Shown: piece by piece, positions 1-64,000 of the stretch
How positions within the stretch are numbered: the first letter of the stretch is position 1
Layout: every line of letters starts with the position of its first letter
From: Alexandriicola marinus
GTDB lineage: Bacteria > Pseudomonadota > Alphaproteobacteria > Rhodobacterales > Rhodobacteraceae
DNA: 64,000 nt
Assembly (NCBI RefSeq): GCF_004000435.1
Contig: NZ_RBVZ01000001.1
Coordinates: 1,033,328-1,097,327, forward strand
Reading direction: 5' to 3'
Made by a program: the position numbers and the translations under genes
The notes under the pieces: model-generated
Database searches by the model: none
The model's input: only the letters and a program-made list of their open reading frames with translations
Told to the model about the DNA's origin: nothing

Positions 1-1127
1 GCGCTGATCGGGCCGGATCCGTCGCCGAGGATCAGAACCCGTTCGATCACGTTCTTCAGCTGGCGCACATTGCCGGGCCAGACCATCGTCTGAAGAAGCG
101 CGCGGGCATCGTCGGCCAGCGGCCGCAGGGGCAAGCCTTGGGTCTTGTTCAGTTCGGCGATGAAATGCTCGGCCAGAAGCGGGATGTCTTCGCGGCGCTC
201 CTCGAGGCTCGGCACAGCGATCGGCACCACGTTAAGCCGGTAGAACAGCTCCTGCCGGAACCGCCCTTCCTGGATTGCCTGATCCAGATCGCGGTTCGTC
301 GAGGAGATGACCCTCAGATCGACCTTGATCTTGTCGCTTCCGCCGACGCGCTGAAAGCTTTGATCGACCAGCACGCGCAGGATCTTGGATTGCGTGCCCA
401 GCGGCATGTCGGTGACCTCGTCGAAATAGATCACGCCGCCGTTGGCCTGCTCTAGAAGCCCTTTCTCCAACCCTTTTTCGGGGCTTTCGCGACCAAAAAG
501 AACCTCTTCCATCCGGTCGGGTTCGATCGTCGCCGACGAGACCGACACGAACGGCGCCGAGGCGCGGTTCGAATTGGCGTGGATATAGCGCGCGGCGATC
601 TCCTTGCCGCAGCCGGGCGGCCCCGACAGCATCACACGGCCGTTGGATTTCGTGACCTTGTCGAGCTGGTTGCGCAGGGCGCGAAAGATCGCGCTGTCGC
701 CCAGCATCTCGGAGGGGGGGGCATCGCCGCGTTTCAGTTCGGTGTTTTCCCGGCGCAGCCGCGAAATCTCCATCGCGCGCCGAATGACGACAAGTAACTG
801 ATCGATATTGAACGGTTTTTCGATGAAATCGTAAGCGCCCTGCTTGATCGCGGCGACCGCGATTTCGATGTTGCCATGGCCGGAAATGATGACGATCGGA
901 ATATCGGGATAGTCGCGTTTGACGACCTTGAGGATGTCGATCCCGTCCATCCGGCTGTCCTTGAGCCAGATGTCGAGGATCATAAGCGCCGGCGGCGCCT
1001 CCTCGATGGCATCCATGCATTCCTGCGAATTCGCGGCCAGACGGGTGTCGAAGCCTTCGTCCTTGAGGATATCCGAGATCAATTCGCGGATATCACGCTC
1101 GTCGTCGGTAATCAGGATGTCGCTCAT
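1..1127 (-). CDS. ntrX: Nitrogen assimilation response regulator NtrX (3' end outside window)
   Basis: Response regulator partner of the membrane kinase NtrY. The coding strand starts at an ATG at 1127, and 375 codons are visible before the left edge. The N-terminal receiver domain has the acidic pair near residues 8-9, the phospho-acceptor Asp at residue 52 (motif MILDIW) and the conserved Lys of EKPF. An AAA+ domain follows with Walker A GPPGCGKE and a Walker B-like YFDEV, then the arginine-finger region FRQELFYRLNV and WPGNVRQL. The C-terminal Fis-type helix-turn-helix should lie outside the window. Between VLFGRE and the Walker B segment there is no GAFTGA loop, so contact with sigma-54 as in enteric NtrC is unlikely. 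The start lies 7 bases after the ntrY stop, so the two are co-transcribed. The identification rests on these domains and on the ntrY-ntrX order. Confidence 0.93.
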   Translation of the reverse strand, partial: MSDILITDDERDIRELISDILKDEGFDTRLAANSQECMDAIEEAPPALMILDIWLKDSRMDGIDILKVVKRDYPDIPIVIISGHGNIEIAVAAIKQGAYDFIEKPFNIDQLLVVIRRAMEISRLRRENTELKRGDAPPSEMLGDSAIFRALRNQLDKVTKSNGRVMLSGPPGCGKEIAARYIHANSNRASAPFVSVSSATIEPDRMEEVLFGRESPEKGLEKGLLEQANGGVIYFDEVTDMPLGTQSKILRVLVDQSFQRVGGSDKIKVDLRVISSTNRDLDQAIQEGRFRQELFYRLNVVPIAVPSLEERREDIPLLAEHFIAELNKTQGLPLRPLADDARALLQTMVWPGNVRQLKNVIERVLILGDGSGPIS

Positions 1128-1134
1128 ACTCTCC

Positions 1135-3387
1135 TCACGCGGTTATTCTTGTTTGGGCCGTTCCGGCCGCCTGTGGCAGGATCGGCAGGGTAATGATCGC
1201 GGCGGCCCCGCAATGGGCGCCGGGGGTGAATGGCTCGGCATCGACGAGCGTCAGCGTCCCGCCATGCTCCTCGATGATCTTCTTGACGATGGGCAGGCCG
1301 AGGCCGGTGCCCTTGTCGCGGGTGGTGACATAGGGCTCGAACAGGCGAACCCGATCCTCTGGAAGGCCGATGCCGTTGTCCGAAATGACAATCCTCACGG
1401 CGGTTTCTGCCACGGACATCTCGACCCGAACCTCTGGTTCGAACCCGTCCGGCGCACCGGTTTCCTTCAGTGTTTCAATCGCTTCGCCCGCGTTCTTGAT
1501 CAGGTTCGTGAAGGCCTGGCTGATCATCGTGCTGTCGACATCCGCGATCACGGGCATATCGGGCAATTCGGCGCGGATCGTCACATCGGGCTGGCCCGCC
1601 TCCTGCAGGGTGACGGCGCCGCGCATCAATCCTGCCAGATCGTCCTCCCGCAGATCAGGCTCGGGCATGCGGGCGAATTTCGAAAACTCATCGACGATCC
1701 GGCGCAGATCGTCGGTCTGCCGCACGATCACATCGGTCATGTTCGCAAGCTTTTCGGGTTCGCTGACTTCTGAGCCGTACTTGCGGCGAATGCGCTCGGC
1801 CGAGAGCTTGATCGGTGTCAGCGGGTTCTTGATCTCATGCGCGATGCGGCGGGCCACATCGCCCCAGGCCGCCATGCGCTGAGCCGAGACAAGATCCGTG
1901 ACATCGTCAAAGGCCACAACGAACCCTTCGAGCGTATCGTCCCCCCGAAGACGCCGCGACATGCGCACAAGAAGGGTCTCCTGCTGCCCGCCCCGGATCA
2001 GGCTGACCTGTTCCTGCACGACGATCAGGTTCTGATCGACGAGACGCGTGAACAAGGGGCCGAATTCGGGGATCGCGACGGGCAAGGCGGTATCTGCGCG
2101 GTTGTTGCCCAGATCCAGAAGCCGCTGGGCCGAGCGGTTGGCAAAGGCGATCCGGCCGTCTGCATCCAGACCGACGACCCCCGACGTGACAGAGGACAAC
2201 ACGGAATCGAACAGCCTGCGCCGACGCTCGATCTGGTTGGTATTGTCCAGCAACTCTTCACGTTGTGCTTTAAGTCTGGTCGTCATCTGGTTGAAATACT
2301 GACCCAAAAGGCCAATCTCATCATCACCCTCATCCTCGATGACCTGCACGTCCAGATCACCCGATCCGACACGCTGCGATGCGCTGACCAGACGGCCCAC
2401 GGGCCGGGCGATGCCTTCGGCGAACCACAGGCCCAGCCAGATCGCGGCAAGGATCAGGATCACTGCAAAGCCGAGGTAGAGGAGGCCGAATTCGAACAGC
2501 AGCCGCCCGCGTTCCTCTTCGAGCTGCTCGTAGAGCGCGACCGTCGCCTGTGTTTCATCTAGGAGCGACAGGATCTCTCCGTCCACTTCGCGCGTCACGT
2601 AGAGGTAGCGATCAAGGAACGCATCGAGCGGGATCAGCGCTCGGAATTCGTTGTTGGGATAATCCTCGAGGACGGCGATGCCGTCGTCTTCCGCGCGAAC
2701 AAAAGCGTCTGCGGGCGGCTCTTCATAGCCGAACTCATACGACCGGACGCCGCGGGCCCGGATGGCCCCGCCGGAATCGATCACGAAAACCTCGATCAGG
2801 CCGGGTTCGATCTGGTCCTGCCAGCGCCCCAGAGCCTGACGAATCTCGCCATCCGACATGAAGAACGTCTGCGCGCGCTCGCGGTTCAGCCTCTCGGCCA
2901 GCGCCAGACCATCGCGCGAAATGTCCTGCCGGTGCTCTTCCTCATAGGCCTGCGCGGCGTCGAGAGAGGTGCCCAGAACCGTGCGGACCCGATCGGAAAA
3001 CCAGCCCTCCAGCCCGATATTGATGGTCAGAACAGAAAAGACCGCGACGATCACCGTGGGGATCAGCGCCAGGAGCGCGAATGTTCCCGTCAGGCGCAGA
3101 TGCAGGCCGGATCCGGCCGATTTCTCCCGCCGGGCGGTGATCATCCGCGCGACGCGCTGCGCCAAAAGCGCCGCAACCACAAGAATATAGACCAGGTCGG
3201 CCAGCAGCACGATCCGCAGCGAGGGGGCCGATCCGCCAAGATCGAGGGGGCCGAAGGCGATATAGGTCAGAAGCGCCAGAACCGGCCCGGCGATCACCAC
3301 CAGAAGCGTGGCCGCATTGCGAAACTGCCGCTGACGGCGCCAACGGGTGAATGTGGATATGCGTCTGCCGGCCAAAGACCGCTGCAC
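1135..3387 (-). CDS. ntrY: Nitrogen regulation sensor histidine kinase NtrY
   Basis: Membrane histidine kinase of 750 residues that phosphorylates NtrX. The N-terminal third has several hydrophobic segments (about residues 25-45, 60-80 and 105-125), a periplasmic or extracytoplasmic sensing stretch, and another membrane segment near residues 300-325. A HAMP linker, a PAS domain (SGVVGLDADGRIAFAN), a HisKA domain with the phospho-acceptor His in HEIKNPLTP, and a HATPase domain with N-box NLIKNAGEA and G-boxes DNGIGLP and GTGLGLP follow. The predicted start is a GTG at 3387. The gene follows ntrC after 111 bases and precedes ntrX by 7 bases. Length and domain order match alphaproteobacterial NtrY. 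The membrane-bound, PAS-containing layout separates it from the soluble NtrB encoded just upstream. Confidence 0.95.
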   Translation of the reverse strand: MQRSLAGRRISTFTRWRRQRQFRNAATLLVVIAGPVLALLTYIAFGPLDLGGSAPSLRIVLLADLVYILVVAALLAQRVARMITARREKSAGSGLHLRLTGTFALLALIPTVIVAVFSVLTINIGLEGWFSDRVRTVLGTSLDAAQAYEEEHRQDISRDGLALAERLNRERAQTFFMSDGEIRQALGRWQDQIEPGLIEVFVIDSGGAIRARGVRSYEFGYEEPPADAFVRAEDDGIAVLEDYPNNEFRALIPLDAFLDRYLYVTREVDGEILSLLDETQATVALYEQLEEERGRLLFEFGLLYLGFAVILILAAIWLGLWFAEGIARPVGRLVSASQRVGSGDLDVQVIEDEGDDEIGLLGQYFNQMTTRLKAQREELLDNTNQIERRRRLFDSVLSSVTSGVVGLDADGRIAFANRSAQRLLDLGNNRADTALPVAIPEFGPLFTRLVDQNLIVVQEQVSLIRGGQQETLLVRMSRRLRGDDTLEGFVVAFDDVTDLVSAQRMAAWGDVARRIAHEIKNPLTPIKLSAERIRRKYGSEVSEPEKLANMTDVIVRQTDDLRRIVDEFSKFARMPEPDLREDDLAGLMRGAVTLQEAGQPDVTIRAELPDMPVIADVDSTMISQAFTNLIKNAGEAIETLKETGAPDGFEPEVRVEMSVAETAVRIVISDNGIGLPEDRVRLFEPYVTTRDKGTGLGLPIVKKIIEEHGGTLTLVDAEPFTPGAHCGAAAIITLPILPQAAGTAQTRITA

Positions 3388-3498
3388 GAGTTACCGCCTT
3401 GTTGCTCGGGCAGATCGTGAACCGCCTGCCCTGTCCGCCTGTCCGCGGTCCTCTATCGTCGCGTAATGCGACGAATGGGCCACGGTTCTGTTGCGGTT

Positions 3499-4866
3499 TT
3501 ACATCAATTTGCGGCGCCGTGTCACGCGAATATCCAGATCAGTGATCTTCTTTCTGAGCGTATTGCGGTTGATGCCCAGAAGATCCGCGCATTTTGCCTG
3601 GTTGCCGCCTGTGGCATCGAGGCTGATCTCGATCAGCGGCGCCTCTACCTCGCGCAGGATCCGTTGATACAATCCCGGCGGCGGCAGAACGCCGCCATGC
3701 AGGTCGAAATAGCGGCGCAGATGCTTTCCGACCGACGCAGACAGCTTTTCGCCCTCGCCTCCGCCGCGCAGCGGCTCCATCGCGGGTTGGCTGGCCAGAA
3801 CCTGTTCGATCTCGGTGCGGCTGATCTCGTCTTCGGGCGAGGTGACCACAAGCCGGCGCATCACGTTTTCCAGCTGCCGGACATTGCCGGGCCAGCTATA
3901 GGCCCGCGCCAGTTCAAGCGCCGGCGGCGACAACCGCTTGAGCGTGGCGCCTTCACGTTCGGCGCGCGCAAGGAAGTGATCGGCCAGCAGTTCGATATCA
4001 TCGACCCGCTCACGCAGGGCGGGCACCTTCACCGTGACCCCCGACAGCCGGTAGAACAGATCGTCGCGGAACGTCCCATTCTCCATCGCGCCCATCAGGT
4101 CGCCCTGACTGGTGGCGATGATCCGGGGGGAGCTGTCGCCGAACCCGTCGAGCATGCGCACGACGCGGGCCTGGCTGTCGGCATCCAGATCGCCCACCTC
4201 GTCGATCAGGATCGAGCCGCCCTTTGCGCGTGCCACCACCGTCGACGGCCCCTCCACGCCGGCCAGATCGCCGGCCGAGACGGTCAGGAACGGCAGGTTT
4301 CGCCGGTCCGAAAAATCGTGGATCGCGCGGGCGATCAGGGATTTTCCCGTCCCGCTTTCGCCCGTCACCAGAACGGGAAGCGGCGTGTTCATCACCCGCG
4401 CCACAAGGCGATAAAGCGCCTGCATCGCCGGCGTCCGACCCACGAGAGGCAGGTCGTTCCCGCCCTCTTCGGTGGCGGTGGCACGCGGCTGGGGAGCCCG
4501 CCTCTTGACCTCGAGCGCACGCGCCGCGCGCTTCATCAGGTCAGGCAGGTCGAAGGGTTTGGGCAGGTAATCATAGGCCTCGGCTTCGGCGGCCTGGATC
4601 GCGGTCATGATCGTGTTCTGCGCCGAGATCACGATGACGGGCAGGCCCGGCCGCGCCTCCGATATCTTGGGCAGCTGGTCCAGCCCGTTGCCATCGGGCA
4701 TGACCACGTCGGAAATCACGAGGTCGCCCTTTCCTTCGTCAACCCAGCGCATGAGTGTAACCAGCGACGATGTGGCGTGAACCTTGCAGCCCGCCCGCGT
4801 CAGCGCCTGTGTCAGGACCGTGCGAATGGTCCTGTCGTCGTCCGCCACAAGAACGGTTCCGTCCAT
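3499..4866 (-). CDS. ntrC: Nitrogen regulation protein NtrC (GAFTGA-less)
   Basis: Two-component regulator of nitrogen assimilation, 455 residues. The receiver domain has the Asp pair near residues 9-11 and the phospho-acceptor Asp53 (VISDVVMP). The AAA+ domain carries Walker A GESGTGKS, a Walker B-like SILIDEVGD and [10 protein letters not shown]. The C-terminus is a Fis-type helix-turn-helix ([15 protein letters not shown]). The ATG at 4866 is chosen because the receiver domain begins there and it lies 4 bases after the ntrB stop. The stretch between [10 protein letters not shown] and the Walker B segment is short and lacks GAFTGA. Rhodobacter capsulatus NtrC also lacks this loop and is known to activate housekeeping sigma-70 RNA polymerase instead of sigma-54 polymerase. 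The same mode is inferred here. Confidence 0.95.
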
Positions 4867-4870
4867 GATA

Positions 4871-5953
4871 TTACTCCGTCGTGCTATTGTCCGGCTGCAC
4901 GTCTGGCGCGACCGGAAGTGATATTCTGAAAACAGTACGGCCGGGGACACTTTCGACTGAAATCCAGCCACCCATCTGACCTATAAGCTTGGAAACAAGG
5001 GCCAGGCCGAGGCCTGTGCCGTTCTCACGACTCGAGACAAAGGGCTCGAATATATCGCCCGCGATTTCAGGCGGCAGGCCCGGGCCATCGTCGATCACCT
5101 CGATCTGAAGCGGCAGACGCGCCTGCGATCCGTCGTCCCGGCGCACCCGAAGAGAGGCATCGTAGAAAGTATGCAGCCGGATCGTGCCGCCTTCCTCGCC
5201 GGCCTCCGACGCGTTCTTGATCAGGTTCAGAAGCACCTGCAGTAGTTGGTCGGCATCGGCATGGGTGCGCGGCAACGACGGATCGTAATCCTCGACCATC
5301 TTCATATGCGCGCCGAACCCCAGCGCCGCGGACTGACGCGCGCGGTCGAGGATGTCGTGGATGTTGATCGCGTCGAGTTGTGGCGGCTGAAGATTGCCGA
5401 ACTCCTCCACCTGTTCGAGGAGCTTCACGATCCGGCGGCTTTCCTCGACGATAAGGTCGGTCAGTTCCCGGTCCCCATTATCGAGGTTCATCGACAGCAG
5501 CTGCGCGGCCCCGGTGATGCCCGCCAGCGGGTTCTTGATCTCGTGGGCCAGCATCTCGGCCATCCCGATGACCGACCTCGCGGCGCGCGCCGAGGAGGCG
5601 TATTGATGGATGCGCGACGCGATCTCGCGAGGCGAGATGATCATCAGCATGATCTGGTCCTGCCCCTGAAGCGGCGCGAACTGGACGTTGCATTGCATCG
5701 GCGCACGTTCGCCCGACCCGACGTCCACGTCGTTCACGAACAGCGGGGCCGATTTCTCGCGGGCGCGGGCAAAGGCGCTTTCAAGATCGGCGTCGATCAT
5801 AACCTTTTCCCACAGGTTCGACCCGATCAACGCCTTGGACGACAGGTTGAGAAAGCTTTCCGCGGCGGGGTTCGTCTCGAGGATCAGATCCTCCGGGCCC
5901 AGCAGCAGGGCGGGAACGGGCAGTGAATTCCAAAGATGGGATTCGACGATCAT
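4871..5953 (-). CDS. ntrB: Nitrogen regulation histidine kinase/phosphatase NtrB
   Basis: Soluble PAS-containing histidine kinase of 360 residues that phosphorylates and dephosphorylates NtrC under PII control. The PAS region covers about residues 1-110 ([13 protein letters not shown]). The HisKA domain has [10 protein letters not shown], and the HATPase domain has N-box NLIKNASEA and G-boxes DDGPGLPP and GTGLGLAL. No membrane segment is visible. The start is the ATG at 5953, which overlaps the dusB stop as ATGA, so the two genes are translationally coupled. ntrC starts 4 bases downstream. An open frame continues upstream of this ATG but is only dusB read in another frame. The dusB(nifR3)-ntrB-ntrC order is the one known from Rhodobacter. 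Confidence 0.96.
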
Positions 5954-6945
5954 GCAGCTACTCTTTCCCCATGAGCCAGTGCATCTGGCAGCAATTCGAA
6001 GACCTGCGCGGGCGTGCCGGCCGTCAGGATCACGCGCCTGAGCGCGGCGGGCGCGCCGGCCTCGTCCATGTACCAGCCCAGGTGCTTGCGCGCGACGCGC
6101 AGGCCAAGATCGGTGCCATAGAAGGCAAGGATCGCCTCGTAGTGGCCCGCGACCATCGCAACGAAATCGGCGCCTGTCGGGATGTCGGGCATCTTGCCAC
6201 CGAAAAGGCGCGCGCCGATCAGCGCGGGCTGCCAGGGGCGGCCCTGAGCGCCACGACCGATCATCACTCCCGCCGCGCCCGACAGGCGCAGTGCCTCGGA
6301 TGCGCTGGCGGTATCGACGATGTCGCCGTTGGCGATCACCGGGATCGTCACCGCGTCGCGAATCGCGCGGATCGCGGCCCAGTCTGCCCGGCCCTTGTAG
6401 AATTGCTGCCGCGTCCGGCCGTGGATCGTGACCATGCGGATGCCCGCCTCCTCGGCGCGTGCCGCGACCGTGGCCGCGTTCAGGCAATCGTGGTCCCAGC
6501 CCAACCGGGTCTTGAGCGTGACGGGCACATCGACCGCGGCCACCACGGCCTCGATCAGGCGCAGCGCGTGGTCGGGTTCGCGCAGAAGAGCCGATCCGGA
6601 ATACCCGTTCGTCACCTTCTTGGCGGGGCATCCCATGTTGATATCGATAAGCGCCGCGCCGTTGGCCTCGACCATGCGGGCGGCCTCGGCCATCCAGTAG
6701 GCGTCGCGGCCCGCGATCTGAACGGCGGTCCCGGCCTGACCAAAGCCCAGCTCCGCCTTTTCGCGAAAACCGGGCTTGGCCTGCACCATTTCCTGGCTGG
6801 CGATCATCTCGGAGACGACCCAGCCCGCCCCGAATTTGCGGACAAGCTGGCGAAACGGCAGATCGGTAATTCCCGCCATCGGCGCGAGTGCAACCGGAGG
6901 AGACAGCTCGACGCTGTCCAGCCTGATCGGTTGGATGTTGTTCAC
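5950..6945 (-). CDS. dusB: tRNA-dihydrouridine synthase DusB (NifR3)
   Basis: FMN-dependent enzyme that reduces uridine to dihydrouridine in tRNA. The sequence opens with the family signature APMAGITDLPFR and has the catalytic cysteine in NMGCPAKKV (Cys106 with the start used here). FMN and RNA-binding elements GRTRQQFYKG, ANGDI and MIGRGAQGRPW follow, then a helical C-terminal domain. I chose the GTG at 6945, which gives 331 residues, close to the usual family length, and has a purine-rich AAGAAGG upstream. An ATG at 7041 would add 32 residues with no family counterpart and is the main alternative. The gene heads the ntrBC operon, and its stop overlaps the ntrB start. It is divergent from ispDF, so the promoters of both lie between about 6946 and 7142. 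Confidence 0.93.
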   Translation of the reverse strand: MNNIQPIRLDSVELSPPVALAPMAGITDLPFRQLVRKFGAGWVVSEMIASQEMVQAKPGFREKAELGFGQAGTAVQIAGRDAYWMAEAARMVEANGAALIDINMGCPAKKVTNGYSGSALLREPDHALRLIEAVVAAVDVPVTLKTRLGWDHDCLNAATVAARAEEAGIRMVTIHGRTRQQFYKGRADWAAIRAIRDAVTIPVIANGDIVDTASASEALRLSGAAGVMIGRGAQGRPWQPALIGARLFGGKMPDIPTGADFVAMVAGHYEAILAFYGTDLGLRVARKHLGWYMDEAGAPAALRRVILTAGTPAQVFELLPDALAHGERVAA

Positions 6946-7142
6946 GATCTGACCTGCCTTCTTATTGCGCACATGCCAGACAGTTAGCGCCTGAATGACC
7001 CTCTCACAACGTTCAGGGTCTATTTTCGTCGTCAAATTCATCGCCCGCCTAAATTTCAGGCATGACGAACCCGAGGCGGGAAGGAATTGCACCCGCCCCG
7101 GGCACAGCATAGGACAGAGGGCGCAAGACATGGGTCCGAAAC

Positions 7143-8279
7143 ATGACAACAGCCGCCGTTATCGTGGCCGCCGGACGGGGACACCGCGCCGGGGGCGATC
7201 TGCCAAAACAATGGCAGAGCCTCGCGGGCCGTCCCGTCCTTTCGCATACGCTTGATGCGATGCGCGCGGTTCCGGGGATCGGTGCGATCGCGCTGGTGAT
7301 TCACCCTGATGATCGTGTGCTGGCGCAGGCACTGGACCTGTCGGGGGTAACGATTGTCGACGGGGGTGCCACGCGGGACGCCTCGGTCCGGGCCGGGCTG
7401 GAGGCGCTTGCGACCACGCCGCCCGACAAGGTGCTGATCCACGACGCGGCACGGCCGGTCTTGAGGCCCGAACTGGCGCAGCGGGTCATCGATGAGCTGG
7501 ACCTGAGCGATGGGGCCGCCCCCGCGCTTGCCGTGACGGATGCACTCTGGCGCGGCGCCGACGGGCGGGTTGCCGGAACGCAGGACCGGACAGAGCTCTA
7601 TCGCGCGCAGACGCCCCAGGGCTTTCGCTTCGCCGCGATCCTTGCCGCCCATCGCGCCCATCAGGGCAGTGCCGCCGATGACGTCGAGGTGGCGCGCCGG
7701 GCCGGGCTTGCCGTATCAATTGTCGAGGGGGATGAAGACCTTCTCAAGATCACCATGCCCGGCGATTTCGCCCGGGCCGAACGAGTGCTGGAGGGCGCGA
7801 TGGATATACGCACGGGCAACGGTTATGACGTGCACCGCTTCGGTGACGGCGACCACGTCGTCCTGTGTGGCGTGAAGGTTCCGTTCGATCGCGGTCTCGA
7901 GGGCCATTCGGATGCGGATGTCGGGATGCATGCGGTCACCGACGCGATCTACGGCGCACTGGCCGAGGGCGATATCGGCCAGCACTTCCCGCCCTCCGAT
8001 CCGCAATGGAAAGGCGCGGCCAGTCACATCTTTCTCGAACATGCCTGCGCTCTGGCGCGAGAGCGCGGCTACCGGATCACCCATGCCGATTGCACGCTGG
8101 TTTGCGAGTACCCGAAGATCGGGCCACATGCCGTTGAGATGAAACATGAAATGGCGCGGATCATGGGGCTTGAAACGGACCAGATCAGCGTCAAGGCCAC
8201 CACCTCCGAACGGCTCGGTTTCACCGGCCGGGGCGAAGGGATCGCGGCGCTCGCCACCGCGACCTTGGTGCGGCCATGA
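7143..8279 (+). CDS. ispDF: Bifunctional IspD/IspF, non-mevalonate isoprenoid synthesis
   Basis: Fused enzyme of 378 residues that catalyses two steps of the MEP pathway. Residues 1-219 are the MEP cytidylyltransferase (IspD): nucleotide-binding VAAGRG, a lysine in GGDLPKQW, and the HDAARP motif. Residues 220-378 are the MEcPP synthase (IspF): YDVHRF and [11 protein letters not shown] supply the metal-binding Asp and His residues, and the C-terminal [13 protein letters not shown] is diagnostic. The IspD-IspF fusion is common in alphaproteobacteria. The ATG at 7143 sits at the natural start of the IspD fold. The stop overlaps the pgpA start, so pgpA is translationally coupled. Confidence 0.97.
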
Positions 8280-8770
8280 TGCGCGCGATCGCGACGTTCG
8301 GTTATGTCGGGCTGATGCGGCCCGCGCCCGGCACCTGGGGTTCGCTCGCCGCGCTGCCGGTGGCCTGGGTTATCCTGACCCTTGGCGGCTGGATCGCGCT
8401 TGTCGTGGCCACGACGGCTGTCTTTTTCGTGGGCCTCGAGGCTGCGCGGGCCGAGGCCGAGGCCAGCGGCGATCACGACCCGTCTCACGTTGTCATCGAC
8501 GAGGTCGTGGGTCAGTGGATCGCGCTTCTGCCCGTGGGCATCGGTGCGGCCATGACGGGGTCTGCGCTGCTCGCGCTCTGGCCCGGCTGGATCGCGGCTT
8601 TCGTGCTGTTTCGTATCTTCGACATCCTCAAGCCCGGCCCCGTTGGCAAGGCCGACAGGCGCGGTGACGCGATGGGTCTGATGATGGATGATGTCTGGGC
8701 CGGCGCCATCGCCGCGGTGGGCGTGGTCCTTCTGGCGGCACTTGCGCATGCCGGGATGCGCCTGCTGTGA
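8276..8770 (+). CDS. pgpA: Phosphatidylglycerophosphatase A
   Basis: Inner-membrane phosphatase that converts phosphatidylglycerophosphate to phosphatidylglycerol. The 164-residue protein has the family signature near the N-terminus ([15 protein letters not shown]), the acidic motif VIDEVVGQW, the conserved [11 protein letters not shown], and DDVWAG near the C-terminus, with three to four hydrophobic segments between. It starts at 8276 inside the end of ispDF; a second in-frame ATG directly after it is an equally possible start. The stop overlaps the GTG start of the following cinA-type gene, making a three-gene coupled unit. Confidence 0.93.
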
Positions 8771-9246
8771 CCGGGGCGGCGGAACTTCTGGATCTGGCCC
8801 GCGGCAAGGGCGCGATCATCGCCACCGCCGAAAGCTGCAGCGGCGGTATGATCATCGCCGCCCTGACCGACATTGCCGGGTCGTCCGACGTGGTCGATCG
8901 CGGTTTCATCACATATTCCAACGCCGCCAAGATCGAGATGCTGGGCGTCACTTCCGCGACGCTCGAGGCCCATGGCGCGGTGTCGGAACAGGTGGCCCGC
9001 GAAATGGCGGCAGGCGCATTGGCGCGATCGGGCGCGACTCTCGCCGCCTCGGTGACGGGGATCGCGGGCCCGGGCGGGTCGGAGCACAAGCCCGAGGGGC
9101 GGGTCTGTTTCGGCCTCGCCACGGCACGCGGCGTTGCGACGGAAACCATCGAGTTCGGCGCCATCGGCCGCGGGCGGGTGCGCGAGGCGACGGTCGCCCA
9201 TGCGATCGCGATGATGCGGCAGGCACTCGAACAGGATCTGCCCTGA
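8767..9246 (+). CDS. CinA C-terminal domain protein (nicotinamide-nucleotide amidase PncC type)
   Basis: Stand-alone CinA C-terminal domain protein of 159 residues. Family members with this domain deamidate nicotinamide mononucleotide in NAD recycling. The nucleophile motif TAESCSGG lies near residues 20-27, and VTGIAGPGG and KPEGRVCFG follow, as in PncC. The start is a GTG at 8767 that overlaps the pgpA stop as GTGA. The N-terminal CinA (molybdopterin-like) domain is absent, as in many proteobacteria. The amidase activity is inferred from the family and from the conserved serine. Confidence 0.9.
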   Translation: MTGAAELLDLARGKGAIIATAESCSGGMIIAALTDIAGSSDVVDRGFITYSNAAKIEMLGVTSATLEAHGAVSEQVAREMAAGALARSGATLAASVTGIAGPGGSEHKPEGRVCFGLATARGVATETIEFGAIGRGRVREATVAHAIAMMRQALEQDLP

Positions 9247-9395
9247 TCCACATCATTAGGCGAAATTCTCGCTTAATTCCTGTGCATTTTTGAAACCGGC
9301 TATGGATTGATCACCTTTCCGGCCGTCTGCCACTTCCTTGGGCGTTTGATTTCCGGCTTCTGCGCCGAAACATCCAAATGGGAAGGGGAAAACAC

Positions 9396-10577
9396 ATGAA
9401 CGGAGCGGATACCGCCTGGATCATCGTGGCGACGGCACTCGTGCTATTCATGACATTGCCGGGTCTGGCGCTGTTCTACGGGGGGCTCGTTCGGGCCCGC
9501 AACGTGCTCAGCGTGTTCATGCATTGCTATGCCATTGCCTGCCTCATGAGTCTGTTGTGGTTCGCGGTGGGCTATTCGATCGCCTTCGGCCCCGGCGGGT
9601 CGGGCTATTGGGGCGGACTGAGCCTCGCGTTCCTGTCGGGTGTGACGGCGGACAGTGTATCAGGCACCCTGCCCGAGGTTCTGTTCTTTGCCTTCCAGAT
9701 GACCTTTGCGATCATCACGCCGGCCCTGATCGTCGGCTCCTATGTCGAGCGGATCGGCTTTGGCTTTGTGCTCGCCTTTTCGGCGCTCTGGATGCTGCTG
9801 TGCTATGCGCCGGTGGTCCATTGGGTCTGGGGCGGCGGGTTCCTGGCCGACGGGGGCCTCTTCGGCGAAACGGGTGTGAGGGATTTCGCAGGCGGCATCG
9901 TGGTGCACGAGACGGCGGGTATCGCCGCGCTGATCCTCGCGGTTTTCCTCGGGCCGCGGAAAAACCAGACGACGCCGCCGCATAACCCGGGTCTCGTGAT
10001 GATCGGCGCCGCGATGCTTTGGGTCGGCTGGTTCGGCTTCAACGGCGGATCACAGCTGGCCGCCGATGGCGGCGCCGCGATGGCGATCACAGTCACCCAT
10101 ATCTCGGCGGCCGCCGCCTCGCTCAGCTGGGCCCTGTGGGAGCGGATCAAGTTCGGCCGTGCCTCGCTGGTCGGTATGGTCACGGGCACGATCGCGGGGC
10201 TGGCCTCGATCACTCCGGCCTCGGGTTTCGTGGGCCCGGTCGAGGCGCTGGTCATCGGCGGCATCGCGGGCATCCTGTGTCAGGAGGCGGTGAACCTGAT
10301 CCGCAACGCGCTCAGGATCGATGACACGCTCGATGTCTTTGCGGTGCATGGCGTGGGCGGCATCTTCGGCACGATCATGATCGCGGTCTTTGGTGCGGGC
10401 TCATGGGCGGCTCAACTGGGCGCGCTGGCCATCGTGGGGGTCTGGACAACCGTCGTGACGGTGGTGCTGATCGTCGTTCTTCGGACGATCACGGCCCTGC
10501 GGGTCGACGAGGAAACCGAGAGTGGCGGGCTCGATCTGTCGGTCCACGGCGAACGCGCCTATGAGCTGACGTCCTGA
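9396..10577 (+). CDS. amtB: Ammonium transporter AmtB
   Basis: Polytopic inner-membrane ammonium channel of 393 residues with about eleven hydrophobic segments. Signature regions include LFYGGLVRARN after the first helix, the two pore histidines in VVHETAG and AVHGVGG, and the GWFGFNGGS segment. The start at 9396 follows a strong GGAAGGGGA ribosome site; an ATG 18 bases upstream is less likely because it overlaps that site. No glnK/PII gene is adjacent, unlike many amtB loci. The gene lies 3.4 kb from ntrB, so NtrBC control is plausible, but I could not point to a defined NtrC site in the 149-base leader. Its last 19 bases overlap the convergent MmgE/PrpD gene. Confidence 0.95.
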   Translation: MNGADTAWIIVATALVLFMTLPGLALFYGGLVRARNVLSVFMHCYAIACLMSLLWFAVGYSIAFGPGGSGYWGGLSLAFLSGVTADSVSGTLPEVLFFAFQMTFAIITPALIVGSYVERIGFGFVLAFSALWMLLCYAPVVHWVWGGGFLADGGLFGETGVRDFAGGIVVHETAGIAALILAVFLGPRKNQTTPPHNPGLVMIGAAMLWVGWFGFNGGSQLAADGGAAMAITVTHISAAAASLSWALWERIKFGRASLVGMVTGTIAGLASITPASGFVGPVEALVIGGIAGILCQEAVNLIRNALRIDDTLDVFAVHGVGGIFGTIMIAVFGAGSWAAQLGALAIVGVWTTVVTVVLIVVLRTITALRVDEETESGGLDLSVHGERAYELTS

Positions 10578-11848
10578 GCGAGCAACCGGGTGAGGGGCTC
10601 AAGCGCCTCACCCTCGACCGCAAGGCGCAGCGCATCGGCCCGGGCCGCTCCGATCAGGGCCCGGGTCTTTCTGTCGATCCGCTCGGCTCGCGCGGGATAG
10701 GGCAGCGTGGCGTCCAGATCGTGGCACAGCTCGATCCTGTCGCCCGCGCCGGTGGCGATCGTTACGCGGGCCTGCATCTCGGTCAGCGTGTCGTCCGATA
10801 CGACCGAAACCCTGTCGCGCAGCGCGCAAAGCGCGGGGTCGCGGGCGGCCTCATCTGTGAAGCTTGAGATGGCGGCGGTATCTATTCCGCTCAGCGCCAT
10901 GGCGGCGGTCAGACGATAGCTGAACTTTGCCTCGAGCCCGGTCCGTGGCTCGGCGATGTCACAGACGCGGCGCCAGCGCGGATGGGTCGCCACCAAAATC
11001 GACGTGATATCCTCATCCAGTGCGTCCATGCCCGCCAGCGCCTCGAGCATGGCATGCAGCCCGTGACAACAGGCATGGAATTTGTGGCTGATTCCGATCA
11101 GGGCCCAGTCGTCGCCCAATCCATCGAATGCAGTCGCGTCGGCCGCGCCGTGATGTGTCGGCCCGAAGCCCTGACCGTCTGACAGCCCCCGTGCCGCCGA
11201 TGTCATGCCGGCGCGGGCCAGAAGTGCAGCCTCCACCCCGGTTTCGGCTGCAAGGCCGGCGTTATAGGGCTTTGCCATTGTGCCGAATTGCGACTTCAGC
11301 CCCGAGGCCCGGGTCGCGGCAAGGCCAAGCGCCATCCGGGTCGCCTGCGGCTCAAGCGAGAGGAGCCGCGCGGCGGCCAGCGTGGCCCCGAACGCCCCCG
11401 CGGTCGCGGTCTGGTGAAAGCCCGTCTCATAATGCGCCCGGCCAAGCCAGATCCCGACCCTGATCGACGCCTCGGCCCCGATCGCTGCCGCCTCGACCAG
11501 CGCGTCGAGCGATGCGCCCGTCTGTTCCGCCTGAGCGAGGGCCGCCGGGATCACCGCAACCGACGGATGACCGATATGGGCGAAATGCGTGTCGTCGTAA
11601 TCCAGCGCATGAGATGTCGTCCCATTGCAGAGCGCCGCGTGGCCCGCACGCGCTGTCCCGCCGCCGATCAGCGTTGCGGGGCCGGTGCTGCCCTCCAGAT
11701 GCGCGCGCAGGATACGGGCGACAGGCTCCCCTGCCCCGGCGATGCCGCAAGCGGCCCAATCGCGCAGGCAAAGCCTAAGGATATCGCGGGCCTCGGCCGA
11801 CGGGCGCGCCTCGTGCGCAAAGCGCGCAAGCGTCGCTTCAATGCTCAT
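10559..11848 (-). CDS. MmgE/PrpD family protein
   Basis: Protein of 429 residues of the MmgE/PrpD family, which includes 2-methylcitrate dehydratase and cis-aconitate decarboxylase. Recognisable segments are the N-terminal helical domain (LRDWAACGIAGAG), NGTTSHALDYDD near residue 95, GYHQTATAG-like FHQTATAGAFG, and the substrate-loop region SHKFHACCHG. The true substrate cannot be inferred; no prpB or prpC is nearby. It starts at 11848 with an ATGA overlap with the upstream START-domain gene, so the two are translated together. The 3' end overlaps amtB on the other strand by 19 bases. Confidence 0.85.
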   Translation of the reverse strand: MSIEATLARFAHEARPSAEARDILRLCLRDWAACGIAGAGEPVARILRAHLEGSTGPATLIGGGTARAGHAALCNGTTSHALDYDDTHFAHIGHPSVAVIPAALAQAEQTGASLDALVEAAAIGAEASIRVGIWLGRAHYETGFHQTATAGAFGATLAAARLLSLEPQATRMALGLAATRASGLKSQFGTMAKPYNAGLAAETGVEAALLARAGMTSAARGLSDGQGFGPTHHGAADATAFDGLGDDWALIGISHKFHACCHGLHAMLEALAGMDALDEDITSILVATHPRWRRVCDIAEPRTGLEAKFSYRLTAAMALSGIDTAAISSFTDEAARDPALCALRDRVSVVSDDTLTEMQARVTIATGAGDRIELCHDLDATLPYPARAERIDRKTRALIGAARADALRLAVEGEALEPLTRLLAQDVSS

Positions 11849-12297
11849 TTGATCGGATCATAGATGTCGTGTGCCCTTTTTTCGAAGGCCCGCACGATCC
11901 GCTGCATCGCCTCGTAAAAGAACATGCCTGCGGCACCCTGCAGGATACGGTTCCGAAACTCGAAATCGACGTCGAACTGCACTTCGCACCCCTGATCGGC
12001 CGGGCGGAACGTCCATGTGCTGTCGAGATACCGGAACGGGCCGTCGATATAGGAGGTGTCGATCTTCATGTCCCCGGGCCAGAGCGTGACCCGGCTGCCG
12101 AACCGTTCGCGGAAGACTTTGAACGACACGACGAGATCGGCCAGCATCACCGAGTGATCGCCCGCCTCGTCGACCGACCGGATCCGGGCCGCCGCCGTCC
12201 ATGGCAGGAATTCCGGATACCGGGCCACATCGGCCACCAGATCGTACATCTGCTGGGGCGTGAAAGGCAGGGTCCGGGTTTCGGAATGTGCGGTCAT
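11845..12297 (-). CDS. COQ10-like START domain protein (RatA/coenzyme Q-binding family)
   Basis: Small SRPBCC/START-fold protein of 150 residues. Family members bind hydrophobic ligands such as ubiquinone (Coq10) or act as RatA. The N-terminal FTPQQMYDLVADVARYPEF-type motif, the central VSFKVFRERFGSRV and the C-terminal FYEAMQRIVRAFEKRA are typical of the alphaproteobacterial Coq10 group. In this group a role as a quinone lipid chaperone is more likely than a toxin role. The stop overlaps the start of the MmgE/PrpD gene. It is read away from the Sel1 gene upstream, with about 100 non-coding bases between. Confidence 0.88.
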   Translation of the reverse strand: MTAHSETRTLPFTPQQMYDLVADVARYPEFLPWTAAARIRSVDEAGDHSVMLADLVVSFKVFRERFGSRVTLWPGDMKIDTSYIDGPFRYLDSTWTFRPADQGCEVQFDVDFEFRNRILQGAAGMFFYEAMQRIVRAFEKRAHDIYDPIK

Positions 12298-12398
12298 TCA
12301 TCGGGTCCGTCTTGTCGTGTGCCCGCTCCATGTCAGACAGGGGCGGACGAATTCAAGGGGGATGCGGCGGCTTGCCCCGGCGCTGTCGCTCTTGGGAG

Positions 12399-13331
12399 TC
12401 ACTGCTGCATCGCGCTGAAAGCCTCGACGATTGCCGGCACCTCGGCCAGCGCGGCGGCATAGAGGTCTTGGGGATAGCTCTCTGCCTGCGTCTTGCAGAT
12501 GGCGAACCAGTCGTTGCGGCGTAGCAGATCGGCCCCGGCAAGGCATTCGGCCAGTCCGATGACCCGGCCGTTTTCGAATTGATCGGGCCAGTTCATGACC
12601 ACCCGGCCGCGCGCATGAAGCGCCTCCGCACGCCCCGCTTCGATCGCGAAGGTGTAATATTCATGCGCCTGACGGTAGTCGGGCGGCCCGCCTTCGCCCT
12701 GCGCGAACATCCCGGCCACCTGCATCTGTGCCGAGGTCGAGCCCAGAAGCGCCGCGATCTCATAGAGCCGCCGGGCGGCGGTCGGGTCCTGAGGGCCGGC
12801 CTGCCCGGTGCGCCGCAGGAAGGCCATGATCTCGATCGATGCGGGATCGCCAAGATCGAGGCCGCGCAGCGCCAGCGTCAGCGCCCGGTCGCGGTCGGCC
12901 TGTGACCGGGCGGTTTCAAGCAGATAGCCCGCGTAGGCGCCAAATGCCGCGCTGTAATCGAGCGCCGTGGCGCGGTCGAACATCTCGATGGCGCGCGCCC
13001 TGTCGGGGGCGATGCCGGGGCCGCCGCGTGCAAAGATCAGACCAAGGTTGAAGAGCGCGGGCGGATATCCCTGATCTGCCGAGGCCGTATAGAGACGGAG
13101 CGCCTCCGCCCCGCTTTGCGCGACCCCGAGCCCGTGCTCATACGCGGCGCCCAGCAGGTTTTGCGCCCGAGGATGGCCTGCCTCCGCCGATGGGCGCAGA
13201 AGGGAAATCGCCTCGGCATGCGCGCCCCCGATCAGCAGATCGCGCGCCCGGGTCATCTCGTCGTGATCCTGCGCCGCCGCAGGCAGGGCCAGCAACACTG
13301 CAGCAATCAAAGCGAAGATCTTGCACGTCAT
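12399..13331 (-). CDS. Secreted Sel1/TPR-repeat protein
   Basis: Protein of 310 residues with a clear signal peptide (residues 1-20, ending LALPAAAQ). At least four Sel1-type repeats follow, for example [19 protein letters not shown] and [16 protein letters not shown], each about 36 residues. Such proteins are periplasmic adaptors; no catalytic motif is visible. The ATG at 13331 starts the signal peptide, and the frame stays open upstream only as the antisense of hpt. The gene is divergent from hpt, sharing a 78-base intergenic region that must hold both promoters. Confidence 0.85.
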
Positions 13332-13409
13332 TGCAAACTCCCTATCAATGCGCCCGAAGCTATCGCAGAAACGGCCGCGATTGAAACCGCAACCGAAAGG
13401 CCCTGCCCC

Positions 13410-13961
13410 ATGTCGTCCCCCGCCTATGAAATCGACGAGATGATCTCGGCCAAGGCCATCGCGGCCCGGATCGAAGAGCTTGCGCGCGAGATACGCCGCG
13501 AGTTCCGCGATACCGAGAAACTGGTGGTGGTGGGCTTGCTGCGCGGATCGTTCGTCTTCATCGCCGATCTGGTGCGCGAACTGGATTTGCCTGTCGAAGT
13601 CGATTTCCTCGAGGTCTCGTCCTATGGCGACGCGATGGAATCGAGCCGAGAGGTGCGGATCTTCAAGGATTTGCGTGGCAAGATCGAGGGGCGCGACGTG
13701 CTTGTCGTCGAGGACATCGTCGATACAGGCCACACGCTGGCCCATGTGGCGCGGTTCCTCGGCAACCGGAACCCGGCGAAGATGCGCACGATCGCGCTGC
13801 TGGACAAACCCTCCCGCCGGGAGGTCGAGTTCGCGGCCGACTGGATCGGCTTCACGATCCCCGACGAATTCGTCGTGGGCTACGGCATCGATTATGCCCA
13901 GCGGAACCGGAACCTGCCGTTCATCGGCAAGGTGCGACTGACCGAAGAGAGCGGGACGTGA
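13410..13961 (+). CDS. hpt: Hypoxanthine phosphoribosyltransferase
   Basis: Purine salvage enzyme that converts hypoxanthine (and usually guanine) plus PRPP to IMP or GMP. The 183-residue protein has the PRPP-binding motif [14 protein letters not shown], the flexible-loop region EVSSYGD, a conserved Lys in LLDKPSRRE, and the C-terminal [12 protein letters not shown] typical of Hpt. The ATG at 13410 is the first start that fits the family; the frame is open further upstream only as a shadow of the Sel1 gene. The stop overlaps the GTG of a small membrane protein gene. Confidence 0.96.
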
Positions 13962-14140
13962 ACTACCTGCACTGGCTGCTGCGTGCCAAACGCTGGGCCA
14001 CACATCCCCCGCCCATGAGCCGTGTGATCCTCGTGGTATCGATCATCGCGATCTGCGTGGCGATCTTCGCCATCGAGCGGACGATCGGTCTGCCTGACTG
14101 GGTTTCCGCGGAACGGGCGCGACCGCCGGTTATCCGCTGA
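13958..14140 (+). CDS. Small membrane protein coupled to hpt
   Basis: Protein of 60 residues of unknown function with one transmembrane segment at about residues 22-41 ([18 protein letters not shown]). The N-terminus is basic, and the C-terminal tail is predicted to lie outside the cytoplasm by the positive-inside rule. It starts at a GTG overlapping the hpt stop as GTGA, so translation is coupled to hpt. Its last 11 bases overlap the end of the convergent LysR gene. The tight coupling and the single membrane segment argue that it is a real gene, but no function can be assigned. Confidence 0.75.
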
Positions 14141-15020
14141 GCCCGGGGATCGGCCCCGGAAAGGGCGCCTCGCCTGCCAGCCAGTCGGCCTCGTCCTCGA
14201 TCGCCTCGGCAAGCCGGCGCCGGATCCGGGCCAACCGCGGCAGATCGGCAAGGTCGGCATGACTGGCGACCCAGATCGGAACGCGGAAATCCGGCGCCCC
14301 ATCCGCGACACGCACCACGCGAGGATCGTCGCGCCCCAGGAATGTCGGGAAGAATGCGCGCCCTATCCCGGCGCCGACCATCTGGTGCAATGCAAGGAAA
14401 CTGTCCGCGGCACCGCCGACATCCAGATCATGGCCATGTTCTGCCATCCAGTCGGCCGCAGCCACCCGCGACAGCGAACCGCTCATGCCCAGCCATCGCG
14501 ACCCTGCGCCGTTTGCCGGGGCGAAGGCCGAAATCGCAAGCTCCCCGGCCTCGAAACCTGCAAGGTCCCCCGGAAGCCGGAGCGCGGGCCGGATCGTGAT
14601 CTCGGCCCTCAGTCGCCCCATGTCTATGTGGCTGTTGGTCGACGATATCTTGAGAGCGACGCCACAATCCTCCACCGCTGCGAACAGGCGCGGCAGCAGA
14701 TAGGTGCACAGGCTGTCGGTCGAGGTGATCTGAACCCGGGTGAGCGTCCCCCCGTGCGCATGGGCCGACATCTGGTCAACCCGGCTCATTGCCGCCGCCG
14801 CATCGCGACCGGCCCCGATCAGGCCCATCTTTCCCGGCAGGACCGCATAGCCCTGCGCTGCCCTTTCGAAGACGGGGCCGCCATGCGCCTCCTCGAAGGC
14901 AGAGACGCGTCGCAAAACGGTGGCATGGTTGACGCCCAGCACCTTGGCAGCCGCATTGACGGAGCCGTGCTCGGCCACGGCGAGAACAAATTTCAGATCG
15001 TCCCAATTCGACTTGTGCAT
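14130..15020 (-). CDS. LysR-family transcriptional regulator
   Basis: Protein of 296 residues with an N-terminal winged helix-turn-helix (about residues 1-60; FVLAVAEHGSVNAAAKVLGV and ATVLRRVSAFE) and a LysR-type ligand-binding domain. The ATG at 15020 is preferred because GGAAG lies about 14 bases before it; an upstream in-frame TTG at 15041 has no better support. The gene is divergent from a cytochrome c' gene 92 bases away, and LysR proteins usually act on the divergent neighbour, so the cytochrome pair is the likely target. The ligand cannot be read from the sequence. Confidence 0.88.
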   Translation of the reverse strand: MHKSNWDDLKFVLAVAEHGSVNAAAKVLGVNHATVLRRVSAFEEAHGGPVFERAAQGYAVLPGKMGLIGAGRDAAAAMSRVDQMSAHAHGGTLTRVQITSTDSLCTYLLPRLFAAVEDCGVALKISSTNSHIDMGRLRAEITIRPALRLPGDLAGFEAGELAISAFAPANGAGSRWLGMSGSLSRVAAADWMAEHGHDLDVGGAADSFLALHQMVGAGIGRAFFPTFLGRDDPRVVRVADGAPDFRVPIWVASHADLADLPRLARIRRRLAEAIEDEADWLAGEAPFPGPIPGLSG

Positions 15021-15112
15021 AACTGAACGAGGCTTCCGCAAAAATGACGACTGGGCGACCGGCCGACAAAAGCTAAGTTGTTGCGCATGATGTGATTTAC
15101 AGGGAGGTCCTC

Positions 15113-15583
15113 ATGACCAGAATAATTCGTCTTTCGGTTTTGGTTGCTGCCGGTATCGCGGTCGCAGGAATTGCTTCTGCCCAGAGTAACGATCCTCTCG
15201 CCGCTGCGGTCAAGGCGCGCCAGTCGCATATGCAGCTTTATTCCGCAAACCTGGCTGTTCTGGGCGGAATGGCGCAGGGCCGCATGGATTACGACGCCGA
15301 GGCCGCTCAGGCAGCGGCCGACAACCTTGCCGCGCTGGCCTCGATGAGCCAGCGATTCTACTGGGTCCCCGGGTCGCATGCGGGCGCTGTCGAAGGCACC
15401 CGCGCGCTGGAGGTGATCTGGACTGATGGCGGCATCGGTGCCGAGGCAGAGGCCTTCAGCGCGGCCGTGGCCGGAATGCAGGACGCGGCGGGCGGCGGGC
15501 TCGACGCCCTGCGGGCCGCGATCGGCCCGGTTGGCGCCTCTTGCGGGAGCTGTCACGAAAACTACCGTCAATCCAACAACTGA
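15113..15583 (+). CDS. Periplasmic cytochrome c' family protein
   Basis: Protein of 156 residues with a signal peptide (residues 1-24, ending GIASAQ) and a single haem-binding motif CGSCH near the C-terminus. The mature part is mostly helical. That is the layout of the four-helix-bundle cytochrome c' family (also cytochrome c-556), whose members bind gases or act as electron carriers. The start at 15113 follows an AGGGAGG ribosome site; an upstream in-frame ATG at 15092 would place it before that site. The diheme cytochrome gene follows after 19 bases, so the two probably form an operon and an electron-transfer pair. Confidence 0.9.
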   Translation: MTRIIRLSVLVAAGIAVAGIASAQSNDPLAAAVKARQSHMQLYSANLAVLGGMAQGRMDYDAEAAQAAADNLAALASMSQRFYWVPGSHAGAVEGTRALEVIWTDGGIGAEAEAFSAAVAGMQDAAGGGLDALRAAIGPVGASCGSCHENYRQSNN

Positions 15584-15602
15584 TCCAGGGGGCCTCATCC
15601 CC

Positions 15603-16493
15603 ATGATCCGCTGGATACTTGCAGCTTGTGCCCTTGCCGTTGCGGCGGGGGCATGGGTCTTGTCGGGGCCCGACCCCCTGCCCGAGGATGCGCTCGACGG
15701 CCTCGTGGCCGACGCGGCCAATGGTGAACGGGTGTTCATCGCGGCGGGCTGCGCCTCGTGCCATGTCGCCCCCGAGGCCGATGCGGCCGTCGCGGCGCCC
15801 GTGATGTCGGGAGGGCGGCGTTTCGAAAGCCAGTTCGGCACATTCATCGCGCCCAATATCTCGAGCCACCCCGACGCCGGGATCGGCGCCTGGTCTGACA
15901 TGGATATCGCGAACGCGGTCTTGCGCGGCGTTTCGCCCGACGGGGCGCATTACTATCCCGCCTTTCCCTATACCTCCTATTTCCGGGCATCGGCGCAGGA
16001 TATCGTCGATCTGGCGGCCCATCTGCGTACGATGCCCGCCGATCCGACCCCGAGCCTTGATCACGAGATCGGCTTTCCGTTCAACATCCGCAGAACGCTG
16101 GGCTTGTGGAAACTGATGGCCGGCGGCCCCGAGATGGTTCTCGCGGGCGATGTGTCGCCCGAGGTGGCGCGCGGACGCCATCTTGTCGAAGGACTGGGCC
16201 ATTGCGCGGAATGCCACACGCCGCGAAACGGACTTGGCATGGCCGATTACGATGCATGGCTTGCCGGTGCGCCGGAACCCGCGGGCGACGGTCGTGTGCC
16301 CGCGATCACGCCCGATGCGCTGGGCTGGACGGCATTCGACATCGCACAATACCTGTCGACCGGCTTCACCCCGAGCTTCGACACCGCAGGTGGCGACATG
16401 GTCGAGGTGATCGAAAACACGTCGCGCCTTTCGTCCGAGGATCGCGATGCGATCGCGGCCTACCTGCTCGCCCTGCCGCGCTCCGGGGGGTAG
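15603..16493 (+). CDS. Diheme c-type cytochrome
   Basis: Protein of 296 residues with an uncleaved or cleaved N-terminal hydrophobic segment (residues 1-20) and two haem sites, CASCH near residue 54 and CAECH near residue 202. The spacing and the sequence around IAPNISSHPDAGIGAWSD are typical of diheme cytochromes that accept electrons from periplasmic dehydrogenases, for example the cytochrome subunits of membrane alcohol or aldehyde dehydrogenases. No dehydrogenase subunit is adjacent, so the donor is unknown; the cytochrome c' just upstream is the obvious partner. The ATG at 15603 starts the hydrophobic segment. Confidence 0.88.
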   Translation: MIRWILAACALAVAAGAWVLSGPDPLPEDALDGLVADAANGERVFIAAGCASCHVAPEADAAVAAPVMSGGRRFESQFGTFIAPNISSHPDAGIGAWSDMDIANAVLRGVSPDGAHYYPAFPYTSYFRASAQDIVDLAAHLRTMPADPTPSLDHEIGFPFNIRRTLGLWKLMAGGPEMVLAGDVSPEVARGRHLVEGLGHCAECHTPRNGLGMADYDAWLAGAPEPAGDGRVPAITPDALGWTAFDIAQYLSTGFTPSFDTAGGDMVEVIENTSRLSSEDRDAIAAYLLALPRSGG

Positions 16494-16499
16494 ACGGCC

Positions 16500-16517
16500 G
16501 GCCCCGGGTCCGGGGCC
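16500..16517 (+). terminator. GC-rich hairpin after the diheme cytochrome gene
   Basis: An 8-base-pair perfect inverted repeat (GGCCCCGG and CCGGGGCC) with a 2-base centre starts 7 bases after the cytochrome stop. There is no long T tract, so it may be a weak terminator or an RNA-stabilising hairpin. Confidence 0.45.
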
Positions 16518-16582
16518 CACGCCCGAATACAAAGCGTTAAGACCTCTGTGAGAAGACTGTCCCAGTTTTTTGGGAGAGCGTC

Positions 16583-17842
16583 ATGTTGGTTTCCGATGCA
16601 CAAGTTGAAAAGCCTGTTCCACTACCGTTTGCGGCCCTGAGTGCGAATGCCGACGCCTCGCCCGCAGACCTGATCGAGGAGGCGCTGACAGCGGTTCGTC
16701 TCCATCTGAATATGCCGATCGGGTATCTCTCCGAATTCACGGATGATCAGATCGTGTTCCGGTCGGTTTCGGCGCCGGGGCTCGAACACCTGATCAAGCC
16801 GGGCGATCAATGGCCCCTGTCGCAGGTCTATTGCTCCCGGGTTCTTGACGGGACCTTGCCCAACCTGATCCCCGATACCCGCGACGTGCCGTTCTGCAGC
16901 ACGCTCGACGTCACCGAATCCGTCCCGATCCGCAGCCATGTCAGCCTGCCGATCTATCGGTCTGACGGGTCTCCCTATGGGATGTTCTGCTGCCTCTCGC
17001 CAGAGCCGAACAGGTCGCTCAACGGCCGCGATCTGGCCGTGATGCAGACCTTCGCCAACCTGGCCGCCCGGCAGGTGCGCCTGATCGAGGCACGGGAAGC
17101 CGATCTGCAGAGTTCGGTCGAACGGGTCCGCCGGATCCTCGATTCGGGCGCCTTCAGCACGGTCTATCAGCCGCTCTACAGCCTGAGCACCGGACGGGTG
17201 ACCGGGGTCGAGGCGCTGACCCGTTTCTGCTCGGACCCGTATCGCAGCCCGGACAAGTGGTTCCACGAGGCCGGTGTCGCCGGGCTAGAGCTCGATCTTG
17301 AAGAGGCGACATTCCGCCTTGCCCTGCGGGCGTTCGAGACCTTGCCCGAGGATATCTACCTGTCGCTCAACGCCTCGCCCGCGCTGGTCTGTGACCGCAG
17401 GTTCGATCGGTTGCTCGAGGGCCAGCCGCTTCACCGAATGGTGCTGGAGATTACCGAACATCACGACGCGCCGGGACAGGAGGTCTTCTTCCGTCGCCTG
17501 TCGGCCTGTCGTCTGCATGGCCTGCGCGTTGCGATCGACGATGTGGGCGCCGGCTATTCCGGACTGCAGCGCATTGCCTCCGTGGCACCCGATCTTCTGA
17601 AACTCGACCGTTCCATCACCAAGGGCATCGACACGATCGCTACGCACCGCGCGATCATGGCGGCGCTGAAGCATTTCGCCGGAGAGACCGGTGCCCTTGT
17701 TCTTGCCGAAGGCGTCGAGACCGAGGCCGAGGCTGCCACCGTGAAATCGCTCGGGATCAATCTTGCCCAGGGCTGGCTGTTTGGCCGGCCCCTGCCGCTC
17801 GATCACCTCGATCTCGACCGATTGATCGACGTAGCGGCCTGA
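16583..17842 (+). CDS. GAF-EAL protein, probable cyclic di-GMP phosphodiesterase
   Basis: Protein of 419 residues with an N-terminal GAF domain (about residues 25-170) and a C-terminal EAL domain (about 190-415). The EAL residues needed for activity appear intact: VEALTRF, LNASP, LEITEH, the DDVGAGYSGL loop, LKLDRS, AEGVET and QGW. No GGDEF domain is present, so hydrolysis of cyclic di-GMP is the expected activity, tuned by a ligand or redox signal through GAF. The GAF domain contains several cysteines (YCSRV, FCST, FCCL). The ATG at 16583 has a GGGAGAG ribosome site. The gene stands alone and converges on lipA. Confidence 0.9.
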   Translation: MLVSDAQVEKPVPLPFAALSANADASPADLIEEALTAVRLHLNMPIGYLSEFTDDQIVFRSVSAPGLEHLIKPGDQWPLSQVYCSRVLDGTLPNLIPDTRDVPFCSTLDVTESVPIRSHVSLPIYRSDGSPYGMFCCLSPEPNRSLNGRDLAVMQTFANLAARQVRLIEAREADLQSSVERVRRILDSGAFSTVYQPLYSLSTGRVTGVEALTRFCSDPYRSPDKWFHEAGVAGLELDLEEATFRLALRAFETLPEDIYLSLNASPALVCDRRFDRLLEGQPLHRMVLEITEHHDAPGQEVFFRRLSACRLHGLRVAIDDVGAGYSGLQRIASVAPDLLKLDRSITKGIDTIATHRAIMAALKHFAGETGALVLAEGVETEAEAATVKSLGINLAQGWLFGRPLPLDHLDLDRLIDVAA

Positions 17843-17850
17843 GGCGACCG

Positions 17851-17866
17851 CCCGTCGCCAGACGGG
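17851..17866. terminator. Hairpin between convergent EAL and lipA genes
   Basis: A 6-base-pair perfect stem (CCCGTC and GACGGG) with a 4-base loop sits in the 41-base gap between two convergent genes. It could terminate transcription in either direction; no T tract is visible. Confidence 0.35.
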
Positions 17867-17883
17867 CCGCTGCCCCGCCGATG

Positions 17884-18843
17884 TCAGGCCGGATTGGCTT
17901 CGAGCGCCGCGTTGCGGGCATTGCGCAGGCGTTCGAAATCCTCGCCTGCGTGATAGCTCGAGCGTGTCAGGGGCGTGGCCGAGACCATGAGAAATCCCTT
18001 CCCCCAGGCGGCCTTTTCATAGGCGGCAAATTCCTCGGGCGTCACGAAGCGATCAACCCGGTGATGCTTCGGAGTGGGCTGCAGATACTGGCCGATGGTC
18101 ACGAAATCCACGTCGGCGGCGCGCATGTCATCCATGACCTGAAGGACGGATTGCTTGTCCTCACCAAGGCCCACCATGATCCCCGACTTGGTGAACAGGC
18201 TCGGGTCGAGTTCCTTGACCCGCTGCAGCAAACGCAGTGAATGGAAATACCGCGCACCCGGGCGCACCTCCGGGTAGAGCCCCGGCACAGTTTCTAGGTT
18301 GTGGTTGAAGACATCCGGCTTTGCCGCGACAACAACCTCAAGGACCGACGGATCGCAGCGCAGGAAATCGGGCGTCAGGATTTCGATCGTCGTCTCGGGC
18401 GCCTGCCGCCGGATGGCCCGAATCGTCTGGGCAAAATGCTCCGCCCCGCCATCCTCGATGTCATCGCGATCGACCGAGGTGATCACCACGTGGTTCAGAC
18501 CCAGCTTCTTGACCGCATCGGCCACCCGGCCCGGCTCGAACACGTCGAGCGCCTCGGGCGGCTTGCCCGTCGCAATGTTGCAGAAGGTGCAGGCCCGGGT
18601 GCAGACCTCGCCCATGATCATCATCGTGGCGTGGCCCTGGCTCCAGCATTCGCCCACGTTGGGGCAGCCCGCCTCTTCACAGACGGTGACCAGCTTGTGC
18701 GCCCGCATGATGTCGCGGGTCTGCTTGTAGCCTTCGGACGTCGGGGCCTTGACCCTAATCCAGTCGGGCTTGCGGGGTTGATCGTTGTCAGGCCGATGCG
18801 CCTTTTCGGGGTGACGCTGGGCCGGAATCTTGAGGTCGCGCAA
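17884..18843 (-). CDS. lipA: Lipoyl synthase
   Basis: Radical SAM enzyme of 319 residues that inserts two sulfurs into octanoyl groups on lipoyl domains. The auxiliary cluster motif [12 protein letters not shown] and the radical SAM motif [11 protein letters not shown] are both present, along with the C-terminal RSSYHAGE that provides the auxiliary-cluster serine. I place the start at a TTG at 18843, because an AGGAG ribosome site lies 6 bases before it and the following residues match the usual LipA N-terminus ([19 protein letters not shown]). A longer frame exists upstream but has no family counterpart. lipB is not adjacent. Confidence 0.96.
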
Positions 18844-18951
18844 CTCGCTCTCCTGCGATGGGCATTCACTTCGCCATTGATCATAGACCATTCCCGGCGA
18901 AAGCCCAATCACACCCGTGCAAGCCCGGGCCCCGATTTGCGCATGGCTCGG

Positions 18952-20082
18952 TCAGCCGATCATCGGCCCGTGTGGCCCCTCGGCCTCCTCGTAGTGGCGC
19001 ATCAGTTGCGTCAGCGCGATCCTCAGGACGATCTTGCCCGACCGCGCCGACCAATCCATGCGCTTTTCAAGGGTTTCCATCCCCTCGAGATGACAGCAGA
19101 CCCGCAAGGCCACCTCGCCCAGACCACATCCCAGACTGCGCAACGCGGCGGCGACACGGTCCTGCGCCTGCAAGGTCACGGGGGACGCCTCGGCGGGCCG
19201 ATCGGGCCGCTCCGCATCGCCGCCCTCGAGGAAGGCCAGCCAGTCGATTGCCCCGCCGGGCAGCAGAGCGGACAGCTCGAAATCCTCGCGCAGCCGTTCC
19301 CCCGCCGCGACATGAGCCCGCGACAGGAACGGCTTTCCCGCCCGGTCGCGCCGCCGGGACAGGCCCACAAGCGGGCTTTCGGTCAGGCTGTTGCGCATGT
19401 GGTGCAACAGCGGATCGGAAGCGGCGGGATCGAAATGCGCGGCCCTTTCGGCAAAGCCCGCCGGAGGCGCCGCCCTGTCATCGCCCGCAAGGATCATGTC
19501 CTTGAGGGCGGTGCGGCCGGCCGCGGTGATCCGGTAGCGGGCCACGCGCTTTTCGGGGGCGCGGCTTTCGATCCATTCCTTGAGAGCCAGAGCCTGCGCG
19601 ATGTTGCGCGGCACGGTTGCGGTGCGCTGGGTCTCTCCGTCGGCGCCCTCCCGCAGGACGACGGCGGTCTCCATGTCGCGGGCAACGGCCAGGATCGCCC
19701 CGGATTCCGTCATCCTGCGAAGAACGCGACGCAGTTCGTGCATGATGTCCTGCCCCTCGCCATCGCCCGACGTGCGATCCAGCGGGCCCATGCCATGCGC
19801 CGTCAGCCGGGTTCCCTTCCCAGGCCCTGCGGCCACACAATGCGACAATCTGCGCAAGGCGCCGTCGACCAGAGGATCGTCGCGGCGCGATTCAAAGCGC
19901 CGGATCTGGCGCAGGATCGTCGAGGCATGAACATCCGCCTGACGGGCGATTTCCCGGATCGATGTTCCGCTTTCGGTGTGAACGAGGTAGTGGACCGCCG
20001 GCGCAGGCACCCAATCGGGAAGGCTGTGAGACGGCGTCTTGCTGAGTGACCGTGGGTTCATGAGTTCCGTTTCCAGTGTCAT
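18952..20082 (-). CDS. DUF6456 helix-turn-helix protein
   Basis: Protein of about 376 residues of a family restricted to alphaproteobacteria and of unknown function. A helix-turn-helix lies near residues 40-65 (SIREIARQADVHASTILRQIRRFE), followed by a middle region resembling a winged-helix extension, and the conserved C-terminal DUF6456 region near residues 230-365 (HHMRNSLTESPLVG, RLREDFELS, VCCHLEGMETLEKRM). It is probably a DNA-binding regulator. The start may be the ATG at 20082 or the one at 20061; neither has a strong ribosome site. It is divergent from a DUF6477 gene across 220 bases that include an AT-rich block (about 20125-20165) likely to hold promoters. Confidence 0.8.
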   Translation of the reverse strand: MTLETELMNPRSLSKTPSHSLPDWVPAPAVHYLVHTESGTSIREIARQADVHASTILRQIRRFESRRDDPLVDGALRRLSHCVAAGPGKGTRLTAHGMGPLDRTSGDGEGQDIMHELRRVLRRMTESGAILAVARDMETAVVLREGADGETQRTATVPRNIAQALALKEWIESRAPEKRVARYRITAAGRTALKDMILAGDDRAAPPAGFAERAAHFDPAASDPLLHHMRNSLTESPLVGLSRRRDRAGKPFLSRAHVAAGERLREDFELSALLPGGAIDWLAFLEGGDAERPDRPAEASPVTLQAQDRVAAALRSLGCGLGEVALRVCCHLEGMETLEKRMDWSARSGKIVLRIALTQLMRHYEEAEGPHGPMIG

Positions 20083-20302
20083 GGTGAACGAATGGCGAAG
20101 GCCGATCCGCTGGCAGCGGATACATCTTAAAATTGTATAAATTACACATTTGTTAACAATCAGTGCTCCGTTCTAATATTGGATCAAAGGGATAAACGGC
20201 ACTGACCACAGCGCACTTAGGATACCCACCTCGCGCAACACATGTTTAGGTTGTGCAATCCTTGTCTGACACTTTTCGAACCTGGCAAGGGAAACGCAGA
20301 CA

Positions 20303-20611
20303 ATGCAGGACATTCTTTCGATGATCGCGCAGCTTGAACGGCCACGGCTTCTGGTTCGGGCCGCCCGCTTTGGCGTTGACGACTACGACCGGGCGCAACG
20401 GTTGCCCCGGCTCCTCGACCGGCCGTTCGCTCCCGGCACCGGCGAGGCGATCATGTTGTTGCTGGAACTCGAGGCCGAACTGGACACGGCCCGGCGCAGC
20501 AAGTCGCCGGACTACGCGGTCTCACGCCACGTCGATGTCCTGATCGCTCTGATGGGAGAGGCCCGCGCATTGCGCCACATGCGCCCCGCGGGCCCGTCCG
20601 CGATGGGGTGA
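20303..20611 (+). CDS. DUF6477 family protein
   Basis: Small soluble protein of 102 residues, probably of the DUF6477 family found in Rhodobacteraceae. The N-terminal MQDILSMIAQLERPRLLVRAAR and the acidic-helix LLELEAELDTARRSKSPDYAVSR-like region are the conserved features. No catalytic motif is visible. The start at 20303 follows a purine-rich AAGGGAAA site. It is divergent from the DUF6456 gene, and its end lies 5 bases from the end of the MttB-family gene on the other strand. Function unknown. Confidence 0.75.
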   Translation: MQDILSMIAQLERPRLLVRAARFGVDDYDRAQRLPRLLDRPFAPGTGEAIMLLLELEAELDTARRSKSPDYAVSRHVDVLIALMGEARALRHMRPAGPSAMG

Positions 20612-20616
20612 TCCGA

Positions 20617-22158
20617 TCAGATGAAACTGTCGGGCACGGCCGCCTTGCGTTCGGCCACGAAATGGTCGAGCGCCTCGGCAATCCCGGGGTCGAGGGCAGG
20701 CTGCTGGTAGGTCGCCAGCAGCTTGCGCACCCGGGTTGCGGCAAGGGCCATCGTGTCCTGCGCGCCCTCTTCCGACCATGTCTCGAAAGGCTTGTAGTCG
20801 AAGACCTCCGACCTCCAGAAGGCGGATTTGAAATTGGCCTGAGTATGGGCGCAGCCAAGGTAGTGCCCGCCCGGGCCGACCTCGCGGATCGCATCCATGG
20901 CCTGCGCATTTTCATCATGCGCGACGCCGCGGGCCAGATGGTGCAAGGCGCCAAGCTGATCGGCATCCATGACGAATTTCTCGAAACTCGCGACCAGACC
21001 GCCCTCGAGCCAGCCGCAGGCGTGGAGCATAAAGTTCACCCCGGACAAAAGCCCCATGTTCAGGCTGTTGGCGGTTTCGTAGGCTGCTTGGGCATCCGGC
21101 AGTTTCGATCCGCAGAACGCCCCTGCAGACCGGTAGGGTAGTCCCAACCGCCGTGCGAGCTGACCCGCGCCATAGGTGATATGCGCGGCCTCCGGCGTGC
21201 CAAAGGTCGGCGCGCCTGAATTCATGTCGATCGACGTGACGAAGGCGCCCATGATCACCGGTGCGCCAGCGCGCACGAGTTGGCTGTAGGCGATGCCCGC
21301 CAGCGTCTCGGCCAGAACCTGCGTCAAGGTGCCCGCGACCGAGACGGGCGCCATCGCACCGCCCACGATAAAGGGAGAGATGATCGCGGCCTGATTGTTC
21401 CGCGCATAGACCTCGAGCGCCCCCATCATGATGCCGTCAAAGGTGAGCGGCGAGTTGATGTTGATCAGCGAGGTCATCACCGTGTTCTGCTGCACGAACT
21501 CCTCGCCGAAGAGGAGCCCCGCCATATCGACCGAATCCTGAGCCCGGCTGGGTTCGGTCACCGACCCCATGAAGGGCTTGTCCGACAGCGTCATGTGGGC
21601 GTGCAGCATATCGAGGTGGCGCTTGTTAACCGCCACATCCGTCGGCTCGCATACGGTGCCGCCCGAATGGTGGAGCCATTTGGACATGTAGCCCAGCTTC
21701 ACGAAGTTGCGGAAATCCTCGATCGTCGCATAGCGGCGCCCGCCTTCCATGTCACTGACGAAGGGCGGGCCATAGACCGGGGCCAGAACAAGTGACTTGC
21801 CTCCGATCTCAACCGATCTTTCGGGATTGCGGGCATGCTGGACGAACCGCGACGGTGCCGTGGAACAAAGCTGACGCGCCAGACCGCGCGGGATGCGGAC
21901 CCGCTCGCCCGTGACATCGGCGCCTGCCGCGCGCCAGCGATCGAGGGCGGCCGGGTTGTCGACGAAGTTGACGCCGATTTCCTCGAGCACGGTCTCGGCG
22001 TTGTGCTCGATGATCTCGAGCGCCTCTTCGGTGAGGACCTCGAAATTCGGGATGTTGCGTTCGATGTATTTCGCCGTCTCGACGGAGATCGCGGTGCGCT
22101 CGGCCCGACGCGCGGCACCGCCGCCCCCCCTGCCCCTGCGTGCTGGACGTGCGCTCAT
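20617..22158 (-). CDS. Trimethylamine methyltransferase (MttB) family protein, non-pyrrolysine
   Basis: Protein of 513 residues of the MttB superfamily, which transfers methyl groups from quaternary or tertiary amines to a corrinoid protein. Conserved segments include VYGPPFVSDMEGGRR, the GGTVCEPTD region, INSPLTFDG and HACGWLEGG. The frame has no internal TAG, so there is no pyrrolysine; members of this kind (MtgB type) use glycine betaine, carnitine or similar compounds. The start at 22158 has a GGAGG site 8 bases upstream; the first 20 residues are an Arg/Gly-rich tail. No corrinoid-protein gene (MttC/MtgC type) is adjacent, so the partner must be elsewhere and the substrate is unknown. 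Confidence 0.88.
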   Translation of the reverse strand: MSARPARRGRGGGGAARRAERTAISVETAKYIERNIPNFEVLTEEALEIIEHNAETVLEEIGVNFVDNPAALDRWRAAGADVTGERVRIPRGLARQLCSTAPSRFVQHARNPERSVEIGGKSLVLAPVYGPPFVSDMEGGRRYATIEDFRNFVKLGYMSKWLHHSGGTVCEPTDVAVNKRHLDMLHAHMTLSDKPFMGSVTEPSRAQDSVDMAGLLFGEEFVQQNTVMTSLININSPLTFDGIMMGALEVYARNNQAAIISPFIVGGAMAPVSVAGTLTQVLAETLAGIAYSQLVRAGAPVIMGAFVTSIDMNSGAPTFGTPEAAHITYGAGQLARRLGLPYRSAGAFCGSKLPDAQAAYETANSLNMGLLSGVNFMLHACGWLEGGLVASFEKFVMDADQLGALHHLARGVAHDENAQAMDAIREVGPGGHYLGCAHTQANFKSAFWRSEVFDYKPFETWSEEGAQDTMALAATRVRKLLATYQQPALDPGIAEALDHFVAERKAAVPDSFI

Positions 22159-22342
22159 GGTGCCATCCTCCATGGAGAATCCTCGATAGGTTATCGAGCG
22201 GTCAGACCCGCCCAGTTGAGCGAGTGATACCGACTTGGGCGCCGGACAAATTCGCGGATTGCGTCCTTTGCGGCGCGAAAGCGACATCCGTGCATTTCAT
22301 GGCGGCACAAACAGGGCAGCGGCGCCCCGGATCGCGACGAAC

Positions 22343-23518
22343 CTAGCTACGCAGAAACGGGTTCAGCCGATCCATCATCTGCGCGAATCCCGGCTCCTGT
22401 GGGAGCAACACGTGGTTGCGTCCCGGCAGACGGATGAATTCGGCGCCGGCAATCCCCGCCGCGATCTTTTGGCCCTGGCTCATCGGGTGGATCGCATCAT
22501 TCTCGGCATGAAAGACCAGTGTCGGTGCCTGCACCTTCTCCAGCAGATCCGTCACGAGGAACCGGTCAATGGCCTGCCGCAGGGTGACGGCGGTTTCGGG
22601 ATCGGCGGTGGCCAGCTGCATCTCGACGAGCGCATCGCGCTGCTCGGGTGTGGCGTCGGGCACGAACAGCGTTGAAAACGCCGACATGAACGCGCTTTCC
22701 CGGCGGCCCCAGCCGGCCCGGATCATGTCGAGCATCGTCTCTTCGGTGACGGTGTCGGTTCGGGCGGCCCGATGGATGCGCCCCTCGGTATAGCCGCCAA
22801 GGATCGCGATCCGATCGACCTTCTCGGGATAGCGCGCGGCAAAGGCTATGGCGACAGGCCCCGCCTGCGACGGCGCATAAAGCGAGACGCGATCTTCACC
22901 GGCGGCATCGATCACCGCCAGAAGATCGGCCACGAAATCGTCGATCCCGGTCAGCGGCGCATCCCGCGCAGACAGACCGGTTCCACGCAGATCGAACCGG
23001 ATCACGCGGTTCTCGGCCCCGAGCCTGTCGATCAGTTCGCCCCAGATCGGGCCCTTCCAGTCGAGTTCGAGGTGCGACAGCCAATGCCCGATCCGGACAA
23101 GGGGGCGTCCCGCGCCGGACACGCTCCAGGCGATGGCCGAGCCATCCGCCGAGGAGGCATAATGCACAGCGGGCGGACCTTTGTCCCGACGCGCCGGGGG
23201 CGTCGCCGGCCCCCCTGCCAGATCGGCCACGAACATGATCCCGCGCCGGGGTACGGTCCGGATCACCTCCTGCCGCTGGCCCGAATCGCCAAGTGCGGCG
23301 CGCGCCGCGCTGATCCGGGCGGAAATCGTGGCATCCGACACGATGACGCCATTCCAGATCTCGGCGATCAGGGTATCGCGGGACAGGACCTCCTTCGGAT
23401 GCCGGGTCAGCAAGACGATCAGGTCAAAGACCTGCGGCTCCACATGCACCTCTTCGTTCCCCCGCCAGAGCTGTCGGCTCAGAAGATCGATCCGGCAATC
23501 GCGAAAGCTGATTTCCAT
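22343..23518 (-). CDS. Winged-helix (CadC/OmpR-type) regulator fused to an alpha/beta hydrolase
   Basis: Protein of 391 residues with two domains. Residues 1-100 are an OmpR/CadC-type winged helix (VEPQVFDLIVLLTRHP, SRDTLIAEIWNG, RTVPRRGIMFV) without a receiver domain. Residues from about 120 to 391 are an alpha/beta hydrolase fold (oxyanion-type IGHW, RFDLRGTGLS, YAPSQAG elbow, late Asp in HAENDAIHP and His in GRNHVLLP). The nucleophile position reads APSQAG with serine, so hydrolase activity is possible. No membrane segment is visible, unlike CadC. The start at 23518 fits the usual N-terminus of such regulators. It is divergent from a 67-residue ORF. Confidence 0.85.
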   Translation of the reverse strand: MEISFRDCRIDLLSRQLWRGNEEVHVEPQVFDLIVLLTRHPKEVLSRDTLIAEIWNGVIVSDATISARISAARAALGDSGQRQEVIRTVPRRGIMFVADLAGGPATPPARRDKGPPAVHYASSADGSAIAWSVSGAGRPLVRIGHWLSHLELDWKGPIWGELIDRLGAENRVIRFDLRGTGLSARDAPLTGIDDFVADLLAVIDAAGEDRVSLYAPSQAGPVAIAFAARYPEKVDRIAILGGYTEGRIHRAARTDTVTEETMLDMIRAGWGRRESAFMSAFSTLFVPDATPEQRDALVEMQLATADPETAVTLRQAIDRFLVTDLLEKVQAPTLVFHAENDAIHPMSQGQKIAAGIAGAEFIRLPGRNHVLLPQEPGFAQMMDRLNPFLRS

Positions 23519-23673
23519 GGCCTCATAACGGCATCCCGATGTGTCCGGGGCAAGTCTCAATCGCATCTCAAGACAATCACAAGGAAACCGAAAGGCTTTC
23601 TTCAGGCGCTCTTCAAGCGGGGGGACCTGCCCCGTGTCACAAGAGGGACAGTTCAGATGGAAAGGCCGAAACG

Positions 23674-23877
23674 ATGACCAACCACACCGCCCCCCAAATC
23701 CGCCGCCGCCCCGATGGGTCGATCGACACCACCTATCACATGGCCCAGGGCCGGATGCTTCGCAGCAAGGCCGCCCATGACATGGCGGCGGCCGTGACGA
23801 CGCCCGCCCCGGCCAAGCCCGCCCCGCGCCGCACCGGATTCTCCGCTCTCCTCGCCCGCGGGCCCCGGGCAATCTGA
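23674..23877 (+). CDS. Small conserved-type protein of 67 residues
   Basis: A basic 67-residue protein starting at 23674, with a GGAAAGG ribosome site about 8 bases upstream. It contains RRPDGSIDTTYHMAQGRMLRS, a pattern I associate with small proteins of unknown function in Rhodobacteraceae, followed by an Ala/Pro-rich tail. It is divergent from the winged-helix hydrolase gene (155 bases apart) and precedes a set of hairpins and guaA. No function can be assigned. Confidence 0.6.
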   Translation: MTNHTAPQIRRRPDGSIDTTYHMAQGRMLRSKAAHDMAAAVTTPAPAKPAPRRTGFSALLARGPRAI

Positions 23878-23911
23878 TTACCCGGCCGGACAGGCCATCC
23901 GGCACCGGGGA

Positions 23912-23962
23912 GATCCCGTGCACCGAAAAAGCGCCCCGGGGCTTTCTGCGGTGCACGGGATC
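23912..23962 (+). repeat. Nested perfect inverted repeat between small ORF and guaA
   Basis: Two 14-base arms (23912-23925 GATCCCGTGCACCG and 23949-23962, its exact complement) enclose a 23-base loop. The loop itself holds a second hairpin, AAAGC-CCCC against GGGGCTTT, with one bulged G. It could terminate the upstream 67-residue ORF or act in the guaA leader. Confidence 0.7.
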
Positions 23963-23976
23963 GCCATACGGGAAGG

Positions 23977-23996
23977 CTTGCCGCCTTCGCGGCAAG
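23977..23996 (+). repeat. Second hairpin just before guaA
   Basis: An 8-base-pair perfect stem (CTTGCCGC and GCGGCAAG) with the tetraloop CTTC ends 16 bases before the guaA start. It may belong to the guaA leader RNA and could affect ribosome access. Confidence 0.6.
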
Positions 23997-24012
23997 GCAG
24001 TAGAGCCTGACC

Positions 24013-25578
24013 ATGACCAGCACAGCCCATGACCGCCTCCTCATCATCGATTTCGGCAGCCAGGTGACGCAGCTTATCGCGCGGCGCCTGCGCGAGCTGA
24101 ACGTCTATTGCGAAATCCACCCCTTCCAGAAGGTCGATGCCGCGTTCCTCGCGGAGTTTGCGCCCAAGGCGATCATCTTCTCGGGTGGCCCGGATTCGGT
24201 GATGCGCGACGGCTCGCCCCGTCCGCCGCAGGCCGCCTATGATCTGGGCGTGCCGATCCTCGGGATCTGCTATGGCCAGCAGGTCATGATGCAGGACCTG
24301 GGCGGCCGGGTTGAGGCGGGCGAACATGCCACGGCCGAATTCGGCCGCGCCTTCGTCGCCCCGACAGAGGCCAGTGATCCGATCCTCAAGGGCTGGTTCC
24401 AGTCAGATCGCGAACAGGTCTGGATGAGTCACGGCGACCACGTCGCCGAGATCGCACCCGGCTTCGGCGTGCTGGGCACCTCGCCCGGGGCGCCCTTCGC
24501 GATCACCGCCGATCCCGAGCGCCGGTTCTATGCGGTGCAGTTTCATCCCGAGGTCCACCACACTCCCAACGGACAGACACTTTATCGCAACTTCGTGGAA
24601 CTTGCGGGCTTCAAGGGCGACTGGACGATGGGCGCCTACCGCGAAGAGGCGATCGCGCGCATCCGCGAACAGGTGGGTGACGCCAAGGTGATCTGCGGGC
24701 TGTCGGGCGGGGTCGACAGTTCGGTCGCAGCAGCCCTCATCCACGAGGCGGTGGGCGATCAGTTGACCTGCGTCTTTGTCGATCACGGCCTGTTGCGGCT
24801 GAACGAGGCCGAAGAGGTCGTCGGCATGTTCCGCGATCACATGAACCTTCATGTAATCCATGCCCAGGAACAGGACCTGTTCCTGGGCGAGTTGGACGGG
24901 CAAAGCGATCCCGAAACCAAGCGCAAGATCATCGGCCGGCTGTTCATCGACGTGTTCCAGAAATACGCCAATGACATCGAGGGGGCGGAATTCCTGGCCC
25001 AGGGCACGCTCTACCCGGATGTGATCGAATCGGTCAGCTTCTCGGGCGGCCCGTCGGTCACGATCAAGAGCCACCACAACGTGGGCGGCCTGCCCGAAAA
25101 GATGGGCCTGAAACTGGTCGAGCCCCTGCGCGAGCTGTTCAAGGACGAGGTCCGCGCACTGGGTCGCGAACTGGGCCTGCCCGATCATTTCATCGGGCGT
25201 CATCCTTTCCCCGGGCCGGGGCTCGCCATTCGCTGCCCCGGAGAGATCACCCGCGAAAAGCTCGAGATCCTGCGCAAGGCCGACGCGGTCTATATTGACC
25301 AGATCCGCAAACACGGCCTCTATGACGAGATCTGGCAGGCCTTCTGCGCGATCCTGCCGGTCAGGACAGTCGGCGTGATGGGCGACGGGCGGACCTATGA
25401 TTACGCCTGCGCGTTGCGCGCCGTCACGTCAGTCGACGGGATGACGGCGGATTATTATCCGTTCAGCCATGATTTCCTCGGTGAAACCGCGACCCGCATC
25501 ATCAACGAGGTCAAGGGCATCAACCGCGTGACCTATGACATCACCTCAAAGCCCCCCGGCACGATCGAATGGGAATAG
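24013..25578 (+). CDS. guaA: GMP synthase (glutamine-hydrolysing)
   Basis: Enzyme of 521 residues that aminates XMP to GMP. The N-terminal class I glutamine amidotransferase domain has IIDFGSQ, the nucleophile elbow ILGICYGQQ, and the His/Glu of QFHPEVHHT. The ATP pyrophosphatase domain carries the P-loop [10 protein letters not shown] near residue 232, and the dimerisation domain ends with the conserved [10 protein letters not shown]. Length and domain order match the family. The ATG at 24013 follows a weak ribosome site (GTAGAG) and two hairpins, so some regulation at the leader is possible. A bidirectional hairpin pair follows the stop. Confidence 0.98.
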
Positions 25579-25593
25579 GGCTGCAACGGGTCT

Positions 25594-25636
25594 GAATTTC
25601 GGGAAATTCGGGGGACCAAAATTGGCCAATTTTGGT
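25594..25636. terminator. Paired inverted repeats between convergent guaA and a metallopeptidase-like gene
   Basis: Two hairpins lie in tandem: 25594-25609 (GAATTTC, 2-base centre, GAAATTC) and 25615-25636, a perfect 22-base palindrome (ACCAAAATTGG followed by its complement). They fill the gap between two convergent genes and probably terminate both. A very similar pair occurs at 32923-32970. Confidence 0.65.
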
Positions 25637-25647
25637 GCGGCCCCTGA

Positions 25648-26268
25648 TCAGCCGCGGTCCGCGGCGGCAATCAGGTCGGCCGGAACCTCCTCGACCGTGC
25701 AGTCCAAAGCCGTTGTGGCCGCGGCTCCATGCGCGAACCAGGTGGCCCGCGCCGCAAGCCCGATGGACACCTCCGGCCCCGCCCTGACAGGCCTGCGACC
25801 CCAATGGGCGCCGGTCATCGGTTCGGCCTCGAACAGATCCGCGATGCGCGGCGGTTCGATCCCGGCCCGGGCCACGAGGAACCCCGCAAGGCACTCGACC
25901 TGACGCGTCACCATTCCGCGCAACTCCGCCTCGCGTTCCCGGTTCGCGAGGATCGCGTTCAGCGCCAGATCGGCGATCCCGTAGCGCACCTGAAGCCCGT
26001 GGCCATAGAGATGCGCCAGCGCGTAAACGTCGCGACCGTCCTTGCCCTCGGGCGCGAGGTAGATGGTGTTATCGCTCGTGCAGTACACCGCATTGGCCGT
26101 CACGCCGCCGCCGCAGACATCGGAAACATCGTCCATGATCCGGACAACAGGCACCCTGGGAAACGACGCCTCTGTCGAGACTGTCAGCCTGTCGAGCACG
26201 GATTGTGCCGCGGCGGGGCCCGCGCACAGAAGGGCAAGTCCGGCAATGGTCGGGATGAACTTATCCAT
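25648..26268 (-). CDS. Secreted neutral-zinc-metallopeptidase-like protein with degenerate active site
   Basis: Protein of 206 residues with a signal peptide (residues 1-21, ending GPAAAQ). The rest resembles the putative neutral zinc metallopeptidase family (YpfJ type): a NAVYCTSDNTIYLAPEG stretch before the active-site helix, then ALAHLYGHGLQ where the family has HEVGHHVQ, then a VECLAGF segment where the family has an ADCYAG motif. The catalytic Glu of HExxH is replaced by Leu (HLYGH), so peptidase activity is unlikely. The ATG at 26268 starts the signal peptide. It is divergent from a DMT transporter gene. Confidence 0.7.
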   Translation of the reverse strand: MDKFIPTIAGLALLCAGPAAAQSVLDRLTVSTEASFPRVPVVRIMDDVSDVCGGGVTANAVYCTSDNTIYLAPEGKDGRDVYALAHLYGHGLQVRYGIADLALNAILANREREAELRGMVTRQVECLAGFLVARAGIEPPRIADLFEAEPMTGAHWGRRPVRAGPEVSIGLAARATWFAHGAAATTALDCTVEEVPADLIAAADRG

Positions 26269-26342
26269 GCGCGCAGCATAGACCCATTTGTTCCCGGTTG
26301 CGAAGGCTTGACGCCTCCGCAGCCCTGTGAACATCTCACGCC

Positions 26343-27224
26343 ATGACCAATCCAGCGATCCGCGCGGCATTCTGGATGACCGGGGCCATCGCCTCGTTCA
26401 CGTCCATGGCTGTTGCCGGCCGGGAGGTCAGCTTCGAGCTGGATACGTTCGAGATCATGCTCTACCGGTCTCTCGTGGGGATGGTGATCGTCATCATCAT
26501 CGGCGCCGCGACCGGCCGCCTTGCCGAAGCCCGCACCCAGAGGCTGCGTCTTCATGTCTTTCGCAATCTCGCCCATTTCGCCGGCCAGAACCTGTGGTTC
26601 TTCGCCATCACGGTGATCCCGTTGGCGCAGGTATTTGCGCTGGAATTCACGACACCGATCTGGGCGATCTTCCTGTCGGCGCTGTTTTTGGGCGAACGCA
26701 TCACGCGCTATGGGATCATCGCGGCGGGACTGGGCTTTCTGGGGATCCTGCTGGTGGCCCGCCCCGAAGTCGGGGGGGCCAATGCCGGGGTCTTCGCCGC
26801 GGCGATCGCGGCGGTGGCCTTCGCGACGACGGCCGTCTGCACGCGCTCGCTGACCAAGACCGAGACGATCTACACGATCATGTTCTGGCTGACCGTGCTA
26901 CAGGCGATCCTCGGGCTCGTCTTCGCGGGGTTCGACGGCGACATCGCCGCACCGAGTGCGGCCACGGCGCCCTGGCTGCTGCTGATCGCCTGTGCGGGGC
27001 TTCTGGCGCATTTCTGCCTGACAAACGCCTTGTCGATCGCGCCGGCCAGTATCGTCATGCCGCTTGATTTCGCCCGCCTGCCTGTCGTCGCGATCGTCGG
27101 GATGCTGCTTTATGATGAACCGCTGGAACTGGTTATTTTCGTCGGAGCGGCCCTGATCTTCTTGGGCAATTACATCAATATCACACGCGGGCAATTGCCC
27201 GTTCCCGGCGGGATCGTCAAATGA
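26343..27224 (+). CDS. DMT-superfamily (EamA) transporter
   Basis: Inner-membrane protein of 293 residues with about ten hydrophobic segments in two EamA repeats (roughly residues 8-140 and 150-285). Conserved segments such as YRSLVGMVIVI, PIWAIFLSALFLGERI and PLDFARLPVVAIVGMLLYDEP place it in the drug/metabolite transporter superfamily. Substrates of this family range from amino acids to nucleotides and cannot be inferred. It stands alone between a divergent metallopeptidase-like gene and the FadL-type gene downstream. Confidence 0.9.
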   Translation: MTNPAIRAAFWMTGAIASFTSMAVAGREVSFELDTFEIMLYRSLVGMVIVIIIGAATGRLAEARTQRLRLHVFRNLAHFAGQNLWFFAITVIPLAQVFALEFTTPIWAIFLSALFLGERITRYGIIAAGLGFLGILLVARPEVGGANAGVFAAAIAAVAFATTAVCTRSLTKTETIYTIMFWLTVLQAILGLVFAGFDGDIAAPSAATAPWLLLIACAGLLAHFCLTNALSIAPASIVMPLDFARLPVVAIVGMLLYDEPLELVIFVGAALIFLGNYINITRGQLPVPGGIVK

Positions 27225-27323
27225 TGCTGTGTTCAATTCCGATGTGACGCCGGGTTCGAATTGACCCCGGGCGCAAATCCCTCATACGTTTGCCCACCAA
27301 CACTCACGGGTCAGGGAGGATCC

Positions 27324-28436
27324 ATGCGAATTCTTGCAGTTTCGGGGGCAGCTTTGCTTGCAATGGCAGGCCAGGCAGGGGCCGTCGGCCTTGATCGGTC
27401 CAACCAGAATATCGGTGCGATATTCTCGGATGGAAATGCGGTCGAGCTGAGTTTCGGTTATGTAACGCCCAATATCACCGGCGCGGACTTGCCGGCATTC
27501 GGCGGCGCGGCCTATGACGGTGTGGCCGACGGCTTCAGTCAACTTGGCGCAAGTCTGAAAATTCAGATGACGCCTCAGATTTCGGCAGCCCTGATTTTCG
27601 ATCAGCCTTTCGGCGTGGATGTTCTCTATCCCGGCGATCCCGCGGCAACGATGCTGGGCGGAACGGAGGCGCGGCTCGACAGCTACGCGCTCACCGCGAT
27701 CGGCCGATATGAATTCAGCGACAACTTCTCGATCCATGCCGGTGTCAGGGGCGAACAGCTATCCGGCGACATCACTCTGTCCGGATTGGCTTATGGCGGA
27801 ATCACCTACGATGTGGCGCTCGAAACAAGCACGGGTGTCGGCTATCTCGTGGGCGCGGCCTATGAAAGGCCGGATATCGCATTGCGCCTCGCAGTGACCT
27901 ATTTCAGTTCGATCACCCATGAATTCAACTCGGTCGAGACATTCAATGGCGCCGTCGTGAATCCGGGAAGCCCGACCGAAGTGGAAACACCCGATGCGGT
28001 GAATATCGACTTTCAGACCGGCATTGCGCCCGACACGCTCCTTTTCGGTCAGATCCGGCATGCGCGCTATTCCAAGACCATCGTCGCACCGGATTTCTTT
28101 GCGGGCAATATCGGTACAAGCCTGACCGATATCGATGACGGCACGGCGTTTTCGCTCGGCGTCGGACGCCGCTTTACCGACGACCTGTCCGCCTCCTTCA
28201 GCATCGGCTACGAGGGCGCGGGCGATCCGCTTGTCTCGCCGCTGTCGCCGACGAACGGAAACGTGTCGGTCGGGATCGGCGCGGAATACCAGCTGACCGA
28301 GGCTCTCTCGATCGGGGGCGGCATCCGCTACACCGTCTTTGGCGAGGCGCAGCCCGAAACCTCCGACACGGCGCGAGCCGATTTTGCCGACAACAGCGCG
28401 ATCGCTGCCGGCGTTCAGGTCGGCTACAGCTTCTGA
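27324..28436 (+). CDS. Outer-membrane protein of the FadL/OmpP1 (TodX) family
   Basis: Protein of 370 residues with a signal peptide (residues 1-20, ending QAGA) and a beta-barrel pattern of alternating residues ending in an aromatic, VGYSF. The N-terminal plug region begins GLDRSNQNIGAIF, as in FadL-type porins that admit long-chain fatty acids or other hydrophobic compounds. The length is a little shorter than E. coli FadL. The start at 27324 has an AGGGAGGA ribosome site. A strong hairpin follows the stop. Confidence 0.87.
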   Translation: MRILAVSGAALLAMAGQAGAVGLDRSNQNIGAIFSDGNAVELSFGYVTPNITGADLPAFGGAAYDGVADGFSQLGASLKIQMTPQISAALIFDQPFGVDVLYPGDPAATMLGGTEARLDSYALTAIGRYEFSDNFSIHAGVRGEQLSGDITLSGLAYGGITYDVALETSTGVGYLVGAAYERPDIALRLAVTYFSSITHEFNSVETFNGAVVNPGSPTEVETPDAVNIDFQTGIAPDTLLFGQIRHARYSKTIVAPDFFAGNIGTSLTDIDDGTAFSLGVGRRFTDDLSASFSIGYEGAGDPLVSPLSPTNGNVSVGIGAEYQLTEALSIGGGIRYTVFGEAQPETSDTARADFADNSAIAAGVQVGYSF

Positions 28437-28452
28437 TGCAAGATATGCGACG

Positions 28453-28476
28453 ATGCCCCGCGACAGCGCGGGGCAT
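28453..28476 (+). terminator. Hairpin after the FadL-type gene
   Basis: A perfect 10-base-pair stem (ATGCCCCGCG and its complement) with the loop ACAG lies 17 bases after the stop. No T tract follows, but its strength and position suit a terminator. Confidence 0.6.
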
Positions 28477-28529
28477 CACGCGCAAGAAACGGCTGGCCCC
28501 CGCTGCAGAGGGCGGCTAGCAAAGGCGGC

Positions 28530-29411
28530 ATGATCTACTCCAGCGCACAGCACTGGCGCGATGCGCCAAAGAAACGCCTTCTGGTCATGGGCATGTCCGG
28601 TCTGGGCAAGACCCATCTGTCCGCTTTGCTGCGCGATGCAGGCGGCTGGTTCCATTACTCGATCGATTACCGGATCGGCACCCGCTATCTGGGCGAGGCG
28701 ATCACCGACAACGCCAAGCATCATGCGATGCAGGTGCCGTTCCTGCGCGACCTGCTTCTGACGGATTCGATCTACATCGGATCGAACATCACCTTCGATA
28801 ACCTCACCCCGGTATCGACATATCTGGGCAAGCCCGGCGATCCGTCGAAAGGCGGCCTTCCGATCGAAGAGTATCGCGACAGGCAGATGCTGTTCCGCCG
28901 CGCCGAAGAGGCCGCCCTTCTGGATACCGGCCATTTCATCGAACGGGCCGAATGGCTTTACGATTATCCGCATTTCATTTGCGACACTGGAGGATCGATC
29001 TGCGAATGGGTCAATCCCGACGATCCCGCCGATCCGATCATGTCGCATCTGTGCGCGCGCACGCTGATCCTGTGGATCGAAGGGTCCGATGCCCACACGG
29101 CCGAGCTGATCCGCCGCTTCGACAAGGCGCCCAAACCGATGAGCTATCAGCCCGAATTCCTTGGACGGGTCTGGTCGGATTACCTCGACCGGGAAGGCTG
29201 CACCGGCGATCAGGTCGATCCCGATGCCTTCATCCGCTGGACCTATGCGCAGGCGCTGGCCCATCGCCAGCCCCGCTACCGCGCCATGGCCGACCGCTGG
29301 GGCCTGACCGTCAAGGCCGAGGCCGTGGCCGATGTCCGCAGCGAGGCCGATGTCATCGACATGGTGGCCGATGTGCTGGCCGCGCGGGACAGACGGATTT
29401 CAATGACTTGA
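28530..29411 (+). CDS. P-loop ATPase/kinase-like protein of unknown function
   Basis: Soluble protein of 293 residues. A Walker A motif, GMSGLGKTH, lies near residues 21-29. The rest includes SIDYRIGTRYLGEAI and FICDTGGSICEW, and a likely Walker B or substrate strand TLILWIEG. The fold resembles small P-loop kinases or nucleotide-binding proteins, but no substrate is recognisable. It lies 51 bases upstream of metA on the same strand, so the two may be co-transcribed, which is the only hint to its role. It is strongly alphaproteobacterial in composition. Confidence 0.75.
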   Translation: MIYSSAQHWRDAPKKRLLVMGMSGLGKTHLSALLRDAGGWFHYSIDYRIGTRYLGEAITDNAKHHAMQVPFLRDLLLTDSIYIGSNITFDNLTPVSTYLGKPGDPSKGGLPIEEYRDRQMLFRRAEEAALLDTGHFIERAEWLYDYPHFICDTGGSICEWVNPDDPADPIMSHLCARTLILWIEGSDAHTAELIRRFDKAPKPMSYQPEFLGRVWSDYLDREGCTGDQVDPDAFIRWTYAQALAHRQPRYRAMADRWGLTVKAEAVADVRSEADVIDMVADVLAARDRRISMT

Positions 29412-29462
29412 GATCGAACCGCGATGCGCCTATCTGATCGCTTCCAGCCGGAAAGTTGAAAG

Positions 29463-30395
29463 ATGCCGATCAAGCTGCCTGCCACCCTGCCCGCCTATGA
29501 TGTCCTCACTCGCGAGGGCGTCATGGTGATGAGCGAGGATCAGGCCGCGCGGCAGGATATCCGCCCCCTTCGGATCGGGCTCCTCAACCTGATGCCCAAG
29601 AAAATCCAGACCGAGACGCAATTCGCCCGGCTAATCGGCGCGACGCCGTTGCAGATCGAGTTTTCGCTGATCCGGATGACCGATCACGAGACCAAGAACA
29701 CCGCCGCCCAACATATGGAAAGCTTCTACCGCCCCTTCGAGGAGGTCGAGGCCACCGGTGAGAAATTCGACGGCCTTATCATCACCGGCGCTCCGATCGA
29801 GCATCTGCCTTTCGAAGACGTGACCTATTGGGACGAGCTGACCCGCGTCTTCGACTGGACCCAAAGCCACGTCCAGTCGACCTTCGGCGTCTGCTGGGGC
29901 GGGATGGCCATGATCCATCATTTCCACGGCGTGAAAAAGCACATGCTGGACGCAAAGCTGTTCGGCTGCTTCCGGCACATGAACCTTGCGCAGGAAAGCC
30001 CTTATCTGAGAGGCTTTTCCGACGATCTGGTCATGCCGGTCAGCCGCTGGACAGAAATGCGCCGCGACGAGATCGAGGCCGCCGGCCTGCCGATCCTGCT
30101 GCATTCCGACGAGGTCGGTCCCGCCCTTGTCGAAGACCCGGAGCATCGTGCGCTCTATGTCTTCAACCATTTCGAATATGACAGCGGCACCCTCAACGAG
30201 GAATACCAGCGCGACCTGAAATCGGTTCAGGTCGAAGGCGCCGAGATCAGTGTTCCGGTGAACTATTTCCCCGGCGACGATCCCACGCAGAGACCGCCCA
30301 ACCGGTGGCGCAGCCATGCCCATCTGCTCTACGGCAACTGGATCAACGAGATCTATCAATCCACCCCTTACGACATGAATGCCATTGGCGCTTAG
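29463..30395 (+). CDS. metA: Homoserine O-acyltransferase MetA (predicted O-acetyltransferase)
   Basis: Protein of 310 residues that acylates homoserine at the start of methionine synthesis. The glutamine-amidotransferase-like fold has the catalytic Cys144 ([10 protein letters not shown]) and the His-x-x-Glu motif in NHFEYDSG. The specificity position reads GAPIE with Glu113, where E. coli MetA has Gly111; Glu here is known to select acetyl-CoA over succinyl-CoA, so O-acetylhomoserine is the predicted product. A GGAAAG site precedes the ATG. Its last 17 bases overlap a hydrolase gene in another frame. No SAM riboswitch is visible in the 51-base leader. Confidence 0.94.
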
Positions 30396-31365
30396 AGTGT
30401 TCCTTATTGTTCTGGCCGGCCTGATCGGCACGCTGATCCTGATCACGGCCTGGCGCGCACAGGCCAGATCATCGATATTCGAGGCGCGCTTTCCGGCCGA
30501 AGGCCAGTTCGTCGAGGTGGATGGAACCCGGGTCCATGCGGTCGTCATGGGATCGGGGCCTGATCTGGTGCTGATCCATGGCGCGGGCGGCTCCACCCGC
30601 GACTTCACCCAAGGCATCGCGCAGCGGCTGGCGCAATCCTACCGGGTCATCGTCTTCGACCGGCCGGGCCTCGGCCATACCGAACAGATCGCCCCGGCCC
30701 ATGGCCGCGCCTTCAGCACATCGGCCGCCACGATTGTCGAACAGGCCACGCTTCTGCGTGGGGCCGCGTTGGCCCTCGGCGCGGAAAGGCCCGTTGTTGC
30801 AGGCCATTCCTTCGGTGCCTCCGTCGCGCTTGCCTGGGCCGTGACCTTTCCCGATGACATCGCCGCCCTCGTCGATGTTGCGGGGCCAAGCCTGCCGTGG
30901 CCCGGCGAGTTGTCCTCCTATTACCGGATCAACGGGTCCTTCCTCGGCGGGATCATCGTGCCACCCCTGATCGCGGCCTGGGCCCCCGAGAGCCGGATCG
31001 AAACGGCGGTCGAGGCTGTCTTTACCCCCGATCCCGTGCCCGAAGGCTATGCGGCCAACGCGGGCGCCGAGCTTGTGGTCCGGCCAAGATCGCTGCGCTC
31101 GAATGCGCGGCAGGTCAATTCCTTGCGTCCCCAGATCGTGGAACTGACGCCGGCCTATGGCGATCTCGATCTTCCCGTCGAGATCCTGCACGGTGACGCC
31201 GATGTGACCGTGCCCCTGACCATCCACTCGGGCCCCCTGTCCGATCTGATCCCCGGCGCGAACCTGACTGTCCTGCCCGGCGTGGGTCACATGCCGCACC
31301 ATGCGGACACGGATGCCCTCGTCGCCGCCATCGACCGGGCCGCCATGCGCGCCGGATTGCGCTAG
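30379..31365 (+). CDS. Membrane-anchored alpha/beta hydrolase
   Basis: Protein of 328 residues with one N-terminal transmembrane segment (about residues 5-24) followed by an alpha/beta hydrolase domain: oxyanion region [22 protein letters not shown], nucleophile elbow GHSFGAS, late Asp in [10 protein letters not shown] and His in GVGHMPHH. The catalytic triad appears complete. The start overlaps the end of metA by 17 bases, so expression may be coupled. The homoserine acyltransferase MetX is also an alpha/beta hydrolase, but this protein is shorter and has an anchor, so it is not MetX. Substrate unknown. Confidence 0.87.
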
Positions 31366-31411
31366 GGGCTGCGCGTCTCCATATTATCAACAAGTTGAGG
31401 AGTGCGAGCCC

Positions 31412-32296
31412 ATGTCCCTGCCATTCGACGGCGCGATCAGCGCCTTCTACAACGCCCCCGAACAGGCCCATCTCAAGGCGGTGATCGACGGCGCCGAAAA
31501 AGACGATGTCACCAATCCGCGGTTTCCTTACCCGGAACGCTGGGACAAGAAGAAATACGAGAAGACGCTTGATGATCTGCAGATCGAACTGGTCAAGCTG
31601 TTGGCCTGGGTCCGCGACACGGGCGCGCGGGTCGCGATCGTCTTTGAAGGGCGGGATGCAGCTGGAAAAGGTGGCACGATCAAACGGTTGCGTGCCAATC
31701 TTAATCCGCGCTACGCGCGCGTCGTGGCCCTGTCGAAACCCACCGAGCGAGAACAGGGCCAGTGGTATTTCCAGCGCTATGCCCAGCATCTGCCGACCGC
31801 GGGCGAAATCGTCATCTTCGACCGGTCGTGGTATAACCGCGGGGTTGTCGAACATGTCTTCGACTTCTGCACACCCGAACAGCGCGCGCGCTGGTTCGAA
31901 CAGGTCAACCCTTTTGAGAAACAGCTGGTTGACGATGGGATCCACCTGTTCAAGTTCTGGCTCAACGTCGGTCAGGCAACCCAGTTGGAACGGTTCCTGA
32001 AGCGGGAGAGTGATCCGCTCAAGCAATGGAAGCTGAGCTGGATCGACGTCGAGGGGTTGAACCGCTGGGATGCCTATTCTGACGCGATCCACGAGACGCT
32101 GACCCGGACCGACACAGCCTTCTCACCCTGGACGGTGATCAAGGGCGATGACAAGCGCCGCGCCCGGGTCGGTGCGATCCGTGAGGTCCTCGACGCCCTG
32201 CCCTATGCCGGCAAGTCAGGCGGTTCGATTCCCGATCGCGATCCCCGGATCGTAAGCAGCGTCGACGACTGGCAATCGCTCTGGACGAGGGACTGA
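31412..32296 (+). CDS. ppk2: Polyphosphate kinase 2
   Basis: Protein of 294 residues that transfers phosphate between polyphosphate and nucleotides. The PPK2 core includes Walker A EGRDAAGKGGTIKR, the conserved PTEREQGQWYFQRY, Walker B IVIFDRSWYNRG and the C-terminal DDKRRAR. This single-domain form fits the class I PPK2 group, which usually acts on nucleoside diphosphates. The start at 31412 has a GAGGAG ribosome site. A TetR gene starts 3 bases after the stop and is probably co-transcribed. Confidence 0.95.
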   Translation: MSLPFDGAISAFYNAPEQAHLKAVIDGAEKDDVTNPRFPYPERWDKKKYEKTLDDLQIELVKLLAWVRDTGARVAIVFEGRDAAGKGGTIKRLRANLNPRYARVVALSKPTEREQGQWYFQRYAQHLPTAGEIVIFDRSWYNRGVVEHVFDFCTPEQRARWFEQVNPFEKQLVDDGIHLFKFWLNVGQATQLERFLKRESDPLKQWKLSWIDVEGLNRWDAYSDAIHETLTRTDTAFSPWTVIKGDDKRRARVGAIREVLDALPYAGKSGGSIPDRDPRIVSSVDDWQSLWTRD

Positions 32297-32299
32297 CCT

Positions 32300-32917
32300 T
32301 TGGCCAAGCGCGGCTATCACCACGGCAACCTGCGTCAGGCGCTGGTCGATGCCTGCCTCTCCCTGATCGAGGAGAAGGGGCCGACCGGATTCACCCTGTC
32401 AGAGGCCGCGCGCGAAGCGGGTGTGACGCCTGCGGCGGTCTATCGCCATTTCGAGGGACGTGACGACCTGATCGCCGAGGCGGCCCTTCAGGGCTACGAG
32501 ATCTTCGGCGAACTGATGGAATACGCCTATGACAAGGGACAGCCCTCGGCCCTCGCGGCCTTTGAGGCGGTCGGCCGGGCCTACCTTGCCTTTGCCCGGC
32601 GACATCCGGGCCACTATGTCGCGATGTTCGAAAGCGGCATCTCGATCCAGCGCACACCTGAGTTGCATGCCGCCGCGCGCGCTGCCATGGGTGTCTTCGA
32701 ACTGGCCGCCGAAGAGTTGAGCCAGCACATCCCCGAAGACCGGCGTCCGCCCCCGCAGATGTTCTCGGCCCATATCTGGGCGCTGAGCCATGGTGTGGTC
32801 GAACTCTTTGCCCGAGGCTCGCCGGGGACGCAAAGCCCCTTTGCCCCCGAGGACCTTCTGGAAAGCGGGATCGGCATCTACCTGCGCGGGCTGGGGCTGA
32901 TCCGCCCCGACAGCTAG
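32300..32917 (+). CDS. TetR/AcrR-family regulator
   Basis: Protein of 205 residues with an N-terminal TetR helix-turn-helix (GYHHGNLRQAL near the start, then FTLSEAAREAGVTPAAVYRHFEGRD) and a C-terminal TetR_C-type ligand domain. The start is a TTG at 32300, 3 bases after the ppk2 stop, with GAGGGA upstream; a later start would cut into the conserved GYHHGNLR segment. A bidirectional hairpin pair follows. The target genes are not evident; autoregulation would have to act on the ppk2 promoter. Confidence 0.88.
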   Translation: MAKRGYHHGNLRQALVDACLSLIEEKGPTGFTLSEAAREAGVTPAAVYRHFEGRDDLIAEAALQGYEIFGELMEYAYDKGQPSALAAFEAVGRAYLAFARRHPGHYVAMFESGISIQRTPELHAAARAAMGVFELAAEELSQHIPEDRRPPPQMFSAHIWALSHGVVELFARGSPGTQSPFAPEDLLESGIGIYLRGLGLIRPDS

Positions 32918-32922
32918 GCGCG

Positions 32923-32970
32923 CACCAAAATTCTCCAATTTTGGTGTCCCCAAATTTGGATAAATTTGGG
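32923..32970. terminator. Paired inverted repeats between convergent TetR and ABC-transporter genes
   Basis: Two hairpins: 32923-32946 (CACCAAAATT, 4-base loop, AATTTTGGTG) and 32949-32970 (CCCAAATTT, loop GGAT, AAATTTGGG). They closely resemble the pair at 25594-25636 and lie in the same kind of place, between two convergent genes. Confidence 0.65.
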
Positions 32971-34065
32971 TTAGCCGCCCAGAAGAACCAGTGCGCGCGG
33001 ATCCCAGGCGACCCGCGTTGACGTCCCGATGTCCAGAACAGGACGCCCGGTGATGTTCTTCATCGACAGCTTCAGGGGCTCGGCCACGCCGGGGATATGC
33101 ACATGGTAATAGGTCATATCGCCATAATAGACGACCTCGTCGACCACGGCGTCGATGACCTCCTGCCCGAGCCGCGGGGCCTCTCCCTCGAAGAGAATGC
33201 CCAGCGTCTCGGGGCGCAGGCCCACGACGCAGGCGCCCGTGCGGGCATCAGCCGTGGCCTGGCTCGCCTCGACCCGCGTGCGGCCCAGCCCGGCCACCTC
33301 CAGCATCAGGGACGCACCTGCGTCATCGACGATCCGGGCCTGCAGGAAGTTCATCTGACCGATGAATTCCGCCACCCGCCGGGAGGCGGGCCTACGATAG
33401 AGCGTCTCGGGATCGGCCATCTGGCCGATCTCGCCGTCGAACATCACCGCGATCCGGTCCGACATCACCAGCGCCTCTTCCTGATCGTGGGTGACGAGGA
33501 TGAAGGTGATGCCCACCTGGCGTTGCAGCTTGATCAATTCGACCTGCATCTGCTCGCGCATCTTCTTGTCGAGCGCCGAAAGCGGCTCGTCCAGAAGCAG
33601 CACCTTGGGCTTGAGGATCAGGGCCCGTGCCAGCGCCACACGCTGCCTTTGCCCACCCGACAGCGCATGCGCCGCGCGTTTGCCGAAACCGCCAAGGCCC
33701 ACCATCTCGAGCGCCTCTGTCACGGCGCGGGCCTTGTCCGTCTTGCTCAACCCCGAGCGCCGCAGACCGAAGGCCACGTTTTCGGCCACGCTCAGATGCG
33801 GGAAGATCGCGTAGGACTGGAACACCATATTCGTGGGGCGCAGATTCGGCGGCACGCCCGCCATGTCCTTGCCGTCGATCCGGATCGCCCCGCCCGAGAC
33901 GCCCTCGAAACCCGCGATCGTGCGCAGAAGCGTTGTCTTGCCACATCCGGACGGGCCCAGAAGCGAAAAGAATTCTCCCGAACGTATCTCGAGGTCGATC
34001 CCCCTCAGGGCGTGGTAGTCGCCGTAATATTTCTCGACCTGCGAGAGGGAAATGAGGGTGCTCAC
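32971..34065 (-). CDS. PotA-like ABC transporter ATP-binding protein
   Basis: ATPase of 364 residues of the spermidine/putrescine and related (PotA) group. Walker A GPSGCGKTT, the Q-loop FQSYAIFPH, signature ALSGGQRQR, Walker B VLLLDEPLSALD and switch His in LVTHDQEEA are intact, and a TOBE domain forms the C-terminus (from about residue 275). It is the last gene of a three-gene operon; its start overlaps the stop of the upstream permease as ATGA. The TetR terminator pair lies 1 base beyond its stop. Confidence 0.93.
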   Translation of the reverse strand: MSTLISLSQVEKYYGDYHALRGIDLEIRSGEFFSLLGPSGCGKTTLLRTIAGFEGVSGGAIRIDGKDMAGVPPNLRPTNMVFQSYAIFPHLSVAENVAFGLRRSGLSKTDKARAVTEALEMVGLGGFGKRAAHALSGGQRQRVALARALILKPKVLLLDEPLSALDKKMREQMQVELIKLQRQVGITFILVTHDQEEALVMSDRIAVMFDGEIGQMADPETLYRRPASRRVAEFIGQMNFLQARIVDDAGASLMLEVAGLGRTRVEASQATADARTGACVVGLRPETLGILFEGEAPRLGQEVIDAVVDEVVYYGDMTYYHVHIPGVAEPLKLSMKNITGRPVLDIGTSTRVAWDPRALVLLGG

Positions 34066-34865
34066 AGGAAACCTCCGGAATCGGTGACACCGGCGCGGGC
34101 CAGCCCGCGGCGTCGGAAATATTCGGCCAGGGCCAGCAGAAGGATCGACAGGGTCACGAGGATCGTCCCAAGCGCCATCACCACAGGCAATTGCCCGGGA
34201 AACCGCAGCAGACCCCAGATATAAACGGGCATCGTCGGGTTCGTTCCGGTCAGGAAGAAGGCAATGATGAATTCATCGAGGCTGATCGTGAACGAGATCA
34301 GCAGCGACGAGATGATCCCCGGCATCACCAGCGGCAGGATCACCAGCCGGAACGCCGACCACCGGTTCTCGCCCAGATCGAGGGCGGCCTCTTCCAGCGC
34401 AGGATCGAGATTCTGGAACGCGCCGTTCAGGATCGCGATCGAAAACGGCATACAGATCAGGACATGCGCCGCAATCACCGTCCAGTTCGACAGATCGAGC
34501 CCAAGCACCTGACGCATGATGATCAGCAATGAGGTCGCCACGATGATCTCGGGCAGAACAAGCGGCAGCATCACAAAGCCAATGATCCCGCGCTTGCCCG
34601 GAAAGTCGGCCATCGCACCCGCACGGGCCGCGCAGATGCCCAGAAGCGTCGCAAAGATCGCGGTCATCGCCGCGATGAACAGCGAATTTCCCACCGCCGA
34701 CAACAAGGCCTTGTTGCCGGACAATTCAGCAAACCATTTCGTGGTGAAGCCCTGAAGCGGAAAGGCGATGATCGTGCCGTCGTTGAAGGCGAAGAGCGGC
34801 AGCAGCGCGATCGGCGCATAGAGGAAGATCAGGTAGGCCACGGCATAGATACGCAACGGTTTCAT
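34062..34865 (-). CDS. PotC-like ABC transporter permease
   Basis: Inner-membrane permease of 267 residues with six hydrophobic segments and the EAA-type loop (LEEAALDLGENRWSAFRLVILPL). It is closest to the PotC half of polyamine-type importers. The ATG at 34865 overlaps the stop of the other permease gene, and its own stop overlaps the ATPase start. Its substrate depends on a binding protein that is not encoded in this operon. Confidence 0.92.
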   Translation of the reverse strand: MKPLRIYAVAYLIFLYAPIALLPLFAFNDGTIIAFPLQGFTTKWFAELSGNKALLSAVGNSLFIAAMTAIFATLLGICAARAGAMADFPGKRGIIGFVMLPLVLPEIIVATSLLIIMRQVLGLDLSNWTVIAAHVLICMPFSIAILNGAFQNLDPALEEAALDLGENRWSAFRLVILPLVMPGIISSLLISFTISLDEFIIAFFLTGTNPTMPVYIWGLLRFPGQLPVVMALGTILVTLSILLLALAEYFRRRGLARAGVTDSGGFL

Positions 34866-35734
34866 CCCTGCCTCCTGAGCCAGCGGCGATTGAGGAAGAT
34901 GAAGACGAGGCTGATCGCCGTCACGCTGACCATTGCCATCAGGGCGAGGGCCGCGCCAAGGGGCGCATTGTTCAATTCGCGGAATTGCACCTGAATCATG
35001 TTGGCGATCAGCTTGCCGCCCGCCCCGCCCATCAACTCGGGCGTGACGTAATCCCCGATCGTCGGGATGAAGACGATCAGAACCGCCGCCACAAGCCCCG
35101 GCATCGACAGGGGTAGCGTCACGCGCAGAAAGGTCGTGAACCGGGTCTCCCCCAGATCCTGGCTCGCCTCGAGAAGTGAGCGGTCGATCTTTTCCAGCGC
35201 CACGAAGATCGGCAGGATCGCGAAGGGCGCAAAGGCATGCGCCAGCGTGATGATCACGGCGTTCACGTTATAAAGGATGAAACTCAGCGGCTCATCGATC
35301 AGACCCAGACCCAGAAGGCCCGAATTCACGACGCCATTGTATCCGAGGACCACCTTCCACAGGAACACGCGGATCAGGTAGCTCGTCCAGAACGGGATCG
35401 TGATCAGGAACAGCCAGAGCGACTTGCGCCCCGGCTCCACATGGAACGACACGAAATAGGCGATCGGATAGGCGAGGATCACCGTCACCAGCGTCACGCA
35501 GGCCGAGACATAGATCGAGCGTTGCAGCAGGACGGTGTAGATCGGCTTCTCCGCGATCTCGCGGTAGTTATCGAGAGTGAAGGTCCGGTCCAGCGTCATG
35601 AAATCCTGTGTCCAGAAGCTGAACAGGATCACGGCGATGATCGGCACGGCTAGAAAGGCCAGCGCATACATGAGCGGTGGCGCCAACAGCGTTGCCGCGC
35701 GTGCCTTCTCAGATCGCCCCAGAAACCCCAGCAA
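34862..35734 (-). CDS. PotB-like ABC transporter permease
   Basis: Inner-membrane permease of about 290 residues with six hydrophobic segments and an EAA loop (LLEASQDLGETRFTTFLRVTLPL), resembling PotB. The likely start is a TTG at 35734 preceded by GGGGCAGGG; no in-frame ATG lies before the first membrane segment, and the open frame upstream runs into the lyase gene. It is the first gene of the transporter operon. No periplasmic binding protein gene is present upstream, where a secreted lyase-like protein is encoded instead. Confidence 0.88.
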   Translation of the reverse strand: MLGFLGRSEKARAATLLAPPLMYALAFLAVPIIAVILFSFWTQDFMTLDRTFTLDNYREIAEKPIYTVLLQRSIYVSACVTLVTVILAYPIAYFVSFHVEPGRKSLWLFLITIPFWTSYLIRVFLWKVVLGYNGVVNSGLLGLGLIDEPLSFILYNVNAVIITLAHAFAPFAILPIFVALEKIDRSLLEASQDLGETRFTTFLRVTLPLSMPGLVAAVLIVFIPTIGDYVTPELMGGAGGKLIANMIQVQFRELNNAPLGAALALMAMVSVTAISLVFIFLNRRWLRRQG

Positions 35735-35820
35735 TCGCCCTGCCCCGATTGGATGTGCCCGACCATCGTTTCCCTGACGGCGCGGAAAGATCAACAGTGA
35801 AAACGTCGTTGGCTCCGAAC

Positions 35821-36591
35821 TCAGAAACGGATCGGGGAAACACGGAGGTTTCTCATCTGGATGGTGAACCCGCCGGGCGGAGGAACCCGGCCGGCCCGGC
35901 TCAGGCCGTCTTGTTGTGCCCTCGGACCATAGCCCCGGAAGAGGATGCCGGCCTGGAACTGCACCGGCTGGCTCAGGTCCTGACGCGACGGGTCGCATTG
36001 GAAGACACCGGGAGCGCCACAATCAGGCGGGATCGCGGTAGGTCCCCGGCGCACGACGACGGGTCTGTCATTACACAGGACCTGGATCACGCCATCATCA
36101 TCCGCCGACCACCGAACCTGGACCACGACCTCGGCCCATTGCCCGAATTCGGCCGGCGGGATGCAGACCGTGTCATCGAATGTCAGCCCACGCCGCCCAT
36201 CGAGATGCAGCGTATGAATGTGGTTCTTGATCGTGTTGATCCTTTGCCACTCCGCCACTTCAAGAAGGCTGCGCCGGTTCGGCCCTCCGCCATAGCTCAG
36301 GGTTGCGGGGATCAGGATCTCCATCCTGTATTGGACCGAGCTGCCCAGACGCGCGTAATCCCGGTAGGCGATCCGAGAGCGCAGGTTGCCGTTGTAGCAA
36401 TCGGATTCGCCGCGCCCGTCGCCGTAGTCGATCGCGCTGCAATCCCCCTCATCGACGTGAAAGGTCGTCACACCGCCCGCGTGAACGGGATTGTTTCCGT
36501 TGAATATATGGTTCTGGAAACCAGCGGGCTGCGCGGCGGCCACTCCGGCCGCAAGAGCCAGAACAATGATCCAGAGTGCTGCAAGGCGCAT
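35821..36591 (-). CDS. Secreted polysaccharide-lyase-like protein
   Basis: Protein of 256 residues with a signal peptide (residues 1-20, ending GVAAAQ). The mature part looks like a beta-jelly-roll: HIFNGNNPVHAGG, CSAIDYGDGRGESDCYNG with paired cysteines, and YRMEILIPATLSYGGG. This pattern recalls the heparin-lyase-I-like polysaccharide lyase fold (PF14099), but I cannot confirm the family or its substrate. Active-site residues are not assignable. It lies 86 bases upstream of the PotB-like permease on the same strand and could be co-transcribed with it. Confidence 0.55.
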   Translation of the reverse strand: MRLAALWIIVLALAAGVAAAQPAGFQNHIFNGNNPVHAGGVTTFHVDEGDCSAIDYGDGRGESDCYNGNLRSRIAYRDYARLGSSVQYRMEILIPATLSYGGGPNRRSLLEVAEWQRINTIKNHIHTLHLDGRRGLTFDDTVCIPPAEFGQWAEVVVQVRWSADDDGVIQVLCNDRPVVVRRGPTAIPPDCGAPGVFQCDPSRQDLSQPVQFQAGILFRGYGPRAQQDGLSRAGRVPPPGGFTIQMRNLRVSPIRF

Positions 36592-36716
36592 GATCGAGGA
36601 CCCTCGGCTTGTCGATTTCCACGCTCCGGGAGAACCGGACGCTTCGATACTTTAGCGAAGTCGCGTCAGAAAACCAACGCCGAGCTTGTCTGACGAGGCA
36701 GAGGCGACTAACGACA

Positions 36717-36739
36717 AAGGGCGCCCAGAGGGCGCCCTT
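36717..36739 (-). terminator. Terminator of the rplM-rpsI operon
   Basis: A perfect 10-base-pair stem (AAGGGCGCCC and its complement) with a 3-base loop lies 26 bases after the rpsI stop. Only a short T run follows on the minus strand. Confidence 0.7.
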
Positions 36740-36764
36740 CGGTATTCCTGGCAGGCTTCGAAAA

Positions 36765-37271
36765 TCAGCGCTTGGAGAACTGGAAGCTCTTGCGGGCTTT
36801 CGCCTTGCCGTACTTCTTCCGCTCGACGACGCGGCTGTCGCGGGTCAGGAAGCCGGCGGCCTTGAGGGCCGCGCGCAGGCTCGGGTCATACAGCTGAAGC
36901 GCCTTCGAGATGCCGTGCTTGACCGCGCCGGCCTGTCCGGACAGACCGCCACCCTTGACGGTGGCCATCACGTCGAACTGACCGGTGACGCCGGCAACCT
37001 GGAACGGCTGGCGCAGGATCATCTGCAGAACCGGACGGGCGAAATACTTCGTGTAATCGACAAATTCGCCTTTGTTGTCGCGGATCAGGAACTTGCCGGA
37101 GCCCGGCTTGATCCAGACGCGGGCCACCGCGTCCTTGCGCTTGCCTGTGGCGTAGGAGCGGCCCAGATCGTCACGAACCGGCTCGCGGGTGACGGCCTCG
37201 GGGGCGGCGGCCATGTCGGCCATGCCGGCGGCTTCGCCCAGCTCTTCGAGGGAATTGATCTGATCGGCCAT
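36765..37271 (-). CDS. rpsI: 30S ribosomal protein S9
   Basis: Ribosomal protein of 168 residues. The core matches S9 ([17 protein letters not shown], the C-terminal [25 protein letters not shown]). The N-terminal 35 residues ([17 protein letters not shown]) are an extension common in alphaproteobacterial S9. Its start overlaps the rplM stop by one base (TAATG), and a hairpin terminator follows. The basic C-terminal tail reaches the P-site tRNA in the ribosome. Confidence 0.98.
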
Positions 37272-37732
37272 TATGCGGTCCTCGTGTTCTTCTTGTTCAT
37301 GGACTTGACGTCCAGAACTTCGGGCTGCTGTGCCTCCATCCCGTGCTCGGCGCCGGCGAAGACGCGCAGATGGGTCATCTGCTTGCGGCTCAGGCGGTTG
37401 CCGGGAAGCATCCGCTTGACGGCCTGCATGATGACACGCTCGGGGTGGTTGCCCTCGAGGATCTGGCCGGTGGTGCGGCTCTTGATCCCGCCCGGATAAC
37501 CGGTGTGCCAGTAGTTGGGCTTGTCACGCTTCTTGCCGGTCAGCTGGACTTTCTCGGCATTGATGACGATGACGTTGTCGCCCATATCCATGTGCGGCGT
37601 GAAGGAGGGCTTGTGCTTGCCCCTCAGCCGCATCGCGATGATCGAGGCGAGCCGGCCGAGCACGACGCCTTCGGCATCGATGACGACCCACTTCTTCTCG
37701 ATATCCGCGGGGGTCGCGGTAAAGGTTTTCAT
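37271..37732 (-). CDS. rplM: 50S ribosomal protein L13
   Basis: Ribosomal protein of 153 residues, first gene of the rplM-rpsI operon. Signature elements are [32 protein letters not shown] and [13 protein letters not shown]. An ATG at 37732 starts the protein, and the rpsI start overlaps its stop. The AT-rich stretch upstream (37835-37900) presumably holds its promoter and perhaps a leader. Confidence 0.98.
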
Positions 37733-37970
37733 GTGTCTTACCTGTTCTTCGGGGGCGGCACGGGTTCATCCCGACGCCCGGAATTGGGATGAGCGGGTTA
37801 TACGCTGAGTTTTGACCCGGTCAAGCGGGGATGCGCCGAATTTCATTTGCAATATCAATAGCTTGAAATTTAGGTATCATATTACCCCATAATACCAAGC
37901 CTAAAATCACTCCTTGCCCGCTTGCACCGGCCCGATTTGACCGCATGATACGAGGCTGAGAGTTCCTTAC

Positions 37971-38300
37971 TTGTTTTGCAGGTTTCAATTGGTCAATTCA
38001 TTCGGTCCATTTCTGGCCCTGGCAGTCCTTCTGGTTCTGTCGTCGCTCTTCGGTGTCAGGCCGATGCGCAAGCTGATTCAGGTACGCGAGGCAAAACACG
38101 AACTCAAGCACGGCTCGGCCGGCTTCATCCGCACCACCTCGGGCTGGTTCGTCATCGTGCTGTGGCTGGCGTTTTCGTGGTTCGGGGCGACGGTCCTCGG
38201 GGACTGGTGGGCCACCGGCGATCTGGAGGGCGCGATCGACAGGGGCCTGATCCGGCTTGAGATCCTTCTCGAGATCCTCGCAGCCTTCGGGGATGATTGA
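37971..38300 (+). CDS. Small membrane protein upstream of a zinc-ribbon protein
   Basis: Protein of about 109 residues with two transmembrane segments (about residues 10-28 and 58-80, the second rich in Trp). No known domain is recognised. The start is uncertain: TTG at 37971 has GAGAG 8 bases before it, and a TTG at 37989 is also possible. Its stop overlaps the ATG of the zinc-ribbon gene (TGATG), so the two are coupled and may form a membrane complex. Function unknown. Confidence 0.7.
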   Translation: MFCRFQLVNSFGPFLALAVLLVLSSLFGVRPMRKLIQVREAKHELKHGSAGFIRTTSGWFVIVLWLAFSWFGATVLGDWWATGDLEGAIDRGLIRLEILLEILAAFGDD

Positions 38301-39340
38301 TGAATCGGGTGGCCCAGACGGAACTGCAATGCCCCGATTGCGCCGGGCAATGCGCTTATTCGGCCGTCCGCCAAGCGCTTGTCTGCGAAAGCTGCGGCTC
38401 GGCCCACGAGGTGCGGCACGATCCCGATGCCGATCCGGGCCGGGAATTCCACTATCATCCGGATTTGCCCCATACGGAACAAAGCCTTCCGTCGCGCGAT
38501 CTGATCCATAAATGCCAGACATGCGGCGGGGAGATCATCTTTACCGGGCCCGTCCTGTCGGAACGCTGTGCCTATTGCGACGGTCCCGTGGTGCTCGAGG
38601 CGGAGGAGGCAAGCTACGAGGCGATCGGTCTGATCCCGTTTCGCATCACCGAAAGAGACGCCCAGTCCCGGGCGTTGCGATGGGTCCGGGAGCGGATCGC
38701 GGCGCCGGGTGATCTGTCCGACAAGGTCGGCGCCGCGCGAGTCGCGGGACTCTACGCGCCGTTCTGGACCTTCGACAGCAAGGAGGCGATCGATTATCTC
38801 GTCAAGTACCGCGTCAAGTCGGGCGACAACTGGGTGACCCGTTCGAAAAGCGGGGCGATGACGACGGAATTCGACGACCTCCTGATGCCGGCCTCACATC
38901 ATGTGACGCCGTTGATCCGCGACGGCATCCTGCATGATTTCGACCCCGACAAGCTGCGCCCTTACACGCCAGCTTACCTGGCCGGTTTCGCCGCCGAACG
39001 GCATCATCAGAGCGTCAAGGAGGGACTGGCGGCCAACGCCTCCGACAAGGACCTTCTGATCCGCAACCGGATCAAGACGCATACACGGCTCAGACGGATC
39101 ACGAGCGTCAGCTACAAGACCGACACGACCGGCATTCGCTATCGACGGATCCTGCTGCCTGTCTGGATCCTTCACTATGTCTATGACGACAAACCGATGA
39201 AGGTGGTGGTCTGTGGCATGCAGGGCCGCACGTTCGGTGAACGGCCCTTTTCGATGGGCAAGCTGTTCGGCTTCTCCGCCGCGCTTTCAAGTCTGGCGAT
39301 CGGTCTGGGCTGGGCCTGGGGGGCTACGGGGTTCCTTTAG
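38300..39340 (+). CDS. Zinc-ribbon membrane protein, TFIIB-type zinc finger family
   Basis: Protein of 346 residues. The N-terminal third has two four-cysteine zinc ribbons (CPDC...CESCG near residues 11-33 and CQTCG...CAYCD near 72-91). A middle alpha/beta region with repeated aromatic strands (YAPFWTFDSKEAIDY, RRILLPVWILHYVYDDK) follows, and one C-terminal transmembrane segment ends the protein. Related proteins with paired zinc ribbons are annotated as TFIIB-type zinc finger proteins of unknown role. The ATG at 38300 overlaps the stop of the small membrane protein gene. It converges on and overlaps by 4 bases the next minus-strand gene. Confidence 0.75.
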   Translation: MNRVAQTELQCPDCAGQCAYSAVRQALVCESCGSAHEVRHDPDADPGREFHYHPDLPHTEQSLPSRDLIHKCQTCGGEIIFTGPVLSERCAYCDGPVVLEAEEASYEAIGLIPFRITERDAQSRALRWVRERIAAPGDLSDKVGAARVAGLYAPFWTFDSKEAIDYLVKYRVKSGDNWVTRSKSGAMTTEFDDLLMPASHHVTPLIRDGILHDFDPDKLRPYTPAYLAGFAAERHHQSVKEGLAANASDKDLLIRNRIKTHTRLRRITSVSYKTDTTGIRYRRILLPVWILHYVYDDKPMKVVVCGMQGRTFGERPFSMGKLFGFSAALSSLAIGLGWAWGATGFL

Positions 39341-39615
39341 TGGTGCTTTCCGTCGTCCCGGCGCTGCCCCTCGGCATCGAAAGGTTGCCTGAACAATGAC
39401 CGCCCCAACAAGCCGAACAGCGCGCCCGCAAGAATGCCCACCTTCGCCGCGCCCGAAAACTCCCACCCCAGCGCGACGCTGGCCGCCCCGCCAATGACGA
39501 CAGCGCCTGTCACGGCGCCCGTCACGGCCCATTTCACGTCGGAAAGGAGGGTGCCTCCGATCAAACGGCTCAGTTTCTCGAATTCTTCTTTCGCGGTCGG
39601 TTTGTCTCGTGACAC
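39337..39615 (-). CDS. Small two-span membrane protein
   Basis: Protein of 92 residues with a GTG start at 39615 preceded by GGGGG about 8 bases upstream. The first 25 residues are charged (RDKPTAKEEFEKLSRLI), and two glycine/alanine-rich hydrophobic segments lie at about residues 32-50 and 58-75. A GTG start gives a sensible membrane protein; a longer frame to 39696 exists but has no ribosome site. No function can be assigned. Confidence 0.6.
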   Translation of the reverse strand: MSRDKPTAKEEFEKLSRLIGGTLLSDVKWAVTGAVTGAVVIGGAASVALGWEFSGAAKVGILAGALFGLLGRSLFRQPFDAEGQRRDDGKHH

Positions 39616-39792
39616 TGGACTACCCCCTGAAAACTCGTGACCCCTGCACATCGTGTCGGCAAGCCGGCCTGATCCGTCCGGAGCCGCATCCGCCATCCCG
39701 GATCAGGACGACCGCAGAGTCGGCATCAAATGCGTTGATTTGAGGGCGAAACCTTGGCCAGTTTCAGGCCGGCACCGGCGCAAACCGGTCCG

Positions 39793-40221
39793 TCAGCCCG
39801 CGTCGCGTGCGGGCGGGATCGAATAGGTCATGCTGGCGCGCGCCACGATCTCGGACCCTCCGTCCGATGTCAGATGGGCCTCTGCCACCGCCAGCCTGCG
39901 GCCCAGCTTCAGCAGCCGCACATCGCACAGCACATCGCGCCCCGCCTCCGGCTTGCGCATGAAGTCGATGCTGCAATTCGTGGTCACCGCCAGCGCTTCG
40001 GGCCCGATCCGGCTGAGGATGGCGAGGTAGACCGCCACGTCGGCCAGCCCGAACATCGCAGGCCCCGACACGGTGCCGCCCGGCCGCAGATGCATGTGAT
40101 CGACCACGAGCCGCAGGATCAGACCGTCGTCTGTCAGCCGTTCGACCCGGTATTGGCCGTCCGCCTGGGGAAAATCGCTGACCAGAAATTCACGCAGCGC
40201 CGTTTCGTTCATCGCAACCAT
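39793..40221 (-). CDS. PaaI-type hotdog thioesterase
   Basis: Protein of 142 residues with the hotdog-fold thioesterase pattern: HMHLRPGGTVSGPAMFGLADVAVY (helix with the acidic catalytic residue) and TTNCSIDFMRKPEAG. It probably hydrolyses acyl- or aryl-CoA. The ATG at 40221 has a GGGAGG site 5 bases upstream, better than the one at 40212. It is divergent from an enoyl-CoA hydratase gene, and together they suggest CoA-thioester metabolism, but the substrate is not known. Confidence 0.85.
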   Translation of the reverse strand: MVAMNETALREFLVSDFPQADGQYRVERLTDDGLILRLVVDHMHLRPGGTVSGPAMFGLADVAVYLAILSRIGPEALAVTTNCSIDFMRKPEAGRDVLCDVRLLKLGRRLAVAEAHLTSDGGSEIVARASMTYSIPPARDAG

Positions 40222-40288
40222 GCTTTCCTCCCGCCTCGCCCGGGCCTAGGGTCGCCGGTGAGGAACAGATTTGCCCGAGGAGACCGAT

Positions 40289-41074
40289 ATGCCGCTGGTT
40301 CTGCGCGATGACAAGAACGCGATCGCCACCCTGACGCTGAACGCACCCGAAAAGCTTAACGCGTTGTCGGATGCCATGCTGGCGGAACTGTCGGCCCAGA
40401 TCGAGGCCCTGTCGACAGACAAGGCGATCCGCGTGGTGGTTCTGGCCGCGTCGGGCAAGGCCTTCTGCGCGGGCCACGACCTCAAGGAAATGCAGGCGGG
40501 CCGACAATCCGAAGACGGCGGCGCCGCCTATTTCGCCGACCTCTTTTCCCGCTGCTCCGATGTGATGCTGGGCCTGCAACGCCTGCCCCAACCGGTTATC
40601 GCGCGGGTCCATGGTGTCGCGGCGGCGGCGGGCTGCCAGCTGGTGGCAAGCTGTGACATGGCGGTCGCCTCGACGGCGGCGCGGTTCGGGGTCAACGGTG
40701 TCAACATCGGGCTTTTCTGCTCGACCCCGATGGTCGCCATGACCCGCGCGATCGCCCCGCGCAAGGCGTTCGAGATGCTGGTCACAGGCCGCTTTGCCGA
40801 TGCCGGGGAGGCCGAGGCCATGGGCCTCGTGAACCGGGCCGTCGCCCCCGATGACCTCGATGCCGCGACCGACGACCTTGCCCGGACGGTCGCGTCCAAG
40901 CTTGACCGCGCGGTCGCCATCGGCAAGCGCGCCTTCTACGATCAGGCCGCACTCGAGACCGAAGCCGCCTATGCGCTGACCGGTCAGGTCATGGTCGAGA
41001 ACCTTCTCGACAACCAGACCGAGGCCGGGATCGCGGCCTTCCTCGACAAACGCCCGCCGCCGTGGGCGGAGTGA
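40289..41074 (+). CDS. Enoyl-CoA hydratase/isomerase family protein
   Basis: Protein of 261 residues of the crotonase superfamily. The CoA and oxyanion-hole segments GKAFCAGHDLKEM and HGVAAAAGCQLVASCDMAVAS are present. The second catalytic position reads GLFCSTPM, with no Glu where enoyl-CoA hydratases have one, so activity may differ from a classical hydratase. The start at 40289 follows a GAGGAG site; an upstream TTG in the same frame is less likely. It is divergent from the thioesterase gene. Confidence 0.85.
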   Translation: MPLVLRDDKNAIATLTLNAPEKLNALSDAMLAELSAQIEALSTDKAIRVVVLAASGKAFCAGHDLKEMQAGRQSEDGGAAYFADLFSRCSDVMLGLQRLPQPVIARVHGVAAAAGCQLVASCDMAVASTAARFGVNGVNIGLFCSTPMVAMTRAIAPRKAFEMLVTGRFADAGEAEAMGLVNRAVAPDDLDAATDDLARTVASKLDRAVAIGKRAFYDQAALETEAAYALTGQVMVENLLDNQTEAGIAAFLDKRPPPWAE

Positions 41075-41078
41075 CCCG

Positions 41079-42557
41079 TCAGAGATCGTAGAGGTCGGCG
41101 AATTTGGCCTCGAGATAGTCGAGCAGTGGGCCCGGCTGCGGCGCAGAGCCAGTCGCGGCCTCGATCGTGGCCCGAGGGCTGCGCAGTGCCCCATGACGTT
41201 GCAGGTTCTCGCGCAGCCATCCGGTGGCGGGCGACGGGTCGCCCTCGGCCAGACTCTCGTCCAGACCGGGATGCGCGGCGCGGATCGCGGCGTTCAGGCA
41301 GCCCGCATAGACATTGCCCAGACTGTAGGTCGGGAAATACCCGAACAGGCCCACCGACCAATGCACATCCTGCAGGAACCCGTCCGACGGTTTCTGCACC
41401 GCAAGACCGAAATCGGCGGCGAAGCGATCGTTCCAGGCCGCCTCGAGATCGCGGGACGACAGATCGCCCGAGATCAGCGCCTGTTCCAGATCGAACCGCA
41501 GGAAGATGTGCAGGTTGTAATGCACCTCGTCGGCCTCTGTGCGGATAAAGCCGGTCTCGACCGCATTCACGGCCCGATAGAACGCTTCGGCATCCGCGAT
41601 CCCGAACGCGCCGAACCGGTCCTGCATCCGACCATAGAGCCAGGAGGTGAAGGGTCTGCTGCGCCCGAGCTGATTCTCATAGATCCGGCTCTGGCTTTCA
41701 TGGACGCCCATCGAGGCGCCCTGCCCGATCGGGGTCAGCAGATAGGTCGGATCCACCCCCTGCTCATACGCGCCGTGGCCGACCTCATGCAGCGTGGAAT
41801 AGAGCGCGCCCAGCGGAAGCGCCGGATCGGTGCGGGTCGTGATCCGGACATCGAGCCCGCTACCCGAGCTGAACGGATGGACCGCCTTGTCGATACGGCC
41901 ATGGTTGAAATCATATCCGAAGACACGGGCGATTTCGGCGGCAAGCGAGATCTGCACCGTCTCCTCGAACCGGCCTTCGAACGTGGGGGCGACCTTGCCC
42001 GAGGCGCGGATCGCCTCGCGCAGCGCAACCAGCCGGGGCCGCATCTCGTCAAAGATCGCGCCGATGCCGGCCGCAGTTGCCCCTGGCTCGTAATCCTGCA
42101 GCAGCGCGTCATAGGCGGAGGTGCCGGTCCCGTCACTGAGACAGGCGGCCTCCTCGCGCCGAAGTGCGATCACCTCGGTCAGGATCGGCAGAAAGACCGA
42201 AGGGTCCTCTTCGGCGCGGGCACCGGCCCAGATGCCTTGGGCCCGCGAGGTGACGCGCGCGATTTCCGACGACAGCCGGGCGGGCACCTTCATCGCCCGG
42301 TCATAGGCACGGCGTATCTCGCGCAGTTGCGCTGCCTCGACCTCGCCTTCGGGCGTCGCACCGGCGAGCCAGTCGGCAATGCGCGGATCGGTCCGGCGCC
42401 CATGCAGGACCGATTCCATCGCCGCCATCTCTTCGGCGCGCTGTTCGGCCGCGCCACGCGGCATCATGGTTTCCTGATCCCAGCCCAGACGACCGGCCAC
42501 CTGTGACAGGGCCTCCGTCTCGCGCTGGAAGGCCATCAGATCATCGAAACTAGTCAT
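41079..42557 (-). CDS. Carboxypeptidase M32 (Taq type)
   Basis: Zinc carboxypeptidase of 492 residues that removes C-terminal amino acids. The zinc motif HEVGHG lies in the central region (LYSTLHEVGHGAYEQG), and the downstream HESQSRIYENQ supplies the third zinc ligand and is diagnostic for M32. The ATG at 42557 has AAAGGG 6 bases upstream. It follows ctaA by 18 bases on the same strand. Its end lies 4 bases from the enoyl-CoA hydratase on the other strand. Confidence 0.94.
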   Translation of the reverse strand: MTSFDDLMAFQRETEALSQVAGRLGWDQETMMPRGAAEQRAEEMAAMESVLHGRRTDPRIADWLAGATPEGEVEAAQLREIRRAYDRAMKVPARLSSEIARVTSRAQGIWAGARAEEDPSVFLPILTEVIALRREEAACLSDGTGTSAYDALLQDYEPGATAAGIGAIFDEMRPRLVALREAIRASGKVAPTFEGRFEETVQISLAAEIARVFGYDFNHGRIDKAVHPFSSGSGLDVRITTRTDPALPLGALYSTLHEVGHGAYEQGVDPTYLLTPIGQGASMGVHESQSRIYENQLGRSRPFTSWLYGRMQDRFGAFGIADAEAFYRAVNAVETGFIRTEADEVHYNLHIFLRFDLEQALISGDLSSRDLEAAWNDRFAADFGLAVQKPSDGFLQDVHWSVGLFGYFPTYSLGNVYAGCLNAAIRAAHPGLDESLAEGDPSPATGWLRENLQRHGALRSPRATIEAATGSAPQPGPLLDYLEAKFADLYDL

Positions 42558-42575
42558 GTCGGACCCTTTCAAGGC

Positions 42576-43730
42576 CTAGCCGCGCACCGATTGCGCCAGA
42601 GGATACCGCGCAAGGAACCGCCCCCGCAGGATCAGCGCCCAGAGGATAACCGCACCCACCTGGTGCAGGATGGCAAGGTGCAGCGGCGCGGAATACAGCA
42701 CGGTCACGATGCCCAGCAGGACCTGAAGCGTCAGAACCGCCAGAACCGCGTTGAAGGCAAAGCGCGTCTGCCCGTTGGGCGACTTGCGCGCCCGCAGCCA
42801 GACGACGATGCCAAGGATGAAGACAAGGTATCCCGTCATCCGGTGGATGAACTGCACAAGCCCCGCATCCTCAAAGAAATTCCGCCAGATCGGCGTGATC
42901 TGGAACGGCTCGGGCGGCAGGAAGCCATCGCCCATCAGGGGCCATGTGGGAAAGGCACGGCCCGCGTCGATGCCCGCGACAAGCGCGCCCAGCAGGATCT
43001 GCACGAAGGCCAGATGCATCAGCCCCGTGGCGCCGGAAAACAGCCGCTTTTCACCCAGCCTGCGGGCCTGGATCAGATCGGTCTCCTTGCGGCCCATCTT
43101 CAGGATGAACCATGTCAGCGTGCCGAGGATCACGAAGGCCACGCCCAGATGGGTGGCAAGCCTGTAGGAGGCCACGTCGAACATGCCTTCCTGCAGCCCG
43201 CTATGGACCATCCACCAGCCGATCGCGCCCTGCACCCCGATGAGGACGCCCACCGAAAAGAGCGGCAGCGTCCAGCTGCGCGGGATCCGGCCAGAGGCCC
43301 AGAACGCCACGAATCCGACTGCCCAGACCACGCCGATCAGCCGGCCCAGCTGCCGGTGACCCCATTCCCACCAGTAGATGTACTTGAACTCGGCCATCGA
43401 CATGCCGGCATTCTGCCGCTGGTATTCGGTGGTCTGGCGGTATGCCTCCAGCTCGCTTTGCCAATCGGCCTCCGACATCGGCGGCAGCGCGCCCGAAATC
43501 GGCGCCCATTCGGTGATCGACAGACCCGAATCCGTCAGCCGGGTCATCCCACCGACCGCGATGATGATCGCGACAAGGGCAAAAAGGATCATCAGCCAGA
43601 CCCGGATCGCGCCGCGCGCATCCTTGCGTCCCCGGTCGATGGCCCCGGGCTGCGCCACTGGCGCCTTCTGCGTCGTCGCCACCTCCTCGAAGATGGAGCG
43701 GTTCGATCCCTGTTTCGGCTTCATGCCCAT
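42576..43730 (-). CDS. ctaA: Haem A synthase (COX15/CtaA)
   Basis: Inner-membrane enzyme of about 384 residues that oxidises haem O to haem A for aa3-type oxidases. About eight hydrophobic segments are visible, with the haem-binding histidines in WGHRQLGRLIG, WMVHSG, FIHRMTGY and LHQVGAVI, and the conserved LTDSGLSITEW near residue 70. This is the longer alphaproteobacterial/mitochondrial COX15 type. The ATG at 43730 is preferred over an upstream GTG at 43739, because AGGGG lies at a proper distance before it. The operon continues with the M32 peptidase. Confidence 0.95.
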   Translation of the reverse strand: MGMKPKQGSNRSIFEEVATTQKAPVAQPGAIDRGRKDARGAIRVWLMILFALVAIIIAVGGMTRLTDSGLSITEWAPISGALPPMSEADWQSELEAYRQTTEYQRQNAGMSMAEFKYIYWWEWGHRQLGRLIGVVWAVGFVAFWASGRIPRSWTLPLFSVGVLIGVQGAIGWWMVHSGLQEGMFDVASYRLATHLGVAFVILGTLTWFILKMGRKETDLIQARRLGEKRLFSGATGLMHLAFVQILLGALVAGIDAGRAFPTWPLMGDGFLPPEPFQITPIWRNFFEDAGLVQFIHRMTGYLVFILGIVVWLRARKSPNGQTRFAFNAVLAVLTLQVLLGIVTVLYSAPLHLAILHQVGAVILWALILRGRFLARYPLAQSVRG

Positions 43731-43792
43731 GCGCGGCACCCCTGTCTTGACACGAGACGATACCTATTCCCCGCGCGCGGCGCGGGCAACAC

Positions 43793-44536
43793 TCAGCCCC
43801 GCTCTTTCCAGCGGACCATCTGCCGCATGATCCCGTGCAGCATCTGAACATCCGACCGGGTCAGCGGCATCCGGCTCCACAGGTTGCGCATGTTGCGCTG
43901 CATGTGGGCCGCCTTGTGTTCGGGAAAATAGAACCCCGCCTTTGTCAGCGCCTCGTCGTAATGCCGGGCAAGGGCGTCGATCTCCTGCTGTTCGGCCCAG
44001 TCCGAACCCGCCATCTCGACCCGCATCGCCTCGGCCTCTTCGGTGGCGCGGCGCCATTCATAGCCCGTGAGCAACACGCATTGCGCGAGGTTGAGCGATG
44101 GGAAATCGGGATTGACCGGAACGGTGACGATCGCATTGGCCTGAACGATATCGTCGTTTTCCAGGCCCGCGCGTTCGGGGCCGAACATGACGGCCACCTT
44201 TTCGCCCGCCGCGATCCGGGCGGCGGCGTCCTGCATCGCGGCCTCGGGGGTGAAGACCGGTTTGGTGATGTCGCGCGGACGCGCGGTCGTGGCATAGACA
44301 TAGGTCCGGTCGGCCAGCGCCTCGGCGGTGGTGTCAAAGATTTGCGCCGCGTCCAGAACCCGGCCCGCGCCGCTGGCCATCGCGACGGCACGCTCGTTCG
44401 GCCAGCCATCGCGTGGCGCGGTGACCCGCATCCGCTCGAGCCCGAAATTCAGCATGGCCCGCGCGGCGGCGCCGATATTCTCCCCCATCTGGGGCCGGAT
44501 CAGGATGAAATCGGGTTGCGGTCTGGGTTCGGTCAT
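43793..44536 (-). CDS. trmJ: tRNA (cytidine/uridine-2'-O-)-methyltransferase TrmJ
   Basis: SPOUT-class RNA methyltransferase of 247 residues that methylates the 2'-O of residue 32 in the anticodon loop. The SPOUT motifs are ENIGAAARAMLNFG near the start (motif 1), MFGPERAGLEN (motif 2) and PSLNLAQCVLL (motif 3), and a helical C-terminal part follows, as in TrmJ. A single ATG at 44536 fits the family. It precedes ctaA on the same strand with about 60 bases between. Confidence 0.92.
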   Translation of the reverse strand: MTEPRPQPDFILIRPQMGENIGAAARAMLNFGLERMRVTAPRDGWPNERAVAMASGAGRVLDAAQIFDTTAEALADRTYVYATTARPRDITKPVFTPEAAMQDAAARIAAGEKVAVMFGPERAGLENDDIVQANAIVTVPVNPDFPSLNLAQCVLLTGYEWRRATEEAEAMRVEMAGSDWAEQQEIDALARHYDEALTKAGFYFPEHKAAHMQRNMRNLWSRMPLTRSDVQMLHGIMRQMVRWKERG

Positions 44537-44704
44537 GTCTTTTCCTCGGGCGTGCGCCCGCTGATACGCCGGCGCGCGCGGCGCGACAAGACGGCGGCGG
44601 CAAGGGCAAGGCCCCCCGGTGCATGACGGTCAAAGTAGCCAAGCACGAAAATCCGGGCTATAGCCCCGGAACACAATGATTTTCAGGCGATCCGAAGGGT
44701 GGTC

Positions 44705-45328
44705 ATGTCAGAGACAAGCGAACAGCCGCAGCTATACCTCATCACGCCGCCCGAGATCGAGTTGATGCGGTTCCCGGGCCAGCTTGCCGCCTGTCTCGAT
44801 GCGGTGCCCGTGGCCTGCGTCCGCCTTGCGCTCGCCACCCGGGACGAGGACCGGATCGCACGCGCCGCAGATGCGCTGCGCGAACTCACCCACGAACGCG
44901 ACATCGCGCTGGTGATCGACACGCACCTGATCATGGTCGAGCGACTGGGCCTCGACGGCGTCCACCTGACCGATAGCGCCCGGTCTGTCCGCAGCGCGCG
45001 CAAGGCGCTCGGAGACGAGGCCATCGTGGGCACCTTCTGCGGCACGTCGCGCCACGACGGGATGACGGCGGGCGAGTTGAGCGCGGATTACATAAGCTTC
45101 GGCCCCGTGGGCGACACGGCCCTTGGCGACGGCCGGCGGGCCGAGACGGAGCTGTTCCAATGGTGGTCCGAGATGATCGAGGTTCCCTGCGTGGCCGAAG
45201 GCGCGCTCGATGACAGCCTTGTCCGGACGCTCGCCCCCTATACCGATTTCTTCGGCATCGGGGACGAGATCTGGAACACGGACGACCCCGTTGTCGCCCT
45301 GCGCGCCCTACGCAACGCGATGATCTGA
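44705..45328 (+). CDS. Thiamine-phosphate-synthase-like protein (ThiE family)
   Basis: Protein of 207 residues with a ThiE-like TIM barrel (LYLITPPE at the start, LGLDGVHLTDSA, ISFGPV near the C-terminus). ThiE joins the pyrimidine and thiazole halves of thiamine. The usual N-D substrate motif is changed here (VIDTHLIM), and the loop after it also differs, so this may be a paralogue with another role. No thi genes are adjacent. The ATG at 44705 with AAGGG upstream is preferred to a GTG 6 bases earlier. A zinc dehydrogenase gene follows after 10 bases. Confidence 0.75.
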   Translation: MSETSEQPQLYLITPPEIELMRFPGQLAACLDAVPVACVRLALATRDEDRIARAADALRELTHERDIALVIDTHLIMVERLGLDGVHLTDSARSVRSARKALGDEAIVGTFCGTSRHDGMTAGELSADYISFGPVGDTALGDGRRAETELFQWWSEMIEVPCVAEGALDDSLVRTLAPYTDFFGIGDEIWNTDDPVVALRALRNAMI

Positions 45329-45338
45329 GGGATTTGCG

Positions 45339-46388
45339 ATGAAGGCGGCGATCCTCGACAGCTATGACGGCCCCGTCCCCGTCCGGGAGGTGCCGGATCC
45401 GGCCTGCCCGCGCGACGGCGTTCTGGTGGCGGTGCGGGCCTGCGGGGTCTGCCGGTCCGATCACCACGCGTGGAAAGGCGCGGACCCGGATGTGGCCCTG
45501 CCCCATGTGATGGGGCATGAATTCGCGGGCGAGGTGATCGAGACCGGCCCCGATTGCCGGGCCTTTCGCAAGGGCGACAGGGTCACGGCCCCCTTCATCC
45601 TGTCCTGTGGCCATTGCCCCGATTGCCGTGCGGGTCATCCGACGATCTGCAACGCGCAACAGGTTATCGGTTTTACTTTCTGGGGCGCCTTTGCCGAGGT
45701 GCTGGCGGTTCCGGCGGCGGATTTCAATCTCGTCGCCTTGCCCGATACGCTGGATTACGTGTCGGCCGCGGGCATGGGCTGCCGTGTCACAACCGCTTGG
45801 CGGGCCCTGACCGACAGGTCAGACCTGCGCCCCGGCGAATGGCTGGTGATCCATGGCGCGGGCGGGATCGGCCTGTCGGCTACTCTGATCGGCGCGGCCC
45901 TCGGCGCGCGGGTGCTGGCCGTCGACGTGAGCGCCGGTGCCCTCGCCATGGCGCGCGAGCTGGGCGCCAACGCCACGCTCGATGCCGGTTCCGTGGCCGA
46001 TGTGGGCGATGCCGTGCGCGAGATCACCGGTGGCGGTGCCCATGTATCGGTCGATGGTCTGGGTCACGGGGTGACCTTCGAAAATTCGCTGCGCTCTTTG
46101 CGCAAGCTGGGCCGGCACGTTCAGATCGGCATGCCGGTGGGCGCGCATGCCACGGTTCCGCTTCCGCTTCTCGATCTGGTGTATGCGCGGCAGTTGACGA
46201 TCCTTGGCACGCGCGGGTTGGGGGCTGCGGGCTTTGCCCCGCTTCTGGACATGATCGATGCAGGCCGGATGGATCCCTCGCGCCTTGTCACCGCGCGCAT
46301 TGCGCTGTCGCAGGCGGGAGATGCCCTGGCCGCGATGGATGGTGCGCAGCCACCTGGCGTGACGGTCATCGACCGCTTGTCGGACTAG
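45339..46388 (+). CDS. Zinc-dependent alcohol dehydrogenase
   Basis: Medium-chain dehydrogenase of 349 residues. The catalytic zinc ligands appear as CGVCRSDHHAW and GHEFAG. The structural zinc loop has cysteines in LSCGHCPDCRAGHPTIC. A Rossmann NAD(P)-binding motif GAGGIGLSA lies near residue 175. All elements of an active zinc ADH are present. Family members act on primary or secondary alcohols; the substrate is not inferable. It follows the ThiE-like gene by 10 bases and overlaps the convergent olsA gene by 4 bases at a CTAG. Confidence 0.9.
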   Translation: MKAAILDSYDGPVPVREVPDPACPRDGVLVAVRACGVCRSDHHAWKGADPDVALPHVMGHEFAGEVIETGPDCRAFRKGDRVTAPFILSCGHCPDCRAGHPTICNAQQVIGFTFWGAFAEVLAVPAADFNLVALPDTLDYVSAAGMGCRVTTAWRALTDRSDLRPGEWLVIHGAGGIGLSATLIGAALGARVLAVDVSAGALAMARELGANATLDAGSVADVGDAVREITGGGAHVSVDGLGHGVTFENSLRSLRKLGRHVQIGMPVGAHATVPLPLLDLVYARQLTILGTRGLGAAGFAPLLDMIDAGRMDPSRLVTARIALSQAGDALAAMDGAQPPGVTVIDRLSD

Positions 46389-47212
46389 CCGAGCCGGGTT
46401 TCGACGCCGTCCCGCACGATCCGCTCAAGCGCGGCGGCAAGCGACTTCCGGTCCGGGTAATCCGCCACCGCCACGGGCGGATGATAGACCACCCGCACAT
46501 CCCCCTGCCGGCCCGCCGCCAGTGTAGACAGAAGGTGCGGGCCGAACTCCATATCGCCCCACCAGCCATAGAACCGCGGCTCTGCCCCTTTCGGCGCGTG
46601 ATAGACGACGCTGACGGGCTGGATCACCATGTCGTGGCGCAGATCGTCGGACAGGAAGGCGGCGAAGAGCGTCGGCTTGAACGGCAGGACCCGCCGCCCG
46701 TCCGTCGAGGTCCCCTCGGGAAAGAACAACAGCTGATGTCCGGCGTGGAGCCTCTGTTCCAGCGTGCGGACATGATCCGAGGCCTGCCGCCTGTCCCGCT
46801 CGATGAAGAGCGTGCCGGTGGCGCGCGCAAGCCAGCCGATCCCGGCCCAGCCCGCCACCTCGGCCTTGGAGACGAAGTAGACCCTCTGCCGCGCGTTCAG
46901 CGCAAAGATATCGAGCCATGAGGAATGGTTGGCCACCACCGCGCCCTCACCCGTGATGGGCCGCCCCTCGATCCGGTGCCTGATCCCGAGGATGACGAAG
47001 GCCACCCGGCAGACCGCTTGCGTGATATAGGGCGTCACCGGCCGCGTCAGCCCGAAGACCGGCCGTTCGATCAGCCGCAGCACCAGCAGAAGCGCAAGCC
47101 CACCGAAGGTCACCAAGATCAGCGGCACCGCCCGAAGCACCGCGCGGACCCAACCGATCGTGCCGATGGATGGATGGGCTGGCTCTGTCTCGGATCGCCA
47201 CGTGGGGGTCAT
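46385..47212 (-). CDS. olsA: Lysophospholipid/ornithine-lipid O-acyltransferase OlsA
   Basis: Acyltransferase of 275 residues of the PlsC type that adds the second acyl group to lyso-ornithine lipid. The motif NHSSWLDIF (the HX4D catalytic pair) and LFFPEGTSTDG match the family. One or two N-terminal hydrophobic segments (about residues 23-48) anchor it in the membrane. The start at 47212 lies 2 bases after the olsB stop, the classic olsB-olsA arrangement. Because PlsC enzymes make phosphatidic acid with a similar fold, the ornithine-lipid role rests on this neighbour. Confidence 0.88.
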   Translation of the reverse strand: MTPTWRSETEPAHPSIGTIGWVRAVLRAVPLILVTFGGLALLLVLRLIERPVFGLTRPVTPYITQAVCRVAFVILGIRHRIEGRPITGEGAVVANHSSWLDIFALNARQRVYFVSKAEVAGWAGIGWLARATGTLFIERDRRQASDHVRTLEQRLHAGHQLLFFPEGTSTDGRRVLPFKPTLFAAFLSDDLRHDMVIQPVSVVYHAPKGAEPRFYGWWGDMEFGPHLLSTLAAGRQGDVRVVYHPPVAVADYPDRKSLAAALERIVRDGVETRLG

Positions 47213-47214
47213 GA

Positions 47215-47982
47215 TCAGACGCGGATCCCGCTGGAATAGATCGCCTTGAGCCGCGCATTGAGCCGAGAGGTGTCGACGATCAGGCAGATGTCGGTGGTGT
47301 TGAACGCATGATCCACGAAGGCGCCGTCCCCGATCATGCCGCCCAGCCTGAGATAGGCCTTGATCAGTGCCGGCGTGGCCCTGAGCGCCGCTGGCTTGTC
47401 GATCGCATCGAGGGGCAGGATATCCATCGGCACATGCGCACTCGAGCGCGGCCGCAAATCGGGCGGGGCAAGATGCAGGTGATGCAGGAGCGACAAGGGC
47501 CCCGCGATGGCGTCGATATCGGTCCCGTGAAACGAGGCCACACCGAACAGAAGGTCGATCCCCTCGTCGTCGATCACATCCGACAGCGCCCGCCACAGGT
47601 GATACATCCCCGCCCCGCCGCGATAGGCCGGGTGCAGGCACGACCGGCCCAGTTCCAGCAGCGGACGGCCCGATCCCAGAAGCGGCGACAGGTCGTATTC
47701 CGACGCGGTGTAGAACCCCGGCCCCGCCTCCGCATCGGCGCGGGTCATCAGCCGGTAGACTCCGACGACCTGATCGGCCTCGGGGCGCGTTCTGTCGCGC
47801 AGCAGAAGATGGCGCGAACTGGGGTCGAAGCAATCCATCTCGAGCCGCTGATCATGATCGACCATCGGCCCGCCGCCACCCAGCTCTTCCACGAAGACGC
47901 GATAGCGCAGCCTTTGCGCGGCGCGGATATCGTCGTCACTCCGGGCGAGCGCTACGGTAAAATCTGGGTGGGAGCCCACCAT
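47215..47982 (-). CDS. olsB: L-ornithine N-alpha-acyltransferase OlsB
   Basis: Protein of 255 residues that transfers a 3-hydroxyacyl group from acyl carrier protein to ornithine, giving lyso-ornithine lipid. The GNAT-like core has RLRYRVFVEELGG, LELGRSCLHPAYRGG and ASFHGTD, as in the OlsB/hemolysin-like family. It starts at an ATG at 47982 with only a weak ribosome site. olsA follows after 2 bases. Ornithine lipids typically replace phospholipids under phosphate limitation; no Pho box was identified here. Confidence 0.9.
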   Translation of the reverse strand: MVGSHPDFTVALARSDDDIRAAQRLRYRVFVEELGGGGPMVDHDQRLEMDCFDPSSRHLLLRDRTRPEADQVVGVYRLMTRADAEAGPGFYTASEYDLSPLLGSGRPLLELGRSCLHPAYRGGAGMYHLWRALSDVIDDEGIDLLFGVASFHGTDIDAIAGPLSLLHHLHLAPPDLRPRSSAHVPMDILPLDAIDKPAALRATPALIKAYLRLGGMIGDGAFVDHAFNTTDICLIVDTSRLNARLKAIYSSGIRV

Positions 47983-48160
47983 CGGGTGCCATGCCTCGTC
48001 GCATCAGAAGGGCCCTTGGCCCCGGATCATCGCCTTCTAGGCGCGTGGTTACCTTTTGGCAACGAATTGACCGTAAGGGTTGGTTAACCGGTGGGTGGCC
48101 GGTGGCAGGCGCCAGTTGTCAGGCGTGAAGCATTCCACCTATAGTTGCAAAACATCCACC

Positions 48161-48340
48161 TCAGGGAGTGACAATGATCAATCCGACCGTTCGACCGTCT
48201 ATGACAACCTTGCCCTCATCGGGGAAGTTCACGGTCACGCGGCCATTGATGTTGGATTGCACCTGTCCGGTGCCCCATTCGGGGCGCTCGGGATGCTGGA
48301 CATACATGCCCGGCGAAAGGATCGAAGTGATATCTGACAT
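48161..48340 (-). CDS. DUF3553 family protein (59 residues)
   Basis: Short protein starting at ATG 48340 and ending with TGA at 48161-48163. The 59-residue sequence has VQHPERPEWGTGQVQSN and RVTVNFPDEGKVVIDG, the pattern of the DUF3553 family of small proteins known from Rhodobacteraceae. The conserved GTGQV resembles a small beta-barrel like the N-terminal region of UvrD-associated or CarD-like domains. It is divergent from chpT, 36 bases away. Function unknown. It lies in the 394-base gap between olsB and chpT; the rest of that gap shows no other gene. Confidence 0.8.
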   Translation of the reverse strand: MSDITSILSPGMYVQHPERPEWGTGQVQSNINGRVTVNFPDEGKVVIDGRTVGLIIVTP

Positions 48341-48376
48341 GACCCCGGCTTATGGCACGAAACAGGGGGGCCGCCA

Positions 48377-48973
48377 ATGACCCGTCGCGATGACCTGACC
48401 TCGCTTGTGGGCACGCGGATCTGCCACGATCTGGTCAATCCTCTGGGCGCGATAAGCAACGGGGTCGAGCTGATGACGCTCTCGGGTGTGCAGCGCAGCC
48501 CCGAACTCGACCTGATCGAAGAAAGCATCCAGTCGGCCAGCGCCCGGATCCGGTTCTTCCGGATCGCCTATGGATCGGGTGCAGACGACCAGATGATGGG
48601 CCGGGCCGAGATCACGACCACGCTGCAGGCCGCAGGCCGCTCAGGCCGCATCAGCTATACCTGGGGGCCAGCGGGAGATCAGAGGCGCGGTCGAGTGCGC
48701 ACCGCGTTCCTGCTGCTGCAATGCCTCGAATCGGCCATGCCAAGGGGCGGCACCATCACCGTGAGCGACATCGACGGAGGATGGCAGATCACCGCCGAGG
48801 CGGATCGGTTCCTTGTCGATCCGCCCTTGTGGGACAGCCTGACCAACCCGCGCATTCGTGTCGATGTCAGCGCTGCACAGGTGCATTTCGCGCTTCTGGC
48901 CGAAGACCTGACCCGCAACAAGGTGCGTCTGTCGCTCGGGATCAGGGAGACAGAGATCGTCGCCCGGTTCTGA
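48377..48973 (+). CDS. chpT: Histidine phosphotransferase ChpT-like
   Basis: Protein of 198 residues of the ChpT phosphotransferase family, which passes phosphate from the hybrid kinase CckA to CtrA and CpdR in the alphaproteobacterial cell-cycle and motility pathway. The phosphorylated His is in RICHDLVNPLGAISNGVEL near residue 18, inside a HisKA-like dimerisation helix pair. A degenerate ATPase-like domain without N and G boxes follows, as expected for ChpT. The start at 48377 is divergent from the DUF3553 gene. In Rhodobacteraceae this pathway controls motility and gene-transfer-agent genes. Confidence 0.88.
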   Translation: MTRRDDLTSLVGTRICHDLVNPLGAISNGVELMTLSGVQRSPELDLIEESIQSASARIRFFRIAYGSGADDQMMGRAEITTTLQAAGRSGRISYTWGPAGDQRRGRVRTAFLLLQCLESAMPRGGTITVSDIDGGWQITAEADRFLVDPPLWDSLTNPRIRVDVSAAQVHFALLAEDLTRNKVRLSLGIRETEIVARF

Positions 48974-48981
48974 GGCCCCGA

Positions 48982-50247
48982 TCAGCCGCGCACGGTTCCG
49001 TTGCCGGTCACCAGATACTTGAAACTGGTCAGCTGTTCCGCCCCAACGGGGCCGCGCGCATGCATCTTGCCCGTCGCGATCCCGATTTCGGCCCCCATCC
49101 CGAATTCCCCGCCGTCGGCGAACTGGGTCGAGGCATTGCGCATCAGGATCGCGGAATCGAGCCGTTCGAAGAAATGCGCGGCCGCCTGATCGTCGGCTGT
49201 GACGATCGCGTCGGTATGGTTCGAGCCATAGGTGCGGATATGCTCGATCGCGGCATCAACGCCGTCGACCAGCTTTGCCGCGCAGATCATGTCGAGGAAC
49301 TCGCGCCCGAAATCGTCAGGTTGGGCGGGTACGGTTCCGGGCACCTTGGCCAGATCGCCCTCAGCCCGCACTTCGACACCCGCGGCCACAAGCGCGTCGA
49401 TCAACACAGGCCCGTGCTGCGTATAGAAGCGCCAGTCGATCAGCAGGCATTCCATGGCGCCGCAGATGCCTGTGCGCCGGGTCTTGGCGTTAAGCACGAT
49501 CTCGGCCGCCATGGCGGGATCGGCCGTGGCGCCCACATAGATGTGGCAGATACCTTCGAGATGGGCAAAGACAGGCACCCGCGCCTCGCGCTGAACAAGG
49601 CCAACCAGCCCCTTTCCGCCACGCGGCACGATCACGTCGATATGATCCGTGGCCGTCAGCATCGCGCTGACGGCGGCGCGGTCGCGGGTCGGGACCAGCT
49701 GGATCGCATCTGCCGGCAGCCCAGCCTGCGAGAGGCCGGTTTGCAGGCAGGCATGGATCGCGGTCGAGCTGTGAAAGCTCTCCGAGCCGCCCCGCAGGAT
49801 CACCGCGTTGCCCGATTTCAGGCATAGCGCACCGGCATCCGCCGTGACGTTGGGGCGACTTTCATAGATCACCCCGATCACCCCGAGAGGCGTGCGCACC
49901 CTGCGGATGTTCAGCCCGCTGGGCATGTCCCATTCGGCGATCACCTCCCCCACCGGATCGGCTTGCGCGGCAACGCTGCGCAGGCCGTCGACGATGCCGT
50001 CGACCCGCCGGTCGTCCAGGATCAGCCTGTCCATCATGGCGGGGCTCAGCCCTTTTTCTTCGCCGAACACCTGATCCTCGGCATTGGCGTCGATGATATC
50101 CTGACGGCGGGCATCGATCGCGTCGGCCGCCCCGATCAGCGCCGCGTGCTTGCGTTCGGGCGAGGCAAAGGCAAGCTCAGCCGCCGCGGCGCGCGCGCGG
50201 GCACCGATATCGTACATCAAGGCGGAAATGTCGGTCTGGTCTTTCAT
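48982..50247 (-). CDS. proA: Glutamate-5-semialdehyde dehydrogenase
   Basis: Gamma-glutamyl phosphate reductase of 421 residues, second enzyme of proline synthesis. Conserved elements are the NADPH-binding [26 protein letters not shown], and the catalytic Cys in [12 protein letters not shown]. The C-terminal [17 protein letters not shown] is diagnostic. The start at 50247 has GGAAAGG upstream. It follows proB by 30 bases and is the last gene of the obgE-proB-proA operon. Its stop is 8 bases from the end of chpT. Confidence 0.97.
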
Positions 50248-50277
50248 CGATCTGCCTTTCCTGCGGGCCCGAGGCCG

Positions 50278-52451
<2,174 letters not shown>

Positions 52452-53465
52452 CTAATGCGCGGCATTGCTCAAGCGGTCCCAGTCGGTTCGGGTCAGGCGG
52501 TAATCATGGCCAAGGGTCGGGACACCACGGGCGCGTGCCGGCTCATACCCGGTGCGCCAATGCACGAAGCCCAGCTTGCGCAGGACCCGGCCGGAGGCCG
52601 CGTTGTCGTGCCAGGTGGCGGCATGGATTTCGGGCCAGTCCCACTGCGCGAAGCCGTGGGACAGCGCATGACGCGCCGCCCGCGTGGCGAGGCCCCGCCC
52701 CGCAGTCTCAAGCGCATACATATAACCCAGCGTCGGCAGCCCGGCATGAACGGTCACGGCAACAGTGCCCAAAAGGCGACCCGCCTCGAAGACACCCCAG
52801 ACGAAGCCCTCGCCCTTGAAGGGCCCCGATCGTGTGGCCGTAAAGACCGGATCGGCGGGCCAGGGCCAACTGCCCAACTGGCGCGTCACGTCCCAGTGAC
52901 AGGCGATCTGGTGCAGATCGGCCGCGTCGTCAGGCCCGAGTTCCCGGAAGCTGAGGTCCGAGAACGCGGCCTCCCACTTCGTGCGGGTCAGGCACATGGC
53001 GCGAGACGCGACCTCCGTGCCAAGGGCGAGCGATGTGAGCATCCGGGACCCCTGATCCTCGAAGCCCAGCTTTTCAAGAACGCGCCGAGAACCTGCGTTG
53101 CCCTCCAAATGGCCGGAGCGGATCTCCTGCCGGTCAGGATCGCTGAATGCCGCCCTGATCGCAGCGCTTGCGGCTTCGGTAGCAAGGCCCCGGCCCCATA
53201 CCCGCGGTTCGAGCCAATAGCCAAGCTCCTCTCCGACAGAGACGATGCCGCAGGGCGCTCCCGCCTCTGTGATGATCCAAAGCGCGCCAAGATCGCCCGC
53301 CATGACGGCCGCAAGAAACTGTTCCGCATCGGCGCGGGTGTAGGGATGCGCGACCCGTGTCAGCCAGCGCGACACCGCGATGTCACCGGCGGCTCGCGTG
53401 ACCCAATCCAGATCGGCCTGCGCCAAGGGGCGCAGGACCAATCGCCGGGTCCTGATCCGGGTCAT
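52452..53465 (-). CDS. Tandem-domain GNAT acetyltransferase
   Basis: Protein of 337 residues with two GNAT (RimJ/RimL-type) domains in tandem: residues 1-165 (TRRLVLRPL, GYWLEPRVWGRGLATEA, GNAGSRRVLEKLGF) and 170-337 (ATRAARHALSHGFAQW, NAASGRVLRKLGFVH). Each has the acetyl-CoA loop, the second more degenerate. Substrates are unknown. Its start overlaps the stop of the single-domain GNAT gene upstream (ATGA). The placement between rpmA and obgE may mean a role in ribosomal protein acetylation, but this is only inference. Confidence 0.88.
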   Translation of the reverse strand: MTRIRTRRLVLRPLAQADLDWVTRAAGDIAVSRWLTRVAHPYTRADAEQFLAAVMAGDLGALWIITEAGAPCGIVSVGEELGYWLEPRVWGRGLATEAASAAIRAAFSDPDRQEIRSGHLEGNAGSRRVLEKLGFEDQGSRMLTSLALGTEVASRAMCLTRTKWEAAFSDLSFRELGPDDAADLHQIACHWDVTRQLGSWPWPADPVFTATRSGPFKGEGFVWGVFEAGRLLGTVAVTVHAGLPTLGYMYALETAGRGLATRAARHALSHGFAQWDWPEIHAATWHDNAASGRVLRKLGFVHWRTGYEPARARGVPTLGHDYRLTRTDWDRLSNAAH

Positions 53466-54001
53466 TCGTCCAGTTTGAGAGAATAGGTCCATGTCGGCAC
53501 GGTCGATCCGCGAGCCACCGAATAGGCTTCGGCATCGCCCAGATAATCGAACCCGCAATTCGTCAGCACACGGGCCGAAACCGGGTTGTCCTGAAAGACC
53601 TCTGCAAAGATCTGGCGCGCCTTGTGGGGGTTGGCCGCGATCAGCCGGCGCACCGCCGCGGAGGCAATGCCCGTGTTCCAGAAACCGGGCGCCACCCAAT
53701 AACGGATTTCGTCCTGCTGGCGATCCATGCCCGACAGCGTCACGAGGCCCATGACCTCGCTATGGCCCTGTTCCGATCCGTCGATAACCCAGGTATCCTC
53801 GACCCGGTCATCCCGGGAGGCGCGGTCGATCATTGCCTCGACCGTGCCGGGCGGCAACGGATGGGGAATATGCGTCGTTCCGCGCGCCACGCGCAGATCG
53901 GCGCAATAGTGCGAAATCAATCCCGCATCCGACACCCGCAATGGACGGAGGATGAAGCGATCGGCCTCGAGAATGGGCTGAGCGGTCAGTGTTTCGAACA
54001 T
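53462..54001 (-). CDS. GNAT acetyltransferase (RimJ/RimL type)
   Basis: Acetyltransferase of 179 residues with ADRFILRPL near the start, the acetyl-CoA segment WVAPGFWNTGIASAAVRRL, and NPVSARVLTNCGFDY, as in RimJ-like enzymes that often act on protein N-termini. It is the first of the two GNAT genes between rpmA and obgE, and its stop overlaps the start of the tandem GNAT gene. A terminator lies between it and rpmA, so it probably has its own promoter near 54002-54130. Confidence 0.88.
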   Translation of the reverse strand: MFETLTAQPILEADRFILRPLRVSDAGLISHYCADLRVARGTTHIPHPLPPGTVEAMIDRASRDDRVEDTWVIDGSEQGHSEVMGLVTLSGMDRQQDEIRYWVAPGFWNTGIASAAVRRLIAANPHKARQIFAEVFQDNPVSARVLTNCGFDYLGDAEAYSVARGSTVPTWTYSLKLDE

Positions 54002-54131
54002 CGGCTTTCCTCCTCCGAAAGCGGGATGGTGTGGTCCGGGATGACGGGCCCCTCCTCCGAGGCCCTTCCTGATCTGGGTGTCATCCGATGGCTACACCAG
54101 CCTGTCCTACGAATATGTGACAGGCTTGATC

Positions 54132-54168
54132 CCAAAAATAAAAAGGGACCGGTCTTTCGACCGATCCC
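54132..54168 (-). terminator. Rho-independent terminator after rpmA
   Basis: On the minus strand a 10-base-pair stem (with one G-U pair) and the loop GAAA is followed by a T-rich run (TTTTTATTTTT). It ends the rplU-rpmA unit, 28 bases after the rpmA stop. Confidence 0.9.
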
Positions 54169-54196
54169 CTGAAACATATGGTTTCCGGTTAGCGGC

Positions 54197-54466
54197 CTAT
54201 TCGGCAGCCTCGGCTACCGGAAGGACGGAAATGAAGGTGCGCCCCTTGAACCCCTTGTGGAAGGAGACGTTGCCCTCGACCGTTGCAAAGATCGTGTGAT
54301 CCTTACCCATGCCGACGCCCGAACCCGGGAACATCTTGGTCCCGCGCTGGCGCATGATGATGTTGCCCGGAACGACGACTTCGCCACCGAACTTCTTCAC
54401 GCCAAGACGACGGCCGGCAGAGTCGCGACCGTTGCGGGAGGAACCGCCTGCTTTTTTGTGTGCCAT
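54197..54466 (-). CDS. rpmA: 50S ribosomal protein L27
   Basis: Ribosomal protein of 89 residues near the peptidyl-transferase centre. The diagnostic N-terminus [15 protein letters not shown] and QRGTKMFPG are intact. It follows rplU by 12 bases, with the GGAGAGA ribosome site in the gap, and a clear terminator follows it. Confidence 0.98.
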
Positions 54467-54478
54467 GACTGTCTCTCC

Positions 54479-55120
54479 TTATTTCGCGAGTTTCTTGGCC
54501 TGGTCGACCCAGCCTTCACGCTCGATCCGGCCCTTGAAGCTAAGCTTTTCGTCGAATTCTGCAATATCCTCCGGACCCCAAGCCGCGATTTGTGCGAACG
54601 AGGTCACGCCGGCGGCGTGCAGTTTCTTCTCGAGCGCCGGGCCGACACCCGACAGCTGCTTGAGATCGTCGGCACCTGCCGCGGCGGCGGGCGCCTCGGT
54701 CGGGGCGGCGGCCTTCGGGGCCGCAGCCTTCGCGGGGGCAGCGCCACCGGCATTATGCGCCAGCGCCGATGCGATGGCCGCACCGATCGCGGCTTTCACG
54801 CCGGTCTTGTCTGCGCCGTTCTCGACAAGCTCAGTGATCTTGACGAGCGTCAGCTGCTGACGGTGGCCCTTCGTCCGCTTGGACGAATGCTTACGACGAC
54901 GGCGGACAAAGTTGATGACCTTGTCACCCTTGATCTGGTCGATGACCTCGGCCTGAACGGCAGCACCGTCCACGACGGGCGTGCCCACCTTGTCGCCGAT
55001 CATCAGAATATCGTTGAACTGGACGGTTTCACCCGCCTCTGCAGCCAGCTTCTCGACCCGCAGGATATCCCCTGCTGCGACCTTGTATTGCTTGCCGCCG
55101 GTTTTCATAACCGCAAACAT
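54479..55120 (-). CDS. rplU: 50S ribosomal protein L21 with C-terminal helix-hairpin-helix extension
   Basis: Protein of 213 residues, twice the usual length of L21 (about 103). Residues 1-103 are canonical L21 ([13 protein letters not shown], and [12 protein letters not shown]). An Ala/Pro-rich linker (about 115-150) follows, then a helix-hairpin-helix domain ([21 protein letters not shown] and ISFAQIA-like). The same kind of HHH tail is seen on L21 in other Rhodobacteraceae. Its role is unknown, but it could bind rRNA or DNA. The ATG at 55120 starts L21; the gene is the first of the rplU-rpmA unit. A GC-rich near-palindrome at about 55152-55174 lies in its leader. Confidence 0.95.
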
Positions 55121-55349
55121 CTTCGTTTCCTTCGTATCCCGCGTTCTTCGGTCCCCCGGATCGATCCCGGGGCGTTTCGGCTTTCGCCACCTTCGAACAG
55201 CGGCCCCCGTCTCCGGGAGCATGTTTCAACTCGCGCCGCGCGGCTCGGCATTTCGGCAGATGATCGCGCAGCCCCCGACAATCCACTTGCCGGGATGCGG
55301 GCTTATCTGCGCATCTGGACATCAAGTCAACCCTGAAGGAAGCCCCCGA

Positions 55350-55703
55350 ATGCGCCGATTGCCCCTGTTTTTCGCGGCCCTTGCCCTTGCGGGCTGTTCA
55401 TCCGAGGCGAACCATCTGGGCAACCCCCTGCTCTGGCCGTTCAACGCGCTTGGATCGGCGGTCGACAATTCTGTCTACAATGCCCGCCGGGGCGAGGTCG
55501 AGCTATTCGTCAAGACCAACCACCCCGCCCTTCTGGCCGAGATTGCCGCGGGCGGTGGGCCGCTGCTCACCGAAGCGATGGAGCTTGCGGGCATCCCATC
55601 CAGCGACCGGGCAGCCCGGCTGGTGCAGTTGCAGGCCGATCTGCCGCTCTACAGCCAGAGCCCGGAGGCCCTGATCGTCGCCCTGATGGTCTATGGCGGC
55701 TAA
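55350..55703 (+). CDS. Small lipoprotein
   Basis: Lipoprotein of 117 residues. The signal peptide ends with the lipobox LAGC (Cys16), followed by a 100-residue periplasmic part without a known domain. The start at 55350 has AAGGA 9 bases upstream. Its promoter region is shared with rplU, read in the other direction across 229 bases. Its end overlaps the convergent DUF2059 gene by 4 bases. Function unknown; an envelope location is likely. Confidence 0.8.
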   Translation: MRRLPLFFAALALAGCSSEANHLGNPLLWPFNALGSAVDNSVYNARRGEVELFVKTNHPALLAEIAAGGGPLLTEAMELAGIPSSDRAARLVQLQADLPLYSQSPEALIVALMVYGG

Positions 55704-56545
55704 AGCTCCTGCGTCGTCAACTCCTCGGCCGCGGCCTCCCCCAGCGCACGGCTGATGTCGAGAAACATCCGGTCGAAGGCCTCGAACAGCGCGCGATTCA
55801 TCTGCTGACCTGCCGGCGTTTGCGAAAACGCGGTGAAGGTTTGAAGCTCGGCCGCGCTGAGCGGCTGATAGGCCAGCATGAGAAACGCATAGACCCATTC
55901 GGTCGTATTCGTCCGGATATCGGGTTCCTGCGACCAGACATCGGCGAGGATCTGATCGTCGGTCATCCCCGGCGGCAGGGCACCACCGGCCTGAAGGCCG
56001 CTGAAAAAGGCGTAATTCGCATTGAGCGCGCCCATGACGTTCAACTCGATCAGGTCGTTCGCCTCGACGAAGTCGCGCACCAGAAGATAGCGGTCCGTTT
56101 CCTCCGCGATGGCGCCTGCCGCGATCTCCTTCGCGGCATCCTCGATCTCGGTCGTCAGCATCGCCTCGCGCGCCGAGACTTCGAGTTGCGGGATCGTGCG
56201 CCCGAGATCGGCATCGTAGAAGGCAAGCATCGCCTCGATCGCTGCCCCGTCGAGCGTTTCGATCATCCCCGACAGCGCCATCTGTTCCATCCGTTCGATG
56301 TCATAGATGCCCGCGATCGTCGCATTCCACGACGCACTCGGATCACCGGGGATCAGGTCGGTCGCGATCTGATCGGCATAATCCAGCCCTTCGCGCTGCA
56401 TCACCGCGATGATACCCGGAAGTTCCAGAGCATCGAAGAGCCGCACCACCTGGTCTGGATCGGCCTGCGCCTGGGCCGGACCGGCCCCCAGCGCGGCCCA
56501 CAAGCCCAGACCGGCCAGCGCGCCTTTCGCGAAATGTACGTGCAT
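55700..56545 (-). CDS. DUF2059 domain protein, secreted
   Basis: Protein of 281 residues with a signal peptide (residues 1-26, ending GPAQAQ) and a C-terminal DUF2059-like region (ALFEAFDRMFLDISRALGEAAAEEL and before that LSAAELQTFTAFSQTPAGQQ). Family members are periplasmic proteins of unknown function. The ATG at 56545 has AGGAAGAG upstream. It lies 129 bases from the tRNA-Ser gene, read in the opposite direction. Its end overlaps the lipoprotein gene by 4 bases. Confidence 0.83.
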   Translation of the reverse strand: MHVHFAKGALAGLGLWAALGAGPAQAQADPDQVVRLFDALELPGIIAVMQREGLDYADQIATDLIPGDPSASWNATIAGIYDIERMEQMALSGMIETLDGAAIEAMLAFYDADLGRTIPQLEVSAREAMLTTEIEDAAKEIAAGAIAEETDRYLLVRDFVEANDLIELNVMGALNANYAFFSGLQAGGALPPGMTDDQILADVWSQEPDIRTNTTEWVYAFLMLAYQPLSAAELQTFTAFSQTPAGQQMNRALFEAFDRMFLDISRALGEAAAEELTTQEL

Positions 56546-56674
56546 CTGCTCTTCCTCGTGTTGGGTTGTTCCAAGTGATAAGCGCCCCAACCCGCATTTC
56601 AAGCCCGCGCGACGGATGCGCGGATTTCGGTCTTGCGTCCCCGCGCCGGAATGCGTAGATCGCAGCCTGACCGC

Positions 56675-56764
56675 GGAGAGGTGCCGGAGTGGTCGAACGG
56701 GGCGGTCTCGAAAACCGTTGTGGGCGCAAGTCCACCCAGGGTTCGAATCCCTGTCTCTCCGCCA
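56675..56764 (+). tRNA. tRNA-Ser (anticodon CGA)
   Basis: A complete tRNA-Ser: seven-base acceptor stem (GGAGAGG with TCTCTCC, one G-U), D arm, anticodon loop CTCGAAA with anticodon CGA, a long variable arm typical of serine tRNA, T arm with TTCGAAT, discriminator G and an encoded CCA end. It reads UCG codons. It marks the left border of an AT-rich accessory region, and tRNA genes are common integration sites. Confidence 0.97.
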
Positions 56765-57124
56765 AATTTCACTTTTCCCATAGAAACAAGGCCTTAATCG
56801 AAATCCGAAGGGCCACTTCTCCAAACGCTTTCCCACGCACGAACAGCACAACGGTTTTCGACACCGCCCCGTTTACAGCAACTTTTGAGTCATCCGACCG
56901 CACCCCAAGCGGACGGCCTTTCAATCGAGTGCGGTTGGCTGTGATATTTGAGTGGATCATGTCCTGAGAAAAGGTTGATCGAATGGCAAATTGTTCTGAG
57001 TGTTGACAGGTAAGGTTGTCGGGAAAGTTCGTAGGTCAGTCTTCGGAAGTGAGGTAAGGGTCACCTTGGCTCGTGAATAATAACGGCATGATCACCGCCG
57101 ATATGATAAACAGATGAAACATGG
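56765..57124. other. Gene-poor AT-richer spacer behind tRNA-Ser
   Basis: About 360 bases without a convincing gene. The only structured element I see is the inverted copy of the tRNA anticodon arm at 56847-56873. A minus-strand open frame of 63 codons (56769-56960) covers it and has no recognisable product. The sequence shifts here from the GC-rich core to an AT-richer composition. Confidence 0.6.
56847..56873 (-). repeat. Inverted near-copy of the tRNA-Ser anticodon arm
   Basis: Read on the minus strand, these 27 bases match 26 of 27 bases of tRNA-Ser positions 56696-56722, which cover part of the D arm side, the anticodon stem and loop and the start of the variable arm. The single difference is in the loop (CTCGAAA in the tRNA, GTCGAAA here). 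Spacing between the copies is 124 bases. This could be a remnant of an attachment site or a partial tRNA duplication. Confidence 0.75.
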
Positions 57125-57445
57125 TTGAAGTCGAGAATCTGCGCCGAAATCATTCAGCGAATGATGGCTGGGAAAGGCTGGAATGCCGCGGCGCTTTCCT
57201 TGGCTGCCGGACTAAACCGTCGGGCGATCAAGGACATCCTAGTAGGTCGAGCAGCAAGCCCGAAGCTGTCGACCGTGTTTAAGATCGCGCGGGCGCTGCC
57301 TTGTGACCCATGCGAACTAATGGGGCTTGGGCCTCGTGTTTCCTTGGCCCCTGCGCTTCTGCGTCTTCTTGAGCAATACGACGAAGACGAGCAAGAACAA
57401 CTTGCGCAGGCACTGGCCGCCCTTCCGCATCATCCCCGAACATAG
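57125..57445 (+). CDS. XRE-family helix-turn-helix regulator
   Basis: Protein of about 106 residues with an XRE/Cro-type helix-turn-helix: GWNAAALSLAAGLNRRAIKDILVGRAASP then LSTVFKIARALPCDP. The C-terminal 35 residues (LLRLLEQYDEDEQEQLAQAL) form an acidic helix. The start is uncertain: a TTG at 57125 keeps the first helix whole, and an ATG at 57161 would shorten it. It may be a relic prophage-type or island regulator. Nothing adjacent shows what it controls. Confidence 0.7.
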   Translation: MKSRICAEIIQRMMAGKGWNAAALSLAAGLNRRAIKDILVGRAASPKLSTVFKIARALPCDPCELMGLGPRVSLAPALLRLLEQYDEDEQEQLAQALAALPHHPRT

Positions 57446-57526
57446 CCAGAATCCCGATCATGATTTGATTGCGCAAACTCCGTGTCGGCACATGGAAGTG
57501 TTCACCTCTCAGAAATAGACAGCGTA

Positions 57527-57706
57527 ATGCTGACAAAAGAAGCCTTTCCTCAGGGTCGGACGATTAATCTCCCCGAAGGCATAACCTGTGATCCTGAGAC
57601 CAACCTCTATCACACCACGATGGTCGTATATTCATTTCTGAAAAGAATACTGTCTATTTCCTTGGCTACATCCAGAGAACGGAGAAACCATGACGGAAGA
57701 TCGTGA
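57527..57706 (+). CDS. Possible small protein (59 residues)
   Basis: An open frame of 59 residues (ATG at 57527) without a good ribosome site. It contains TINLPEGITCDPETNLYHTTM and a short hydrophobic stretch near residues 38-48 (VYSFLKRILSISLA). Its last 17 bases overlap the next small ORF. It may be a remnant or not translated. Confidence 0.3.
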   Translation: MLTKEAFPQGRTINLPEGITCDPETNLYHTTMVVYSFLKRILSISLATSRERRNHDGRS

Positions 57707-57788
57707 GAAGCTCTTCAAGCTGTACCTGATCTATAACGGTATTGCCCCTGAACTTTGGGAGCAGCTCCTCAAAGAACAACAGCGATAA
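57690..57788 (+). CDS. Possible small protein (32 residues)
   Basis: An open frame starting with ATG at 57690, 7 bases after a GGAG ribosome site. It encodes 32 residues, mostly an amphipathic helix (REKLFKLYLIYNG, LWEQLLKEQQR). The strong ribosome site favours translation. It overlaps the previous ORF. Function unknown. Confidence 0.4.
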   Translation: MTEDREKLFKLYLIYNGIAPELWEQLLKEQQR

Positions 57789-57912
57789 TCTAAGGAGGAT
57801 TCTTTCGGACGTCCTCCACAACTAATGCCTCCCCAACGTTGGCCGCTGGACGTAGACGATGATAGGGCGCCTGCTTATGATGATCGCGAAAACCACCAAG
57901 GAGACAGGCAAT

Positions 57913-58734
57913 ATGAAAAAGACTGAATCCTACAAGTCTTACATGAAGAGTCCATATGTGAGTTTCAAACATACTACATATTTTGACAGTTATGATAGTT
58001 TTTTCTCCACCTACAAAGGGAAAGACATAACCTTCGTAGAAATAGGTATTCTTGATGGTGGATCTCTTTTTATGTGGAGGGACTATTTTGGAGCTAATGC
58101 CAGAATAATTGGTGTCGACTTAAATCCAGAGGCGAAAAAATGGGAGAACGAAGGCTTTGAAATATATATAGGAAGTCAATCTGATAGGGATTTTTGGAGA
58201 GAATTTGTAGTTGATGTGGGAGACGTTGATATTGTTCTGGACGATGGTGGGCATACTTATAGCCAACAGATAATTACAACAGAAAGCCTTCTACCTCACA
58301 TCAAAGATGGTGGACTTATTGTCATTGAAGACACTCACACATCCTACATGCAAGGGTTCGGTGATATGGATTTTTCATTCATCGAGTATGTCAAGGAGCA
58401 TATTGATAAGATCAACCTGAGATTTGGGAAGTTTGAGAACGGGATAGCAGAAAAGAGAATTTGGAGTATAGAGGTCGTGGAAAGTATGGTGGCCTTTAAA
58501 GTAAATAGGGCTGCGACAGAACTTGTTTCCAAGCCGATCTTTAATATCGGCTCAGGCACCAGGGCAAAAGATTTTCGATTTGAAGATGAAAATGCGTTGA
58601 TGGAAGTTAATCAAATATTCGATAAGGAAAAACCAAAAGAAGAGATAACGCTACAACAACTGGAAAGCATTCTCATCGATCTTAAATTCAAGAATCCCGA
58701 AATGGCGAATAGGCTTAAGAATCTTCTGGACTAG
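57913..58734 (+). CDS. Class I SAM-dependent methyltransferase, transferred low-GC gene
   Basis: Protein of 273 residues with a Rossmann-type SAM-binding core: FVEIGILDGGSLFMW near residue 38 (motif I), IIGVDLNPEA, DIVLDDGGHTYSQQ near residue 103 and GGLIVIEDTHTS. This pattern resembles sugar O-methyltransferases of macrolide and glycan clusters (MycE/CmcI-like). The gene is clearly AT-rich: two 60-base lines that I counted have 19 and 22 G+C bases. The start at 57913 has AAGGAG 9 bases upstream. Codon use and composition differ strongly from the neighbours, indicating recent transfer. No glycan gene is adjacent, so the acceptor is unknown. Confidence 0.8.
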   Translation: MKKTESYKSYMKSPYVSFKHTTYFDSYDSFFSTYKGKDITFVEIGILDGGSLFMWRDYFGANARIIGVDLNPEAKKWENEGFEIYIGSQSDRDFWREFVVDVGDVDIVLDDGGHTYSQQIITTESLLPHIKDGGLIVIEDTHTSYMQGFGDMDFSFIEYVKEHIDKINLRFGKFENGIAEKRIWSIEVVESMVAFKVNRAATELVSKPIFNIGSGTRAKDFRFEDENALMEVNQIFDKEKPKEEITLQQLESILIDLKFKNPEMANRLKNLLD

Positions 58735-58825
58735 AATTTCCAATGCTCACTAAACTACACATATCTTGATCGGTTCTGATGGGCGAGTGGCACAACAATC
58801 ATTTTATGCACAATCGAGATATACC

Positions 58826-58945
58826 ATGAAACATACTATCACAGAATGCCCACGACTCTCGGAGCCTCCAGACGGCGATTACAACGCAATCATTGACCAA
58901 GCCCTAGCGGAGATTGTGAAGATGTGGTTGTGCCTGCGGGCATAA
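58826..58945 (+). CDS. Possible 39-residue ORF
   Basis: A short open frame starting ATG 58826 with a GAG 7 bases upstream. It encodes an acidic N-terminus (ECPRLSEPPDGDYNAIID) and a hydrophobic end. There is no further support, and it may be chance. Confidence 0.2.
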   Translation: MKHTITECPRLSEPPDGDYNAIIDQALAEIVKMWLCLRA

Positions 58946-58975
58946 CAAACTGTCCACCCAAGAAGGATCGTGCTG

Positions 58976-59010
58976 TTGACGGGACGGCGCTAGACCGTCC
59001 GTCAGGTCAA
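58976..59010. terminator. Strong hairpin at the end of a decayed minus-strand gene
   Basis: TTGAC (58976-58980) pairs with GTCAA (59006-59010), and GGACGG with CCGTCC inside it. A minus-strand reading frame stops at 59007-59009, within the hairpin, so it probably was that gene's terminator. Confidence 0.6.
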
Positions 59011-59390
59011 CTTTGTATGGCCGTTTCGCGCACGATCTCAGCTGGCATCTCTGGCAGCTCATGAATAGACTTCAGCCAAACTGCCACACGCCTTGATTGT
59101 TCAACCAGCAGGGTCTGGCGGTGACGTCCACGCACCCAGACGCCGTCCAATCTTGGGCGCAATTCGACGGTTCTTCAGATGACGCCAACCAAAGAAATTC
59201 GTGATGATGTACAGACGTGAGTAAGCCATCCACTTGAGACCGAACAAGCCGAGATCACGAAAAGACTCTATGACACCGGGAATTGACTGACAGCACAACT
59301 CGCAGTTGGGCTTCGACGCGCGCAACAACTTGATAGACTCGGCGACCCATCAGCTGGCTCATACCTGAATCAGCACCATATAGCCAAAGA
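59007..59390 (-). pseudogene. Decayed minus-strand gene of unknown identity
   Basis: On the minus strand, coding-like stretches lie in successive frames: one ending near 59255 (QLMGRRVYQVVARVEAQL), one from about 59290 to 59165 (ESFRDLGLFGLKWMAYSRLY, FFGWRHLKNRRI) and one from about 59165 to the stop at 59007 (HRQTLLVEQSRRVAVWLKSI, ELPEMPAEIVRE). They look like one protein with at least two frameshifts. I do not recognise the family. The call depends on the coding look of the fragments and the hairpin after the last stop. Confidence 0.35.
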
Positions 59391-60035
59391 TCAAATGCTG
59401 ATTCGACGCCGGAACCCAACCAGGACAAAGACCCCCAAGGCTCCAAGCAAAATGGGCAGGCTTGCAGGCAACGGCACCACTCCCGTGTCGTAACTGGGCG
59501 TCACAACCTCGCGAACGTAGACCTGACCGGCAGCGGTAACATCAAAAAGCGGATTACCTGATAGTTCGTTGGCGATGAGGTCCATCAAAGCCGAACTGTA
59601 GGTTTTCCCGATTACTTCAACTACAAGACCACCTACGACATACAGGTAGTCGGCATCCCGATCCATGGTCAACGCGCTCAGATCGACGGACCAGAAGTCG
59701 TCGCCCGAGAAGGGATTGTTGACAAAACTGCTAAGGCTGATCGTTGAGACTGCTTCCGACGCCGATGCGAACGCGTTGGCATTCCAAGAAGCCCCCAATG
59801 TCCAGCCTCCGCCGGATGTTGTCATATCCGCATAGGTCCGGAATGCGGCGTTGCCGTTCGGCCCATCAGGGTCCAACCAGTAAAATCCGTCTCCGACTGA
59901 AAAACCGTCCGCTAGTATCTGCTTTGCCGACGTCCCGGCTGTCCCCGAAGAAAAGCCATTCATCGTCGCAGCATGAACCGACCCCGCCCAAGAAAAGATA
60001 ACTAGTACAATTCCAGAAAGTATTCGTCCTGTCAT
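59391..60035 (-). CDS. VPLPA-CTERM surface protein with fibrinogen-like motif
   Basis: Secreted protein of 214 residues. A signal peptide (residues 1-22, ending SVHA) precedes a region with DPDGPNGNAAFRTYADMTT and GGGWTLG, a motif found at the start of fibrinogen-C-terminal-like domains in bacterial surface proteins. The C-terminus has VPLPASLPILLGALGV, a hydrophobic helix and the basic end GFRRRISI, the sorting signal of the VPLPA-CTERM family. That signal is recognised by an exosortase-type transpeptidase, which is not encoded here. A GGGGGG ribosome site lies upstream of the ATG at 60035. Confidence 0.85.
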   Translation of the reverse strand: MTGRILSGIVLVIFSWAGSVHAATMNGFSSGTAGTSAKQILADGFSVGDGFYWLDPDGPNGNAAFRTYADMTTSGGGWTLGASWNANAFASASEAVSTISLSSFVNNPFSGDDFWSVDLSALTMDRDADYLYVVGGLVVEVIGKTYSSALMDLIANELSGNPLFDVTAAGQVYVREVVTPSYDTGVVPLPASLPILLGALGVFVLVGFRRRISI

Positions 60036-60383
60036 CTATATGACCCCCCTTGCGGTTATTCCCGCTAGACATAATCGATTGCCCGAAACGATTATTATCA
60101 TTCTGACTGGTGTCCCGCAACTTTCGCATTCGGTTTGCCCAAACGAGCACATTTGATTGAAGTGATATGCCGTCATCTGAAGCGCACGTGGCAAGCCACG
60201 TCTTCGCTTTCTTACCTGACGCGTTCGCGATACAATACGTTGTCCGACACTCTGCCGAACTCTCCCGTAAGAAGCTGGTCAAAGCCTCGTTTGTATGACG
60301 AGTAGACCCGGGCATCATCATGTGACCGTCATACTTTTGCCAGCAATCGAATACATAAGGGGCCATCAATCTGGACCAAAGGG
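60036..60383. other. Spacer upstream of the VPLPA-CTERM gene
   Basis: About 350 bases with no convincing gene in either direction. A minus-strand frame (59866-60369) is open but has no ribosome site, no family likeness and overlaps the surface-protein gene, so I treat it as a shadow. The promoter of the surface-protein gene should lie here. Confidence 0.5.
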
Positions 60384-60497
60384 ATGTCTTCCATGAGCAC
60401 GATTGCTGAAAATCCGATCCTGATCGCGGCCTTTCTCTGCGGCGTCGCCGGCATCTACGTCGTCGTCATGCGCACGGTAAGAAAGCGTAAGGAGTAA
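60384..60497 (+). CDS. Very small membrane protein
   Basis: An open frame of 37 residues from ATG 60384 or 34 from ATG 60393, the second being 9 bases behind AAAGGG. It has one transmembrane segment (ILIAAFLCGVAGIYVVVM) and a strongly basic end (RTVRKRKE). This is the shape of a small membrane anchor or regulatory peptide. A hairpin follows at 60511-60534. It lies next to the dynamin operon but on the other strand. Confidence 0.5.
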   Translation: MSSMSTIAENPILIAAFLCGVAGIYVVVMRTVRKRKE

Positions 60498-60510
60498 TAC
60501 TCCACGACCA

Positions 60511-60534
60511 GCCACGCCGGCCCGCTGGCGTGGC
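60511..60534. terminator. Hairpin between the small membrane ORF and the dynamin operon
   Basis: A perfect 8-base-pair stem (GCCACGCC and GGCGTGGC) with an 8-base loop lies between two convergent transcription units. It may terminate both. Confidence 0.5.
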
Positions 60535-60577
60535 GGCGGCGCAGTTGATGCCGAGGCTGGCGGACTGCGCCCTGCCC

Positions 60578-61366
60578 CTAGTCTCCGAAAATCTTGGTCC
60601 AGCTTTCAAGGACGGAACCCAGCGCGCTGTCCGGAATGGCAGCCAGCAGCCGCGAACGGCCATCGCGCGCGACGACGGCCTGAATCCCCGGGCCAATCGC
60701 AAGGGCGGCACTGGACGGACCCGCGCGTTCAAGACGTTCTTGACTGCCGCAACGTCCGGGCGAATGCGCAAGCGCCGCATCAATTGCCCCTAGACGGCTG
60801 CGGATCTCGTCTGGTCCGTGCGCATAGGTTTCCCCGCTGTCCCCGAGGTGACACCGCCAGCCAGAGACACGCGGCGTGATCCGTTCCAGAAATTGCGTGA
60901 TCCGCGCCTCGTGTCCGAATGATTTGCCCGCGCGCATCAGCGCCTCGGCCGAACAGGACGCCCCGCCCAGACCGGCATTCGACGCGCGCCCCAAAGTATT
61001 GAGCGTGATCCCCCCCGAGCGTTCGGCAATCCGCCGGATGCTTGCGGCGTGCCGCAGGGCCGCCGCCTCGGCGTCGCCCTCTTCGATGGTGTCACCGGCG
61101 GGCGGCGTGATGCCGATGAGACGCCGGTTTGCCGCGACCAGCACCCCGGCGGCACTGCCCTTGGTAGTCACCTCGATCCGGCGCGGCAGGACGACTTCGT
61201 CAATCTCCTCGGCGACCAGACGCAGCGCCTGATCGGGGCCATCGGCCTTGCACCCCATGGTGTCTTGCAATGCCTCCCGATCCAGCCCGAGCCGGATCAG
61301 CGCCGCGCGCAAACGATCCGCCGCGGGGTTTGGCGTGTTCTGCTGAATTCGGACCGCGTCTGCCAT
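60578..61366 (-). CDS. Conserved-looking protein of unknown function, last gene of the dynamin operon
   Basis: Soluble protein of 262 residues with no domain I can name. The N-terminal 45 residues are helical (ADRLRAALIRLGLDREALQD). A middle region is EVVLPRRIEVTTKGSAAGV. The C-terminal quarter (SSAALAIGPGIQAVVARDG and RLLAAIPDSALGSVL) resembles one half of a roadblock/longin-like fold, but this is weak. Its start overlaps the stop of the roadblock-like gene by one base (TAATG). It ends the operon. No signal peptide or membrane segment is visible. Confidence 0.75.
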   Translation of the reverse strand: MADAVRIQQNTPNPAADRLRAALIRLGLDREALQDTMGCKADGPDQALRLVAEEIDEVVLPRRIEVTTKGSAAGVLVAANRRLIGITPPAGDTIEEGDAEAAALRHAASIRRIAERSGGITLNTLGRASNAGLGGASCSAEALMRAGKSFGHEARITQFLERITPRVSGWRCHLGDSGETYAHGPDEIRSRLGAIDAALAHSPGRCGSQERLERAGPSSAALAIGPGIQAVVARDGRSRLLAAIPDSALGSVLESWTKIFGD

Positions 61367-61743
61367 TACCCGGCCACCGCCACGCTTTCAAAGATGCCAT
61401 GTGCATGATCGACCACTTGCGGCACGCATTCCAGTCCGGCGCACAGACAACACACGACGTCTATGGGATTATCGGGCGAGCGGACAAAAATGCGCAGATC
61501 ACGCGGTGTCGCCACGATCAGCCGATCACGCGATCCGTCGTCGCATTCCACATCCTCGCAAACGAGATCCGACGCCTCGAAGTGGCAGGCGGCGTGTTTC
61601 AGGATCTCTTCGAGAAAGTCCTGCTTGAAGGGGCGCGATGCGCTGCTGCGCAGGGCCATGCCCGTTCGCAGATCCCCGAATGACGCCAGCGAACAGCCGG
61701 GGATATCGCTTCGCATCCGGTCGAGGCGTTCGGACAGGCTCAT
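61366..61743 (-). CDS. Roadblock/LC7-like small protein
   Basis: Protein of 125 residues with a possible roadblock/LC7 (MglB-like) fold: helix, then GCSLASFGDLRTGMALR, a long helix (DFLEEILKHAACHFE), and strands DRLIVATPRDLRIFVRS and DVVCCLC. Roadblock proteins bind and regulate small GTPases, which fits the dynamin-like genes upstream. The assignment comes from strand/helix pattern only. Its start at 61743 overlaps the stop of an 18-codon ORF as ATGA, and its stop overlaps the next start as TAATG. Confidence 0.6.
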   Translation of the reverse strand: MSLSERLDRMRSDIPGCSLASFGDLRTGMALRSSASRPFKQDFLEEILKHAACHFEASDLVCEDVECDDGSRDRLIVATPRDLRIFVRSPDNPIDVVCCLCAGLECVPQVVDHAHGIFESVAVAG

Positions 61744-61796
61744 GCGGCGCGCCTTCTGGCAATACGCGCGACCTGCGGGGATTGCGGGACCATCAT
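61740..61796 (-). CDS. 18-residue coupling ORF
   Basis: ATG at 61796 overlaps the dynamin gene stop as ATGA, and its TGA at 61740 overlaps the roadblock-like gene start, also as ATGA. The encoded peptide is MMVPQSPQVARIARRRAA. Both overlaps exactly bridge a gap of 49 bases. It could be a translational bridge and not a functional peptide. Confidence 0.4.
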   Translation of the reverse strand: MMVPQSPQVARIARRRAA

Positions 61797-62767
61797 GACG
61801 TTTCCCTGCGTTCGGGGCTCAGGGTGAAATCCGGCCGCTCCACCCGGCCCCGCATCCGGGTATGGACCCGCACACGTTTCGGCAACACGCGGCTTTGCAT
61901 GTCGGTGACCCCGCTGACGGCGATGGCCGGCGTTTCTGCCGGGGCCTCCGCGGGCGGTGCCTCGGGCGCAACGATCTCCTCGGCGGCCGGTTCCGCTGCA
62001 GCTAGCTGATTTTCCGTTTCTGTCACCTGGGCCTCTTCGGGGGCGACGGCCAGCCGGGGTGACGGGTGCAGCAGCAGATCGACCAGATGCCCGATGAACT
62101 CGGCCGCGCCGCTGTCGCGCCATTTGGCGACGTCGTCGCCGGCCTCGATCGCCTTGAGAATCGACAAGGGATAAACCGCCTTGAACACTCCCTCGGTTTC
62201 CTTGCGGACCCGTTTCAGAACCCGTTCCACATCCCGATCCGAGCGCAGCTTGTCGATCTGTGTCACCAGCAGGATGTTGTCGCCATTGGTGCGGGGCTGC
62301 ATATCCTGCCAAGCGGCCGCTTCGGTCTGACGCCAGGCCTGAGTGGCCTGCGTGCACCAGACGACGCTATCGATCTCGTCCAGCACGGATTGCCAGGTAT
62401 CGGCGGCCATACTGGGATCAGAGATGCCGGGCATGTCGATCAGATCGCAGATCTCGAGCGTTTCGGACATCGATCGAAGCCGGATCAGCCGCGCATCCTC
62501 GATCCGGACCGAGGCGAGGTCTTCGATTGCCAGCGGGGTTTCGCTTCCGTCGTGGCCGACCATTGTGGCGCTTTGTTCGCCGTGGCTCACCCAGACCGGT
62601 GGAAACCGCGTGGCCGTCACCCGGACAGGCAACGGCGCATCGCCCAGAAGCAGCTTGGACAAGGTGCTCTTGCCCGAGCTGAATTCTCCCATGAATGCCA
62701 GTCGCGGCTTGCCCCGGGCATTCTGATCCATCGGATCGGCGTTGTGCACACTCATCTCCTTGTTCAT
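61793..62767 (-). CDS. Dynamin-family GTPase (second of a pair)
   Basis: Protein of 324 residues with a dynamin-type G domain: G1 GEFSSGKST near residues 27-35, a G2 threonine likely in VRVTATRFPP, G3 DMPGISD, and an atypical G4 TQIDKL where the usual form is [TN]KxD. A long Ala/Pro/Glu-rich tail (about residues 245-300) and a basic end follow. It lacks the long helical stalk of full dynamins, so it may work with the longer partner. Its start at 62767 overlaps the stop of the first dynamin gene (ATGA). Fusion or fission of membranes is the family role; the process here is unknown. Confidence 0.87.
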   Translation of the reverse strand: MNKEMSVHNADPMDQNARGKPRLAFMGEFSSGKSTLSKLLLGDAPLPVRVTATRFPPVWVSHGEQSATMVGHDGSETPLAIEDLASVRIEDARLIRLRSMSETLEICDLIDMPGISDPSMAADTWQSVLDEIDSVVWCTQATQAWRQTEAAAWQDMQPRTNGDNILLVTQIDKLRSDRDVERVLKRVRKETEGVFKAVYPLSILKAIEAGDDVAKWRDSGAAEFIGHLVDLLLHPSPRLAVAPEEAQVTETENQLAAAEPAAEEIVAPEAPPAEAPAETPAIAVSGVTDMQSRVLPKRVRVHTRMRGRVERPDFTLSPERRETS

Positions 62768-64000
62768 GCCGCGTACCGACGCAGCGTCACCAGCGTCTCT
62801 TCAAGCGCCTGATCGGGCCCGTCCGGTCCTTTTTCGGCGAACAGGCTTTCGACCCGGCCCGCCCTTTGCGCAGATCCGTTCATCAGATCGAGCAGGATAC
62901 CGCGCTGCTCATCAAGGAAGGCGTGCAGCTCCTCGGTCACGTCGCGCCGGATGTCCTGGATCTGAACCTCTTTCATCTGGGTCATGAAATCTTCGGTCTC
63001 GTCGCGAATGAGAGCCTTGAACTTCTTTGCAAACGCCCGGTATCCAACCGTTTTCCGCCACCAGTTCGACCACCAGCTGTCGTTGAAATCGAGGGCGATC
63101 GCCTGACCGAGGACCACCGGCGACGGGATCGGCGGCGCCGTGGGCACGGGGATCTGAATGCCTTCGACGGCCGGCCCGAAGACGCGGTAGAACAGATGCG
63201 CCGCATCCGAGACCGCCACCTCATAGCGCATTAGCGCATCCTTCCGGACCTTGTTGCCCATCGCCGAATAGGCCGATCTCAGCAGAAGCCTGAGGCCTGC
63301 CGGATCGTATTCCCAGATCTCGTCCGGACCTTGGGTTTCCAGATGCTGAAGCAGCGAATGGGTGGCCCGTTCCACGAAATTCTCGTGTACGCGGTCGGCG
63401 CGGTTTCGGTAGTCTTCGAATATCGCGTCGAGCGACGTCTCGAGCCCGGCGAGATTGGCCTCGGCGATCTGTTCGAATGTGCGGCGGGCCTCGTCCATCG
63501 TCGCGTTCTGATCGAATTGGTCGCCGCCGATCCGGACGGTCTGGACGGCCTGCCGGGAGGTGGCGATCGACAGCGCGGACGAGGCGATCTTCTTGAGAAC
63601 GGGGTCACCCTGCCCCGCGACGATCAGTGACGACAGCGCCTCCATCAAGGCGGGGAGGCCCGACATCTCCCATGTATGGGACGAGGCCGGCTGGTCGATG
63701 AAAGCCGCCTCCATCCGCGCCTTGGTCAGGCTGATCAGGGAAGTGGCACTGGCTTCGGCCATGTCATCCAAGTCGCCGCTCAGCGCCTTGCCGGCCCAAT
63801 AGGCACTGCCAAAGATGATCCGGGCATTCTGCGGCCCGCCATGGGTCTTGAGCGTCGCGCGGATGCTATCCTCGATCTCACGCATCTGTTCGGCAGGTTC
63901 CGCCAACTCGTCGATCCGGTTGACGAAAATCACGACCTCGCGCGACCGCAGGTTCGAGATCATGCGGATCAACGCCATGTCGACCGAGGTCAGCGCCTGC
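62764..64000 (-). CDS. Dynamin-like GTPase, long form (5' end outside window)
   Basis: The coding frame is open to the right edge, so the start and the P-loop lie outside. The visible 412 residues begin near the end of the G domain (QALTSVDMALIRMIS, G4 motif FVNRID) and continue as a long mainly helical region. Near residue 300 of the visible part lies DSWWSNWWRKTVGY, a tryptophan-rich stretch that may be the membrane-binding paddle. The last 90 residues are coiled-coil-like. Length and order suit bacterial dynamin-like proteins with a stalk. The following dynamin gene overlaps its stop. Paired dynamins of this type are known in other bacteria. Confidence 0.82.
   Translation of the reverse strand, partial: QALTSVDMALIRMISNLRSREVVIFVNRIDELAEPAEQMREIEDSIRATLKTHGGPQNARIIFGSAYWAGKALSGDLDDMAEASATSLISLTKARMEAAFIDQPASSHTWEMSGLPALMEALSSLIVAGQGDPVLKKIASSALSIATSRQAVQTVRIGGDQFDQNATMDEARRTFEQIAEANLAGLETSLDAIFEDYRNRADRVHENFVERATHSLLQHLETQGPDEIWEYDPAGLRLLLRSAYSAMGNKVRKDALMRYEVAVSDAAHLFYRVFGPAVEGIQIPVPTAPPIPSPVVLGQAIALDFNDSWWSNWWRKTVGYRAFAKKFKALIRDETEDFMTQMKEVQIQDIRRDVTEELHAFLDEQRGILLDLMNGSAQRAGRVESLFAEKGPDGPDQALEETLVTLRRYAA

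Follow-up and report, generated by a model that had tools for sequence, protein, structure and literature searches.

The right edge of the window (the whole 64-kb stretch of DNA that was analysed) cuts an operon which, on the whole contig, is made up of eight adjoining genes and sets a dynamin beside three kinds of candidate regulator: roadblock-fold proteins, a pseudo-GTPase and a phospho-switch. The genes follow one another as Ser/Thr kinase, FHA protein, PP2C phosphatase, GTPase 1 (g1), dynamin (DYN), GTPase 2 (g2), rb and unk (Table 1), and the cassette is conserved. Our tentative reading, which we hold to be plausible while stopping short of calling it probable, is that it constitutes a phosphorylation-gated, roadblock-regulated dynamin machine, that is, a single system for signalling and membrane remodelling in the Rhodobacterales with a putative mechanism. 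To our knowledge, the activation of bacterial dynamins is still largely an open question. These proteins are called poorly investigated in the available part of PMC10104851.

Table 1 Genes of the cassette and the small ORF within it, in window numbering (continued beyond the window end, 64000, for the upstream genes)
Feature	Description	Position	Strand	Remark
Ser/Thr kinase		68405-69769	-	beyond window end; TTG start uncertain
FHA protein		67194-68408	-	beyond window end
PP2C phosphatase		66293-67210	-	beyond window end
g1 (GTPase 1)	degenerate GTPase	64975-66273	-	beyond window end
DYN	dynamin-like GTPase, 688 aa	62764-64830	-	window holds C-terminal part, 62764..64000
g2 (GTPase 2)	short dynamin/Era-type GTPase, 324 aa, low-complexity linker and basic C-terminal motif	61793..62767	-
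18-codon ORF		61740..61796	-	seen directly
rb	roadblock/LC7-fold protein, 125 aa	61366..61743	-	predicted fold
unk	262-aa protein, C-terminal half tentatively roadblock/longin-like	60578..61366	-	predicted model

The four ORFs that a first-pass annotation had reported at this end of the window were all found there on the minus strand, and the rightward extension it had proposed for the missing 5' end and further genes completed DYN to 64830 and revealed four upstream genes, including a third GTPase. The annotation had described a gap-free unit of four genes. The overlaps are indeed present, DYN and g2 sharing 4 nt (62764-62767), the 18-codon ORF overlapping both neighbours by ATGA, and rb and unk sharing 1 nt at 61366, but the cassette is larger, with four genes upstream and a gap of 144 nt between g1 and DYN. 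Across loci this gap has a median of 118 nt (35 pairs), and its existence suggests two transcription units. Gene overlaps are not proof of the stoichiometric complex that had been deduced from them. The 18-codon ORF had been counted as part of the system, a claim that did not hold: coupled mini-ORFs of any kind occur in only 8 of 34 loci and their peptides look unrelated, which rules out a conserved peptide, and the ORF is probably a translational-coupling spacer rather than a conserved part. A promoter scan returned a single site, on the opposite strand. A DNA motif located 5' of DYN was considered as an operator common to the kinase arm and rejected: the window's own genome does have a weak second site, but the shuffled background, at 5 per 400 kb, allows as many in that amount of sequence.

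The genes stay together in related genomes, something on which the case for one system had been made to depend. Among the Rhodobacterales loci fetched, 31 of 40 and 65 of 80 have all eight genes in exactly this order, more than chance, and the conserved cassette stands among differing flanks; the 40 neighbourhoods were the author's choice, for breadth of genera, among the 72 genomes with DYN. The presence of DYN is patchy (72 of 196 genomes of the order), and rb occurs only where DYN does: it was found in 66 of the 72 sampled genomes with DYN vs none of the 124 without it (Fisher value 1e-45, uncorrected for genome relatedness), and 70 of 73 rb places lie within 4 kb of a DYN match. Beyond the order, a DYN profile searched against 385 genomes of the class (E at most 1e-20, up to 3 candidates scored per genome) matched only two, both of the window's taxonomic family and one of them its own genome. 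A g2 profile searched against 398 genomes of the phylum (E at most 1e-5, up to 5 scored per genome) matched 10, including 8 of the window's taxonomic family; the other two are G888, a genome from another family of the same class that holds a DYN-GTPase pair, and G709, whose match is weak (E 1.2e-6). The annotation knew of no described system with the composition seen in the window; for the whole combination of cassette parts, searches of an open-licence library likewise showed no description among the entries listed, a scope outside which subscription papers and most preprints lie, so that one may exist elsewhere.

A Ruegeria plasmid carries the same parts in another order (DYN-g2-rb-unk-DYN2-g1-kinase-FHA-PP2C). 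In the stretch read at four loci (L163, L072, L178 and L179), DYN-GTPase pairs stand without any rb, unk, kinase, FHA or PP2C gene, the genome of L178 having the full cassette at another place (L069), and a further locus (L054) is without g1, rb and unk. Because of these pair-only loci and L054, the regulators are not required for every form of the system. The alignments used below retained 34 of 35 rows for rb (A1), 21 of 26 (A2), 30 of 41 (A3), 24 of 33 (A4) and 30 of 40 (A5); A6 consists of the window and the 46 rb proteins of the 80 loci that passed filters for length, start codon and duplicates, and A7 of the window and 64 of 65 returned proteins (L139 omitted).

Two dynamin-like GTPases had been announced from the window, and both stand: the Dynamin_N model (PF00350, cut-off 27) scores 51.4 bits in DYN and 37.2 in g2, and both have the G1, G3 and G4 motifs that, with Dynamin_N, characterize a dynamin-superfamily G domain. 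In DYN, these motifs are present in all 30 aligned relatives, and its best PDB sequence matches are the bacterial dynamin-like proteins 2j68 and 5owv. Its Trp-rich segment, also pointed out at first pass, holds up and is conserved, with W586, W587 and W591 unchanged in all 30 aligned relatives, and it is suggestive of a lipid contact. Among the five aligned families, conservation is highest in DYN (mean column identity 52% vs 27-39% for the others, from row sets that differ), which fits a catalytic role. Two more Dynamin_N places exist in the window's own genome; they match just 41 model positions, and ORF clustering found no cassette family in their surroundings.

The P-loop, DxPG and TxxD motifs of g2 are kept in 30 of 30 aligned relatives, so that the atypical G4 (TQID) noticed in the window is a family-wide T-x-x-D. 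Its low-complexity tail is likewise genuine and ends in a conserved basic motif, with P296, R298 and R311 each at at least 90% of the 30. At 324 aa, g2 looks too short for a full dynamin trunk. Profile comparison makes g1 homologous to g2 (210 columns, E 4.5e-27); its family has a P-loop in 18 of 24 members and a G3 motif at the aligned place in none of the 24. In a midpoint-rooted tree of GTPases from 19 chosen cassette loci and six loci with pairs (FastTree support), g1 clusters with the GTPase encoded next after DYN2 in Ruegeria (0.98), and the second-pair GTPases of L163, L072, L178 and L179 fall on the g2 side (0.92), apart from g1. In a descent that the tree partly supports, g1 may be a relic whose partner was a second dynamin, since lost but still present in the Ruegeria plasmid.

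The three genes at the other end of the cassette have the core motifs of a phosphorylation circuit. The kinase scores 118 bits with Pkinase, and of its 34 aligned proteins all have HRDxxPDN and 33 have DFG; the phosphatase scores 52.8 bits with PP2C_2 and has DGxGGH in 35 of 35. The FHA protein (FHA, 26.8 bits) has the GR...ISRxxH core in 32 of 32. Typical FHA domains have an S-x-x-H spacing; here, S-x-x-x-H is found in 32 of 32 aligned proteins and S-x-x-H, anywhere in the protein, in 5 of 32.

The 125-aa protein rb had been called roadblock-like, a claim that stands for its predicted fold and not for its sequence. The AlphaFold model (pLDDT 90.5) has the order a-bb-a-bbb-a plus a short helix and, as a predicted model, aligns with MglB in VIA-align at Z 15.1 over 117 residues and 2.2 A, with 9-13% identity to MglB chains across the superposed residues. 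For LAMTOR and Rag complexes, the chains reach Z 12-14 vs 14-15 for MglB, and MglB, LAMTOR and a Streptomyces roadblock are matched by both Foldseek (50 of 86 matches at E 0.001 or better listed) and VIA-align. The Pfam roadblock model, Robl_LC7 (PF03259), matches 1 of 47 family members, at E 0.3, and nothing in the window's own genome. Since this match is absent, rb is placed in the roadblock/LC7 superfamily by fold, not by sequence family. Searches of rb and unk returned no Pfam, NCBIfam or PADLOC family and, among PDB sequences, no relative with a meaningful E-value; nor does the profile of either protein match that of the other. In its C-terminal half (residues 151-262), the AlphaFold model of unk (pLDDT 88.5) aligns weakly, at Z 5.9-7.5, with chains of roadblock and longin type, a range in which, by the tool's own guide, a match may reflect no more than a common arrangement. 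Its top alignments are with chains of Rag-type complexes (Z 7.0-7.5), the weak matches comprise Fuzzy-Inturned, Mon1-Ccz1 and roadblocks but also phytochromes, and TRAPP and phytochrome chains are listed at Z 6.4-7.0. Going by this model, unk may hold a second roadblock/longin-like domain.

Put together, these parts suggest the following scenario. The kinase and PP2C, whose domains and core motifs are present together with those of the FHA protein, would set a phospho-threonine mark on putative targets, to be read by the FHA protein, and this switch would control the GTPase core of DYN and g2. The rb protein, perhaps paired with unk, may set the nucleotide state or the placement of g2/DYN, in the way that MglB, a GAP, and homologs of CvnB/CvnC act on their own GTPases, while g1 would have been retained as a pseudo-GTPase, either as a regulatory partner or as the heterodimer partner of g2. 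The output would be a regulated assembly of DYN on the inner membrane, with the Trp-rich segment touching lipid. A more specific version, to which we give less credence and which is possible rather than probable, sees in the cassette a previously undescribed class of bacterial membrane-trafficking-like machine, in which a dynamin and an active/dead GTPase pair, with rb and the longin/roadblock protein as GAP and GEF, are wired to a eukaryotic-like kinase/phosphatase/FHA switch.

That rb regulates these GTPases, which had seemed natural at first pass, is suggested by analogy. In the available portion of PMC9481161, the roadblock protein of MglA/MglB acts as a GAP, and the same is said of MfpD/MfpB, with MfpC a likely GEF, in that of PMC13343842. 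However, the bacterial roadblock partners described in the accessible parts of these two papers and of PMC4316618 are Ras-like GTPases, not dynamin or Era types. The MglA/MglB polarity module resembles the cassette in that a roadblock-fold protein adjoins a GTPase, and rb fits MglB, whereas MglA is Ras-like and the module, as far as the source excerpt describes it, has neither a dynamin nor a Ser/Thr kinase arm. The actinobacterial conservons (AGPS; CvnA-D; mycobacterial Mfp) share an operon of kinase, roadblock protein, second small protein and GTPase (extracts of PMC13343842 and PMC4316618), but they have a histidine kinase (CvnA) and a Ras-like GTPase (CvnD) where the cassette has a Ser/Thr kinase, FHA, PP2C and dynamin-class GTPases, and, unlike theirs, its rb is invisible to the Pfam roadblock model. 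The main texts of both conservon papers contain zero occurrences of dynamin. Membership of the conservons is rejected, as the cassette GTPases are of dynamin/Era type and the kinase of Ser/Thr type; the cassette may be their dynamin-based counterpart, working alike at most.

Bacterial dynamin-like proteins usually occur in pairs, as stated in the sections at hand of PMC6104087, whose main text contains zero occurrences of "roadblock" or "kinase". The pairs of C. jejuni (DLP1/DLP2), Nostoc (BDLP) and Streptomyces (DynA/DynB) resemble the cassette in their Dynamin_N G domain and side-by-side GTPase genes, and DYN, at 688 residues, is similar in length to bacterial dynamin-like PDB chains of 695 and 732. 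Unlike in those pairs, DYN is partnered by a short GTPase whose tail is of low complexity, and the cassette adds a third, degenerate GTPase as well as rb, unk, kinase, FHA and PP2C. Among eukaryotic systems, Ragulator/Rag and the tri-longin RabGEFs (Mon1-Ccz1, Fuzzy-Inturned) also regulate or scaffold GTPases with roadblock/longin folds, a resemblance only, since the unk matches are below trust level. If the proposed regulation is true, a roadblock would act on a dynamin-class rather than a Ras-class GTPase, through a family of roadblock fold that escapes the Pfam roadblock model, and host genomes may have no roadblock visible to sequence models. Such a reach of roadblock control beyond Ras-like GTPases would bear on how control of the Rag/Ragulator and RabGEF types arose in eukaryotes.

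Several other scenarios may explain the cassette. A rather unlikely one is a Ragulator-like scaffold, in which the roadblock proteins would hold a g1:g2 pair at a membrane and signal the state of nutrients or stress to the kinase arm, with the dynamin as a sensor or anchor instead of a fission/fusion machine. The homology of g1 and g2, one with intact and the other with degenerate motifs, is consistent with it, as are the fit of rb to LAMTOR/Rag chains, nearly as good as to MglB, and the Rag-type top alignments of unk; yet neither GTPase has a C-terminal roadblock domain by Pfam, and the strong conservation of DYN rather fits a catalytic role.

We consider it quite improbable that the cassette is an anti-phage or envelope-damage defence, in which the kinase would sense infection or membrane stress and the dynamin seal or restructure the membrane or delay lysis, as Bacillus DynA. 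A link between dynamin and phage resistance is on record (PMC8844932, in the part available), the cassette is patchy with copies in 18 plasmid records, and in PADLOC DYN matches LeoA (E 2.7e-10) and LeoBC (E 7.6e-8) and the kinase matches PD-T4-6 kinases and mad6. However, such matches could come from any dynamin or Ser/Thr kinase; at E 0.01, FHA, PP2C, g1, rb and unk have none and g2 a weaker one than DYN. LeoABC and the other listed defence systems were rejected, as the matches are of dynamin and kinase type and no whole system is matched. The flanks show little sign of defence islands. Simple longest-ORF gene calls gave 2 mad3 and 2 mad8 matches among 117 flank ORFs (of 130, from 19 of 20 loci, after a residue limit and a length filter) vs none among 116 of 140 control ORFs (126 after filtering) from arbitrary places in the same genomes, few for a defence island and from two families only, and the commonest flank families (25 of 111 listed) are regulators, transporters and metabolism. 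The 50,697 phage records searched gave no match.

Least credible by far is a control arm of type VI secretion, with kinase, FHA and PP2C as the T6SS threonine phosphorylation pathway plus extra GTPases: the three do resemble the PpkA-Fha-PppA triad, a hallmark of T6SS control, and of 20 cassette genomes chosen 10 have the T6SS sheath gene VipB, but neither the other 10 nor the window's own genome gave a match to it, no secretion component is matched by the cassette proteins except a sub-threshold T3SS FHA-type model, and the occurrence of cassettes in genomes without a VipB match largely refutes this reading.

The carriers of the cassette include many marine bacteria of the Roseobacter group, which are culturable, and some of the copies are on plasmids. 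Because a cassette with candidate regulators sits in culturable marine bacteria, the control of a bacterial dynamin is directly testable.

The first-pass annotation had proposed two coupled GTPases, a roadblock-like protein and one further protein, and its four ORFs were placed exactly, on the minus strand at 60578-64000. The first GTPase gene is interrupted by the window end, beyond which the contig of the genome's own assembly, identical in sequence across the overlap, continues. On the full contig the order of transcription is kinase, FHA protein, PP2C, g1, DYN, g2, rb and unk, together referred to as the cassette.

Cassette genes in transcription order, followed by neighbouring features (window numbering)
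Feature	Length	Position	Strand	Pfam result
Ser/Thr protein kinase	454 aa			118 bits, over cut-off
FHA-domain protein	404 aa			FHA, 26.8 bits, over cut-off
PP2C phosphatase	305 aa			PP2C_2, 52.8 bits, over cut-off
g1, third P-loop GTPase of the cluster	432 aa			no accepted family
DYN, dynamin	688 aa		-	Dynamin_N, 51.4 bits, over cut-off
g2, short GTPase with low-complexity tail	324 aa	61793-62767	-	Dynamin_N, 37.2 bits, over cut-off
rb	125 aa		-	no accepted family
unk	262 aa		-	no accepted family
Secreted-looking protein	214 aa	59391-60035	-	
tRNA-Ser(CGA)		56675-56764	+	
Conserved DNA word near CCAAnTnTnACCACAAT		64921-64938 (L005 4921-4938), outside the window		

DYN is present in 72 of the 196 genomes sampled from the Rhodobacterales (34 of 88 genera). 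Neighbourhoods were taken for 40 chosen DYN places, all belonging by kinship to the Rhodobacteraceae, and a scan of species genomes with the DYN alignment confirmed 495 relatives. The best 80 loci among these relatives were examined; they include the roseobacter genera Roseovarius, Leisingera, Shimia and Tritonibacter, uncultured Rhodobacteraceae, one Paracoccaceae bin and one bin titled only Proteobacteria. According to profiles of the eight families, the exact order from kinase to unk is found in 31 of the 40 chosen loci and 65 of the 80 best ones. Two further loci of the 80 carry all eight families with g1 split in two pieces; 12 of the remaining 13 stop at or near a contig end inside or just beside the cassette, and the other (L132) is without detected rb. 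The nine incomplete loci among the 40 are one cut by a contig end (L058) and eight variants or partial forms. Both sets overlap and, with the window, make up 111 distinct DYN sequences, 89 of them with all eight families. The outer neighbours vary from locus to locus, regulators, transporters and metabolic enzymes being the commonest flank families. The rb profile matched in 66 of the 196 genomes, every one among the 72 with DYN, and in none of the 124 genomes without DYN; moreover, 70 of 73 rb places lie at most 4 kb from a DYN match. Therefore, the small protein belongs with the dynamin, and the proposed roadblock-like protein is indeed kept with the GTPase genes in relatives.

Three rb-family matches (genome G057, contigs C4 and C6; genome G072, contig C14) are away from any DYN match and are possibly rb copies in another context. 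One locus (L054) reads kinase-FHA-PP2C-DYN-g2, with g1, rb and unk undetected, and would be a useful form for comparison. Plasmid-borne DYN occurs in 18 records (12 Leisingera, 5 Ruegeria and 1 Rhodobacter), all predicted to be non-mobilizable; the three plasmid loci read correspond to a full cassette (L161), a rearranged one (L162) and pairs only (L163).

The rb of the window has no Pfam family and no PDB relative by sequence, the Pfam roadblock model is without match in its own genome, and Robl_LC7 matched 1 of 47 rb family members, at E 0.3. The model predicted from the alignment of these 47 members (mean pLDDT 90.5) has, in order, a helix, two strands, a second helix accompanied by a short additional one, three strands and a final helix. 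Among the best 50 of 86 Foldseek matches at E 0.001 or better, most are titled roadblock, MglB, MP1-p14 or Ragulator/LAMTOR. The others are a pair of short chains from outer-arm dynein entries plus a single Rag/mTORC1 chain, which presumably also contain roadblock domains, as well as 5x6u and 5x6v, titled only human heteropentameric/heteroheptameric complex, which we take to be Ragulator. Alignment with MglB (VIA-align) gives Z 15.1 over 117 residues at 2.2 A, with 9-13% identity across the MglB rows. At the predicted-fold level the initial roadblock guess is borne out, and this fold is beyond recognition by sequence. A possible rival reading of the cassette is a Rag/Ragulator-like scaffold.

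The model of unk (65 sequences; pLDDT 88.5, pTM 0.71) aligns through its C-terminal half (residues 151-262) to chains of roadblock and longin type, Z reaching 7.5 (VIA-align), the same list including TRAPP (Z 7.0) and phytochrome chains (Z 6.8). Foldseek places Fuzzy-Inturned and Mon1-Ccz1 first, which are exchange factors of the tri-longin family acting on Rab GTPases, but at E near 1e-3 and TM near 0.2-0.3, and phytochromes come next. These resemblances are no more than suggestive of a roadblock/longin-like C-terminal half, and they make a two-part regulator formed by rb and unk worth testing. Such a regulator can be likened to the CvnB/CvnC homologs acting on CvnD homologs (PMC13343842).

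Among aligned relatives, the kinase conserves HRDxxPDN (34/34) and DFG (33/34), PP2C conserves DGxGGH (35/35), and the FHA core GR...ISRxxH, with S-x-x-x-H spacing, is found in 32/32. DYN and g2 each retain the P-loop, DxPG and (N/T)xxD in 30 of 30. The P-loop of g1 is retained in 18 of 24, G3 is found at the aligned place in 0 of 24, and DxPG occurs elsewhere, far from that place, in two. The parts of the cassette, their motifs, their linkage and the predicted rb fold are observed. A mechanism can be proposed in which kinase and PP2C would set a phosphorylation state read by the FHA protein, and rb, perhaps together with unk, would control nucleotide state in g2, DYN or both. In this mechanism, g1 would be a non-cycling partner and DYN would act at the membrane via its conserved Trp-rich segment; the weakness of the second roadblock domain, that of unk, speaks against it. 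Paired bacterial dynamins tether membranes (PMC6104087) and roadblock proteins act as GAPs (PMC9481161; PMC4316618); conservons provide a further precedent. Also against the mechanism, no precedent was found in the open-licence literature for a roadblock protein acting on a dynamin-class GTPase. Dynamin pairs are already known, as are roadblock/kinase/GTPase operons, and no account of their union was found in the open-licence literature. If roadblock control of DYN is true, the cassette could form a class of its own.

That the cassette is a defence system seems unlikely: few flank ORFs match defence models (of 117, mad3 and mad8 are matched by 2 each; 0 of 116 control ORFs from arbitrary stretches), and the matches of DYN and the kinase appear generic. 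Dynamin-linked phage resistance has been described, however (PMC8844932), so a defence role keeps some probability. Control of a T6SS is highly improbable: VipB has no match in the window's own genome, and 10 of the 20 further genomes with a cassette that were scanned have one.

Homology between g1 and g2 extends over 210 columns (E 4.5e-27). A Ruegeria plasmid holds the same parts reordered plus a second dynamin (DYN-g2-rb-unk-DYN2-GTPase-kinase-FHA-PP2C). Over the stretch read, four loci (L163, L072, L178 and L179) are limited to two dynamin-GTPase pairs, the L178 genome carrying a full cassette at another place (L069), and one genome outside the Rhodobacteraceae (L176) has a single pair. 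In the tree, DYN is placed among the first-pair dynamins, g1 joins the Ruegeria GTPase partner of DYN2 (support 0.98), and the second-pair dynamins of the four loci group with DYN2. We infer, with only partial support, that the main cassette form lost DYN2 and retained its partner as the decayed regulatory GTPase g1. A simple history of g1 is disfavoured by the GTPases of the second pairs in these four loci, which branch on the side of g2 (0.92). The g2 tail has a conserved basic end, PRRV...RP (P296, R298 and R311 in at least 90%), possibly a docking or membrane-contact peptide.

Response regulator and histidine kinase families adjoin the cassette in 7 of the 40 neighbourhoods (L036, L037, L038, L039, L043, L046 and L065), six of them also with a LuxI-type autoinducer synthase and four with a cytochrome P450; the side on which they lie varies. 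Families were defined by BLAST clustering, and the Pfam check of their names covered L037 and a single L065 protein. No such arrangement was detected at the locus of the window itself. The conserved DNA word sits in the intergenic gap upstream of DYN, at similar places in about a dozen relatives, and is possibly a promoter or operator; ahead of the kinase gene, the genome of the window has a weaker candidate copy. The 214-aa protein ends in a VPLPA-type segment, a hydrophobic stretch and arginines, an end which we take to resemble a sorting signal.
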